Origin: Candidatus Bathyarchaeota archaeon
GTDB lineage: Archaea; Thermoproteota; Bathyarchaeia; 40CM-2-53-6
DNA: 42,908 nucleotides
Assembly: GCA_005888745.1 (NCBI GenBank)
Contig: VBBS01000028.1
Location: 1-42,908 of the forward strand
Reading direction: 5' to 3'
The translations under genes were made by a program, and so were the position numbers. How positions within the stretch are numbered: position 1 is the first letter of the stretch; the number at the start of each line of letters is the position of its first letter. A model generated the notes under the pieces. It was not told the DNA's origin, made no database searches, and was given only the letters and a program-made list of their open reading frames with translations. This document shows, piece after piece, positions 1-42,908 of this stretch.

Positions 1-170
1 TCGAACGGTCCAAACTCTCGATGGTTCAGAGAGCTCTGCTGAACACGCCCAGCAGACTGACCGAAGTTGGGAAACTAACCTCTAGAAGTAAGGGCAGAGT
101 ACTAGTGAGACAAGGAAGGAGACAGGCTCTGAGAGCCGTTTCCCAAGATGAGTTGTACAAGCTAGCCTGA
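1..170 (+). CDS. C-terminal end of an unidentified protein (partial)
   Basis: The third forward frame is open from the window edge and ends with a TGA at 168-170, giving a 55-residue tail. The tail is basic (many Arg and Lys) and alternates hydrophobic and charged residues as in amphipathic helices, ending in DELYKLA. No family can be named. It converges on the MFS gene on the other strand and their stop codons overlap by a few bases, which is common between real convergent genes. The rest of the gene would lie upstream of the window. It could also be a chance open frame of moderate length. Confidence 0.4.
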   Translation, partial: ERSKLSMVQRALLNTPSRLTEVGKLTSRSKGRVLVRQGRRQALRAVSQDELYKLA

Positions 171-1337
171 GGACGCGGGGCTTGCCTTGAATGGCTCTTG
201 AAGAAACAAGATCAACAGCATCATGGCGACTGCGAGTCCGCCCATGAAAAACCAGCCCGCCGAGAAGCTGTTGTAAACACTGGCAAAAAAAGTAAAGCCG
301 ATCGGGATAAAAAAGCTTCCCAGTATCTGGACGGAATTGATAATGCTGATTCCAAGAGGCGCATACTCATGTCCCACCTCGGGATATTGAGATGCGCTAG
401 CGTACATTGTTGAAAATACCATCGCGTCGAGGAAGCCGACTGCAGGAATCAAGAACCACAGTCCATTTGCTGGCGAGGCTCCGAACAGGGCTATTCCTAT
501 CGAAGCAAGAACCCCCGGAACTAGGATGAAGATTTTTCGCTGCCTAAACCGGTCCGAGAGATAGCCGCCAACCGGCCCCCCAAAGATGCTCGCGAACATG
601 ATTAGCGACGCAAGCAATCCAGCGATCTCGGCTGGAAACGACAGTGTCTTGTTGAGGTAGCCTTCGAGGAACTGGGATGAGGTGAAGATCCCGCCCCAGA
701 GTCCAAGAACGCCAAACGCGATAATCCAAATGTTGCGACTCCGGAAGGCCCGTCGCATGGGCTTACGCGCTTTTCTTTCGACCCTGTCGCGTGGGATCAC
801 GATTTGGCCGATCGCGACCGATATCAGGCCGAGCGCTCCGCCGATTATCAGCCCTACGTGCCAGTTGAAAGTGTCGATAACGAGCACCCAGACGAATAGA
901 CCTAAACCGCCTCCTATGTTGAAGCAGCTGTTGTAGAGGCCGAGCACCAGACCTTCCTCCTCGGGTTTGAAGAGGGGTGTCAGGATGCCAATTGCAGGTG
1001 CAAAGAACAATGCGGCTCCGACCCCTAGTAGGAATCGGGAAACGATCAGGACCGGAAAGTTCGGCGATAATCCCTCTGCTATGCCTGACAGGGAGAGAAG
1101 AAGCATTCCGAGCTGGGAGGTGTTTTTCGGACCCCAACGGGCGGATGCAATCCCGGCGGGTATCTGGAATATTCCAGCGCCTGCCAGAAACGATGCTGTT
1201 AGAATGCCGAGAGATGGGAGGTCAACACCAAATTCCGTTCCGATCAGGAAGAGCGCGGGGGATATGTTGAACCAGTTGATGGTGTAGATGACTCGAGAAG
1301 TTAGAACCGAGGATAAGACGAGCCATCTTTTCTCCAT
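162..1337 (-). CDS. MFS transporter (about 12 membrane segments)
   Basis: This is a polytopic membrane protein of the major facilitator superfamily, expected to move a small solute or drug across the cytoplasmic membrane; the substrate cannot be told from sequence. Seen: repeated hydrophobic segments, a loop after the second helix (IASARWGPK) in the position of the family's conserved loop, and the matching loop in the second half (GGYLSDRFRQRK), which is the classic GxxxDRxxRK signature. I place the start at the ATG at 1335-1337 (MEKRWLVL), giving 391 residues. The reading frame continues upstream to 1457, but that extension is hydrophilic, rich in Pro and Gly, and overlaps a segment duplicated at 2.4 kb, so it is probably non-coding. 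The gene converges with the partial ORF at the window edge. Confidence 0.85.
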   Translation of the reverse strand: MEKRWLVLSSVLTSRVIYTINWFNISPALFLIGTEFGVDLPSLGILTASFLAGAGIFQIPAGIASARWGPKNTSQLGMLLLSLSGIAEGLSPNFPVLIVSRFLLGVGAALFFAPAIGILTPLFKPEEEGLVLGLYNSCFNIGGGLGLFVWVLVIDTFNWHVGLIIGGALGLISVAIGQIVIPRDRVERKARKPMRRAFRSRNIWIIAFGVLGLWGGIFTSSQFLEGYLNKTLSFPAEIAGLLASLIMFASIFGGPVGGYLSDRFRQRKIFILVPGVLASIGIALFGASPANGLWFLIPAVGFLDAMVFSTMYASASQYPEVGHEYAPLGISIINSVQILGSFFIPIGFTFFASVYNSFSAGWFFMGGLAVAMMLLILFLQEPFKASPASSG

Positions 1338-1408
1338 AAAAATCGTTGATCCGTTCGACAGCCACGTCTTGGGGTTATTTGAGGGTCCGCATTCATGATC
1401 GAGTAGCG

Positions 1409-1470
1409 ACGGATGGGTCTCAGCCGGGCCGAGGCCTGGTCTCGCGATCCACTTCATCTAGTCAGAAGGG
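1409..1470 (-). repeat. Duplicated structured segment, copy 1
   Basis: This segment upstream of the MFS gene shares an 18-base identical block (1446-1463, GATCCACTTCATCTAGTC on the plus strand) with 2464-2481. It also shares the flanking motifs CGGATGGGTC and AAGGGA and a GC-rich inverted repeat between them. The spacing and the GC-rich middle differ while the ends are conserved, as in a small structured RNA or a decayed mobile or regulatory unit. Function unknown. Confidence 0.5.
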
Positions 1471-1530
1471 ATAGAACTGTTGAGAACTTCTTCTTCCATG
1501 AAACCTTCGGATACGATAAAGGCCAGTCTT

Positions 1531-1860
1531 CTACGTGGCGGGCGCTTCGACTGGTAATTGAACAGGCGCCTTCAAAATCGGCCTAGACAGTCTAGGCTTT
1601 GCCGGGACCTGTAATGGAGATGCCTCCGGCAGGAGGGTCTGGTATACCTGTTCCAAGATTTCTGCAAGACAGGACACGTGAAGGAGTCCGATGGAAAACA
1701 CGGGGAGAAACGTAGGAGTCACAACCTGGGTTGTTCCCTCATTCAACTGATACGCTGGCTGATCATGATCTATCCCCTTCCCGCAGACGACGCAGAATGG
1801 GGTAATATCTCTCTGATACTTCTTTACTACCCTCTGACCACTAGTACCCCTGCTTACCAC
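1531..1860 (-). CDS. Small cysteine-containing hypothetical protein
   Basis: This is a 109-residue ORF with a GTG start at 1858-1860. Residues about 22-26 read FCVVCGKG, a CxxC knuckle, and a later HVSC could supply the other zinc ligands, so a small treble-clef or HNH-like zinc fold is possible. The C-terminal third is Pro/Val/Ala-rich and probably disordered. No family is recognised. The start codon lies inside a three-copy 19-bp tandem repeat (1836-1890), so the first dozen residues are encoded by the repeat and the true start is uncertain. No in-frame alternative is available before the CxxC. Confidence 0.5.
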   Translation of the reverse strand: MVSRGTSGQRVVKKYQRDITPFCVVCGKGIDHDQPAYQLNEGTTQVVTPTFLPVFSIGLLHVSCLAEILEQVYQTLLPEASPLQVPAKPRLSRPILKAPVQLPVEAPAT

Positions 1861-1890
1861 TAGTACCCCTGCTGACCACTAGTACCCTGG
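1836..1890. repeat. Three tandem copies of a 19-bp unit
   Basis: The unit ACCACTAGTACCCCTGCT plus one variable base occurs at 1836-1854, 1855-1873 and, slightly truncated, 1874-1890. Each unit contains the palindrome ACTAGT. The array covers the start of the minus-strand ORF at 1531-1860 and its immediate upstream DNA, where a promoter or operator would be expected. Confidence 0.85.
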
Positions 1891-2342
1891 CAAAGCGAGG
1901 CTAATAACCGCAGCCTGTACACTGTACGCAAAACAGTATACACTCCTCTGCTGGAGGCTATTGATGATAGACGAGGCACTGTCGACTCAGACTTGACAGA
2001 ACCGACGAGGGACCCTGATACTTCAGAGTAGTCAGGGTCACAGCGGTCTACCACCGGACAGCCTAACCGTTCCAAGCTCGAATCACACGGACGCCTACAA
2101 CGAGCTCGATCTCGTCCATGATAGAATAGGGCACTCATAACATCGGGGGGCTGGCGGGTAGGTTTGCGTCCTTTTTGAAATTTTGAAAATCGGCAGACTG
2201 CGTCCGTCACTCGTGTCCACTGGTGTCAAGGCAAGTGAATGAACTACCCATGTTGCGCCTGATCGAACGTTCAGACTCTCTCAAAGACCAGCAGTGAACT
2301 TTAGCACGCGGATCAAATCCGACGATCTCATCTTCAATTCTT

Positions 2343-2358
2343 GATCGAAAGTTCGATC
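2343..2358. promoter_or_regulatory. Perfect operator-like palindrome
   Basis: GATCGAA and TTCGATC are perfect arms separated by two bases, the usual shape of a dimeric regulator's binding site. A related site, GATCGAACGTTC, lies about 80 bp upstream at 2261-2272 and shares the GATCGAA half. The regulator and target gene are unknown. Confidence 0.35.
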
Positions 2359-2413
2359 CATGCCTCATATCAAAAGAATGCCGAGTATGATTGGCAATCT
2401 GGGCTTATCGGGG

Positions 2414-2490
2414 TCGGATGGGTCCTCTCTCATTCTCGCCCGGTGCTTGGCGCCGGGTCTCAAGATCCACTTCATCTAGTCCCAAGGGAC
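2414..2490 (-). repeat. Duplicated structured segment, copy 2
   Basis: This segment carries the same 18-base block (2464-2481), the same CGGATGGGTC at one end and AAGGGA at the other as the copy at 1409-1470. Between the blocks it has a clear hairpin, CCCGG facing CCGGG with a 9-base loop (about 2439-2457), at the place where copy 1 has a different GC-rich inverted repeat. Confidence 0.5.
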
Positions 2491-2884
2491 ATGTCCGTTG
2501 GGCCAGAGCTTTCATCCACGATGTCCTAAGATGACTTTGGGTATCGGGTCAACATTCTTGCCCGGCTTCCAGGGAGCAGAAAGAGGACGATGAATTATGT
2601 GATTGTGTTATTACTTATGGATTTCGGACATGGGTTATTGTTTCAGCTGTGCCGTCCAGACTCAGATTAGTAACCGGACTTCACGCCCGCCTCCGCTGAT
2701 GGAGCACTCACTTTCGGATTTACCACTTTCATGCATCAATCTATCCCTGCAAACTTCGCGGAATACCAGGTCATCTGGATTACTGGTAGAGGACGAGCAA
2801 AGTCATCGGACCCCAACCGGTTGGGGGAGACGCGAACGAATAAAGCCTTACGTTCCTTCACAGTCGACGAGTGTCCGCTGACTG

Positions 2885-3865
2885 TTGGCTGGAATCACAA
2901 TTGCTCCTCTCGCTTTCGAGAGCATGGGGGTGCGCTCAATGTGCAGTCTTGTGCGGACGAAAGACGTGACGGTCTTGTTGGACGCTGGCGTTGCGCTGGG
3001 ACCCAGATTCCGATTGATGCCTCATCCTAGAGAATTCCGAGCACGGGATCAGGCCCGAAAAAGGATCGAAGAGGCAGCGGACAAAGCAAAAGTCGTGACG
3101 ATTTCCCACTACCATCACGATCACCACACGCCGAATTTCATGGATCCGGTGTGGCTGGGGAGTAGCCCTGAATCCTTCGAGCGAATCTACAAGGGAAAGA
3201 TCGTCCTTGCCAAGGACAGCCGTCGAAAGATCAACACGGCACAGAGACGGCGCGGTTGGATGTTTCGCCAGGCTGCGGAAAAGTTGGCGGAAAAATTCGA
3301 GGCAGCGGACGAGCGGACATTTGAGTTCGGTAGAACGAAGGTGAGGTTTCCAGCTCCAGTTCCTCACGGGGAAGGTGAATCCGAGCTAGGGTGGGTCCTA
3401 CCTTGCATCGTGGAGAAGGCGAAAGAGAAAGTGTTCTTCGCGCCTGATGTTCAAGGACCCGTCGTGGATGAAACCGTTAGTCTGATCCTGAGAGAGAAAC
3501 CTCATTTGCTTGTAATGGGGGGCCCACCGACATATCTGCAAGGATATCGAATTGGTGACGAGTTCTTTCGCAAAGCTACCCGGAACATGGAGAGGATTCT
3601 CGGCACTATTCCAATGGTGGTAATCGATCATCATCTACTACGAGATGAAGGATGGTACAAGTTTCTCGAACCGGTCAGAAAATCAGCTGAGAAGGCCGAT
3701 CACAAACTATTGACAGCATCCGAGCTCTTGGAGAAGGAACCACAGCCGTTGGAGTGTAAGAGACAAAGCCTCTACGACCAAGACAAGCCAACCAAAGAAT
3801 TTCTAGAGTGGGCCAATCTCCCAGAGGAGAAACGGAGCGACAAGCCGCCTCCTCTAAACACGTAA
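2885..3865 (+). CDS. UPF0282-type metallo-beta-lactamase-fold protein
   Basis: This is a soluble 326-residue protein of the metallo-beta-lactamase superfamily, most like the archaeal UPF0282 group. Seen: the metal-binding signature HYHHDHH at residues 75-81 (the HxHxDH pattern), an upstream LLDAG, a later PHGEGES block, FFAPDVQGP carrying a likely metal-ligand aspartate, and DHHLLRD near residue 245. Enzymes of this fold bind two metal ions and hydrolyse ester or nucleic-acid bonds; the substrate of this group is not established. The start is a TTG at 2885, with an in-frame ATG 13 codons later (2924) as an alternative. The length agrees with the family. The gene is not obviously in an operon. 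Confidence 0.85.
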   Translation: MAGITIAPLAFESMGVRSMCSLVRTKDVTVLLDAGVALGPRFRLMPHPREFRARDQARKRIEEAADKAKVVTISHYHHDHHTPNFMDPVWLGSSPESFERIYKGKIVLAKDSRRKINTAQRRRGWMFRQAAEKLAEKFEAADERTFEFGRTKVRFPAPVPHGEGESELGWVLPCIVEKAKEKVFFAPDVQGPVVDETVSLILREKPHLLVMGGPPTYLQGYRIGDEFFRKATRNMERILGTIPMVVIDHHLLRDEGWYKFLEPVRKSAEKADHKLLTASELLEKEPQPLECKRQSLYDQDKPTKEFLEWANLPEEKRSDKPPPLNT

Positions 3866-3946
3866 TGCGACGTTCAATCGCGAACAAGGAAGAATTCCGC
3901 AATTCTTGCTCTGTCAGCGCTAGTTGTTCAAGATCTCCGGTTGTCT

Positions 3947-4294
3947 CTACATGTGGAGCATTCTCGTGATCTGTCTCTTCGCCTGTTCCAAGGCCTCATT
4001 CACCTTGTCAAGCTCGACTATGACTTCCTCCTGAATGGCTAGCTCTCAGATCTTCTTGGCTTCCCTCATAGCCTCACTTATGTCGTCAGAAATCTGCATC
4101 AGCTTCGGTGGAAGCGTCTTCCTACGCTCTTTCACAATAACCATGTGGGGCATCCCCGGTAATATTCGCTCTGACGGTTCTAATTCCTGGACCGCCAAGC
4201 GACTTTCGCTCTCGAATAGTAGAACATGAATCCTTCTTTCATGACTGTTAGGCAAGGCTCTCATTAGAGACCATGCGGAAAGATATGGGAACAT
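3947..4294 (-). pseudogene. Small coiled-coil ORF interrupted by an in-frame TGA
   Basis: The frame opens with ATG at 4292-4294 and runs 82 codons to a TGA at 4046-4048. Reading continues in the same frame for another 32 sense codons, ending ELDKVNEALEQAKRQITR..., to a TAG at 3947-3949. The parts on both sides of the TGA are the same kind of sequence (Glu/Lys/Ala-rich amphipathic helix, SDDISEAMREAKKI then ELAIQEEVIVELDK), so the TGA interrupts one helix. The simplest reading is a nonsense mutation or sequencing error in a gene of about 115 codons. Programmed recoding is possible, but nothing else here supports it. Family unknown. Confidence 0.5.
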
Positions 4295-4561
4295 CGTGAC
4301 CAGACCTCCAGCGGCAGGGTTTTGCGCTCAGGAGAAATATCAAAGAACATCTCTAATCGCGATCCTATCTATCTCCCGGAAACAGAACGGGTCAGGAGAG
4401 AAGAGGAAAAGCCCTACTGCTGAGAAACAATTCCCTAGGAGCGATACCACGCAATATGTCGTAGGCAATTCTTCGTCTACCAGTTGACAATCCACATAGG
4501 GAGATGCGGCAACTACCACAGTTAACTTCCAATCTTGGATTATACTAGGGGGTTACCTTCT

Positions 4562-4789
4562 GTGACGCCGAAGCCCTTAGCCAGTTTCTCCGGCCTCTGT
4601 CCAGGCTGCGGAGCTTCACAGGACCACAGCTGCTGCGAGCTCTCCAGCGGCTCCGTCGCCGTATCCTCTAAGTGCAGTTTCTTCTCCAGTCACCTCTTTC
4701 ATCGTTGCACAGAGTGCGGGGGATATCTTTCTCCCCGTGGAAGGGCACCCTCGTCAGATGAGGAGGAGCCGTGGGAGGACACCTATTGA
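4562..4789 (+). CDS. Small protein with two CxxC knuckles
   Basis: A reading frame with a GTG start at 4562 (a TTG at 4535 is possible) encodes about 75 residues. It contains CPGCG near its N-terminus and CTECGG near residue 50, plus further cysteines between them, as in a small zinc-ribbon protein. The tail is acidic (SSDEEEPWED). Its stop codon overlaps the next small cysteine-rich ORF, which suggests translational coupling. No family is recognised and the function is unknown; the cysteine pattern is the main support. Confidence 0.4.
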   Translation: MTPKPLASFSGLCPGCGASQDHSCCELSSGSVAVSSKCSFFSSHLFHRCTECGGYLSPRGRAPSSDEEEPWEDTY

Positions 4790-4884
4790 ACTCACAGAAG
4801 ATCTGCCCGAACTGTGGTGAGCCAGTCATCAACTGTCTATGCGGCGACAAGACCAGAAATGGTCCTAGGCCGTGTGTCGGATAG
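4771..4884 (+). CDS. 37-residue zinc-knuckle microprotein
   Basis: This is a very short frame starting with GTG at 4771 and ending with TAG at 4882-4884. It carries CPNCGEPVINCLCG, a compact C-x2-C-x6-C-x-C metal-binding pattern. A purine-rich ribosome binding site (GAGGAG) ends just upstream of the GTG. The ORF overlaps the end of the preceding cysteine-rich ORF in another frame, so the two may be translated together. A TTG at 4786 is an alternative start. It may act as a nucleic-acid or protein-binding zinc ribbon, but this is inference. Confidence 0.45.
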   Translation: MGGHLLNSQKICPNCGEPVINCLCGDKTRNGPRPCVG

Positions 4885-4925
4885 CTTTCGCTTATGATGG
4901 TACTTACTCCGAAAGATAGACTACG

Positions 4926-4933
4926 GTTAATAA
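4926..4933 (+). promoter_or_regulatory. TATA box for the 4968 gene
   Basis: GTTAATAA lies about 38 bases before the ATG at 4968. An archaeal TATA box centred 26-27 bases before transcription would start the mRNA near 4957, leaving a leader of about ten bases. Confidence 0.5.
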
Positions 4934-4967
4934 TTGGGACTAATTCGGTACCTTAAGATGCACAAAT

Positions 4968-5189
4968 ATGGCGAAGTTCATCCTGTCAGTGGACGACGAG
5001 ATATTCCGGGTTCTCGTGAACGAAGCCAAGGCTAGGGGCATCAATGTCCAAAATCTTCTAAGGGCTATTGTCATCGCGGACTGGGTAAGAAGCCGTGCTG
5101 GTATCAACCAAGGTGTTATCGGCTTCGGACCTAGAACCGTAGGCTCGGGTCTGAGGCATCCTCAGGACACTTCTAGGGAACATGCGTAG
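4968..5189 (+). CDS. Small helical protein, possible ribbon-helix-helix DNA binder
   Basis: This is a 73-residue ORF with an ATG start and a TATA box upstream. Its first 45 residues read as one beta strand (KFILSVDDE) followed by two helices (IFRVLVNEAKARGI and NVQNLLRAIVIADWV), the order seen in MetJ/Arc-type ribbon-helix-helix proteins, which bind DNA as dimers. The C-terminal part is Gly/Arg-rich and probably disordered. No operator or target gene can be named. The downstream neighbour is the SRP RNA gene on the same strand, about 310 bases away. Confidence 0.6.
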   Translation: MAKFILSVDDEIFRVLVNEAKARGINVQNLLRAIVIADWVRSRAGINQGVIGFGPRTVGSGLRHPQDTSREHA

Positions 5190-5472
5190 AACCGGGTCAG
5201 CCCGTAGGCATCCGTTATTCTGTCATGAAATCATGAAGTCACTCACACCAAGGGACTCGATATCCAGCCGAATATTCCCCACCTTGACAATCATAGACAT
5301 AAACTGTTCAACTACCAGCCCGAACCCCGCAAACTCTCAGCTCGACCCAGCTCCCGAAAAGAACGAAACGCATTCTCTTCCACCTTAGGCCCAGTCTGAA
5401 CCAAGCCCCCAACTCCCAACAGATGATATGCCAATCTCGATAGAGATGTGGCATCAGGGTGCGGCCACCATT
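5190..5472. other. Intergenic stretch before the SRP RNA gene
   Basis: No convincing gene or repeat is seen here. A forward frame at 5182-5388 exists but has proline- and serine-rich composition without any recognisable domain, and I do not call it. Confidence 0.5.
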
Positions 5473-5480
5473 CTTATATC
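5473..5480 (+). promoter_or_regulatory. TATA box of the SRP RNA gene
   Basis: CTTATATC is centred about 26 bases upstream of the inferred 5' end of the SRP RNA near 5503, the standard archaeal TATA-to-start distance. Confidence 0.65.
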
Positions 5481-5502
5481 GAGTGTTCGTGGTTGACGGT
5501 TT

Positions 5503-5830
5503 GGGCGGTGGTGGGGGGCTGGGAAGCCGGTCGTTTCCTGTGACCCGAAATCGACCTATGCGGGAGCCCGTTAACTTTGGCGAGCGGCAACCTCGACCAG
5601 GCAGAAGACCCAGTTGTCTACTGTGACATCCTGCCCCACCAGGTCGGCGGCGCGGGAGCGCTCTCTGAAGGGAGGGTTGCTACCTGCTCACGATCGAATC
5701 CGGCGAGGCCCGGAAGGGAGCAGTCGTAAGGTCGACGTTCGACGCAGGTGGGATCCCAGGGTGGAGAAAACAGCTAGGACACCGTGTCTGGAAGAGATGC
5801 CCATCGCCAGAGGACGTCACCATCGCCTTT
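5503..5830 (+). ncRNA. Archaeal signal recognition particle (7S) RNA
   Basis: This is the RNA scaffold of the signal recognition particle, which targets nascent membrane and secreted proteins through SRP19 and SRP54. Seen: the highly conserved helix 8 core at about 5700-5730, with a GGAA tetraloop closed by CCC/GGG at 5709-5718 and the AGCAG side of the asymmetric loop directly after it. The 5' segment GGCGGTGGT (5504-5512) pairs with ACCATCGCC (5819-5827), closing the molecule as archaeal helix 1. A TGTGA (UGUNR) motif lies near 5540 in the Alu domain, and CTCTCT-GAAG-GGAG near 5660 could be helix 6. The length of about 325 bases fits archaeal SRP RNAs. Exact ends are inferred from pairing and the TATA position. 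Confidence 0.9.
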
Positions 5831-5882
5831 GGTGTTAGCTACAGCTATCAATCCTTAGTTCGCCCACTATTAAGCTTCGAGC

Positions 5883-6248
5883 TTAGGGGCCAACAATGAC
5901 AGTTGTTGAGTCGTTCGCGGATGTGCCAATCTGATCCGTTACGGTGCAGGTTGCGATCATGGGTCCAAGGGTCGTATAAGTGTGGGTTGGGTTCTGTACT
6001 GTGCCGGAAGTCCCGTCACCAAATGTCCATGAGTAAGAATAGGGTTGAATGCCCCCCGTTGCCGCACATGAGAATGAGGCCGGTTGGTTAACCTTCGCAG
6101 GATTGGGACTAGCGCTGGCGGACGCGCGGAGAGGAGGGGGAGGATTGATGGTGGTGGTGTTCTGGAAGGAAACTGAGGTTGCACCAAATACGTTCGTTAT
6201 CAGTAGTAGAAAAAGAAAAGGGGAAATCAGGGTGGTCGATAGACGCAT
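5883..6248 (-). CDS. Secreted single-PKD-domain protein
   Basis: This is an exported protein of 121 residues from the ATG at 6246-6248; the frame extends to 6320 but that part overlaps the upstream gene. Residues 1-22 form a signal peptide (hydrophobic LISPFLFLLLITNVFG). After it comes ATSVSFQNTTTIN and a proline run, then one PKD domain with the typical ATGGIQPYSY and WTFGDGT motifs. PKD domains are extracellular beta-sandwich modules that mediate adhesion or spacing. The gene begins 8 bases after the stop of the gene at 6257-6739 and shares the FQNT-like post-signal motif with it, so the two form an operon of related surface proteins. The PKD core is very like the first PKD of the phosphoesterase at 25.3-27.6 kb. 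Confidence 0.8.
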   Translation of the reverse strand: MRLSTTLISPFLFLLLITNVFGATSVSFQNTTTINPPPPLRASASASPNPAKVNQPASFSCAATGGIQPYSYSWTFGDGTSGTVQNPTHTYTTLGPMIATCTVTDQIGTSANDSTTVIVGP

Positions 6249-6256
6249 TTTGCGCA

Positions 6257-6739
6257 CTACGTGACCGTTACAGAAAATGTCGGTCCCGGATTTGCTACTA
6301 GAGCGAAGGAGCCGGCGCACACGCCAATAGAGACCGGAGAGAGCGTTGCCGAGTTAGCTGCGAGCGACACTGGAACGCCACTCGGAGTCTCGAAAACCAA
6401 CCCGTTTCCGGTTGAAGGGCAGGCGCCTGGTGAGAGACTACTAGTCACAGAGGGGTTGTCAGGTACCGATCCCTGGTTATCGATGCAGAAGTACTCGAGC
6501 TGTGCGCCTCCTCCTTGTGTTAGATTCCAGAATACGGACGTGGGGTTGCTAGTGTAAGCTGGGCTGAGATGTCCAGGACAGTTTCCCGGATTGACGTTGG
6601 AAGGCTGTGTTATGAATATGTTCAAGCCAGTGTTTATCCTCGAAGTGTTCTGGAAGGCGACTTGAGTCGCAGCGAAGCCGGCGGCCACGAGTATTATCGG
6701 GATCACGAAGGCGAGTAGTTTCAGATATCGAATGTTCAT
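6257..6739 (-). CDS. Small secreted surface protein, paralogous N-terminus to its operon partner
   Basis: This 160-residue protein has a clear signal peptide (residues 1-23, hydrophobic LLAFVIPIILVAAGFA). Cleavage would be followed by ATQVAFQNTSRIN, nearly the same motif as ATSVSFQNTTTIN in the downstream gene. The mature part is Ser/Pro/Asn-rich with four cysteines (CPGH, FCID, ACPS, VCAG) that could form two disulfides, as expected outside the cell. No Pfam-type family is recognised. It is first in a two-gene operon and has a well-placed TATA box that implies a leaderless mRNA. Confidence 0.75.
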   Translation of the reverse strand: MNIRYLKLLAFVIPIILVAAGFAATQVAFQNTSRINTGLNIFITQPSNVNPGNCPGHLSPAYTSNPTSVFWNLTQGGGAQLEYFCIDNQGSVPDNPSVTSSLSPGACPSTGNGLVFETPSGVPVSLAANSATLSPVSIGVCAGSFALVANPGPTFSVTVT

Positions 6740-6763
6740 GGTTGAAGACAGAATGGCAGCGGT

Positions 6764-6771
6764 CTATTTAG
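6764..6771 (-). promoter_or_regulatory. TATA box of the 6739 operon
   Basis: On the minus strand CTAAATAG is centred 28-29 bases before the ATG at 6739, so transcription should begin within a few bases of the start codon. Confidence 0.6.
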
Positions 6772-6850
6772 ACTGTGTCTCGAGAAATACTCCTAACGAT
6801 ATCCGGTTATTTCAAAAGATGACACCGTGCGGAACTTCGGTCATTCCCTA

Positions 6851-7591
6851 TCATCGATAGCTGGTTTCTGGCTGAGGGCTCTCGTTGCTCGAATCGGCCC
6901 AGGGGTCCGTTCCTAAAGGTCGGACATCCATCCCAGAAATCGAGTATCCGTAACTCCGAAGCTTCTTCAAGAAAATGTTGCTTCTTCCTCTGAGTTCTGA
7001 CAGGTTCGTCGCGAAATTCTTGAAGATCCCTCTCGCTCTCGCCGAACGAACGAGTTCTTGCTTACTGAGCAGCCTAAGGCTTCCTTCAGCAATCTTTTCG
7101 ACGTATCCGTTGTAAAACTCGACAAAGTCATTGGCGAGCTCGATCAGATCATAGTCAAGCAGCACCCCTGCTTTTCGCATCATTATCCTGACCTTGTCAC
7201 GCATTGAGAAATACCAGAATTGGAAGACAAGGAATAGATCCTTGATTCCTGGAATCTCTGCGGACGCGATCTCCGGCCTCATTGCGTTTGACTCCGGAGG
7301 GACAATGTCCAACAGCTTAACTATCCTTTTGTCCTCCGCTCCGCCACCCTGCTCAAAGTTTAGCCGGCCAAAGTCATCCAACAAGACTTCGAACTGGGAT
7401 AGTAGTTCGAGAGCGGCGCGATGGGTTTTCTTGGTATAATCAAGCCATCCCCATATTGCTGCAAGAGAGACGATGATAGGGGCGGTGTAGAGAATTGAAA
7501 GGTATCGCAGAAAAGTTAAACCGAGTAGGGCAAGTTGGGGCGTGAATAGCCAGACTTGGCCCTTGGAAAGACTTCCAAAATATTCCCTCAA
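6851..7591 (-). CDS. Membrane-anchored hypothetical protein
   Basis: This 246-residue protein (TTG start) has two closely spaced hydrophobic segments at about residues 13-48 (FTPQLALLGLTFLRYL and APIIVSLAAIWGW). A mostly helical, charged domain follows, predicted cytoplasmic, containing an inner hydrophobic patch (LFLVFQFWYFSM). The last 20 residues are polar and disordered. No known family is recognised. It starts 12 bases after the end of the small membrane protein at 7604-7795, so the two are very likely one operon and may form one membrane complex. Confidence 0.65.
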   Translation of the reverse strand: MREYFGSLSKGQVWLFTPQLALLGLTFLRYLSILYTAPIIVSLAAIWGWLDYTKKTHRAALELLSQFEVLLDDFGRLNFEQGGGAEDKRIVKLLDIVPPESNAMRPEIASAEIPGIKDLFLVFQFWYFSMRDKVRIMMRKAGVLLDYDLIELANDFVEFYNGYVEKIAEGSLRLLSKQELVRSARARGIFKNFATNLSELRGRSNIFLKKLRSYGYSISGMDVRPLGTDPWADSSNESPQPETSYR

Positions 7592-7603
7592 AGTCGGCCT
7601 CCC

Positions 7604-7795
7604 CTATCTAAGTCTCCGGGCAATCGGCAGGGCGACCTCGACAATCAATCCGATTGTAACGAAGCTCCATCCACTTTGGGTGAAATCGATACCCTCTCCA
7701 AAACTTCCTAGTATGACAAGGATGAATCCTAGAAGCAGAGCCACGGCTGGTGATGCGGACGTTAGAACCCGGGTGCGTGAGCCCAAAGATTTCAC
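7604..7795 (-). CDS. 63-residue membrane protein
   Basis: This is a short protein with a GTG start (7793-7795) and two hydrophobic segments, VALLLGFILVILGSF and VTIGLIVEVALPI, joined by a short polar loop, so a helical hairpin in the membrane is expected. The family is not recognised. It is the first gene of an operon with the larger membrane protein at 6851-7591. Its upstream DNA (7816-7884) contains two interleaved inverted repeats that could fold into a pseudoknot in a 5' leader. Confidence 0.6.
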   Translation of the reverse strand: MKSLGSRTRVLTSASPAVALLLGFILVILGSFGEGIDFTQSGWSFVTIGLIVEVALPIARRLR

Positions 7796-8217
7796 TCAGG
7801 GGTTAGTCTTGAATTGGTTACTCTTCCCGAGCTTCACTTGACCCAGCGGTACAAAACGGCTTAGTAACCCATCCCGAGTGAAGCGAGGTGAATCATAGGA
7901 TCCCTTGAATCTGCCTTCTTTCCTTCCTCGGCGCAGTTGCTCATGCAGAGCTCTAGTCCTATGGGTAAAGAGATCTAAGCTTCCTGGATGCCTTCAGGTC
8001 ATCTGAACAAAGGATCATCCGCGATGGCCTTGTCTTCGGGACGGGGTCTCGGTCAGGTGAGTGGAAGGAGACGAGACCAATTTGCGGAAAGAGATGAAGG
8101 GGAGGGATGGCACGAAGCCTTCCGAAACTCAGTCCCGGCTGTTCGTTCCGTCATTGACCTGCCACTATTCAATCCACGTAATACTCTGGATATGCGGGGA
8201 TATCGCGGTGCATAAGC
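7796..8217. other. Intergenic stretch with interleaved inverted repeats
   Basis: No convincing gene is seen. The notable structure lies at 7816-7884: GGTTACT (7816-7822) pairs with AGTAACC (7863-7869), and GCTTCACT (7831-7838) pairs with AGTGAAGC (7877-7884). The order a-b-a'-b' is that of a pseudoknot. Forward frames at 7988-8297 look like noise. Confidence 0.45.
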
Positions 8218-8910
8218 TTGCCCGGATGGTCATTGGGAGACTCAGATGCACTTATCAGATTCGTACTCTTCTGGAGATTAGTAGCTTCGAGCTTTGAGGT
8301 CAACATAGCCATGGGTCTGTTACATCGAGCAGACCCTTTCGCCCTAGTCGGCTCGGCAGTCGCTCTATTTCTAGCTCTGACGAATGATCCATGGTGGACG
8401 ATAACCGGTGCCCATTCGAGCAGTCTACTGGCGGTCAAGGTTTCACCGTTCTACCTAGAAACGATTGCCGCTGGACTGCTCTCGAGTACGCCCTTTACCA
8501 CGACCTTAGGATCACTGACACGTGTACTATCGATTCTCGGTTTTGTGGCCTTGGCCGCGGCCAGCATTCAGAAGGTTGCCTGGTGGCGGCCGCTAGTGAT
8601 ATGTTTTGGATTGTGTGCCCTAATTGAATTGTACTTCAGCTTTCTACTCATGCATATGGCAGCGGATATCACGCTTCTCGGTGCATACGGGGTCATTCCA
8701 CCCTACTCCGGTACTGGTTATCTCCTAGTCAACTTTCTTGGCTTGGACCTCAACATCTATCCGAACCCTCTTGTGATCGCGAGCTTCAGGTTTCCCTTCT
8801 ATGCTGGCTTCCTTGCCATCGGATTAGTTGGAGGTGGGCTTATTCTCAAAGTGTTGCGTGAAAGAGGCTCGAACGGGAGTCCAGGCAATTTTCACCAAAG
8901 CCACAACTGA
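8218..8910 (+). CDS. Polytopic membrane protein of unknown function
   Basis: This 230-residue protein has about five or six hydrophobic segments: near residues 12-33, 38-55, 95-125 (long, perhaps two helices), 130-150 and 195-222. It has no conserved catalytic or transport motif that I can name. The start is a TTG at 8218; an ATG at 8311 (MGLLHRAD) is an alternative that would remove the first hydrophobic stretch. A TATA-like GATATGC at 8189-8195 would fit a leaderless TTG start. The C-terminus is polar. An aldo/keto reductase gene follows on the same strand after about 60 bases with its own TATA box. Confidence 0.65.
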   Translation: MPGWSLGDSDALIRFVLFWRLVASSFEVNIAMGLLHRADPFALVGSAVALFLALTNDPWWTITGAHSSSLLAVKVSPFYLETIAAGLLSSTPFTTTLGSLTRVLSILGFVALAAASIQKVAWWRPLVICFGLCALIELYFSFLLMHMAADITLLGAYGVIPPYSGTGYLLVNFLGLDLNIYPNPLVIASFRFPFYAGFLAIGLVGGGLILKVLRERGSNGSPGNFHQSHN

Positions 8911-8930
8911 CGCAGAATGTTTCATCAAAC

Positions 8931-8938
8931 GTTTAAAC
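8931..8938 (+). promoter_or_regulatory. TATA box of the aldo/keto reductase gene
   Basis: GTTTAAAC is centred about 38 bases before the ATG at 8973, predicting a short leader of roughly a dozen bases. Confidence 0.5.
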
Positions 8939-8972
8939 GCGCTTAGGAGATGAGGAATCCTGTCTGGCTCCA

Positions 8973-9938
8973 ATGCAATACGCTCGACTCGGATCCACTG
9001 GATTACAGGTTTCTCGGATCTGTTTGGGCACGATGTCCTTCGGTAATTCGGAAGGATGGATGATCGAGATTGACAAAGCAAAACCGATAGTAAAACGAGC
9101 TATCGAGCTCGGAGTAAATTTCTTTGACACCGCAAACCTGTACTCCAACGGGCGCTCAGAGGAGATCGTCGGCGAACTGCTGAAAGACCATCGGGATGAT
9201 GTTGTTATCGCTACTAAGGTGAGGCTTAAGGTTGGCGAGGGACCCAACAAAGAGGGCCTCTCCCGATACCACGTTCTGCAGCAGGTTAGAAAATCTCTCA
9301 AGCGATTACAGACTGACAGAATCGATCTTTACCAGATTCATCGGTGGGACTACTCGACACCGATCGAGGAGACACTTCTCGCACTGAATGATCTAGTCCG
9401 GCAAGGAACGGTGGGCTATATCGGCGCGTCTAGCATGTGGGCCTGGCAGTTCGCCAAGGCGTTGTTCTTCAGCGACCACTTCGGGATAGCGCGGTTTGTC
9501 TCGATGCAGAACCATTACAACCTCTGCTATCGAGAGGAAGAGCGCGAGATGATTCCGTTATGTAGGGATCAAGGAATCGGCTTGATCCCATGGAGCCCGC
9601 TGGCAAGAGGATTCTTGACGGGAAGATACAAGCGGGGAAAGGCGCCCAGCACGTCCAGATACAAGACTGACAAGTATTTCGCCGAGAGGTTCTTCCGTCC
9701 AGAAGACTTTGACGTTGTCGAACGGGCAGAGGAGGTTGCGAGAGAGAAAGGAGCGACCACAGCTCAAATAGCGCTCGCATGGCTTCTGCACAAGGGCGTG
9801 AACGCGCCGATCATCGGCGCTACTAAAGTTGAGCACATTGATGAAGCGATTGGGGCGCTTGATATTCAGCTCTCGGATGATGATATGAGACGCCTGGAGG
9901 AACCGCATAAGACCCACCGGATTCTCGGGCATTCATGA
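8973..9938 (+). CDS. Aldo/keto reductase
   Basis: This is a 321-residue NAD(P)H-dependent oxidoreductase of the aldo/keto reductase superfamily, which reduces carbonyl groups of sugars or other small molecules in the cytoplasm. Seen: the catalytic tetrad Asp52 and Tyr57 (FFDTANLYSNG), Lys82 (VVIATK) and His123 (LYQIHRWD), the family opening MQYARLGSTGLQVSRICLGT, and the C-terminal cofactor region PIIGATKVEHIDEA. The overall pattern resembles the bacterial and archaeal YajO/AKR12-like group. The substrate cannot be predicted. The ATG start agrees with family starts. Confidence 0.93.
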   Translation: MQYARLGSTGLQVSRICLGTMSFGNSEGWMIEIDKAKPIVKRAIELGVNFFDTANLYSNGRSEEIVGELLKDHRDDVVIATKVRLKVGEGPNKEGLSRYHVLQQVRKSLKRLQTDRIDLYQIHRWDYSTPIEETLLALNDLVRQGTVGYIGASSMWAWQFAKALFFSDHFGIARFVSMQNHYNLCYREEEREMIPLCRDQGIGLIPWSPLARGFLTGRYKRGKAPSTSRYKTDKYFAERFFRPEDFDVVERAEEVAREKGATTAQIALAWLLHKGVNAPIIGATKVEHIDEAIGALDIQLSDDDMRRLEEPHKTHRILGHS

Positions 9939-9992
9939 TCCGTCTTCGGTAGCGGCGGAGTGGCGTCGTAATAGGACTCTTCGTGTTTCCCT

Positions 9993-10973
9993 CTAGCCGA
10001 AAGTGTAAGTATAGAGACGCAGGTCGTCAGCTTTCGTAATTAGCTTCAGCTCATGAGTCTCGAAGGCCTTTGTGCGAACAATGTCGTAAAGTCTGTTCTC
10101 AGCAACGAGAACGAAACTACCGGTTGAATCCCACTGGACATCGGCGCCGGCCTTCCCTTTTTCTATCGCCTTTCCATCAAGCTCAACGTCAACTCTCACC
10201 GGTTTCACGTCGGGTACTCCCATAACGGCGTTCGCGTTCCGAGCACCAAACTTCAACAAAATGTACCCAGACTCAGAAGTTTCGTGCATGATGTACTCAG
10301 GGAACTGCGTCCAATCTCCGTTTAGGTAGGGAATGTCTCGGGAGTGTTTCCCGGGATCGACATAGCGAGCGCGGCTTCCAGATGGGTAAACGTGTCCATT
10401 TCCAAAACCCTGCGACCTCAACGACCCTGCGTAGATTTCAGGAGTCGTGTTCGGCATGAAACCAAACTTCTCCAGCCTGTTCGATCTATCGTTGTCCTTG
10501 TTTCCTGATGGCCTCCCGGTCTCCTTCAGGAGATCTCGAATTCTGTCTTCCATCTTATCGTAATCCCCTTCGCCCGCGTGCTCCCATCGAACTGTTCCCT
10601 TTGAGTCGATTAGGGTCTGCCGAGGCCAGTACTGATTTCCATAGAGTCTCCACGTAATGTTCTCGCTGTCGATCGCGACCGGGTATCCTATTCCAAACCT
10701 TCTCACCGCACTGGCAACATTCTCTGGCAGTTTCTCGAACTCGAACTCGGGAGTATGGACCCCTATCAGAACGAATGGTTCTCCTGTGTATTCAGTATAG
10801 AGCATTTTCATGTGAGGGAGCGATCGAACGCAGTTTACACAGCTGTATGTCCAGAAGTCGAGGAACACCACCTTTCCCTTCAAACCTGTAATTGTCATTG
10901 GAGAAGCGTTCAGCCATCCTCGGAGCCCAGAAAACTCCGGTGCCGATTTTCCCGTGAGAGATTCAGCTAGCAT
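9993..10973 (-). CDS. DipZ-like thioredoxin-fold protein without the CcdA membrane domain
   Basis: This is a 326-residue protein with an N-terminal TlpA/AhpC-type thioredoxin domain (residues about 8-155). Its redox motif is WTYSCVNC (Cys45 and Cys48), the sequence typical of DipZ C-terminal domains. Residues about 180-326 match the beta-sandwich domain that follows thioredoxin in DipZ proteins (EIYAGSLRSQGFGN at its start). Bacterial DipZ also has a CcdA-type membrane electron carrier, which is absent here. There is no signal peptide, so a cytoplasmic thiol-disulfide or peroxide-related role is likely. The ATG lies 29 bases from a TATA box, so the mRNA is probably leaderless. Confidence 0.87.
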   Translation of the reverse strand: MLAESLTGKSAPEFSGLRGWLNASPMTITGLKGKVVFLDFWTYSCVNCVRSLPHMKMLYTEYTGEPFVLIGVHTPEFEFEKLPENVASAVRRFGIGYPVAIDSENITWRLYGNQYWPRQTLIDSKGTVRWEHAGEGDYDKMEDRIRDLLKETGRPSGNKDNDRSNRLEKFGFMPNTTPEIYAGSLRSQGFGNGHVYPSGSRARYVDPGKHSRDIPYLNGDWTQFPEYIMHETSESGYILLKFGARNANAVMGVPDVKPVRVDVELDGKAIEKGKAGADVQWDSTGSFVLVAENRLYDIVRTKAFETHELKLITKADDLRLYTYTFG

Positions 10974-10998
10974 ACACTCTATCCCCCCGCCCCCCGGG

Positions 10999-11006
10999 CT
11001 ATAATC
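10999..11006 (-). promoter_or_regulatory. TATA box of the DipZ-like gene
   Basis: On the minus strand GATTATAG is centred 29-30 bases before the ATG at 10973, predicting a transcription start within 2-3 bases of the start codon. Confidence 0.6.
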
Positions 11007-11174
11007 CCATCAGCAAATCGAGTAGCTTATCCACTAGTCAGGGCTGGAGTATGAATGGCCTGAAACGCTTAGGGTTGTAACCCGTTTCGCGTTAGAATTA
11101 CGGAATCAGTCTATTCCATTCTAGTTCCCCGTTTTCTAGGGTCCAAACCAGTTAGTTCAACCAGGTAGCTACTA

Positions 11175-11672
11175 TTGATGAGAGAGAGTTTAGTAAGTAT
11201 GAGAACCTTAGAAATTGGGTCTACCGGACATCCGAGCAGAATTATACAGACCGTTCTCGCTTCAACCCTTCTCGTATCGGGTCTAGTTGGCATATGGATA
11301 GTGGCCCGTGATGGATGGCTCCGAGCTGTCGCCCCTAGTCACGCTTACGGTCTCCTCGCATTTGCGGCTCTAGACGTTGTCCTCGCACTTTTGGTCATGG
11401 TGGTCCCCAAGCTCGGGTATATGGGGGCCCTTGTTGTTTCAATGACTCAGCTCGTGGCCATGGCGGGAGATGCTTTGACCTTCACTCCTGCGGGGTCTCT
11501 CCAAACTGCGTTCAGAGCGTATCTGCTAGGTGACACAGCGTTTGTTGCGCTACTAGGAGTCCAACTCGCCGTGGCAGGAATCACGGCAACTGCGGTCGCT
11601 ATGCCCCATGGGGTAAGACACAGAGTTCACTTCGAACGGGCGAAGCATCTCAAGTCGCCGCGCCAGACCTGA
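11175..11672 (+). CDS. Four-helix membrane protein of unknown function
   Basis: This is a 165-residue ORF with four hydrophobic segments: about 24-46 (IIQTVLASTLLVSGLVGIWI), 57-76, 82-98 and 125-148. The C-terminal tail is basic (HRVHFERAKHLKSPR). ATG starts are available at 11175 and at 11199. No motif is recognised. The upstream DNA holds an inverted repeat, GAAACG facing CGTTTC around GGGTT/AACCC (11062-11088), which might bind a regulator of this gene or of the divergent DipZ-like gene. Confidence 0.65.
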   Translation: MMRESLVSMRTLEIGSTGHPSRIIQTVLASTLLVSGLVGIWIVARDGWLRAVAPSHAYGLLAFAALDVVLALLVMVVPKLGYMGALVVSMTQLVAMAGDALTFTPAGSLQTAFRAYLLGDTAFVALLGVQLAVAGITATAVAMPHGVRHRVHFERAKHLKSPRQT

Positions 11673-11777
11673 GAATGAAGTAGATCTCGGCTGCATCCTG
11701 ACCTGATCCTGACGAGCCAATATTAGACGGATCGTCTCCCGTTATTCCTGCAAGTCTTAATGCATGGTCGAGGTTGA

Positions 11778-12137
11778 TTGCAAGATGGTTCAGGTGTTTC
11801 GGAACTGGCGAAAGTCCATTCTCCATCCGATACATCATGGAAACGCCTACTTTGGTATGTTCTCGCTGGGTCACGTGGAGGAACCAATCGTGGCAAGATC
11901 ATCAGTCTCCTCCGTAAAGAACCTCACAATGTCAACCAGCTCGCTGAGATGCTTGACGTTCACTATAGGGTCGCTGAGCATCACGTCCGTGCATTGGAGA
12001 AAAACAATCTCATTACTCCATCTGGTGAACGCTATGGCAAGCTCTACTTTCTCTCCCAAGAGATGGAAGCCCACCTTCACATATTCGACGAGATCTGGAC
12101 TCAGATCCAACCTCGAGCTAGAGAGGTGAAAGAGTAA
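11778..12137 (+). CDS. ArsR-like winged helix-turn-helix regulator
   Basis: This is a 119-residue protein whose centre (about residues 30-90) is a winged helix domain: RGKIISLLRKEPHNVNQLAE, MLDVHYRVAEHHVRALE and a wing ending YGKLYFLS. This arrangement (NQLAE-x9-HHVRALEKNNLI) is common in archaeal ArsR/TrmB-like regulators. Hydrophobic residues just before the domain (LLWYVLAG) may pack against it. The start is a TTG at 11778; there is no later in-frame ATG, GTG or TTG before the domain. The stop codon overlaps the ATG of the membrane protein at 12137 by one base, so the pair is cotranscribed. It probably controls this small operon. Confidence 0.8.
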   Translation: MQDGSGVSELAKVHSPSDTSWKRLLWYVLAGSRGGTNRGKIISLLRKEPHNVNQLAEMLDVHYRVAEHHVRALEKNNLITPSGERYGKLYFLSQEMEAHLHIFDEIWTQIQPRAREVKE

Positions 12138-12421
12138 TGGTTTCCTTGATGGATGCAAGCATGTATACGGCTGGGCTCAACGCGATTCTCCTTCTCGGGC
12201 TCATCATCGTCTACTCACGAATGTACCGCGATACACACGCCCAGTTCAGTCTCGGTCTGATGGTGTTCTCACTGATTCTATTCGCACAGAACATCCTGTC
12301 CGTCTACTCGTTCGCAACAATGTCTCCATACGTTGGAGACCCGTTCCTACCATATCTGTTCGGTATCAACATAGCCGAGGCTCTTGGGGTCATGGTCTTG
12401 TTTAGAACGACCCTTCGATAG
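12137..12421 (+). CDS. Three-helix membrane protein paired with the regulator
   Basis: This 94-residue protein has three hydrophobic segments at about residues 10-27 (AGLNAILLLGLIIVYS), 38-58 (FSLGLMVFSLILFAQN) and 72-90. The start ATG overlaps the stop codon of the upstream winged helix gene. Regulator plus small membrane protein pairs of this shape are common in archaeal genomes, where the membrane partner may sense a signal or be the regulated product. The function is unknown. Confidence 0.7.
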   Translation: MVSLMDASMYTAGLNAILLLGLIIVYSRMYRDTHAQFSLGLMVFSLILFAQNILSVYSFATMSPYVGDPFLPYLFGINIAEALGVMVLFRTTLR

Positions 12422-12468
12422 AAACAGGCCAAATCTAGACCAGACAACGGCCACATTTCGCCAATCCC

Positions 12469-12519
12469 TCAAATAGATTCCCGAGCGATTTCGAGCCATT
12501 ACGAAAAACTGGGAGGTGA
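12469..12519 (+). promoter_or_regulatory. TATA box and strong ribosome binding site for the lactonase-like gene
   Basis: CTCAAATAG at 12468-12476 is an archaeal TATA box predicting transcription from about 12499. GGGAGGTGA at 12510-12518 is an almost perfect Shine-Dalgarno sequence about ten bases before the ATG at 12529. This leadered gene contrasts with the many leaderless ones in the window. Confidence 0.6.
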
Positions 12520-12528
12520 ATTTGTAAA

Positions 12529-13653
12529 ATGAAGAAGCAAAATGTATCCGTAATCCTCACTATTGTTTCCCTTTTGGTTCTAGTTGTCCCTGCAGCGGAA
12601 GCCCGACCCAACAATGAACATCACAGCTCCAACGGAGCTGTCTACATTATGACCAACGACCCGTCAGGCAACAGCGTTCTAGTCTACAGCAGATCGGCTG
12701 ACGGACCTCTAACTTGGGCAGGAACATTTGCGACCGACGGTCTCGGAGGCGTGGGTCTAACCGGAAGCAACCAAGGCGGACTAGTTCTGAGCGCAGACGC
12801 CAAATCGCTTTTGGTTGTCAACGCTGGAAGCAACGACATATCCGCATTCCGAGTCAACCATGGCGATCTAACACTCACCGATAAGGCAGGTTCCATGGGA
12901 ACCTTCCCGATCAGCGTTACCATCCACGAAAACGTGGTCTACGTGCTAAATGCTGGTGGAAAGGAAGCTGCCGGAAACATTGCAGGATTCCACCTAAACG
13001 ATCATGGCCAACTATCACCCATTCCAGGATCGGCCAGATCTCTTAGCGGAAAGACTGCTCCAGCGCAGATATCCTTTAACCCAACTGGATCGGTTTTGGT
13101 AGTAGCGGAGAAATCGACAAGTCTAATCGACATCTACACCGTTGACCCGAACGGAATTGCCACAGGACCCACGACACATTCTTCCAGCGGCGCCACACCG
13201 TTCGGATTCGCCATCGACAAGAAAGGTCAGCTCATCGTCAGTGAAGCAGCAGGCGGACCTTCAGGCACCAGCGCGGTCTCATCCTACAGTCTCTCGAACA
13301 AAGGCGATCTCTCCACGGTTAGTGGCTCTATACCTGACACACAGATGGCAGCGTGCTGGCTCGTCGTCACAGGAAACAGTCGATATGCATATACTGCAAA
13401 CGCGCATAGCGGAACCATTTCAAGCTACTCAATCGCCTCCAGCGGAGAAATTACTCTACTCCAGGCAGTCGCTGCAAACACAGGCGCAGGTAACCTTGAC
13501 CTTGCATTGACCAGAAACAGCGGGTTCCTCTACAACTTCATCAACGCAAGCCATACAATCGAAGGGTTCAGCGTACACTCCGACGGAAGCCTCACACTGA
13601 TCGACACTCTCACCGGTATTCCACCAGGAGCCGATGGGCTAGCAGCCAACTAG
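12529..13653 (+). CDS. Secreted lactonase-type beta-propeller protein
   Basis: This 374-residue protein has a signal peptide (residues 1-26, VSVILTIVSLLVLVVPAAEA). After it come repeated blades of the 6-phosphogluconolactonase/YVTN beta-propeller type: motifs such as GAVYIMTNDPSGNSVLVYSR, ISAFRVNHGDLTLTDKAGS and IEGFSVHSDGSLTLIDTLTG recur about every 45-50 residues, giving seven probable blades. The family contains true lactonases and many non-enzymatic surface proteins; being exported, a binding or structural role is at least as likely as catalysis. The strong Shine-Dalgarno and a following T-run suggest a well-expressed single-gene unit. Confidence 0.85.
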   Translation: MKKQNVSVILTIVSLLVLVVPAAEARPNNEHHSSNGAVYIMTNDPSGNSVLVYSRSADGPLTWAGTFATDGLGGVGLTGSNQGGLVLSADAKSLLVVNAGSNDISAFRVNHGDLTLTDKAGSMGTFPISVTIHENVVYVLNAGGKEAAGNIAGFHLNDHGQLSPIPGSARSLSGKTAPAQISFNPTGSVLVVAEKSTSLIDIYTVDPNGIATGPTTHSSSGATPFGFAIDKKGQLIVSEAAGGPSGTSAVSSYSLSNKGDLSTVSGSIPDTQMAACWLVVTGNSRYAYTANAHSGTISSYSIASSGEITLLQAVAANTGAGNLDLALTRNSGFLYNFINASHTIEGFSVHSDGSLTLIDTLTGIPPGADGLAAN

Positions 13654-13668
13654 GACCCATCTTCTCTC

Positions 13669-13688
13669 CGGGGGGCCCCTTTTTTTTC
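13669..13688 (+). terminator. T-run transcription terminator
   Basis: Shortly after the stop codon at 13653 the DNA reads a run of G, then CCCC, then eight Ts. Archaeal RNA polymerase stops at such oligo-T tracts; the small GC-rich hairpin before it is weak. Confidence 0.6.
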
Positions 13689-13857
13689 TAACGCTCGTTC
13701 GAGTTATCATCCGGTCGTTTTGGTTCAGAATCATTTCTCGTAGAGATGCGATATGACGATTCTGTGTCGTTGAGAGATTGCGGTCAATCGACGGGCCAAA
13801 GCGATAATAGGAGTAACGCGTAGCCTTCTGCATTATCTGGTGTTGAGGGGTGTTGCG

Positions 13858-14073
13858 ATGAGTTCGGAAGAAGATGACATGAGCGAAGACCGGGACCTGG
13901 AAGAAGAAACCGATGAAGAATCGGAGGAACACGTCTCGGAAGAAGCGGAGGAGCGGGAAGAAGAGAGAGAGGCTCAGACAGAACGAGAATCCGCAATCGA
14001 AGCTAGAGAGCGAGAAAAGAAAGGAGTTCAGAAGGCTCCGAATGGAAAGAAGCCCATCCGGACTAGATCGTAA
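13858..14073 (+). CDS. Highly acidic low-complexity small protein
   Basis: From the ATG at 13858 (frame open from 13840) this ORF encodes about 71 residues dominated by Glu, Ser, Asp and Arg (SSEEDDMSEDRDLEEETDEE), ending in a basic tail (KKPIRTRS). A GAGGGGTG tract just upstream could serve as a ribosome binding site. The composition is that of a disordered acidic protein, possibly a histone- or nucleic-acid-interacting factor, but no function can be claimed. Low-complexity purine-rich DNA can also produce such ORFs by chance. Confidence 0.4.
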   Translation: MSSEEDDMSEDRDLEEETDEESEEHVSEEAEEREEEREAQTERESAIEAREREKKGVQKAPNGKKPIRTRS

Positions 14074-14109
14074 TCCACTCTTTTCTCGCTGACCGAGACT
14101 CGACTGGCC

Positions 14110-16071
14110 TCAGGAGCCGAGATGTTTGAGAAAGAACTCGGTTATCTTCGAATAGCAGGTCACCCTATTCTTGAATCGAAGCACATCATGTCCTTCGTCC
14201 TCGAAGACAAGATAGTCAACTTGGACGCCCCGTTTGCGAAGGTCTGCTGCAATCTCAGCTGACTCTGGCTCCGGCACCCTAGGGTCGTTCTTTCCTTGGA
14301 TGATCATCAGCGGACACGTAAGACTCGCCAAGTAAGTCTTCGGCGAGTGCGCCAACAGCACGTCACGGTCCTTCACAGGGTCTCCGACCGCCAGTCGGAT
14401 GTAGGGCATCCAAGAGGGTGGAGTTCGAGAGGCCCACTTTGGCAAGTCGTAGGGTCCGAACATGTCCACCGCGGCCTTCCACATGGTTGGAAACCGGGAA
14501 GCTAATGTTAGAGTCATGAAGCCACCGTAGGATCGTCCGACGACAGCTCTGCGCTTAGAATCGATTCTAGCGTCCTTCTCTAGGTGTCTCAAGCCTTCCA
14601 GGTGGTCTTTAACGTCGTTTCCGCCCCAGTCCCTGTCGACCAGCTTCATGTACTTCATCCCATACCCAGAGCTTCCTCGGACGTTCGGGACGAAGACCGC
14701 AAACCCGTTCAACGTCAAGTACTGTATCAGAGGCATCGAGAACCAAGTGAAATCAGGTCTCTCCTGGCCTTGAGGCCCGCCATGAACATATTCCACCAAT
14801 GGGCGTGGACCCGTGTATCCGAGCTTAGACGACGGAAAATACAGTCGAGCTGAAACCTTCAGACCGTCCCAAGTAGTGTAGCTAGCATCTTCCCCGGCTG
14901 AAAGATAATCTTCAGGAATGCCCAAGACTTTCTCGTCTGAAAGGCGAGTCACGGAGCCCTTCCCGCTTGGAGGATAGAGGTAGAGTTGGGAGGGCATGTT
15001 GGCTTTGGTGAACGACAAAACATACTCAATGGTCATCGGCGGACCTTTGTTTACCTGCCATTCTAGTCCCTGGATTACGCCATTAGAAAGCTGGCCTTGG
15101 CCACAAAGATTTTTGGTGATTCTGAATGACGGAAGATTGTCGGAAGTGAAAGTCCCCTCGTAGACCCATGAAGCCCCGCCAATGTTGTAGATGAGAACGA
15201 AGAGGTTATCTTCGACTTTCTTTGACCCGATAAGCTCTCCGACTCCTGTGTGTTTCAGCCCGCGAATCTGGACTTCAACTGGTTTGGAGGGATTGGCAAA
15301 TCCAAGATAGGTTAGGCCTCCGTCGTCGTGAAAGATGCTCGATACGAAGAGCAGTCCCTTGTCATCATCAACGAAGCTGCACCAGTCGATTCCAGAGGGT
15401 GAGACCGACTTGCCGCCTCTCTCAGCCAGAGGAATCCCGTAGAGGAGTTTCCGCTCCTTCATTCCCTCCTCCCAGTAATATAGAACAACGTCACCTGCAG
15501 TGTATCCGTCCGCTAGGATTACCTTGGAATGATCAGAGTTGACGCCAATACACCTGTTGCCGTAAAGGCTTCTCCCGAGAGAGGTTACAGTACCGGTTGT
15601 CAAGTCAACCCGCAAACATTCTGTCTCAGGGTTCTTTCTGTCATCTCGATCGAAATATGCAATATTCTTCTCGATATCGCAATCAACGCAGGCCAGCTTC
15701 TCGTCTTGATACCTATCACCCAGACTCTTTTCGGGAATGCCTCCTTCAACCGGAATCAGCATCGGCTGGTAATTCTCGTTCCCAAGCTTGTCCATCATCA
15801 CCAAGACTTTTCCGAGCCCGGGCAGAACATGGAAATTGTGCCCATCCATCAGATGCGGATTCACCAAAGCCTCGCCCCCGGGAAGGAGTGGTTGAGGAAT
15901 ACTTCCGTTCTTGGCCATGGAGTAGAGGCTTAGAACTCCGCTGAAATCGGACAGAAAGAACACCTTACTCCCGACGATCTTCGGGGCGAGCAACAAGCGA
16001 GCGGAAAGAAGAGATTCTATCGGAAAGCGCGGCTTCGCCGATGCCCTAACCAGGGTTTCGGTGACTGTCAA
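14110..16071 (-). CDS. S9-family prolyl-oligopeptidase-like serine peptidase
   Basis: This is a 653-residue cytoplasmic peptidase of family S9 (acylaminoacyl-peptidase or prolyl oligopeptidase type), which cleaves short peptides. Seen: an N-terminal beta-propeller (residues about 20-390, with repeated strands), then an alpha/beta-hydrolase domain. The catalytic serine is in GRSYGGFM (Ser514), the acid is Asp596 (GKNDPRVP) and the histidine is His628 (DEGHDVLR). RPLVEYVHGGPQGQ is the oxyanion-hole region. There is no signal peptide. The start is a TTG at 16071. The gene converges with the acidic ORF and stands alone. The length is typical of the family. Confidence 0.93.
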   Translation of the reverse strand: MTVTETLVRASAKPRFPIESLLSARLLLAPKIVGSKVFFLSDFSGVLSLYSMAKNGSIPQPLLPGGEALVNPHLMDGHNFHVLPGLGKVLVMMDKLGNENYQPMLIPVEGGIPEKSLGDRYQDEKLACVDCDIEKNIAYFDRDDRKNPETECLRVDLTTGTVTSLGRSLYGNRCIGVNSDHSKVILADGYTAGDVVLYYWEEGMKERKLLYGIPLAERGGKSVSPSGIDWCSFVDDDKGLLFVSSIFHDDGGLTYLGFANPSKPVEVQIRGLKHTGVGELIGSKKVEDNLFVLIYNIGGASWVYEGTFTSDNLPSFRITKNLCGQGQLSNGVIQGLEWQVNKGPPMTIEYVLSFTKANMPSQLYLYPPSGKGSVTRLSDEKVLGIPEDYLSAGEDASYTTWDGLKVSARLYFPSSKLGYTGPRPLVEYVHGGPQGQERPDFTWFSMPLIQYLTLNGFAVFVPNVRGSSGYGMKYMKLVDRDWGGNDVKDHLEGLRHLEKDARIDSKRRAVVGRSYGGFMTLTLASRFPTMWKAAVDMFGPYDLPKWASRTPPSWMPYIRLAVGDPVKDRDVLLAHSPKTYLASLTCPLMIIQGKNDPRVPEPESAEIAADLRKRGVQVDYLVFEDEGHDVLRFKNRVTCYSKITEFFLKHLGS

Positions 16072-16619
16072 AACTAGATCGCTGAATTCAGAGATAGCCT
16101 AGACTATCAAGCTTTTCGAAGAGAGCTCCTCCAAGCCTAGGACCGAGGAAAAACGTAGGATAGGGAGGCCGCGGTTTCAGCTATTCACCGGCCAGAAATC
16201 CCATAAGATGACTGTCGACGAATTTTTGGGGTTCTGTCGAGTCCTCGGTTGTTCGAGGACTAGACTTGCTCATCGACCCTGGGGATTACCGTCGTCGGGT
16301 TCCCCTTAGTTGCTTCACCTGAGAGCAGTTACGCCTCAGAGACACATTGTCTCGTCTCGGCAGGGAACGGTCGAACCTCATCCCAACGTGACGGGCTCAT
16401 ACGACGACCGCTAACCTATACTGAGTAATTTCTCAAACATAACTGTTAGAGAGGACTGAAGCTACCACTACTTACTAACAACCGAAGAGTTGACATTGCC
16501 AGGCATAGGAAACCGTTTTTCCTCTAAACGTAAGGGTTGAACAACTTAGTTGCGATCCATCCAGAGTTAGCGACCAGTAGAGGCAAAGCTTCTCGCAGGA
16601 AAACTTGTTCTCCGGGAAC
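16072..16619. other. Intergenic region with candidate structured RNA
   Basis: No protein gene is seen in this stretch before ribosomal protein S7. It contains a perfect 7-bp hairpin GTCCTCG/CGAGGAC (16241-16260). Directly after it lies the element CATCGACCCTGGGGATTACC (16271-16290), followed by GGGTTCCCC, which closes a second hairpin. The same element recurs at 31821. Confidence 0.5.
16271..16305 (+). repeat. Dispersed hairpin element, copy 1
   Basis: CATCGAC-C-C followed by GGGGATTACC and, after a six-base loop, GGGTTCCCC forms a stem (GGGGA with UCCCC, ACC with GGU). The first 20 bases match the copy at 31821-31840 with two transitions, and the stem is kept although the loop differs. It lies about 370 bases upstream of ribosomal protein S7. 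Confidence 0.5.
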
Positions 16620-16628
16620 GTTTAAAAT
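16620..16628 (+). promoter_or_regulatory. TATA box of ribosomal protein S7
   Basis: GTTTAAAAT is centred about 48 bases before the ATG at 16672, predicting transcription from about 16650 with a 20-base leader containing GAAGGATC as a ribosome binding site. Confidence 0.6.
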
Positions 16629-16671
16629 GCCGCAGTGACGCCGAACCCAGTAGGCAATCTGAAGGATCATT

Positions 16672-17259
16672 ATGAGCAAGGAACTCAAGAAAATCCCTGA
16701 GGTCAAGGTCTTCGGCATGTGGCCTACCGCAGGCATCGAAGCGGAGGACCCTGGACTGAAGCGGTACATCTCGGCTCGCCCCATTCTCCTTCCTCACACC
16801 AGCGGTCGACACGAACACCAACGTTTTCGAAAATCGACAATCAACGTCGTGGAACGATTGATCGATGATATGATGCGACCCGGAATCGCCGGGGGTGGCA
16901 AGGCTCGTGCGATTAGCATCGTGCGCAACGCGTTCGAGTTGATCAGTATTAAGACCCGCAAGAATCCGTTCGAAATCCTCGTCCGCGCAATACAGAATGC
17001 AGCGCCTGCAGAAGACGTGACGAGAATCGCGTATGGTGGTATCGTCTACCCGATATCAATAGACATAGCACCTCAGCGAAGAGTCGACATAGCTCTGCGA
17101 CATATCACCCAGGGTGCCAGAGCGGCCTCGCACAACAATCCTAGAAGCGTTGATGAATGCCTTGCTGACGAGCTGATACTTGCCGCGGCAAGAGACCCCA
17201 AGAGCGCTTCTGTACGCAAGCGAGACGAAATAGAGAGAATTGCGTTATCCTCTCGCTAA
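16672..17259 (+). CDS. rps7: 30S ribosomal protein S7 (archaeal)
   Basis: This is ribosomal protein uS7 of the small subunit, which nucleates assembly of the 16S rRNA 3' domain at the head. The 195-residue sequence has the archaeal/eukaryotic form: a long N-terminal extension (VKVFGMWPTAGIEAEDPGLK), then HTSGRHEHQRFRK, VERLIDDMMRPG, the helix KNPFEILVRAIQNAAP and the conserved YPISIDIAPQRRVDIALRHI. The ATG start has a GAAGG ribosome binding site and an upstream TATA box. In many archaea this gene follows S12 and precedes EF-1A; here it is alone, so the usual str-type operon has been broken up. Confidence 0.95.
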   Translation: MSKELKKIPEVKVFGMWPTAGIEAEDPGLKRYISARPILLPHTSGRHEHQRFRKSTINVVERLIDDMMRPGIAGGGKARAISIVRNAFELISIKTRKNPFEILVRAIQNAAPAEDVTRIAYGGIVYPISIDIAPQRRVDIALRHITQGARAASHNNPRSVDECLADELILAAARDPKSASVRKRDEIERIALSSR

Positions 17260-17534
17260 AGCCGATCTCTTTCCAATCGGCTCTCGCCGGAACTTCTCCA
17301 TCTCTGAAAGACAAGGAATCCCCCACCGATCGCAAAACCGACCAGCGTAGCCGCGAGATATCCATTCAGCAGATAACCAATCGGCCAGGCATTCTTTTCA
17401 ATCCACTCTTGCATGTAGGCGTTAGACTGAAACTCCCCAGAAACGACAGACAGCAATAGGGCAATGACAACAAACTGCACGAAGGCAAACAGAACGGCCG
17501 AGTCAATTCTTCGCGTTTTCTTGTTTCTTCTCAA
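17256..17534 (-). CDS. Two-helix membrane protein
   Basis: This is a 92-residue ORF with a TTG start at 17532-17534. A basic N-terminus (RRNKKTRR) precedes a first hydrophobic segment at about 13-33 (VLFAFVQFVVIALLLSVV), and a second lies at about 51-76. By the positive-inside rule both ends are cytoplasmic. The family is not recognised. It converges on ribosomal protein S7 with a 4-base overlap and is divergent from the NurA-like gene. Confidence 0.65.
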   Translation of the reverse strand: MRRNKKTRRIDSAVLFAFVQFVVIALLLSVVSGEFQSNAYMQEWIEKNAWPIGYLLNGYLAATLVGFAIGGGFLVFQRWRSSGESRLERDRL

Positions 17535-17600
17535 TTCCCAATTCTCGTTCCCTTCCTGGGTATGAAGAGTGGAAAAATAACTTACGCCTGGCTATCCCAT

Positions 17601-17608
17601 CTTTATAC
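17601..17608 (+). promoter_or_regulatory. TATA box of the NurA-HerA operon
   Basis: CTTTATAC is centred about 27 bases before 17632. This places the transcription start at or within two bases of the TTG at 17634 and argues that the frame upstream of that codon is not translated. Confidence 0.6.
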
Positions 17609-17633
17609 CCCGCCACCACCGGCCCACTGCAAA

Positions 17634-19553
17634 TTGTCAGATACAGAGAAAGAACTCGTTGGAAGTTCATCGCTGAGCTCTCAGATAGAGAGGGCCGGAA
17701 CGCTTCTGCAGAACGGAGCACTCGATCAGATCGAAGGCTATAGGACCAGGTTCGAAGCCGTGGAGGGCTTGTATGAACGGTTCTTCGAGAACATCATCCG
17801 ATCAGACTTCAATCAGGTTTCAGCCTACGACACTGCAAAGAAGTTCTTCGGAACAGACACCGTGTCCTTCGCAGCAGTAGATGGCACCGAATACTCGCGT
17901 CCCCTCTTCGACCTGGTGGTCTTCCTGGGAGGATCTTACGCATCACGTGGAAAAATCAAGTTCTCCGCAGCTCTCCCTCCGGTTGTTGATTATGAGGAAC
18001 ACTTCCTCAAGAGCGGACGGGCGCTCTCCAGTTGTGTCCCAGTATATGTAAACGAGGTTCCGGAAATAGACCAGAGCTTCCTTCATCCCGGAGAGAGCAC
18101 AGAGATGTCGCTTGCAAAGCCGCTCACGGATGAGGCAATTGCGAACAACTCCACTATACCAATGTGGATCATGACCTTCTCCGAATACTACCTCGCCTAC
18201 AAACTGGCAACAGAACCGGGCGGACCGAGAATTATCTTCTTGGACAGAAGCCTAGCAAGCAGTCTCGCCAGTCTCATCTACGATACTTCAAAACGAAAGC
18301 TCTGGAAGACCAACGGCGCTCTCCACGGACTCGATATCGGGGGGATTCCGGTGGACATCAACGATCTGGCCTACGGACGCCATCACATCGATAACCCCTC
18401 CCTTGACCTCCCTGCGCCCCGCGGGGACTATTTGCGTTACAGATGCTGGCTAGCCCTTGAGCGCCACGGTCCACAGTCCCTTGATTCGTTATGCACAATC
18501 TTGGGAATCAGTGAACAAGACAGGCGAAGACGAGTAGATCGAATACTTCGAAAGTCAAGACTCGAAGGCTTCCTTGAAGAACTGCTCGGGACCTACGGGC
18601 TGAAGGAACGATACCTAGGCACGTGGACCCGGATCAAGACTCTCATCGACACGATCGGGCGTCGAATGTTTGAGGAGAAACCAAAACAGAATCCCATGAG
18701 GGTATGGAAGAACAATGACTGGCACTGGCTCACGACACAGGATCTCGCGTTCCTCACCCTCTTCACCCTCAACCTCTTGGTCGAAGAATGCTGGCGCAAG
18801 CAAATTCTTCTAGTAGGACTCACTAAAGACACGGCTGCCCGAGACCTGAAGAATCATGTTCTTCCAGTTCTCTCTTCTAACAAGATCTGGTCCACAGACA
18901 TCACTCAACAAGACCTGAGCCGGATACCGAACACCGACCGGATGATGCTTCAGACCCTAAGCGTATTCAACCATGAATCTATGAAGGTCCCATGGTCACT
19001 CACAGAATACGACTCTTCCTTCCTCATGATCGTGCCCGATTTCAAAAAACAGATAGGATTTGTTAGTGGAGCTATCCGGAACAAAATAACGCCGGAGAGG
19101 CTGTTTCTCAAATCGTACATTCAACTGTCCCAGACCGATATCGACCCCCAGCTTCGTAGCAATGTTCTGCTTCTAGACAGACTATCATACGCTAACTTTG
19201 ACTATCGTCCTGACTCAACCCTCTCGTTCAAACACTCGTACGGAAACGCGGAAGAGACAGTTAGACCCATAGTTTTCCGGGACAGGACGGTTCCGAATCC
19301 CATCCAGGATCTTGTCATGCAAACTCTCTGCGCGATGACGAGTAACAGTATTCCCGAGCTCTTCGGCCACAACAAGCCCCTCTTTATCGCGGACAAGGTT
19401 GCCAAGTGGCATAACGAGGAAATGAGGCGGATCATCGACACCACGGGCAAATGGCTTATGAACAATCCCAGCCTCCGACACTTTGTCTTCTACATGAGCA
19501 CGTTCAGGGAGAGGAGAAGCGAGATTGAAGGTAGTCGAAGAGGCAGCTTCTAG
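17634..19553 (+). CDS. nurA: NurA-like nuclease, unusually large
   Basis: This is a NurA-type nuclease of about 639 residues, roughly 1.5-2 times the usual NurA length, expected to degrade DNA ends together with the HerA translocase. Residue numbers here count from an upstream ATG at 17562. Seen: the metal-binding aspartates Asp107 (SFAAVDGTEYSR) and Asp228 (IIFLDRSLASSL), the LLVGLTKDTAARD motif (Lys422, Asp423), and a C-terminal NPIQDLVM...PLFIADKVAKWH block. Residues about 290-345 (LSLDSLCTILGI-like helices) look like an inserted winged helix. The TATA box at 17601 favours the TTG at 17634 as a leaderless start. It overlaps the HerA gene by 29 bases, so the two are translated together. No Mre11 or Rad50 gene is adjacent. 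Confidence 0.8.
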   Translation: MSDTEKELVGSSSLSSQIERAGTLLQNGALDQIEGYRTRFEAVEGLYERFFENIIRSDFNQVSAYDTAKKFFGTDTVSFAAVDGTEYSRPLFDLVVFLGGSYASRGKIKFSAALPPVVDYEEHFLKSGRALSSCVPVYVNEVPEIDQSFLHPGESTEMSLAKPLTDEAIANNSTIPMWIMTFSEYYLAYKLATEPGGPRIIFLDRSLASSLASLIYDTSKRKLWKTNGALHGLDIGGIPVDINDLAYGRHHIDNPSLDLPAPRGDYLRYRCWLALERHGPQSLDSLCTILGISEQDRRRRVDRILRKSRLEGFLEELLGTYGLKERYLGTWTRIKTLIDTIGRRMFEEKPKQNPMRVWKNNDWHWLTTQDLAFLTLFTLNLLVEECWRKQILLVGLTKDTAARDLKNHVLPVLSSNKIWSTDITQQDLSRIPNTDRMMLQTLSVFNHESMKVPWSLTEYDSSFLMIVPDFKKQIGFVSGAIRNKITPERLFLKSYIQLSQTDIDPQLRSNVLLLDRLSYANFDYRPDSTLSFKHSYGNAEETVRPIVFRDRTVPNPIQDLVMQTLCAMTSNSIPELFGHNKPLFIADKVAKWHNEEMRRIIDTTGKWLMNNPSLRHFVFYMSTFRERRSEIEGSRRGSF

Positions 19554-21390
19554 GTACTTCACCGATTTCGACGGGCGCTTCAAGGCCCGCCTTAGTCATG
19601 TAACACCGGCATTCATGCCTGTAGCGACCCACGAGCTAACCGGTACCTCCTCACGCTACGAGTGTCGGATCAAGGTCGAATACGACAAAGACATCATGAG
19701 TCTCGTCGAGGAAGGAATGCTCGTTGCGGTACGCAATTTCAAATCGACCCAGAAACAACAACGATATTCCCTGATGGTGATAAGCCGGATTTGGCCGGAA
19801 CACTACGGGCTCAAAGGACTCTCTGAAAACAGCTACTATCCGATGCAGTTCGAGATAATCCAGCAATCAGTCCGTGACTGGGACACAAGCGACAAGTCTA
19901 CTATGATGGTGCAGATCAGTGCTATACCCATCAACTATGACTTGCTCATTGACGGTGATGGCGAACCGAAGTACGAGAAGGGATTCTCGTATCCAGTTAT
20001 CGCTGCTGAAGCCAACATTCTAAACCGCGATATGATCAGCCACATGTACAACAAGCGAATCCTCGACAAGATCGACTACAAAGCAAAAACCACAACAAGC
20101 GATGCTTACAAGGACCCGCGTATCGGAACAATCCAGATGTTCGAGTCCATGGAAGAAAAAATCCCAATCTATCTAGATTTCGAGTCCATGGTCCGTTACC
20201 ACTTCGGAATCTTCGCCTTCACCGGTGCGGGAAAATCAAACCTTCTAGCAAACACTCTAAGGAGGATTCTCCTCCACGCTCCCGAAATCAAGGTAGTCGT
20301 GTTCGATATCTCCAGCGAATATCCATTCCTCTTGATGGACCTATTCGCTGACGAGAAGATTCCCTCGAAGATTATCCTGGAGAATCCTGTTGCCTCTGCG
20401 GACCAATTCTATGTCAGCGTTGTCAAGCCTCGGGATTACGAAAACGATGACAGGGTCCGGAAGGTCTTTGCGAGGATTTTCAGCCAGAAGAAGATCAGCT
20501 ACTACCTCAAACCCGAATCCAAGATCCCAACCTACGGGGATATTCTTGACGAACTTACCAAGATGCGGGGAGACAATCTAGAGAAACCGCACTACATCAA
20601 CGCGCTAGATCGTGTACGACAGTTTGTCAGCGATTACAAGCACGAGAACGAAAAGACTGATTCAACCTTTGTCAGCGAAGAATTTCTGATCGGGCTCGAC
20701 CAAGCTGGACAGAGCGCCGTTAAGGAGTTCAGCATATCCGACCGGAGCGGAGTGTACTCGTGGGCGACGTCTCGTCTGGCGTTAACTGAGAACATCAAAC
20801 GAGCTGACAAAGAGAAGAAGAGCGCAGGCGGACTCGATATCGAGGGCATCCGGGACCTCGTCGAGAAAGAGTCCCGGCTGACCTGCATATCTATATCGGA
20901 CCCTGTTGCGATCAAAGAGCTCGTCATTCATCTAGCGCGTGAGTTCCTGCAGCGGCGGAAGCGGTCTTTCAAGGTCAAACCGTACGTGCTATTCGTCTTC
21001 GATGAAGCTCAAGAATTCGTTCCGGACCTTTCTGGCTCCGGCGGAATTGACAAGGACTGCTCAAGGAGCGTCGAAACGTTGCTCCGGCAGGGCAGAAAAT
21101 ATGGTCTTGGAGGGTGCCTTGCGACCCAGAGAATCGCTTATCTCAACACGAACGCGCTTCAACAGTTGCACACGTATTTTGTGGGAACTCTGCCTCGACC
21201 ATATGATCGGACAGTCGTGAGTGATACTTTCACCATTGACAAGCAGATCCTGGAGAAGACTCTTGAGTTTGCGCCTGGGGAGTGGCTTCTCTCCAGTTTC
21301 ATCGCTACTGGGATGGAGAACGTTCCGATCTTCATAAGAGCAGATAATGCTGAAACCGAGGTTGAAAGGACACTGGATAAGTTGGCATGA
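19525..21390 (+). CDS. herA: HerA-like DNA translocase ATPase
   Basis: This is a HerA/FtsK-superfamily hexameric ATPase of 621 residues that would pump DNA into the NurA nuclease. Seen: an N-terminal beta-rich HAS-barrel-like region (about 1-140), Walker A FTGAGKSN (Gly234-Ser238), a DISSEYPF block after strand 2, a helical insertion at about 300-450, Walker B VLFVFDEAQEF (Asp493-Glu494) and sensor-region CLATQRIAYL (Gln535-Arg536). All ATPase residues are present, so it should be active. The TTG start at 19525 lies inside the NurA gene. The 150-residue insertion between Walker A and B is larger than in classical HerA, so this may be a variant subfamily, perhaps used in defence and not only in recombination. 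Confidence 0.87.
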   Translation: MKVVEEAASRYFTDFDGRFKARLSHVTPAFMPVATHELTGTSSRYECRIKVEYDKDIMSLVEEGMLVAVRNFKSTQKQQRYSLMVISRIWPEHYGLKGLSENSYYPMQFEIIQQSVRDWDTSDKSTMMVQISAIPINYDLLIDGDGEPKYEKGFSYPVIAAEANILNRDMISHMYNKRILDKIDYKAKTTTSDAYKDPRIGTIQMFESMEEKIPIYLDFESMVRYHFGIFAFTGAGKSNLLANTLRRILLHAPEIKVVVFDISSEYPFLLMDLFADEKIPSKIILENPVASADQFYVSVVKPRDYENDDRVRKVFARIFSQKKISYYLKPESKIPTYGDILDELTKMRGDNLEKPHYINALDRVRQFVSDYKHENEKTDSTFVSEEFLIGLDQAGQSAVKEFSISDRSGVYSWATSRLALTENIKRADKEKKSAGGLDIEGIRDLVEKESRLTCISISDPVAIKELVIHLAREFLQRRKRSFKVKPYVLFVFDEAQEFVPDLSGSGGIDKDCSRSVETLLRQGRKYGLGGCLATQRIAYLNTNALQQLHTYFVGTLPRPYDRTVVSDTFTIDKQILEKTLEFAPGEWLLSSFIATGMENVPIFIRADNAETEVERTLDKLA

Positions 21391-21414
21391 GTAGCTCGAT
21401 CTGAGTTTTGAGCT

Positions 21415-22683
21415 CTACTGGGAAGGTGCTCTTCGAAAGATCTTGTCCCTGATTGTCTCACGGAAAGCAGAGAAGACAACAATTTTCTTGCGTTGCACGA
21501 CAACCTCCGCAACTGCCAGAATTAGAAAGATGATTCCCACGACCAATCTAGTCTCGACGATTGCTGTCGAGACCCCCCAGAGGACGAAGAGAATTGTTGC
21601 GTTCGAAACGTCGTATTCAAGGTCAAGAAGAGCCGCGCAAGCATATAGCGATTGAGCCATTGTCAGGAAAATCTCGACATCATGTTGGCCGATTGGAATC
21701 GTCCCGGTCAAGCTACCTGAACTAATCACGAATACTATTGGGATAAGTGCCACTAAGGCTGTCAATTCGTTGACTGATGAGGACATGAAGTTGAGAAGTG
21801 CTGTCGGAGCTAATCGTATCGTCCGTGCCCAGTTGAAAGCGGAGACCTTCTCGGGAAATTCTGAGAGTACTGGCGCTATCCACTGGATGGAGAAGAACAC
21901 CGCTCCGGATCCCAAGAGGGGGACTAGGAGGGAGACGGCGATGGTTCTGATCGACTCGACGAAGGCGTCGGTTACGAAGACGAAGGTGAGGGCTGCAAAG
22001 ACGAACAGGCCGATAATCGCGGCAAGCCTTCGTGCAAGGGGCTTTACCTCCATGAGTGCTCGAGGCGGCCCTTCGAGAACTTCGTCCGCCTCGTTCTTGT
22101 CCTTTGGCAGTCGGAAGAGGAGCCACATGTATCCGACAAAAGTTGCGCCAAGAATCAACGAGTCGAGGAGCGACATCTCGCCCCGTATGATAACGAACAC
22201 GTAGTATAGTGACGAGCCAATCATGAACACAAGCTCGACACTCTGCTCCCTCCGGAGCGCTATCCTTGTGGGACCAGTTTGTCCGTTTCGTCGTTTCTGA
22301 ATCAATACGGTGAATAGAATCAGCGGCCACCCTAGTCCGGTTAGTAGTCTGTTGGCTCCCGTGAAGTTTGCAATCACGTTTGGTATCCAGCAGTCAACCG
22401 TACAGCCTAGGGGGTCTTTGCCTGCCTTCCAGGCGATCGTTCCCTCAACGAAATATTCTGGAATGGTCTGAACGATCGCGACGAGCGCGAGTGCGAGCCC
22501 TTTGCTGATAGAGAATTCTGAGGCTTCGGCAGCCCAAGCGATAAGGAGCGATGCGGCAATGACAGCTCCGAAGGTGAAGAAGGCCACCGTGTAGTTGGGT
22601 TGGCGAAGAACCAACACTACAAAGATCGAGATTGTTGCCCAGGCAATGAGGAGTGAGTATTCTGCGAGAATCTTGCGGCGCAC
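21415..22683 (-). CDS. Sodium/calcium exchanger family membrane protein
   Basis: This is a 422-residue cation/Ca2+ antiporter (CaCA superfamily) with about ten hydrophobic segments in two halves. Seen: the first alpha-repeat, ALALVAIVQTIPEYFVEGT (the PEY glutamate is the typical cation ligand), and the second, SSSVNELTALVALIPIVFV (Asn-Glu), separated by a charged cytoplasmic loop (DKNEADEVLEGPP). The start is a GTG at 22683. Such proteins export Ca2+ or other cations using Na+ or H+. The last residues (IRDKIFRRAPSQ) are basic and cytoplasmic. It is convergent with the HerA gene and independent of it. Confidence 0.85.
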   Translation of the reverse strand: MRRKILAEYSLLIAWATISIFVVLVLRQPNYTVAFFTFGAVIAASLLIAWAAEASEFSISKGLALALVAIVQTIPEYFVEGTIAWKAGKDPLGCTVDCWIPNVIANFTGANRLLTGLGWPLILFTVLIQKRRNGQTGPTRIALRREQSVELVFMIGSSLYYVFVIIRGEMSLLDSLILGATFVGYMWLLFRLPKDKNEADEVLEGPPRALMEVKPLARRLAAIIGLFVFAALTFVFVTDAFVESIRTIAVSLLVPLLGSGAVFFSIQWIAPVLSEFPEKVSAFNWARTIRLAPTALLNFMSSSVNELTALVALIPIVFVISSGSLTGTIPIGQHDVEIFLTMAQSLYACAALLDLEYDVSNATILFVLWGVSTAIVETRLVVGIIFLILAVAEVVVQRKKIVVFSAFRETIRDKIFRRAPSQ

Positions 22684-22818
22684 TATTCAGCCCCCTTGGA
22701 AACGGATGCGTTCGCCGGAAGCATTGCCTCTCGGTTCGCTCAACAGGCGAGCCTTGGTTGAATACTCTTCCTCTAAAGGCCGATCTCGGGTCACTGTGAG
22801 TTGTGTCAGGTAGAGGCT

Positions 22819-23466
22819 CTAGTGGTGGTCTTCCTTTTTCTCAGCGTGGTCCATGGATATTGCGTAGGAGAGGACCAGGAAGGGGTCGAATGAGGGATTC
22901 TGGACCTCGATACAGTAGGAGTCGCGCACGCTAACCCACTTCTTATGAATCTGCGCGATCCGAGACCCGTCTGGAGATTGGACGCTGTAATCATGCTCAA
23001 GGATCTTTCCGTGGACCTTTGCTATCTCCTGCCCTGAAGCGTTTTCCATCCACCATTGGGATCCGATCAACTGGAGGATTTTCTTCTTGATGACGGCCTG
23101 TAGCTGAGCTTGGGGGTTGTAGATCTCGAACGTGGGTCGAATGGTGAGGACCTTGCCGTGGATCTCGCCCAGGCGCGATCCGTCTGTTCCCTCGAACCAG
23201 AACTTGGGCCCGAAGCTCACGAGTTGTTGTTTGACGTAGGCGAGGAGGTTTCCGGTTGTGTTCTTGATTGCGAAAGTGTCTCGGATCGCTAGGATTTTCT
23301 GGTCGACTATATAGTTGGTTTCTCTGAACGGAGTGTTCCATCCTGCTGGTTGGCTCATAGCGGGCTGGGCTGTGTCCTGAAAGGTTACCGGGGTTCCGCA
23401 GTGGCCGCAGAAACGGCTGCCCGGGACGAGTGATTGGCCGCATGATCTGCAGACCGGATTCGGCAT
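22819..23466 (-). CDS. Zinc-ribbon plus LURP-one-like (tubby C-fold) protein
   Basis: This is a protein of about 215 residues. Residues 5-25 form a zinc ribbon with two CxxC pairs (CRSCG and CGHCG). A linker is followed by a domain of about 150 residues built from repeated antiparallel strands, IVDQKILAIRDTFAIKNTTG, EIHGKVLTIRPTFEIYN, KVHGKILEHDYSVQSPDG and KKWVSVRDSYCIEV, typical of the LURP-one-related/scramblase-like beta barrel with a central helix. Bacterial and archaeal members are uncharacterised. The ATG at 23464-23466 is preferred over the adjacent TTG. The C-terminus is His/Asp/Lys-rich (EKKEDHH). Confidence 0.8.
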   Translation of the reverse strand: MPNPVCRSCGQSLVPGSRFCGHCGTPVTFQDTAQPAMSQPAGWNTPFRETNYIVDQKILAIRDTFAIKNTTGNLLAYVKQQLVSFGPKFWFEGTDGSRLGEIHGKVLTIRPTFEIYNPQAQLQAVIKKKILQLIGSQWWMENASGQEIAKVHGKILEHDYSVQSPDGSRIAQIHKKWVSVRDSYCIEVQNPSFDPFLVLSYAISMDHAEKKEDHH

Positions 23467-23616
23467 CAAAGTAAATCAGGCCTCACGAGCTTTGTGGCAT
23501 CTAAAATATAGTTGTGTCCCTTAAACAGCCTTGGAGTCGTGGTAGCGGAGAATTTGTCATGTCACGACAAAGGGCGACAATTTCTCTTGGGACTAAGGCA
23601 AAGAATAGCTGGGAGT

Positions 23617-24051
23617 CTAGCGCACGGGAGGACGGTACTTGAAGGCGTCCGTTCTTTGCTTGTCTTGGTCTCTCTCAGCAGCCTGCTCCGCCCTCTGCCT
23701 CTCGACCTTGCGCTCTCTCTCTATTGGGATAAGCTCGTTCATCTTTTCGACAAGCCTCTCAGCCTCAGGGGGCTCCAATGGAATGTGAATATCTTTGCGA
23801 TGAGGAATTCTGATATTCACTTTGCCTGAAGGTTCCACGGTTACCTTTTCGATTTCCCAAAGATGCACGTCTAGAGGGATGATTGTCTGAAACATCCAGC
23901 CCAGCGTATCCCGCAAGGCAGGCCGAGCCTCGCAGAGCTTCTCAAGCTCCCTCAGTGATCCGTCCTTCAAGTCAACTTTCAGCATGTCAGATTGAAGCTT
24001 AACTTGGAAGTGAGGCTTGTCAAGCAAGAACACGGCAGGCTTTTCCGGCAA
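23617..24051 (-). CDS. Conserved-looking hypothetical protein
   Basis: This is a 144-residue soluble ORF with a TTG start. The N-terminal part (about 1-70) alternates strands and a helix (VFLLDKPHFQVKL, SLRELEKLCEARPAL, LDVHLWEIEKVTV). The C-terminal third is a long charged helix (VERQRAEQAAERDQDKQR) that could be a coiled coil. A TATA-like AATAAATAC lies on the minus strand near 24088-24096. The balanced composition supports a real gene, but no family or function is recognised. Confidence 0.6.
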   Translation of the reverse strand: MPEKPAVFLLDKPHFQVKLQSDMLKVDLKDGSLRELEKLCEARPALRDTLGWMFQTIIPLDVHLWEIEKVTVEPSGKVNIRIPHRKDIHIPLEPPEAERLVEKMNELIPIERERKVERQRAEQAAERDQDKQRTDAFKYRPPVR

Positions 24052-24550
24052 ACCAGAACCCTTAGTTCTAGCGGACGAGACAGTTCGTATTTATTCTTAT
24101 CAACTGGTATTTCCCAGTGGTATAAGATGCGCCACACTCGCCCAAGCCAAAGGGGGAAGGTGTGGACTTGGATTAGGCCTTGAAGTGCCCGATTTCTTTG
24201 CCACACGTAGGATTCTCGCATTTGTCCCGTGACCTTTCGTAGGATTATCTGCTTGTCCTAATACCAAGAGTACGTTTGGCGGGTTTGTCGTCGTCCCAGA
24301 GTCCTGTCATTATTCATCGATCTCGGCCGTCTTTGCCATTTTGCAGAATCGCGGTTCGCTTCAAATCGAGGGATTGTGTCTGGAATCTCCCAACTCAAGG
24401 GACGTGACTTCCTACCTTTCGATTGCGGCTTTCCCGCTGAGCGAGCACTTTGGAGACGACATGATGCCGGATATGTACGCTACTGAAAATTCGTAGACGC
24501 CGTGAAATTGACCGAGGACCAAAGGTGACGTGGACCCGAAACGCCCTTCC
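24052..24550. other. Intergenic stretch
   Basis: Apart from the TATA-like box near 24090 that serves the minus-strand gene, I see no gene or strong repeat in this half-kilobase. Confidence 0.5.
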
Positions 24551-24784
24551 TTAGGGTTCTATGGAAGTCAAGCCGAGCTGCAACTCTTCCTGCTGGTGCG
24601 AAGTCATCTGCCCGATCGAGGAGATAGTCGACCATTCGTTACGGGTTGAGAGGCCGATCCTCTCAAACCCCTTCTTTCTCTGAGAGGTTGTGATTTTTTC
24701 TAATTCAGGGGGCGAGACGTTGCGAAAGGGCTCGCTCTGGTAGATGGTGGATTGGCCGATTAGGTAGAGGGATCGCAAGATCAT
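24551..24784 (-). CDS. Doubtful small ORF, possible regulator
   Basis: This is a 77-codon frame with an ATG start at 24782-24784. It has a polar, Glu/Gln/Lys-rich composition (SPPELEKITTSQRKKGFERIG, TSHQQEELQLGL) and an N-terminal hydrophobic patch (LRSLYLIG). The sequence could be a short helix-turn-helix-like fold, but no motif is decisive. It stands alone between two gene-poor stretches. It may be real, or a chance open frame. Confidence 0.3.
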   Translation of the reverse strand: MILRSLYLIGQSTIYQSEPFRNVSPPELEKITTSQRKKGFERIGLSTRNEWSTISSIGQMTSHQQEELQLGLTSIEP

Positions 24785-25338
24785 AGCCGTCCTATGTTAG
24801 GGAAGGGTGGGAAAGTTGAGGCGATACCGCCGTTCTCCGGCCATCCGGGAAGCGCTTGGGTGACTACATTAGCCGAAAGTGTAGTCACCTTCTCAGTGTA
24901 ATTTTGAGCCGTCTATACTGCTTCAACATCAATTCGAGGGTAGGCGTTCGTTGTTTCTTTGGGAAGAGAGGATAGCAGTTTCTTGTTCGCTGTCTTAGCC
25001 TTGTCTCCTGTGGGGGAATCTTGTGTCTGTCCATCTGAGCTATGTGAATACTGTTGTTTGCGATTAGCGAGGCCTTGCTAAGTCGCTTGCGTGCGGCCCC
25101 TTCAGCCATTATCAGTTTCGACCTTATGATCACATGAGTGTTCTCTAGTGTGGGAAAAGGATTGTTAGAACTGGGCATACCTCACCAACGAGGCGTCTCG
25201 TTTGGGTTGTTTGGATATTCGATTACATACTACGCGAGGCCTTGTCAGGCTCATCCATTTATCTCGCAGCTGTTTGCCCATCATGTCCACAGATAGACGT
25301 GGACCCGTTCGCCGATGGAAAGTGCTGTCTGGTGATGG
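24785..25338. other. Intergenic stretch with a strong hairpin
   Basis: I see no convincing gene. A perfect 10-bp inverted repeat with an 11-base loop sits at 24859-24889. A minus-strand frame at 24885-25178 lacks recognisable features and is not called. Confidence 0.5.
24859..24889. repeat. Perfect 10-bp stem-loop
   Basis: GGTGACTACA (24859-24868) and TGTAGTCACC (24880-24889) are perfect complements around an 11-base loop (TTAGCCGAAAG). There is no T-run next to it, so a simple archaeal terminator is unlikely. A small RNA, an operator or a remnant of an inverted-repeat element are options. Confidence 0.8.
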
Positions 25339-27618
25339 TCATACTAGTTTGGGGTGGCCCCAACCTCCACCTCCTCCGCTTCCTACACTTGGGTCGAAGA
25401 CGATGAAGACGCTGGAGGATGTTGACGTTCGCATACTCGAGTCGAGTACTGTCAAGGTCACATTGTAGCTTCCACTCGTCGAAAACGAGTGGATCAGGGT
25501 CTGGCCCGTTGCAGAGGAACCATCTCCGAAGGTCCAGTTGTACGAGTAGGGTCCGGTCCCGCCTGACGCGGTCGCAGTGAAGTTAACCGGTTGGCCCGGG
25601 ATTGATGAACCAGGAGAGATTGTAAACCGGGTTGTAAGAGGAGCTGGTGCAACGGTCTCCACTGTCTCTGCACTGTTCGCCATGTGAGACGTGTCTCCTC
25701 CATATTGCAACGTTATTCCATGATGACCGATCATGTTCGGGGTGTATGCCACAGAACAGCTGGCTGTGCCAGTGGTCGCCGTCGAAGCAAGGGTACAGCT
25801 GGGCACGTTGAAATAGCCTGTTGAGTTAGTTGCAAATGCGACACTCCCACCTGGAGTCAGAACCGTACCCGCGTCAACGTCAACGACGTTGGCGCTACAA
25901 TTTGTTGTTGTATTGTTCTGGACCGGGTTTGGCGAGCATACTACGGTCACAGAGGTAGCGCGTTTGTTAACGGTCACCGAGGCATTACCACCGCTGGCAA
26001 GGTGAGACGCGTCTCCCGGGTAGCTTCCACGGACGATAACCAAACCCACCGTCGAAGATGTGACACTAACTGAACAACTCGAAGAATTCGCGGTTGGCTC
26101 GCCCAGAGTACAGGGTCCACCCGGGCTAAAAGTTACATTTCCAATCGGAGTGACCGGGGCAGCAGACGTATCAGTGACGGTTGCGGAGCATTGAAATGCG
26201 ACACCCAAGGTGCCTGAGGATGGACAAGTTACAGTCATCCCGGTAGAATGAGCGGCCACTGTTACCGCGTGGACAACTGAAGCTGTTTCGCTAGCCGAGG
26301 TATGGACCGTCAGTTTCACGTTGTAGGTCGAGTTGGTCGAGTAGGAGTGAGTCGCTGGATTTCCCGCTCCAACAGTTCCATCGCCGAACTCCCATTGGTA
26401 ACTGTACGGCTGGATGCCACCTGTCGCACTGGCTGTGAATTGTATGGTCTGGAGGGGAGCCGGGTCAGAAGGGGTCGTGCTGAAATCGGCGGACAGTGGA
26501 GGGATGTTGAAGAACTCTGACATTGGGACCGCTGCTGCATCGTTGGATGTTAGGCTGGGCAGATTCCAGTTTACTTCTATCGTCTTGGTTAGCGAATACT
26601 GGTTGTACAGTTGTGATGAGGCGAAGCCGGTCTTGGCTACTGGGCCGGCCCAGACAGCGTACAGGCAATCTTCGGTGCTATTGTTAAGGGGACAGTAGCC
26701 TTCTCCCTCATCGAAGGTTATGAAGAGCGCAGCCCGTGTTGTCGTGAAGGTGTTGCTGTTTAGAATGTTGGGGACCAGGCTCCCGAGATAGTTATCGCCA
26801 TCTCTTACGCACGTACTGGTTCCTCCACTCGTGCAGCCGTTACTGCAACCGCTCCAGGCACGCATGTCGTTGCAGTCGTTGGGCGTAAGCCACATGAAGT
26901 TGGGGGCAGAGGGCGAGTTGAGATCGTTGATGAGAGCACAGTCTCTCACGGCACCGCAAGTGGTCGGGTTCGCGAGAACGATCTTGTTGCAACGGCTGGT
27001 GTTGTTGGTTATGTCCTGGAACGCGACGAACCCGTTATGCTCGTGCGTGTACGGCTCATGGGTCTCTGTCGCGCAGCCCGTAGCGACAGCCTGACTCTCC
27101 ATGTAGCCCTTCCATGATACACCGGCAGCCTCGAAACGGTCAGCCAGGTTCGGGCTTGTGAGCGAGCCTGCAGGTGGGTAGCAGGGGTTCTGGTTTGTTA
27201 TGGAACAGCCGGACGGAATGAAGGCACCGAGGATACCGTAGTAGTTAGGCCAGCTGGTGATTATCAAAGAAAGGTATTGGCGTGAGATGCCGTAGCTGTT
27301 CGCTAGGCTGGACATGTAGGGCGAGTTGGATCCGTTGCACGGGGGTGGGTTTCTGCCGCATATCTGGTTTATGCCCTCATTCTCCATCATGATAACAACT
27401 AGATGATCGAAATATGCCCCCGTTGGAGGAGTTAGGGCAGCGAGGTTGGAAGGGATCTGTCCGGATACTAGGACCAGCGAGATTGCTAGGAGGATGATGA
27501 GGCTTTCAGAGACGCGATTCGGGCGATGCAACCTATGGTGTCTGAGAACATTGAGAGATTGCACGGCTTGCCTGACTAATTTAGTCGAGGTGTTCGAGTC
27601 TCCCTTGAGACATCTCAT
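25339..27618 (-). CDS. Secreted phosphoesterase (phospholipase C/acid phosphatase family) with PKD and Ig-like domains
   Basis: This is an exported 759-residue protein. Residues about 39-60 are a hydrophobic export segment. Residues about 70-375 match the phosphoesterase family of phospholipase C and acid phosphatase AcpA: FDHLVVIMMENEG near the start carries the metal/catalytic region, with HEPYTHEHNG and ALFITFDEGEG later. Then follow a PKD domain (about 375-455, QWEFGDGT), two Ig-like repeats (about 460-650) and a second PKD domain (about 655-745, NWTFGDGS), ending in a Gly-rich tail. It probably hydrolyses phosphate esters outside the cell while the modules anchor it to the surface. The many cysteines of the catalytic part suggest disulfides. 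The first PKD closely resembles the PKD protein at 5883-6248. Confidence 0.9.
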   Translation of the reverse strand: MRCLKGDSNTSTKLVRQAVQSLNVLRHHRLHRPNRVSESLIILLAISLVLVSGQIPSNLAALTPPTGAYFDHLVVIMMENEGINQICGRNPPPCNGSNSPYMSSLANSYGISRQYLSLIITSWPNYYGILGAFIPSGCSITNQNPCYPPAGSLTSPNLADRFEAAGVSWKGYMESQAVATGCATETHEPYTHEHNGFVAFQDITNNTSRCNKIVLANPTTCGAVRDCALINDLNSPSAPNFMWLTPNDCNDMRAWSGCSNGCTSGGTSTCVRDGDNYLGSLVPNILNSNTFTTTRAALFITFDEGEGYCPLNNSTEDCLYAVWAGPVAKTGFASSQLYNQYSLTKTIEVNWNLPSLTSNDAAAVPMSEFFNIPPLSADFSTTPSDPAPLQTIQFTASATGGIQPYSYQWEFGDGTVGAGNPATHSYSTNSTYNVKLTVHTSASETASVVHAVTVAAHSTGMTVTCPSSGTLGVAFQCSATVTDTSAAPVTPIGNVTFSPGGPCTLGEPTANSSSCSVSVTSSTVGLVIVRGSYPGDASHLASGGNASVTVNKRATSVTVVCSPNPVQNNTTTNCSANVVDVDAGTVLTPGGSVAFATNSTGYFNVPSCTLASTATTGTASCSVAYTPNMIGHHGITLQYGGDTSHMANSAETVETVAPAPLTTRFTISPGSSIPGQPVNFTATASGGTGPYSYNWTFGDGSSATGQTLIHSFSTSGSYNVTLTVLDSSMRTSTSSSVFIVFDPSVGSGGGGGWGHPKLV

Positions 27619-28001
27619 ACCAAAGGCTAGCTCGAAGTGATCCAGTACTGAACGCGACGAGGATTGCGCAATGAGTGATCGCGACGATTGTATTCACACG
27701 TTCTCCTTTTAGCCTAGTTGTCCATTTAGGAAAGAGAGGGGTCAGGTTCTAGCACGGTCCAAGATATTGAATCTTCTGATTGTGCTCCTTAGGAGAGAGC
27801 TCGTACTTATCTCTGGTTATGCGCGAATATCGATTTGTATAATTCGCATCATTTTGAAGACCCAAGACAAATTGCCGAATTTCCTTTGAGCAGAACATTG
27901 GGTGATTGCGTCTTATGGGCCATGTCGCTATTAATGATATCTAAATTACCGGTCTATACCAGCGACTTTATTCTTATACGCGAACGAGGGGCAAAGGCCT
28001 T
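27619..28001. other. Intergenic stretch upstream of the phosphoesterase
   Basis: No gene is seen. A short inverted repeat, GCGAAT (27823-27828) facing ATTCGC (27842-27847), flanks an AT-rich core. This region should hold the phosphoesterase promoter, but no single TATA box stands out. Confidence 0.4.
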
Positions 28002-28304
28002 CTAGATACTGCCGATGACCGGCTTCAAGATGAGCAAGACTACAGCCAGGATAGAGCAGAATAATCCTGCGATGAAGGAGAGTGCGCTAGATGTCCACAA
28101 TTTCTTTCTAGTGGGATAGATTGTGTATGAGAACACGGAAAATGCTGACAGAAGAAAGCCCATTGCGCCTGCCAAAAGCGTGTAGTTCAGCATGAGTCCC
28201 GGAGAGCTCGAAAACTGTAGCACTGCCAAGTCAAGTCCTGCCAGGGTCGCTGGATACGAAGCGTTGACTATCGGTTTTATGAACTTCTCTTCAAACTCTT
28301 CCAT
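28002..28304 (-). CDS. Three-helix membrane protein
   Basis: This is a 100-residue ORF with an ATG start. A short acidic N-terminus (EEFEEKF) is followed by hydrophobic segments at about 17-32, 40-62 (LNYTLLAGAMGFLLSAFSVF) and 72-95 (SALSFIAGLFCSILAVVLLI). A basic loop (YPTRKKLW) lies between the second and third. The family is unknown. It lies immediately downstream of the tRNA-Ala gene on the same strand. Confidence 0.65.
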   Translation of the reverse strand: MEEFEEKFIKPIVNASYPATLAGLDLAVLQFSSSPGLMLNYTLLAGAMGFLLSAFSVFSYTIYPTRKKLWTSSALSFIAGLFCSILAVVLLILKPVIGSI

Positions 28305-28382
28305 CGAGTGGGGCCTTATCTTCCTCCCTTGCTGGGAACTAACGCTTTAGCGTTTGTGACCATGTTACCGATCGAAGAAGAT

Positions 28383-28512
28383 TGGTGGACCGGGCGGGAT
28401 TTGAACCCGCGGCCTTTCGGTCACTCTAGATCGACCGTGGATCTATGCGAACCGAACGTTCTTCAGCCCAAGACTCGATCTGTCCTGGTATACCAGGCTG
28501 AACTACCGGCCC
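28383..28512 (-). tRNA. tRNA-Ala(CGC) with two introns
   Basis: On the minus strand the acceptor stem GGGCCGG pairs with CCGGTCC, including a G3-U70 pair, the alanine identity signal; discriminator A and CCA are encoded. D-stem is GTTC/GAAC, anticodon stem TTCGG/CCGAA, loop TTCGCA-A with anticodon CGC, T-arm GCGGG-TTCAAAT-CCCGC. A 24-base intron sits at the canonical 37/38 position and has a perfect TAGATC/GATCTA hairpin. A second insertion of about 29 bases follows the D-loop sequence AGCCTGGTA, just before the GAAC strand. Its exact ends are inferred from the mature fold. A TCTTAAGA box lies about 33 bases upstream. Confidence 0.92.
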
Positions 28513-28587
28513 AGCAGAATCGCGCCGCGTCCTATCGAAGTCTTAAGACTTTGGAGAAACAAGAAAGGATATACTGCCCGGAAAAAT

Positions 28588-28595
28588 CTTAATAC
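28588..28595 (+). promoter_or_regulatory. TATA box of tRNA-Ile
   Basis: CTTAATAC is centred about 33 bases before the tRNA 5' end, so transcription should begin about seven bases upstream of the mature end. Confidence 0.55.
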
Positions 28596-28624
28596 GCTTC
28601 TCTGTCTCGCTCGCTAAATTCGTT

Positions 28625-28722
28625 GGGCCCGTAGCTCAGCACGGTAACGTTGGCTTTGGACAACGCCAAGGAGCACACGACTGATAATCGTGGGGTCGAG
28701 AGTTCAAATCTCTCCGGGCCCA
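28625..28722 (+). tRNA. tRNA-Ile(GAT) with a D-loop intron
   Basis: Acceptor GGGCCCG/CGGGCCC, D-stem GCTC/GAGC, anticodon stem CACGA/TCGTG with loop CTGATAA (anticodon GAT), variable GGGTC, T-arm GAGAG-TTCAAAT-CTCTC, discriminator A, CCA not encoded. The D-loop is 33 bases long; removing 24 bases after AGCACGGTA restores a normal 9-base loop. The inserted piece can fold on itself (TTGGC with GCCAA or CGTTG with CAACG). The anticodon loop itself is uninterrupted. The insertion point, between nucleotides 21 and 22, is the same as in the neighbouring tRNA-Ala. Confidence 0.93.
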
Positions 28723-28738
28723 TCAAAGACCAGGAAAA

Positions 28739-29647
28739 CTATGACTTGGCTCCAAGCTCTGCGAACGCGCGCTCCAATTCCTGATCAGGCGTGGTATCAA
28801 AGTCTGGAACTCTCTTCAACAACGCGGGCACCGTTCTTAGGTTGAAGTCCTCAGCGTGTATACTCCTCCCCAGATCCTTATGCGCTAGCGGAAACGAGAC
28901 AGGAGCACCCGGCTCAGGTCTCAGAGAAAACGGGGCGGCAATGGTCTTCTGTAGACCATTCTGGAAATAGTCCACGTAGACCTTCCCGGCTCGCTGAGCC
29001 TTGTTTCGCGAGGTTGAAACCATCTTTGGAGCCAGCCGCTCCAGCAGAACGCCCAACAGTAAGACGAACCGTCGGATGGTCTCGATGGAATATCGGGGAA
29101 CTATGGGGATGAGAAAATGAATTCCGTCAGCGCCCGAGGTCTTGATCATATGCCGCAGCTTCATCTGATCAAGTGCTGCGTGAACGGCCTCCGCGATCTC
29201 CAGTGAATCCTCGAATCCTGCGGGCGGGTGGGGATCCAGATCCACCAATACCATATCGTGAGACTCGACGTTCCGCGCGGAGGCTAGAAACTGGTTGATC
29301 TCGATACAAGCCATGTTCGCTAACCAGACCAATGTCGCCTTGTCATCACAAACAACGTGTCTAGCAGTTTTGTTGAGGCTCTCTGATCTTACGGGCGCGG
29401 TCTTGACCCAGTCGGGATGATGTGGCCAGTCCTTCTGGACGAACGACTTTCCCGGGACGCCGTGCGGGTATCGGTTCAGCATTAATGGCCGGTTGCGGAT
29501 TAGCGGGATCATCTTGGGTGCCACAGAGAGATAGTATTGGATAATGTCCGATTTCGCGATTCCTTCTTTCCTCCACATCGGCTTGTCCAGATTGGAGAGC
29601 GTGAGCTTCCGCCCATCGATCTCAACTATCTCCTCGATCTTCTTCAA
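28739..29647 (-). CDS. ligD-pol: LigD-type primase-polymerase for NHEJ
   Basis: This is a stand-alone DNA/RNA polymerase domain of the archaeo-eukaryotic primase superfamily, homologous to the polymerase domain of bacterial LigD. It fills gaps and adds ribonucleotides at broken ends during non-homologous end joining. Seen in 302 residues: the metal-binding VDLDPH (Asp136, Asp138), SGADGIH (His177) and YVDYFQN (Asp226), and the phosphate-binding N-terminal region (LSNLDKPMWR, KSFVQKDWPHHP). All three catalytic aspartates are present. The start is a TTG. It is transcribed away from Ku and ligase across a 113-base intergenic region, suggesting shared control. The length agrees with separate archaeal NHEJ polymerases such as that of Methanocella. 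Confidence 0.93.
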   Translation of the reverse strand: MKKIEEIVEIDGRKLTLSNLDKPMWRKEGIAKSDIIQYYLSVAPKMIPLIRNRPLMLNRYPHGVPGKSFVQKDWPHHPDWVKTAPVRSESLNKTARHVVCDDKATLVWLANMACIEINQFLASARNVESHDMVLVDLDPHPPAGFEDSLEIAEAVHAALDQMKLRHMIKTSGADGIHFLIPIVPRYSIETIRRFVLLLGVLLERLAPKMVSTSRNKAQRAGKVYVDYFQNGLQKTIAAPFSLRPEPGAPVSFPLAHKDLGRSIHAEDFNLRTVPALLKRVPDFDTTPDQELERAFAELGAKS

Positions 29648-29760
29648 CGTCCTTCCCTGACTCCGACGAGCCTACTGCGATACCATTAACTGTCGCCAGG
29701 TAACCCTATTATTGACGAGACTAGGAATGAGTTCGTTCTAAAAGACTGAGAGGGAGACTT

Positions 29761-30543
29761 TTGCCACCTAGAGCAATATGGAAAGGCGCGATCAGCTTCG
29801 GGCTAGTAAGCATACCCGTCAAGACGTACGGAGCGATTTCCGAGCACAAGACTGGGCTTCGTCTCATGTGTCCTCGAGATAAGAGTCCTCTCACGTTCAA
29901 GCGCATATGTCCGAAGGATGGCAAGGAGGTTCCCTGGCAAGATGTCGTCCGCGGATTTGAGGTCCAAAAGGGAAAGTATGTTACTATTACTCAAAAGGAA
30001 CTTGAAACGCTAGAGATTCGATCAGGACGACTCGTCGAGATCTTCCAGTTCGTGGACGCGGACAAACTAGATCCTGTCTATTTCGATTCGAGTTACTATC
30101 TCGTCCCGGATGAGAACGGTGAGAAACCGTATTTTCTCATGTTGGAGGCATTGGAACAAGAGGGAAAGGTCGCGGTTGGACGAGTGGTCATGCATGAGAA
30201 AGAACACCTTGTGGCTTTGAGGCCATACGAGGGCGCTATTCTGATGGAGACGCTCCATTACGCGGATGAGATCCGCAGTCCAAAGGATCTTCCGGAGCTG
30301 AAGAAGGCGCCGGAGGTGGAGAAGGAGGAGTTGGAGCTCGCTGGTCAATTGATCAAGATAATGAGGAAACCTTTCGCCTTCAAAGAATACAGGGATACGT
30401 ATCAGGAGTCTCTAATGAAACTCGTTGAGGCGAAGATGAAGGGTCAAGAAGGAGTTGTAGAACTGCGTGTTCCCGAGATCAAGCCTACGAAGAACCTCAT
30501 GGAGGCTCTTCGGGCGAGTATCAAGACACACGAAAGGCGTTGA
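29761..30543 (+). CDS. ku: Ku DNA-end-binding protein
   Basis: This is a prokaryotic-type Ku homodimer subunit of 260 residues, which encircles double-strand ends and recruits the ligase and polymerase. It opens with RAIWKGAISFGLVSIPVKTY, the hallmark Ku start, and continues through the Ku core (EVPWQDVVRGFEVQKGKYV, FVDADKLDPVYFDSSYYLVP, GRVVMHEKEHLVALRPYEG, LHYADEIR). The C-terminal tail is short (KSLMEALRASIKTHERR-like), as in minimal bacterial Kus. The start is a TTG at 29761 with GAGGGAG just upstream. Its stop overlaps the TTG of the ligase gene (TTGA), so both are translated from one mRNA. Confidence 0.96.
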   Translation: MPPRAIWKGAISFGLVSIPVKTYGAISEHKTGLRLMCPRDKSPLTFKRICPKDGKEVPWQDVVRGFEVQKGKYVTITQKELETLEIRSGRLVEIFQFVDADKLDPVYFDSSYYLVPDENGEKPYFLMLEALEQEGKVAVGRVVMHEKEHLVALRPYEGAILMETLHYADEIRSPKDLPELKKAPEVEKEELELAGQLIKIMRKPFAFKEYRDTYQESLMKLVEAKMKGQEGVVELRVPEIKPTKNLMEALRASIKTHERR

Positions 30544-31520
30544 CTCTCTTTGACAAGCGTCCTATACGTCCGATGCTCGCCAAGACCGGCAAGGCGTTTG
30601 ATGATGAGAACTATTTTTTCGAGCCGAAATGGGATGGGCTCAGAGCCCTCCTATTCCTCCGCGAGAGAAAGCTCGAGCTCCAGAACAGAAATCTGAGAGA
30701 TGCGACCGAATCCTATCCTGAGCTTCAAAAGGTCAAAGACAGCATCAGAGCAAAGACGGGGATCATAGATGGCGAAGTCGTCGTCCTTGGAGAAAATGGC
30801 ACGCCTAACTTTGGGCATCTTCAGGCCCGCTTCGGAGTTGAGGATCCGAAACGCGTGAGCATTCTCGCCAAGACCACACCTGTAACGTACGTTGCTTTCG
30901 ACCTTCTACACATCGACGGCCAAGACGTGACTAGCTGGCCGCTTGTCAATAGAAAGAGGCGGCTCAAATCAATCATTAAAGATGGTCCGTACCTTCTCTA
31001 CGGAGATCATGTTGAAGCGGAAGGAACCCGTTTCTTCAAAGAGGCAACAAACCGCGGTTTTGAAGGAGTAATCGCGAAGCAAAGCCAGTCCCAATACGTG
31101 CCGGGCCTACGAACAGACTACTGGATCAAGATCAAACAGATCAACACGACCGACTGCGTTGTCGTCGGCTTCAGCGAGGGAGAGGGCGCACGAGTTCCGA
31201 CTTTTGGCTCTCTGATTCTTGCTGCATATGACAAGGCTGGAAAGCTACATCACCTGGGAAACGTGGGCGGAGGATTCTCCAACGACAGCCTTGAACAAGT
31301 CAAGAGAAAACTCTCCAAACTGCGAACAGAGAAACCTACGATTCAAGGACCAGTGGATTCGCCAACCCCTGTAACTTGGGTCAAGCCTAGGCTTGTCGTG
31401 GAGGTTGCATACATGGCTGTTACAAATGATGGGAGGCTCAGATTTCCTCGATTCAAACGGTTAAGATCTGACAAAGACCCATTGGACTGCAGGCTTCCTT
31501 TTGGACTAGACGTATCCTGA
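30540..31520 (+). CDS. ligD-lig: ATP-dependent DNA ligase of the LigD type
   Basis: This is a 326-residue ATP-dependent DNA ligase corresponding to the ligase domain of bacterial LigD, the sealing enzyme of NHEJ. Seen: the nucleotidyl-lysine motif EPKWDGLR (Lys30), IDGEVVVL (Glu79), YVAFDLLHIDG, motif IV FEGVIAK (174-180), motif V DYWIKIK (193-199), and a C-terminal OB fold (GNVGGGFSND, WVKPRLVVEVAYMAVTNDGRLRFPRF). It lacks the N-terminal DNA-binding domain of the replicative archaeal ligase, which supports an NHEJ role. The TTG start overlaps the Ku stop codon. No phosphoesterase gene lies next to it. Confidence 0.95.
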   Translation: MTLFDKRPIRPMLAKTGKAFDDENYFFEPKWDGLRALLFLRERKLELQNRNLRDATESYPELQKVKDSIRAKTGIIDGEVVVLGENGTPNFGHLQARFGVEDPKRVSILAKTTPVTYVAFDLLHIDGQDVTSWPLVNRKRRLKSIIKDGPYLLYGDHVEAEGTRFFKEATNRGFEGVIAKQSQSQYVPGLRTDYWIKIKQINTTDCVVVGFSEGEGARVPTFGSLILAAYDKAGKLHHLGNVGGGFSNDSLEQVKRKLSKLRTEKPTIQGPVDSPTPVTWVKPRLVVEVAYMAVTNDGRLRFPRFKRLRSDKDPLDCRLPFGLDVS

Positions 31521-31727
31521 CCAGAACCGCCGTTTAGAATTCCGGCCGCCCTGTATTAGTCCGAAGAACAAGCGGACCAGACCAAAAAGGATCATGAAAC
31601 CACCCAAGTATTCCCAATAGATCGAAGCTGAGCTAGCGAAGAAACCAACCTTTGCGGCCAACAAGATGAGGCCACATACAATCCAAACCAGGCCAGAGAT
31701 AGACATGTACACACGCGAAGGTTGCAT
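31506..31727 (-). CDS. Small two-helix membrane protein
   Basis: This is a 73-residue ORF with hydrophobic segments at about 9-28 (ISGLVWIVCGLILLAAKVGF) and 39-58 (YLGGFMILFGLVRLFFGLI) and a basic C-terminus (GGRNSKRRFW). ATG starts lie at 31727 and 31706. A TATA-like GATTAAGG on the minus strand at 31743-31750 would favour the inner start. The 3' end overlaps the ligase gene by 15 bases in a convergent arrangement. The function is unknown. Confidence 0.6.
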   Translation of the reverse strand: MQPSRVYMSISGLVWIVCGLILLAAKVGFFASSASIYWEYLGGFMILFGLVRLFFGLIQGGRNSKRRFWSGYV

Positions 31728-32096
31728 TTGGGCAAAGCCAGCCTTAATCGTATCGAGTAACTAGTAACGAATAGATAGCTCGGTTCTGTTAACTCTTCGT
31801 CTGATGAGTTAGCTTCAGGGCATCGACTCCGGGGATTACCTTAGGCGTTGGGTCCCATATGGAATGATTAACCATCCGTCTGAACGCATCCAACAATCGA
31901 AGAACATCCCCCTACAGGAACATGAACATAGTACTGCCAGACAGATTTGACAGCCAACACAATAAACGACAAAAGCCAAAATTCTAGGTATAAGTCAGAG
32001 AGGCGAGCGACGACAAGTTAAGAGCCCGGATTATCCTGTCAAGAAAATCCTCCTTCTAAAGATGCTGGCGTAGCTAGAAGCTAGTTTGGACGAAGG
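31728..32096. other. Intergenic stretch holding the second hairpin element
   Basis: No gene is seen. It holds the second copy of the CATCGAC-GGGGATTACC element (31821-31856) and otherwise AT-rich sequence leading to the promoter of the zinc-ribbon/aEF-1B operon. Confidence 0.5.
31821..31856 (+). repeat. Dispersed hairpin element, copy 2
   Basis: CATCGACTCC is followed by GGGGATTACC, a nine-base loop and GGGTCCC. Compared with 16271-16305 the first 20 bases differ at two positions, and the stem (GGGA with UCCC, ACC with GGU) is kept although the loop is longer. It lies about 270-310 bases upstream of the zinc-ribbon/aEF-1B genes. Confidence 0.5.
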
Positions 32097-32104
32097 CATA
32101 TAAT
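32097..32104 (+). promoter_or_regulatory. TATA box of the zinc-ribbon/aEF-1B operon
   Basis: CATATAAT is centred about 27 bases before 32128, so transcription starts at the TTG itself (leaderless) or six bases before the ATG at 32134. Confidence 0.6.
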
Positions 32105-32127
32105 CCGCCAGGGGCCTCCAAATATCG

Positions 32128-32322
32128 TTGTCGATGTTGACAGAAGTTCGCACTGTTCGAATGCCCTCCTGCAACTGGTGCGGACGCATGATACTGCCGC
32201 GCGAGGGCGCGGTAAAGTTCCCCTGTCCCCAGTGTGGCGAGACAACCATCTGGCGCTGCGAGAAATGCCGGGGCTTCGGCCGTCCATACAAGTGCCAAAA
32301 ATGCGGCTTCTCAGGACCCTAG
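32128..32322 (+). CDS. Archaeal small zinc-ribbon protein next to aEF-1B
   Basis: This is a protein of 62-64 residues with eight cysteines in four knuckles: CNWCG, CPQCGE, CEKCRG and CQKCGF, binding two zinc ions. This short protein is widespread in archaea directly upstream of elongation factor 1-beta and is presumed to bind RNA or the ribosome, though its exact role is not established. Possible starts are the TTG at 32128 or the ATG at 32134; the TATA box fits either. The aEF-1B gene follows after 13 bases with GAAGGT as its ribosome binding site, so the two form an operon. Confidence 0.9.
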   Translation: MSMLTEVRTVRMPSCNWCGRMILPREGAVKFPCPQCGETTIWRCEKCRGFGRPYKCQKCGFSGP

Positions 32323-32335
32323 AAGGTAACCAGAA

Positions 32336-32608
32336 TTGGCAAAGGTCATGGTCTCTCTCAAGATATTTCCCTCAGACATAGTAGCAGACATGAACGGTCT
32401 CAAAGACACGATCAAGAAATCACTCGAAGGCAAAGCGACTATCTACAAGTTCGACGAAGAGCCTGTCGCTTTTGGACTTGTAGTTCTTGTCGCGCACATC
32501 CTGATGCCAGAAGAAGCCTCAGGAGTAATGGACGAGGTGGAGAGACGTCTGAAATCGATTGATGGTGTCAGCGAGGTTGAGGTTCTCGTCTCTCGCAGAA
32601 TCGCTTGA
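32336..32608 (+). CDS. ef1b: Elongation factor 1-beta (aEF-1B)
   Basis: This is the 90-residue archaeal guanine nucleotide exchange factor for EF-1A, which replaces GDP by GTP between elongation cycles. The sequence shows the family's ferredoxin-like beta-alpha-beta fold: VMVSLKIFPSD, LKDTIKKSLEG, EEPVAFGLVVLVAHILMPEE, VMDEVERRLKSIDGVSEVEVL. The length and the LKI-P and PVAFGL landmarks match other archaeal members. The start is a TTG at 32336. It lies second in the operon with the zinc ribbon. Confidence 0.94.
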   Translation: MAKVMVSLKIFPSDIVADMNGLKDTIKKSLEGKATIYKFDEEPVAFGLVVLVAHILMPEEASGVMDEVERRLKSIDGVSEVEVLVSRRIA

Positions 32609-32639
32609 ACTTAACAAGTGGTAATTAAGTAACATTAAT

Positions 32640-32647
32640 TTTAAATA
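32640..32647 (+). promoter_or_regulatory. TATA box of the 32675 gene
   Basis: TTTAAATA, within a longer AT-rich stretch, is centred about 31 bases before the ATG at 32675, predicting an almost leaderless mRNA. Confidence 0.6.
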
Positions 32648-32674
32648 GGCAACGGATCAATTTTTCCCTTTGCA

Positions 32675-33112
32675 ATGAGCATCAGATTCACGCTTCACGA
32701 GGGAACCAAGGTCCTATTGGACCTGCCCCTCTCAGGAGGAGAATGGCAGCCTGAAGTCCGCGAGATCGTCTTGAAGGAGCTCAAAGACTCTGAGGCTGAC
32801 CTTGACTCTCTAAGCGAGATCTGCGACTTTTTCTCCAACAAGAAACGACTCCAGATGGTCAATCATATGATTCGGGACTGCGAGAACTCTGCAAGCTTCA
32901 CCGACCTCCTAAAAGTTGCAGTGAACCCAAAGTATGTGTCCGACCTCGTGAACAGGTCCCCAAAACGAGAGCTAGTTGTCAAGGACAAGAACGGCTATAG
33001 TGTCTCACCGATAGGCGTTGGCAGTTTCCTTTTGCTGTCGATCGCAATCAAGAAATTGCTGAGGAACGGGGATTCCATTAATAGTGATGATAAGTCTTTT
33101 GAGGAGGAGTAG
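32675..33112 (+). CDS. Winged-helix-like regulatory protein
   Basis: This is a 145-residue soluble protein. The N-terminal 40 residues form strands (IRFTLHEGTKVLLDLPLSG). Residues about 45-120 look like an ArsR-type winged helix: LSEICDFFSNKKRLQMVNHMI, FTDLLKVAVNPKYVSDLVN, then a wing ELVVKDKNGYSVSPIG. A final helix (LLLSIAIKKLL) could mediate dimerisation. The tail is acidic. It has its own TATA box and lies about 90 bases before the Cdc48 gene. Whether it regulates Cdc48 or other genes is not known. Confidence 0.65.
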   Translation: MSIRFTLHEGTKVLLDLPLSGGEWQPEVREIVLKELKDSEADLDSLSEICDFFSNKKRLQMVNHMIRDCENSASFTDLLKVAVNPKYVSDLVNRSPKRELVVKDKNGYSVSPIGVGSFLLLSIAIKKLLRNGDSINSDDKSFEEE

Positions 33113-33204
33113 GATTTGATCCTCAAGGTTAGGAGCGGCCAGTGTGCTACTGAACGCTCGTCTTCTCCTCAACCCACCGCCCCTATCGAGGTCAAAGAGT
33201 CCAA

Positions 33205-35385
33205 ATGACAATGGTTCCAAAGGAAGCTCAGCTACGGGTAGCCGACGCTAAGCAGAGAGACGTCGGGCACGGGAAGGTCAGAATTGATAATGAGACGATG
33301 CAGAAGCTCGCGATAACTGCGGGCGACTTTATCGACGTTCACGGTAAACGAACGACTGTCGCGATCGCGTGGCCTGCGTACGCAGAAGACCAGGGCCAAG
33401 AGATTGTCCGCATGGACGGATTGCTCCGGAGAAATGCCGGAGTCGCACTGAACGAGTATGTTACGATCAAGAAGGCTGAGGTAAAGGATTCGCAGACCAT
33501 TGTCTTCGCGCCTACTGATGTTCGACTGAGTGTTGACGAGGAGTTCGTTGGCTTCGTGAAGAGACGGTTCATGGACATGCCCTTCGTCGAGGGTGACATG
33601 ACTCTACTCAGCATCTTCGGCAGTGCTGTCCCTCTAATCGCCACTAGAACACGGCCTCATGGTCCTGTAAAAATCACCGAATCTACTGTTGTCCAGGTGA
33701 TGAGCGAGCCTACACCGGAGAAGAAGGGCATACCGATTGTCACCTACGAGGATATCGGTGGACTCCACAGCGAGATCCAGAGAATCCGAGAGATGGTCGA
33801 GCTTCCACTGCGACATCCAGAACTCTTCCAGCGACTTGGAATCGAACCGCCAAAGGGAGTTTTTCTGTACGGGCCTCCGGGCTGCGGTAAGACCCTGCTG
33901 GCGAAGGCAGTGGCAAATGAATCGGATGCGAACTTCTATGTGATATCCGGCCCAGAGATCATGTCCAAGTTCTACGGCGAGTCCGAAGCCCGGTTGCGAG
34001 AAATATTCCAGAAGGCTCAGGAGACGGCTCCGAGCATAATATTCATCGACGAGATGGACGCCATCGCGCCGAAGAGAGAAGAAGTTACAGGGGAGGTGGA
34101 ACGACGAGTCGTCGCCCAACTCCTATCGTTGATGGACGGAATGGGTGCTCGAGGAAACATCATCGTCATCGGAGCGACTAACAGGCCTAACGCGATCGAT
34201 CCCGCTCTGCGGCGTCCAGGCAGATTTGACCGGGAGATCGAGATCGGAGTCCCGGACAAGATGGGACGTTACGAGGTTCTCCAGATCCACACTCGAACCA
34301 TGCCTCTCGCATCGGATGTGGGCCTTCCACGTTTGTCGGATATTTGTCATGGCTATACTGGGGCCGACATCTCGGCTCTCTGCCGTGAGGCGGCGATGAA
34401 GGCACTTCGACGCTACCTTCCGGAGATGAACCTCGAAGAAGAGAGAGTACCCAGCGGCATCTTGGAGAAGATGGAGGTCAACCTGGAAGATTTCATGAAT
34501 GCTTATCGAGAGATTACCCCAACTGCCATGCGGGAGGTCTACATCGAGGTCCCGACAGTCCACTGGAGTGATGTCGGCGGGCTAACCGAAGTCAAGCAGC
34601 AGCTGCAAGAAGCTGTGGAGTGGCCGTTGAAGAAGCCTGAGGTATTCAAGCGGCTCGGAATTCGCGCTCCCAAAGGAATCCTACTATTCGGGCCTCCGGG
34701 GTGCGGGAAGACTATGCTGGCGCGGTCGGTGGCTACTGAGAGCGAGGCGAACTTCATCTCGATCAAGGGTCCTGAGCTCTTCAGCAAGTGGGTGGGAGAA
34801 TCTGAAAAGGCGATACGGGAGGTCTTTCGGAAGGGAAGAACGGCTGCGCCGAGCATCATTTTCTTCGATGAGCTGGACTCGGTTGTTCCGAGACGGGGAA
34901 CCGGTTTTGGGGATAGCGGGGTATCAGAGCGAGTCATTAGTCAACTACTCACCGAATTAGACGGCATAGAATCGTTAGAAAACGTAGTAGTAATCGGTGC
35001 GACCAATAGGCCCGACATAATTGATCCTGCGATTCTGCGCCCTGGAAGGTTCGATAGGATGATTTTCGTCCCGGCTCCGGATTACGCGACAAGGTTGCAG
35101 ATTCTCAAGATTCACTGTACGAATATGCCTCTGGCTCAAGATGTTGATCTTGAGCATGTCGCTTCACAGACCGGTGGCTATTCCGGCGCCGATCTCGAAG
35201 CCGTTGTTCGCGAAGCAGGCCTAGTATCTCTGCGTCGCGATATCGAAACCAAGAATGTCACGATAGAAGATTTTAGGGACGCGCTGGAACGCATCAAGCC
35301 CTCGGTTACTCCGGACATGGAGAACTGGTATCAGGGATTCGGTAAACGGTTCAAGAAGGAAAGAGCTCCCGTCCCGATTACATAG
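33205..35385 (+). CDS. cdc48: Cdc48/VCP-type AAA ATPase (VAT)
   Basis: This is a 726-residue hexameric AAA+ unfoldase that extracts and unfolds proteins for degradation by the proteasome. Seen: an N-domain of about 165 residues ([19 protein letters not shown]), then D1 with Walker A GPPGCGKT (223-230), Walker [16 protein letters not shown] and arginine-finger region [13 protein letters not shown], then D2 with GPPGCGKT again, [15 protein letters not shown] and [15 protein letters not shown]. Both ATPase modules keep all key residues. The C-terminus ends without an obvious HbYX proteasome-docking motif. The start is an ATG. A small winged helix gene follows after about 40 bases. Confidence 0.96.
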
Positions 35386-35424
35386 ATCGATCGGAGAACC
35401 GGGACGGCCTGGCGAAATGTACAT

Positions 35425-35655
35425 TTGAACAATATCTGGAGCCCTAGGCCGATGTCGCTCGCAATCGTCGAACTTGTCGAGAAGAAAGGGCCATTAACGG
35501 ATATCGAGCTGCACAAGGAACTGAAAGCTAGCTTTGGAGAGGTAAGTTTCCGAGAGTTGAATCGGAATCTGATGGAGCTAGAGCTGGGTGGCGTGTTGAG
35601 GGTTTCTAGGTTGATGAAGGGTAAGCGTCAGGTGGAGCTTGCCGGGAAATTCTAG
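35425..35655 (+). CDS. Small winged-helix protein
   Basis: This 76-residue ORF is a single winged helix: LAIVELVEKKGPLTDIELHK (helices 1-2), EVSFRELNRNLMELELGG (recognition helix), VLRVSRLMKGKRQVELAG (wing). It resembles small archaeal MarR/PadR-like or RIO-N-terminal-like domains. The start is a TTG at 35425 or an ATG at 35452 (MSLAIVEL); the latter removes nine residues of no clear fold. It follows Cdc48 on the same strand and may be cotranscribed. Confidence 0.7.
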   Translation: MNNIWSPRPMSLAIVELVEKKGPLTDIELHKELKASFGEVSFRELNRNLMELELGGVLRVSRLMKGKRQVELAGKF

Positions 35656-35661
35656 TGAGAG

Positions 35662-35669
35662 GTATATAT
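35662..35669 (+). promoter_or_regulatory. TATA box of the thioredoxin gene
   Basis: GTATATAT is centred about 40 bases before the ATG at 35706, predicting transcription near 35692 and a leader of about 14 bases. Confidence 0.6.
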
Positions 35670-35705
35670 CCGGCCTGAATCCAATATGATCGATAGTTGA
35701 TAGAG

Positions 35706-36038
35706 ATGGCGGATTTTCCAGCTGAACCTGTCAAGGTCGAGGATTCAACTTTTGACCAGTTTGTCCAGAAGTATTCTCTGACTGTCATTGATTGTTGGGC
35801 GCCCTGGTGTGGTCCATGTCGGATTGTGGGTCCGATAGTTGACGCGTTGGCGAAGGAGTATTCGGGAAAGGTCGTGTTTGGAAAGCTGAATACGGACGAG
35901 AATCCTGCTGTTTCAGGTCGCTTTGGAATTATGGCGATTCCGACGATGCTCGTTGTCAAGCAGGGGAAGGTTGTCGACCAGATTGTGGGCGCCGTTCCGA
36001 AGGCGAAGATTGAAGCTGTTCTGAAAAAGTACATGTAA
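35706..36038 (+). CDS. trxA: Thioredoxin
   Basis: This is a 110-residue cytoplasmic thioredoxin that reduces protein disulfides. Seen: the active site WAPWCGPCR, the strand VVFGKLNTDENP, the cis-proline GIMAIPTMLVVKQGKVV and the C-terminal helix KAKIEAVLKKYM. The ATG at 35706 is preferred; a TTG nine bases upstream is in frame. A TATA box gives this gene its own transcript. It is separated by about 115 bases from the AbrB-PhoU regulator that follows. Confidence 0.95.
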   Translation: MADFPAEPVKVEDSTFDQFVQKYSLTVIDCWAPWCGPCRIVGPIVDALAKEYSGKVVFGKLNTDENPAVSGRFGIMAIPTMLVVKQGKVVDQIVGAVPKAKIEAVLKKYM

Positions 36039-36107
36039 ACAGTATTTCCAGTCGGCTTCTCGAACGGGCTGGACCAGTATAGATAGAACTTACTTCCAAG
36101 CTCAACT

Positions 36108-36115
36108 CTATATTC
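36108..36115 (+). promoter_or_regulatory. TATA box of the AbrB-PhoU gene
   Basis: CTATATTC is centred about 42 bases before the TTG at 36153, predicting transcription near 36138. Confidence 0.5.
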
Positions 36116-36152
36116 TAGCCGGATACTCTATCTTGTATAGAGGAACCTCGGC

Positions 36153-37211
36153 TTGTCTCAGATGATGGAGGCTCGTAAGGTCCAGAAGGTCGGCTACTCC
36201 ACTCTCATCGTGTCGCTCCCAAAAGACTGGGTCGAACAGGTTAGTCTCAAACAGGGGGACATTGTTACTTTCAGGCGAGAGCCCGACGGAGGAATAACGG
36301 TCTATCCGGGATTGACTCGCGAACGGGAGAGTTTTCGTTATGTTATTGATGCGGACATTTGTGATGCTCCGAACCTTCTCACTAGGATCATAACTGCGAA
36401 TTATCTTACGGGCCATGATACGATCCAGATTGTTGCGAAAAAGGAGCTCTCTCAACGTCATCTGGAAGAGGTCAGGGCGGCGAGCAGGCGTTTGACTGGT
36501 CTCGGGATTGTCGAGCAGAGTCTGAAATCTGTTACGCTACAGAGTTTCGTGGACCCGACCAAGTTTCCGATCTATGGGTTGATGCGGCGTTTGCAGATTA
36601 TTCTAAGTTCGATGCTGGAGACTGCGGTGAAGGCGGTGGTGGAGGCTCGGCCGAATCTTGCGGACGAGGTGTTACATATGGAGGAGGAGGCTGATCGTAT
36701 CTACTGGATGATCATACGACAGTTATTGCTGGCTGTTCTGGATCGGCGTGTGGCGAAGGAAGTTGGTATTGACGGGCCGATGCATGTTGTGGGCAACAGG
36801 GTTATTGCGAAGAGTCTGGAACAGATGGGCGATCTCGCCTCGCACATCGCTCAGGAGGCGTTGCGGTTGAAGGGGGAAGCGAAGAGTGTTGACCCGAAGC
36901 TCACGAAGGCGATTCTAGACTTCAGCGATAAGGTCCGCTTGTTGATCGAGGATTCCTTCAATGCGCTAATGAAGGGCGATCTGAAAAAGTCGAATGATTG
37001 TATTGAGAAGGTTGCGAGCTGCGAGGCGCTAGAAAGGTCGCTGACAACCGATATTATGCATAGTGTGAAAGCGGTGAATCTTGCTGTCGGGTTACGGTCT
37101 ATCGTCTGGGACGTCGGCCAGATGGCGAAGTATTCTGAGGCGATTGCAGAGGTCGCGATCAACAGACACTTAGAGGCGCCAAGCGCGTTCTGCGCCTGGG
37201 AAAAAGCATAA
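36153..37211 (+). CDS. AbrB-PhoU fusion, phosphate-signalling regulator
   Basis: This is a 352-residue protein. Residues about 8-55 form an AbrB/SpoVT-type swapped-hairpin DNA-binding domain (VQKVGYSTLIVSLPKDWVEQ, QGDIVTFRREPDGGITVYP). The rest is two PhoU-like three-helix bundles (about 130-230 and 235-340), with ARPNLADEVLHMEEEADRIYW and the matching DCIEKVASCEALERSL carrying the E/D-rich metal-binding pattern, and RVIAKSLEQMGDLASHIAQEA in the E-x-x-GDLA style. Such fusions in archaea are thought to regulate phosphate uptake. No Pst transporter lies in the window. The start is a TTG at 36153 or an ATG at 36162. Confidence 0.88.
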   Translation: MSQMMEARKVQKVGYSTLIVSLPKDWVEQVSLKQGDIVTFRREPDGGITVYPGLTRERESFRYVIDADICDAPNLLTRIITANYLTGHDTIQIVAKKELSQRHLEEVRAASRRLTGLGIVEQSLKSVTLQSFVDPTKFPIYGLMRRLQIILSSMLETAVKAVVEARPNLADEVLHMEEEADRIYWMIIRQLLLAVLDRRVAKEVGIDGPMHVVGNRVIAKSLEQMGDLASHIAQEALRLKGEAKSVDPKLTKAILDFSDKVRLLIEDSFNALMKGDLKKSNDCIEKVASCEALERSLTTDIMHSVKAVNLAVGLRSIVWDVGQMAKYSEAIAEVAINRHLEAPSAFCAWEKA

Positions 37212-37948
37212 CCAATTCAGAGTTCCCTCTGTCTCTCGGTCCGGCGCGAGACTCTAGCAGGCCCCAGGGGCCCCGGAAATTCGCCGTTATCGTTTCTCAG
37301 TAACCGTATCAAAAGGTTGAATCTCAAAACGGTTTCAAGTACTGGGTTTCAGAAGGCAATTTCAAGACCTGGTTTCGAACCCCGGACCTCAAGAAGCCGT
37401 TTTCAAAAACCGGGTTTTGAACAGCGGTTTTCAAACTTCCTGTTTGCATTCCGGATAATTTGTTGGGACTGGTTCAACGCGAATCACGGTACTCGTATCG
37501 TTCAGGGCGGCGGTTGTTACTTTGGCGAGGACTCGTCCGGGGCCTCGCTCCTGCGTCGCGCGATGCTCTGTGCAAGACCCCCCTCAGCAATGATTTCCTG
37601 TCCCACGGTGATTCTGGGCGAGACAGGCTGATCAGTGCACAATCCGGGCTTGGATGGGGAGGAGAAAATAGGGGGTTTTGACGCCCCCGAACAATATCAG
37701 GAAAGCCTAGGAACCCATCTCCATTTCCAAGATCAGGGCTGATAACGGGCGATTTCACCACTTCGATCAGAGACGGAAACTCGGAACAACAGAAGCATAA
37801 CGCCCGTTTGAGTTCTTCTATGACCCGTGAAGTGGCAACAGAGCTCGGTGGTTCCCGGATCCCTGGCTCATTGGGAAAAAATGCGCAAGGCAACTATGCT
37901 GAAATAGAGGTTTCGCAGAAAGTCTAGATAGTTACTGCTCGGATAGCC
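37212..37948. other. Gene-free stretch with degenerate short tandem repeats
   Basis: No frame here looks like a real protein. Features seen are a GC-rich palindrome at 37260-37272 shortly after the AbrB-PhoU stop, the tandem-repeat array at 37332-37440, and a GGGGG/CCCCC hairpin at 37671-37688. Frames at 37317-37681 (plus) and 37474-37893 (minus) have repeat-derived or low-complexity content. Confidence 0.5.
37332..37440. repeat. Degenerate 13-14 nt tandem repeat array
   Basis: About eight head-to-tail units of 13-15 bases follow the pattern G-TTTYRAA-n2-CNGG: GTTTCAAGTACTGG, GTTTCAGAAGGCAA, TTTCAAGACCTGG, TTTCGAACCCCGG, ACCTCAAGAAGCC, GTTTTCAAAAACCGG, GTTTTGAACAGCG, GTTTTCAAACTTCC. The fifth unit is the most diverged. 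The array lies in a 740-base non-coding stretch. Confidence 0.65.
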
Positions 37949-38284
37949 ATGTCAGACGTGAAGCCCTCATTCAAGACTGCGGTCATCGCCGTAGAGCTTG
38001 TCGCGATCATATTCATGTCAGGCTGGCTCTTCACCATGTACAACACAAGTATAACGGCTCGCCAAGCAGTAGACCAGCTACTCCAGCGAGCACACCTGGA
38101 CCAAGTAACTCTTCAACTATCCATATTCGGTCGTTCTCTGAACTTCCTCGTTCTTCCGCTCCGATTCCTCACCCTGTCACTCCTCTCCATCGTTAGTACA
38201 ATACTAGTTCTGCTTCTCCTGTTCATGTTCACAACCTTTCTAATCAGCACCATAACCGGCCGTGGCCGGCCTGGGAGAAAATAG
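37949..38284 (+). CDS. Two-helix membrane protein
   Basis: This is a 111-residue ORF with an ATG start. One hydrophobic segment lies at about 10-30 (AVIAVELVAIIFMSGWLFTM), then a polar extracellular-side stretch, then a long hydrophobic region at about 62-98 (FLTLSLLSIVSTILVLLLLFMFTTFLI) that may be one long or two short helices. The C-terminus is basic (GRGRPGRK). The family is unknown. It precedes the polysaccharide genes on the same strand after about 115 bases. Confidence 0.7.
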   Translation: MSDVKPSFKTAVIAVELVAIIFMSGWLFTMYNTSITARQAVDQLLQRAHLDQVTLQLSIFGRSLNFLVLPLRFLTLSLLSIVSTILVLLLLFMFTTFLISTITGRGRPGRK

Positions 38285-38401
38285 GGGATCGAGAAAGCTA
38301 TCCCCAGATAATGATAGAACGATTGTTCAAGCTCCCGTTACCGCAAAAAAATATCCTTTTATTGCTGTAGACAGGCTCGCAAGCTCGAGGAGTGTACTAG
38401 G

Positions 38402-39289
38402 CTGCACATAGCCGTCATCGCGGCGGGGGTAGTGGGAAAGGCCACAGGTGCTGGTCTCGCCTCAAAAGGGCATGACATAGTCTTCTACGACCTTGACAAA
38501 ACAAGAATGGCTCAGCTCGGCCTTGAAGGATACGAGACGGCTTCAACTCTCCGAGAAGCAGTAGACCAAAGCAGCATAACGATGATCTGTGCACCCACTC
38601 CGACAGTCGACGGCTCCGTGGACACCCGGGCCCTCCTTTCCATAAGCGCGGAAGTGGGAAAAGCCCTTCGGGAGGAGCGCCGATACCATTTAGTTGTCTT
38701 GAGGAGCACCATACCGCCAGGAATCACCAGGGGACACGTGATTCCCCAGATCGAATTGTCGTCTCAGTCGAGGATAGGCCCCAGGATCGGGGTTTGTCAT
38801 AATCCCGAGTTTCTGCGGGAAAAGTTTGCGCTCGATGACTTCCTTCACCCAGGAGCAGTAGTAATTGGAGAAGCGGACAAAACCGCTGGAGACAAGCTGG
38901 AATCCCTCTACTCCTCCTTCAAATCTCCCATCGCCCGCTGCACCCTCGAAACCTCAGAGATGATCAAATACACGTCGAACCTTTTCAACGCCGCTAAGAT
39001 CAGCTTCTTCAACGAAATAGATCAGGCCTGTAAAGCGGTCGGAGTCAGATCCCAAGACGTAAGCAAACTCATGCCACTACTCGCCCTGGGGCTACGCGAT
39101 GACCTGAAAGAATGGGGAATCTACGGAGGCCGCCCGTTCGCAGGCATGTGCCTCCCGAAAGACCTGGAAGCTTTCATCTCGTTCATGAGGACCAAGGGAA
39201 CCGACCTGCCACTACTCTCAGCAGTCAAACAGGTCAACGAAAGAGTGGGGAACGAACAGAAGGCTCCAATGGTCGTCGTCAATGGTTAA
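38402..39289 (+). CDS. Short UDP-sugar/GDP-mannose dehydrogenase with a probable CTG start
   Basis: This is an NAD-dependent nucleotide-sugar dehydrogenase that would oxidise UDP-glucose or a similar sugar to the uronic acid. Seen: an N-terminal Rossmann strand (LHIAVIAAGVVGKATG), NPEFLREKFALDDFLHPG, EMIKYTSNLFNAAKISFFNE and the catalytic cysteine in FAGMCLPKDLEAF. The Rossmann strand needs residues upstream of the first GTG (38432); the frame is closed by TAG at 38399, leaving CTG at 38402 as the likely start, eight bases after GAGGAG. The protein is about 295 residues, lacking the C-terminal UDP-binding domain (usual length about 430). The glycosyltransferase gene overlaps its end by eight bases. 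Confidence 0.82.
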   Translation: MHIAVIAAGVVGKATGAGLASKGHDIVFYDLDKTRMAQLGLEGYETASTLREAVDQSSITMICAPTPTVDGSVDTRALLSISAEVGKALREERRYHLVVLRSTIPPGITRGHVIPQIELSSQSRIGPRIGVCHNPEFLREKFALDDFLHPGAVVIGEADKTAGDKLESLYSSFKSPIARCTLETSEMIKYTSNLFNAAKISFFNEIDQACKAVGVRSQDVSKLMPLLALGLRDDLKEWGIYGGRPFAGMCLPKDLEAFISFMRTKGTDLPLLSAVKQVNERVGNEQKAPMVVVNG

Positions 39290-40493
39290 CATTCTTCTCC
39301 TCATACCACTTGGCATCATTGGAATAATCACCTGGAGCGTTTGGGGAATTCGAAGACTCTACGGAGCAAACTACAGACCGTTTCAGGGAAGCTACACCGC
39401 TACAACATCCGTGGTTGTGCCGGTGTATATGGAAGATCCCGAGGTTCTGCGCGGAGCGATCAAATCATACCTTTCAAATGACGTAGGTGAAGTCGTCCTC
39501 GTAGTCGACAGTGGGGATACAAGAAACATTGAAAACATTCGGAAAAATTTCCCGTTTTCGAAATTTCCGAAGGTCAAGCTGATAATTACGGACGAGCCGG
39601 GGAAACGACCTGCTCTCGCTTGGGGGATTCGAGAGGCTACGGGAGAGATCGTCGTCCTTTCTGATAGTGATACAACTTGGGCTGAGAATCTGCTTGAGGA
39701 GATTCTGAGACCCTTCAACGATCCCGAAGTCGGGGGTGTTGGAGCCAAACAGAACGTTGAGGATTTTCAGAAATCAATAATATGGAGGATCGAAAACTGG
39801 TTGCTAGATCTGAGATACATCGATTTTGTCCCCGGAATGTCCGTCGACGGAGTCGTAAACTGTCTATCAGGTAGAACCGCCGCATACCGTAGATCGCTAT
39901 TGCTCCCTATCCTTCTCGAGCTTACCGGAGAGACTTTCTTAGGTAAGATCTGCGTGGGCGGGGACGATCTGCGGTTGACCCATCTCCTACTCTCAAGGGG
40001 TTACAAGACGGTCTATCAGAGCACCGCCCAAGCTCGCACCGTCTACTCTGGAAGACTCAGCAACTTCGTCCGGAGGAAGATCCGTTGGAGCAGAAACAGC
40101 TACAGGGGCAACCTGCGAGCGTTCTGGCAAGGCTGGATATGGCGAAAAAGCTGGATACTTCCAGTCAGCATGTTCCACGCTACAATAACACCGTACACTC
40201 TGGCGATAGGTGCTCTCGCAACGGTGTACTTCGCACTGACCAGCCCGGGCGCAGAAACCACACTATTCGGTGTCGCGTTCAACTTTCCCCTTCTGTGGCT
40301 TGTCGTCTCAATCGGCGGCCGCACCTTCAAGGGTCTCAGCCATCTAAGACGAGTCCCGAGGGATGTATCCCTTGCAATAATCATGACGTTCCTAATGCTC
40401 TTCATAATGGTGCCTGTGAAAATATTCTCCCTGGCAACGATGAACAGGCAAGGCTGGGTAGGAACCAGAAATTCTCCCAAGTCAATGCGTTAG
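39282..40493 (+). CDS. Membrane family-2 glycosyltransferase (hyaluronan/chitin synthase-like)
   Basis: This is a 403-residue processive-type glycosyltransferase. A membrane helix (about 3-22) precedes the GT-A domain with TSVVVPVYMED, VVLSDSDTTW (the DxD), CVGGDDLRLT (catalytic DD) and RRKIRWSRN (the Q/RxxRW acceptor motif). Three or four membrane helices follow (about 290-390). This layout is that of hyaluronan, chitin and cellulose synthases, which build and export a polysaccharide from UDP-sugars. Its start overlaps the dehydrogenase stop, so the two genes form an operon that could make a uronic-acid-containing polymer. The polymer cannot be identified from sequence. Confidence 0.88.
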   Translation: MVNILLLIPLGIIGIITWSVWGIRRLYGANYRPFQGSYTATTSVVVPVYMEDPEVLRGAIKSYLSNDVGEVVLVVDSGDTRNIENIRKNFPFSKFPKVKLIITDEPGKRPALAWGIREATGEIVVLSDSDTTWAENLLEEILRPFNDPEVGGVGAKQNVEDFQKSIIWRIENWLLDLRYIDFVPGMSVDGVVNCLSGRTAAYRRSLLLPILLELTGETFLGKICVGGDDLRLTHLLLSRGYKTVYQSTAQARTVYSGRLSNFVRRKIRWSRNSYRGNLRAFWQGWIWRKSWILPVSMFHATITPYTLAIGALATVYFALTSPGAETTLFGVAFNFPLLWLVVSIGGRTFKGLSHLRRVPRDVSLAIIMTFLMLFIMVPVKIFSLATMNRQGWVGTRNSPKSMR

Positions 40494-40583
40494 CCATAAT
40501 GAAATCACGCACAGCCTACGAGTAACGCGTACCTCGAAATCATTCTACCACTAGTGACTGCTTGCGATAGGGCACTGGACATA

Positions 40584-41993
40584 TCAAAAGGTGAAGGAAG
40601 TGTATTTGATCGTGTAAGGCTTGGGCGAGTTCCCCTCGATCCAGACCATCTGGACGGTTGAGGGCTTCATGGAGCCCGCGGGAAAGCTGACGAAACGGTT
40701 CGTTGCAAAATTCGTCACCTGTCTAGAAGACCATTCGGTCCCATCGAATTTTGCCAACCGGATTTGAGACCCGTCAAACAGGCTTGGGGGATCACCCGAC
40801 CAGTCAAACGGTCCACCCGTATTCCATCCCACGTAGATGTTTCCTTGATCGTCGACCTGAACTGCCGGGTTCAACTGATTCTCTTGGTCAGGATGAACCA
40901 CGACTGGTGCGGACCACACCCCTCCATAGAGAAATGAGTATAAAGTCTGGTTTTGCGACAATATCACATTCTCTTCCTTCCACACAATGTACACCCTTCC
41001 ACGAGAATCAGCAGCCATACTAGGGAACCGCTGATCTCGTCCGTAACTTATGGGCAGAGGCGCTGTCTCCGAGGACCAAGTTGCGCCGCCGTCGGCGGAT
41101 GTTACGTAATGGATGCGACTGTTTCCACCCTGTCCGGGATCACTTCCATACCATGCTACGTGGAGTACTCCGTTTGAGTCCTGCACTATGCAGGGTCGGG
41201 AGTGCGATTGTGCATTTGGCCGGGCGAGTTTGTAGTAGGTGCCGTTGAGACCCCCGGGGACAGATGACCAAGTGTTTCCCGCGTCAGTGGAAACCGTAAA
41301 CATCGGAGTGTCGCAGTTTGTCGACCTGCAGTTGCCAATTGCAAGGTCGGCTTGGTCTGTTCCCTCCCAGACCACGTACAGGCGCGTCGGGTTAGCCAGG
41401 TCGACGAGGATATCCGGGTGTTCCTGCCAGTGAGTTGGGTCCGCGGCTTGCAGGTATCCGTCTATGTGGAGAGGAATGATCTTGGCTGTCGACCAGGCAG
41501 TTCTCATCCACCGAGAGTACCAAATCTGACGGTCTACCGGTCCATTGGAGCCGCCTGGCTCACCGTACCAGGCGACCTGCAACACGTCATCACTTCCAAT
41601 CGCGAGCGATGGGACCCGTTGTATCTGTATCCCAGGAAGAATGGGTCCGTTTCCTAAGTGCGCCCAGGTGATTCCATTGTCTTTTGAAAAGTCTACGAAG
41701 GCCTTGTAGCCCTGTCCTCCTCTTTCCTGCGATCTATAGCCGACATAGAGGGTTCCGTTACTGCTTTGTACCAGTTTCCAAGTCTCTCCCCAGGCTAAGC
41801 CCTGCCAGTCAGTTGTTGATGAGACTCTGTTTCCGATATCCGTTCCCTGTGCGGTCTGCGCCGGGGGCGCTTGGGTTGCCACTTGGATGACGACGATGAG
41901 AAGGAGGATAACAGCTACGGTGGTTGTTGCAAGGGTGATGTCTTTCCATCTCCCTTTCCGTTTCAGGGGTTCGGAGGTCAACGTGGCTTCCAT
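40584..41993 (-). CDS. Exported Asp-box (sialidase-like) beta-propeller
   Basis: This is a 469-residue protein anchored by one N-terminal membrane helix (about 21-41, TLATTTVAVILLLIVVIQVA), with the rest outside the cell. It contains Asp-boxes of the S-x-D-x-G-x-T-W type (FSKDNGITW, VSTDAGNTW, TSADGGATW) and repeated VAWYG, VVWEG, VGW motifs, the signature of six-bladed sialidase/BNR propellers. The Arg triad of true sialidases is not evident, so catalysis is uncertain; a binding role on surface glycans is possible. It follows a paralogue (42007 to the edge) by 13 bases, in one operon. Confidence 0.85.
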   Translation of the reverse strand: MEATLTSEPLKRKGRWKDITLATTTVAVILLLIVVIQVATQAPPAQTAQGTDIGNRVSSTTDWQGLAWGETWKLVQSSNGTLYVGYRSQERGGQGYKAFVDFSKDNGITWAHLGNGPILPGIQIQRVPSLAIGSDDVLQVAWYGEPGGSNGPVDRQIWYSRWMRTAWSTAKIIPLHIDGYLQAADPTHWQEHPDILVDLANPTRLYVVWEGTDQADLAIGNCRSTNCDTPMFTVSTDAGNTWSSVPGGLNGTYYKLARPNAQSHSRPCIVQDSNGVLHVAWYGSDPGQGGNSRIHYVTSADGGATWSSETAPLPISYGRDQRFPSMAADSRGRVYIVWKEENVILSQNQTLYSFLYGGVWSAPVVVHPDQENQLNPAVQVDDQGNIYVGWNTGGPFDWSGDPPSLFDGSQIRLAKFDGTEWSSRQVTNFATNRFVSFPAGSMKPSTVQMVWIEGNSPKPYTIKYTSFTF

Positions 41994-42006
41994 CGGGCCG
42001 AAGTTA

Positions 42007-42908
42007 CTAGGAGGGTTTCAGAGAAGTTTGGCCGTAGCAAATCGTGTAGGGTGCTCCTTGTCCGCTCAGCCATCCTACGCGTGCGATTCCGCCAGATGAA
42101 TCTTCCGTCATTATGGGCCACTTGTTGTTTGCCGAGAGGCTGGTTCCCAGTTGTGTCTTGGATTGGCCGAGTCCTATTATCATTATGAAGACCGCTGCGT
42201 TTGTTGCGGTAAATGCATCGGTGCCCGACCATTCCTGCCAGGCGACCAGGACCATTCCGGGTCCAATAGTGATCATCGGGTCAGATTGGTTCAGCGCTGT
42301 TCCGGGGTTGATGTTGGTCCATGCTGACCATGATGGGGATGAGAAGTTCAGGTTTAGGCTTGAGTATTTGACGAGAGAGTTTGAATGACTGCTGTCGGGT
42401 CCATCCCATATGAGGCGTAGCGTGTTTGACTTGTCGATTGCGAGGCTGACATGTTTTTGGTTGTACCCTTCAATGTTTGCAACTATCTGGACTGGGCCCC
42501 AAGTTGCTGTACCAATATTCCATCGAGCGTATTTGATGCGTGTTCCGGTTGTACCAGATACTCCTCCGTACCATGCTACGTAGAGGTTTCCGTTCTGATC
42601 AACGACGGCGTCGGGTCGACTCTGCCCGGATTGATCTACAGGAGCGATATTTTCCCAGATGGTCCAAGTGGTTCCGCGGTCTGTTGATACGGAGTGTTTT
42701 ATCTGCTGTATGCCTGCGCTGCCGAAGTCGGCTCCTTCCCAGAGAACGTGTAGCACGTCATTCTTGCCGATGACTATCACCGGATGTTCTTGCCAGTATG
42801 TGTTTCCGGAGTATCCTAGGACGGGGGAAATGTTGATCCAGGGCAACCACGACCTCCCGTTCCACATGGAATATTTTACCTGTCTTTCGTTGGCGCCAGT
42901 GTAGACTT
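42007..42908 (-). CDS. Asp-box beta-propeller, paralogue of the neighbour (5' end outside window)
   Basis: The frame is open to the window edge (continuing upstream of a possible internal ATG at 42867), so this is the C-terminal 300 residues of a longer gene. Seen: the Asp-box STDRGTTW, repeats such as LHVLWEGADFG, LYVAWYGGVSG and RLIWDGPDS, and the YWQEHPVIVI motif that matches HWQEHPDILV in the downstream gene. It therefore has the same propeller family and probably the same surface location. The two genes are 13 bases apart and are likely an operon from a tandem duplication. Confidence 0.82.
   Translation of the reverse strand, partial: VYTGANERQVKYSMWNGRSWLPWINISPVLGYSGNTYWQEHPVIVIGKNDVLHVLWEGADFGSAGIQQIKHSVSTDRGTTWTIWENIAPVDQSGQSRPDAVVDQNGNLYVAWYGGVSGTTGTRIKYARWNIGTATWGPVQIVANIEGYNQKHVSLAIDKSNTLRLIWDGPDSSHSNSLVKYSSLNLNFSSPSWSAWTNINPGTALNQSDPMITIGPGMVLVAWQEWSGTDAFTATNAAVFIMIIGLGQSKTQLGTSLSANNKWPIMTEDSSGGIARVGWLSGQGAPYTICYGQTSLKPS

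Follow-up and report, generated by a model that had tools for sequence, protein, structure and literature searches.

The locus described here raises the question of whether three neighboring genes, coding for Ku, a LigD-type ligase and a LigD-type polymerase (Pol), belong to a complete NHEJ system in an archaeon of the class Bathyarchaeia, and where the 3'-phosphoesterase (PE) that is absent beside them is encoded. The window, meaning the whole stretch of 42,908 nucleotides that was analyzed, corresponds to contig C33 in a genome of 2.2 Mb and 75 contigs that is 93% complete. The family of this genome within the class is referred to as the window family. With high confidence, we read the locus as part of an archaeo-prokaryotic NHEJ system in which a soil archaeon of Bathyarchaeota type encodes four separate proteins at two chromosomal places.

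According to the accessible portions of previous studies, Ku together with a LigD ligase domain occurred in ten of 243 archaeal genomes (PMC7719229), and 19 archaeal Ku proteins were listed (PMC11936186). The available text of a 2021 review assigned complete archaeal NHEJ sets to Methanocella alone (PMC8708640), and that of a March 2026 review described archaeal NHEJ as exclusive to Methanocella (PMC12993045). An earlier note on this DNA named Methanocella paludicola as an example of separate archaeal NHEJ genes and called such genes rare. Beyond Methanocella, acquisition of a complete NHEJ complex by the ancestor of the Nitrososphaerales was reported in 2020 (PMC7554672, available portion). 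In the open-access journal articles searched, including the accessible text of PMC7554672, PMC11334424 and PMC12993045, no earlier report of NHEJ in Bathyarchaeota was found. The repair system appears to be of a known, bacterial type, here in archaea for which no earlier report of it was found.

The features of the locus and of the PE gene are listed in Table 1. The layout given in the earlier note was confirmed in every detail, including the gene overlap, the length of the gap, the three start codons and the strands. Pol, Ku and ligase are three intact separate ORFs, and no multifunctional LigD polypeptide (Pol, PE and Lig in one) was present. The Ku and ligase genes overlap, Pol is adjacent but divergent, and PE is unlinked. 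Ku and ligase would be co-translated, and the divergent Pol and Ku promoters would be under shared control, with the conserved block between them as putative divergent promoter elements.

Table 1. Features of the NHEJ locus in the window and of the PE gene outside it
Feature	Position	Strand	Remarks
NHEJ polymerase (LigD-type primase-polymerase), 302 aa	28739..29647	-	TTG start; PF21686 E=7e-74, TIGR02778 above cut-off
Pol/Ku divergent intergenic region, 113 bases	29648..29760		88-118 bases across the family (13 loci showing both genes)
Conserved block within the Pol/Ku intergenic region	29686..29719		Kept among 8 same-genus sequences (alignment of 10)
Ku, homodimer-type end-binding protein, 260 aa	29761..30543	+	TTG start; PF02735 E=1.5e-47, TIGR02772 285.5 bits (cut-off 150)
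Ku stop / ligase start overlap, 4 bases (TTGA)	30540..30543	+	Overlap in 15/15 family loci including the window, as TTGA or ATGA
LigD-type ATP-dependent DNA ligase, 326 aa, without PE domain	30540..31520	+	TTG start; TIGR02779 276 bits (cut-off 227.75)
LigD-type 3'-phosphoesterase (PE), 135 aa, outside the window	G000:C36:26972-27379	+	PF13298 E=5.1e-38

The TTG starts were considered as a peculiarity of the locus and rejected as such, since the homologous start site may hold either TTG or ATG. With the window counted among the 15 loci, Ku started with TTG in 12, ATG in two and CTG in one, and the ligase with TTG in nine and ATG in six. Among 13 loci, Pol started with TTG in nine, ATG in two and CTG in one, and one was not alignable at this position.

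For the active sites, the DxD motif, the SGxxGxH motif and a third Asp were taken to be the catalytic motifs of Pol, and KWDG, EGVIAK and WIKIK to be those of the ligase. Pol retained all of its motifs when aligned to 5dmu ('NHEJ Polymerase'), its best solved relative by sequence at 160.6 bits. The ligase was above the cut-off for PF01068, PF04679 and TIGR02779. Its solved relative by sequence was 1vs0, a LigD ligase domain (156.6 bits), to which it aligned with KWDG (the nucleotidyl-Lys motif KxDG), EGVIAK and WIKIK retained. Three ligase matches were obtained in the window genome, and only the gene at 30540..31520 exceeded the TIGR02779 cut-off. Ku matched solved bacterial Ku over most of its length (174.6 bits), and both TIGR02772 and PF02735 above their cut-offs indicated a single small prokaryotic Ku with the Ku70/80 beta-barrel core. 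DNA end binding and ligase recruitment are its predicted functions. Both the profile matches and the alignments to solved structures agreed with the claim of separate Ku, ligase and Pol genes with visible catalytic residues. The structure 5dmu is the Methanocella polymerase, as the available portion of PMC4797286 indicates.

No PE was present beside Pol, Ku and ligase on the window's contig, as the earlier note had pointed out, and no decayed PE remnant was detected in the 1 kb 3' of the ligase in the window and nine relatives (best match E 3.4). The whole-genome search for PE that had been proposed was performed, and the PF13298 profile gave exactly one match, a stand-alone LigD-type PE on contig C36. 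Among solved structures, this protein scored 154.6 bits with 3p4h, 141.3 with 3p43, 124.2 with bacterial LigD 3n9b and 110.0 with Methanocella 5dmp, and it is thus nearer to 3p4h and 3p43, presumably the compact PEs of Korarchaeum and Methanosarcina, than to the Methanocella PE. Compact archaeal PE structures are mentioned in the accessible part of PMC8656161. Residues H25, H31, D33, R35, H67 and Y71, counted on the printed sequence, have the spacing of H40, H46, D48, R50, H82 and Y86, the six catalytic residues of the Methanocella PE in the available text of PMC4797286. One gene flanking PE was common to 8/8 further family PE loci (from seven genomes), and the other, a succinate dehydrogenase-like gene, to 4/8. 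Because its flanking genes are conserved across the family, PE is a native gene of the lineage.

The earlier note had left two alternatives, that another enzyme cleans up the ends or that the PE gene lies elsewhere. Given one intact PE gene on C36, the second is supported. Therefore, the window genome encodes all four archaeo-prokaryotic NHEJ components, Ku, Pol, Lig and PE, at two places.

The proposed course of repair assigns roles to the components on the basis of studies of Methanocella and bacteria (PMC4797286 and PMC8656161, accessible portions), and each biochemical step is carried over from those enzymes. At a double-strand break, Ku dimers would thread onto both ends and bring in the ligase and Pol. 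Pol, bound to the recessed 5' phosphate, would fill gaps with strand displacement, preferring ribonucleotides. Over-filled or 3'-blocked ends would be trimmed by the stand-alone PE encoded at the other locus, and the ligase would seal the nicks.

The participation of the unlinked PE in this pathway is, on balance, probable. The best argument for it comes from the rest of the class, where PE is tied to NHEJ because it is part of the ligase protein in 20/21 Ku-positive genomes of other families. Its first job may nevertheless be another one, because PE is unlinked to the core and stand-alone copies were common in class genomes without Ku (79/115). This count also fits a different explanation, that the Ku-Pol-ligase core joins ends without PE, either dispensing with it or using another phosphatase or nuclease, while the stand-alone PE has another repair job. 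The lack of a linked PE or of any remnant behind the ligase speaks for such a core, as do two Ku-positive family genomes in which PE was not found (G097, 87% complete, and G106, 68%). However, both of these genomes are incomplete, PE was present in 13/15 Ku-positive genomes of the window family, and the ligase-fused PEs of other families argue in the opposite direction. We regard joining without PE as possible but rather doubtful.

For the PE tree, which has few columns, rows were selected a second time and thinned at 93% likeness, or at 80% in the case of bacteria, leaving 80 rows. In this tree, 12/13 PEs of the family formed a single clade (100/96) close to PEs that stand alone. Grouping the family PEs with stand-alone PEs (p-AU 0.685) and grouping them with fused PEs (p-AU 0.42) were both not rejected, and the tree leans toward the stand-alone PEs.

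The window family was sampled with 21 genomes, 15 of which contained Ku. The six Ku-negative genomes are all at most 82% complete, so the absence of Ku from them is unsure, and all ten genomes of at least 85% completeness contained Ku. Pol was divergent from Ku in 13/13 genomes with both genes on one contig. In G097, Pol was on a separate contig; in G040, Pol was not found and Ku was at a contig end. A ligase-fused PE was found in 0/15 Ku-positive genomes of the family.

The neighborhood was compared in 11 loci of named records, some of which are the same genomes as those of the numbered sample and hence not independent. The NHEJ locus adjoined the same CDC48, EF-1 and zinc-finger genes in 8/11, and of the remaining three loci, one shows a rearrangement and two are cut off by the end of a contig. 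The nearest named loci were 95-98% identical in Ku and belonged mostly to metagenome bins named 'Candidatus Bathyarchaeota archaeon BA_*' and 'Crenarchaeota archaeon 13_1_40CM_*'. One near locus was labelled Verrucomicrobia and is most likely mis-binned. Contamination was considered for both C33 and C36 and rejected, since gene order is shared with family relatives.

All four genes are maintained under strong purifying selection, as every computable dN/dS value was far below 1; the other comparisons had saturated dS. The values relative to the window were 0.010-0.041 for Ku (seven comparisons), 0.032-0.065 for Pol (six), 0.093-0.146 for the ligase (eight) and 0.05-0.10 for PE (two). Ku was far more conserved than the adjoining ligase, with 96-98% versus 74-87% identity among near relatives.

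These values bear on the idea that the conserved genes serve another process than chromosomal break repair, for instance defence, or integrating or circularising DNA that enters the cell. Ku does occur on mobile DNA, with matches in 686/72,556 plasmid and 81/50,697 phage records. Against this stand the very low dN/dS of Ku, the stable housekeeping neighborhood and a scan of 10 neighboring ORFs in which no mobile-element gene was recognised. Such a role is very unlikely.

Trees were constructed from rows with at least 75% domain coverage, thinned at 85% identity within groups (Ku 159 to 61 rows, Pol 119 to 63, ligase 102 to 64, and a first PE set 82 to 52). Euryarchaeal sequences were represented by Methanocella Pol, and the Ku and ligase trees had no Euryarchaeal rows. 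The window family formed one clade in the Ku (100/100), Pol (100/100) and ligase (99/96) trees. This clade is difficult to reconcile with a recent bacterial transfer or a mis-assembled or foreign contig, for which the bacterial-type closest sequence families and the reported transfer of NHEJ between bacteria and archaea (PMC7719229, available portion) might be cited. The archaeal CDC48 and EF-1 genes beside most relatives' loci also count against it, and window-family Ku shared at most about 40% identity with the bacterial Ku sequences obtained. On the strength of the family-wide clades and the stable neighborhood we reject a recent bacterial origin, and we consider this explanation, including mis-assembly, highly improbable.

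The deeper branching was less clear. The Ku tree united the window family with other Bathyarchaeia and one genome of another class with weak support (77/71), and this join carries a warning that long branches come together there. The free Pol tree grouped the other class members with Actinobacteria and Verrucomicrobia (87/73), apart from the window family. This is a point in favor of transfer and speaks against a single origin in the class, not significantly, as a Pol tree with the groups united was not rejected (p-AU 0.53) and had a slightly better likelihood than the free tree. In the ligase tree, a very long bacterial row (L208) joined the archaeal side. Without this row, the union of the window family with the others was not rejected (p-AU 0.131), and a quick ligase tree gave 95 SH-aLRT. 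L185, a genome from a different class of the same phylum, was also included in the united set of these tests. A single origin with other class members is thus neither shown nor rejected by these trees. The tree comparison suggested in the earlier note did not place the three genes in three unrelated bacterial groups, and it did not establish a common origin by deep branching. An old transfer from bacteria may have occurred before the window family diversified.

The distribution of NHEJ genes was determined in 151 genomes of the class and 398 of the phylum, both even draws from larger groups and not censuses. In the class sample, Ku was present in 36 genomes, Pol above its cut-off in 36, the NHEJ ligase above its cut-off in 36, and PE in 113, of which 112 were above the cut-off. 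The Ku-less genomes included two with Pol (G043 and G095) and two with the ligase (G092 and G125). All four components were above their cut-offs in 30/36 Ku-positive genomes. Among the other six, the missing part lay at or across a contig end in four (G040, G061, G088 and G098), and two were without PE (G097 and G106). In the phylum sample, Ku matches were obtained in 25/398 genomes, comprising 21 in the class, three more above 130 bits and a weak one at 24 bits.

Ku-positive genomes were larger, with medians of 2.2 versus 1.6 Mb (22 versus 68 genomes of at least 90% completeness, Mann-Whitney p=3e-8). Within family f11, Ku-positive genomes were also larger at the same completeness (2.35 versus 1.7 Mb, 12 versus 19 genomes, p=2e-4). 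Sizes in these comparisons are rounded, and the statistics ignore shared ancestry.

The gene set is not isolated or unusual in its lineage, and its layout is family-wide. What stands of the earlier interpretation is an archaeal NHEJ core in separate genes with no adjoining PE. The set is real, intact and conserved, and it consists of ordinary parts in a somewhat unusual layout in an under-reported lineage.

The other families of the class carry the same four domains, and in the ligase tree their sequences lie on the same side as the window family (100/97), together with one bacterial long-branch row. Their arrangement is different. Pol and Ku shared contig and strand in 21/21 Ku-positive genomes, although as much as about 3 kb separated them in G089, whereas Pol is divergent in the window family. 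The ligase was on the same strand in all 19 genomes with the ligase on the Pol-Ku contig, and ligase and PE formed one ORF in 20/21 (the exception being G072), in contrast to the PE-less ligase of the window family. We give roughly even chances to the view that complete NHEJ is widespread in Bathyarchaeia, in about a quarter of the sampled genomes and mostly the larger ones, with two architectures. One would be co-directional Pol, Ku and Lig-PE, and the other the rearranged form of the window family, whose PE-less ligase would rely on a stand-alone PE in trans.

Methanocella paludicola, like the window genome, has Ku, Pol, PE and Lig as separate proteins, and its Pol structure gave the best solved match of the window Pol. 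However, in Methanocella the PE gene shares an operon with those of Pol and ligase (PMC4797286, accessible text), whereas it is unlinked in the window genome, and the Methanocella Pol grouped with a bacterial row in the Pol tree, apart from the window family. Bacterial LigD and Ku comprise the same three LigD domain families plus Ku, with the domains fused in bacteria and placed in three genes in the window genome. The Nitrososphaerales, for which the available part of PMC7554672 reports complete NHEJ, belong to the same phylum. Two closed genomes, probably of Nitrososphaerales, carry Ku and Pol, but these genes converge, and no ligase was found within about 1.2-1.5 kb on each side of the Ku domain. 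The split NHEJ genes of Actinobacteria (Nonomuraea and Embleya; L201 and L208) are also separate for Pol, ligase and Ku and have divergent promoters. In L201, Ku diverges from a ligase-Pol pair, whereas in the window Pol diverges from the Ku-ligase pair.

The presence of Ku in 36/151 genomes of the class would correct the Methanocella-only picture of archaeal NHEJ. Furthermore, the ligase-fused and free PEs of the class are paired natural variants with which one can ask if it matters that end-trimming is tethered to the ligase. If PE does act in trans, the window family would provide a natural test of the need for this tethering.

The NHEJ locus of the window was closely matched by a contig carrying a bacterial label. 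This contig (L042, QHOM01000312.1) was binned as Verrucomicrobia AV52. Ku was 98% identical and Pol about 91% identical between the two, and the divergent Pol/Ku arrangement was also present. The L042 contig is most likely archaeal and mis-binned as Verrucomicrobia.

Ku and ligase overlap (window 29761-31520), and the ligase changed several-fold faster than Ku, with dN/dS values of 0.09-0.15 compared to about 0.01-0.04 for Ku.

Two further features lie near these genes. The tRNA call, located immediately past the 3' end of Pol, is probably an intron-containing archaeal tRNA misread by ARAGORN. The large PF04185 protein is probably exported from the cell, i.e., secreted. It is alike in name only to the LigD-type 3'-phosphoesterase (PE) and unrelated to it.

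Neighbours of the NHEJ genes in the window
Feature	Positions	Strand	Basis
tRNA call, odd four-base anticodon 'caac'	28624-28724	+	ARAGORN
Large protein, PF04185 phosphoesterase with PKD and Ig-like domains	25339-27618	-	domain matches

Among the sampled genomes, G035 carried two stand-alone PE genes on contigs C13 and C50 (L222 and L223), and G127 contained two PE matches side by side on C23. The PE domains of family f14 (L115, L116, L122, L123, L132, and L136) formed their own long-branched clade (100/99) amid bacterial PEs in the PE tree.

In family f60, Ku and Pol were convergent in two closed genomes of 3.0 and 3.4 Mb (L183 and L184), and no NHEJ ligase was found within the short stretch of about 1.2-1.5 kb on either side of the Ku domain. 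Among the sampled Bathyarchaeia genomes that were at least 90% complete, the 68 without Ku were markedly smaller than the 22 Ku-positive genomes.
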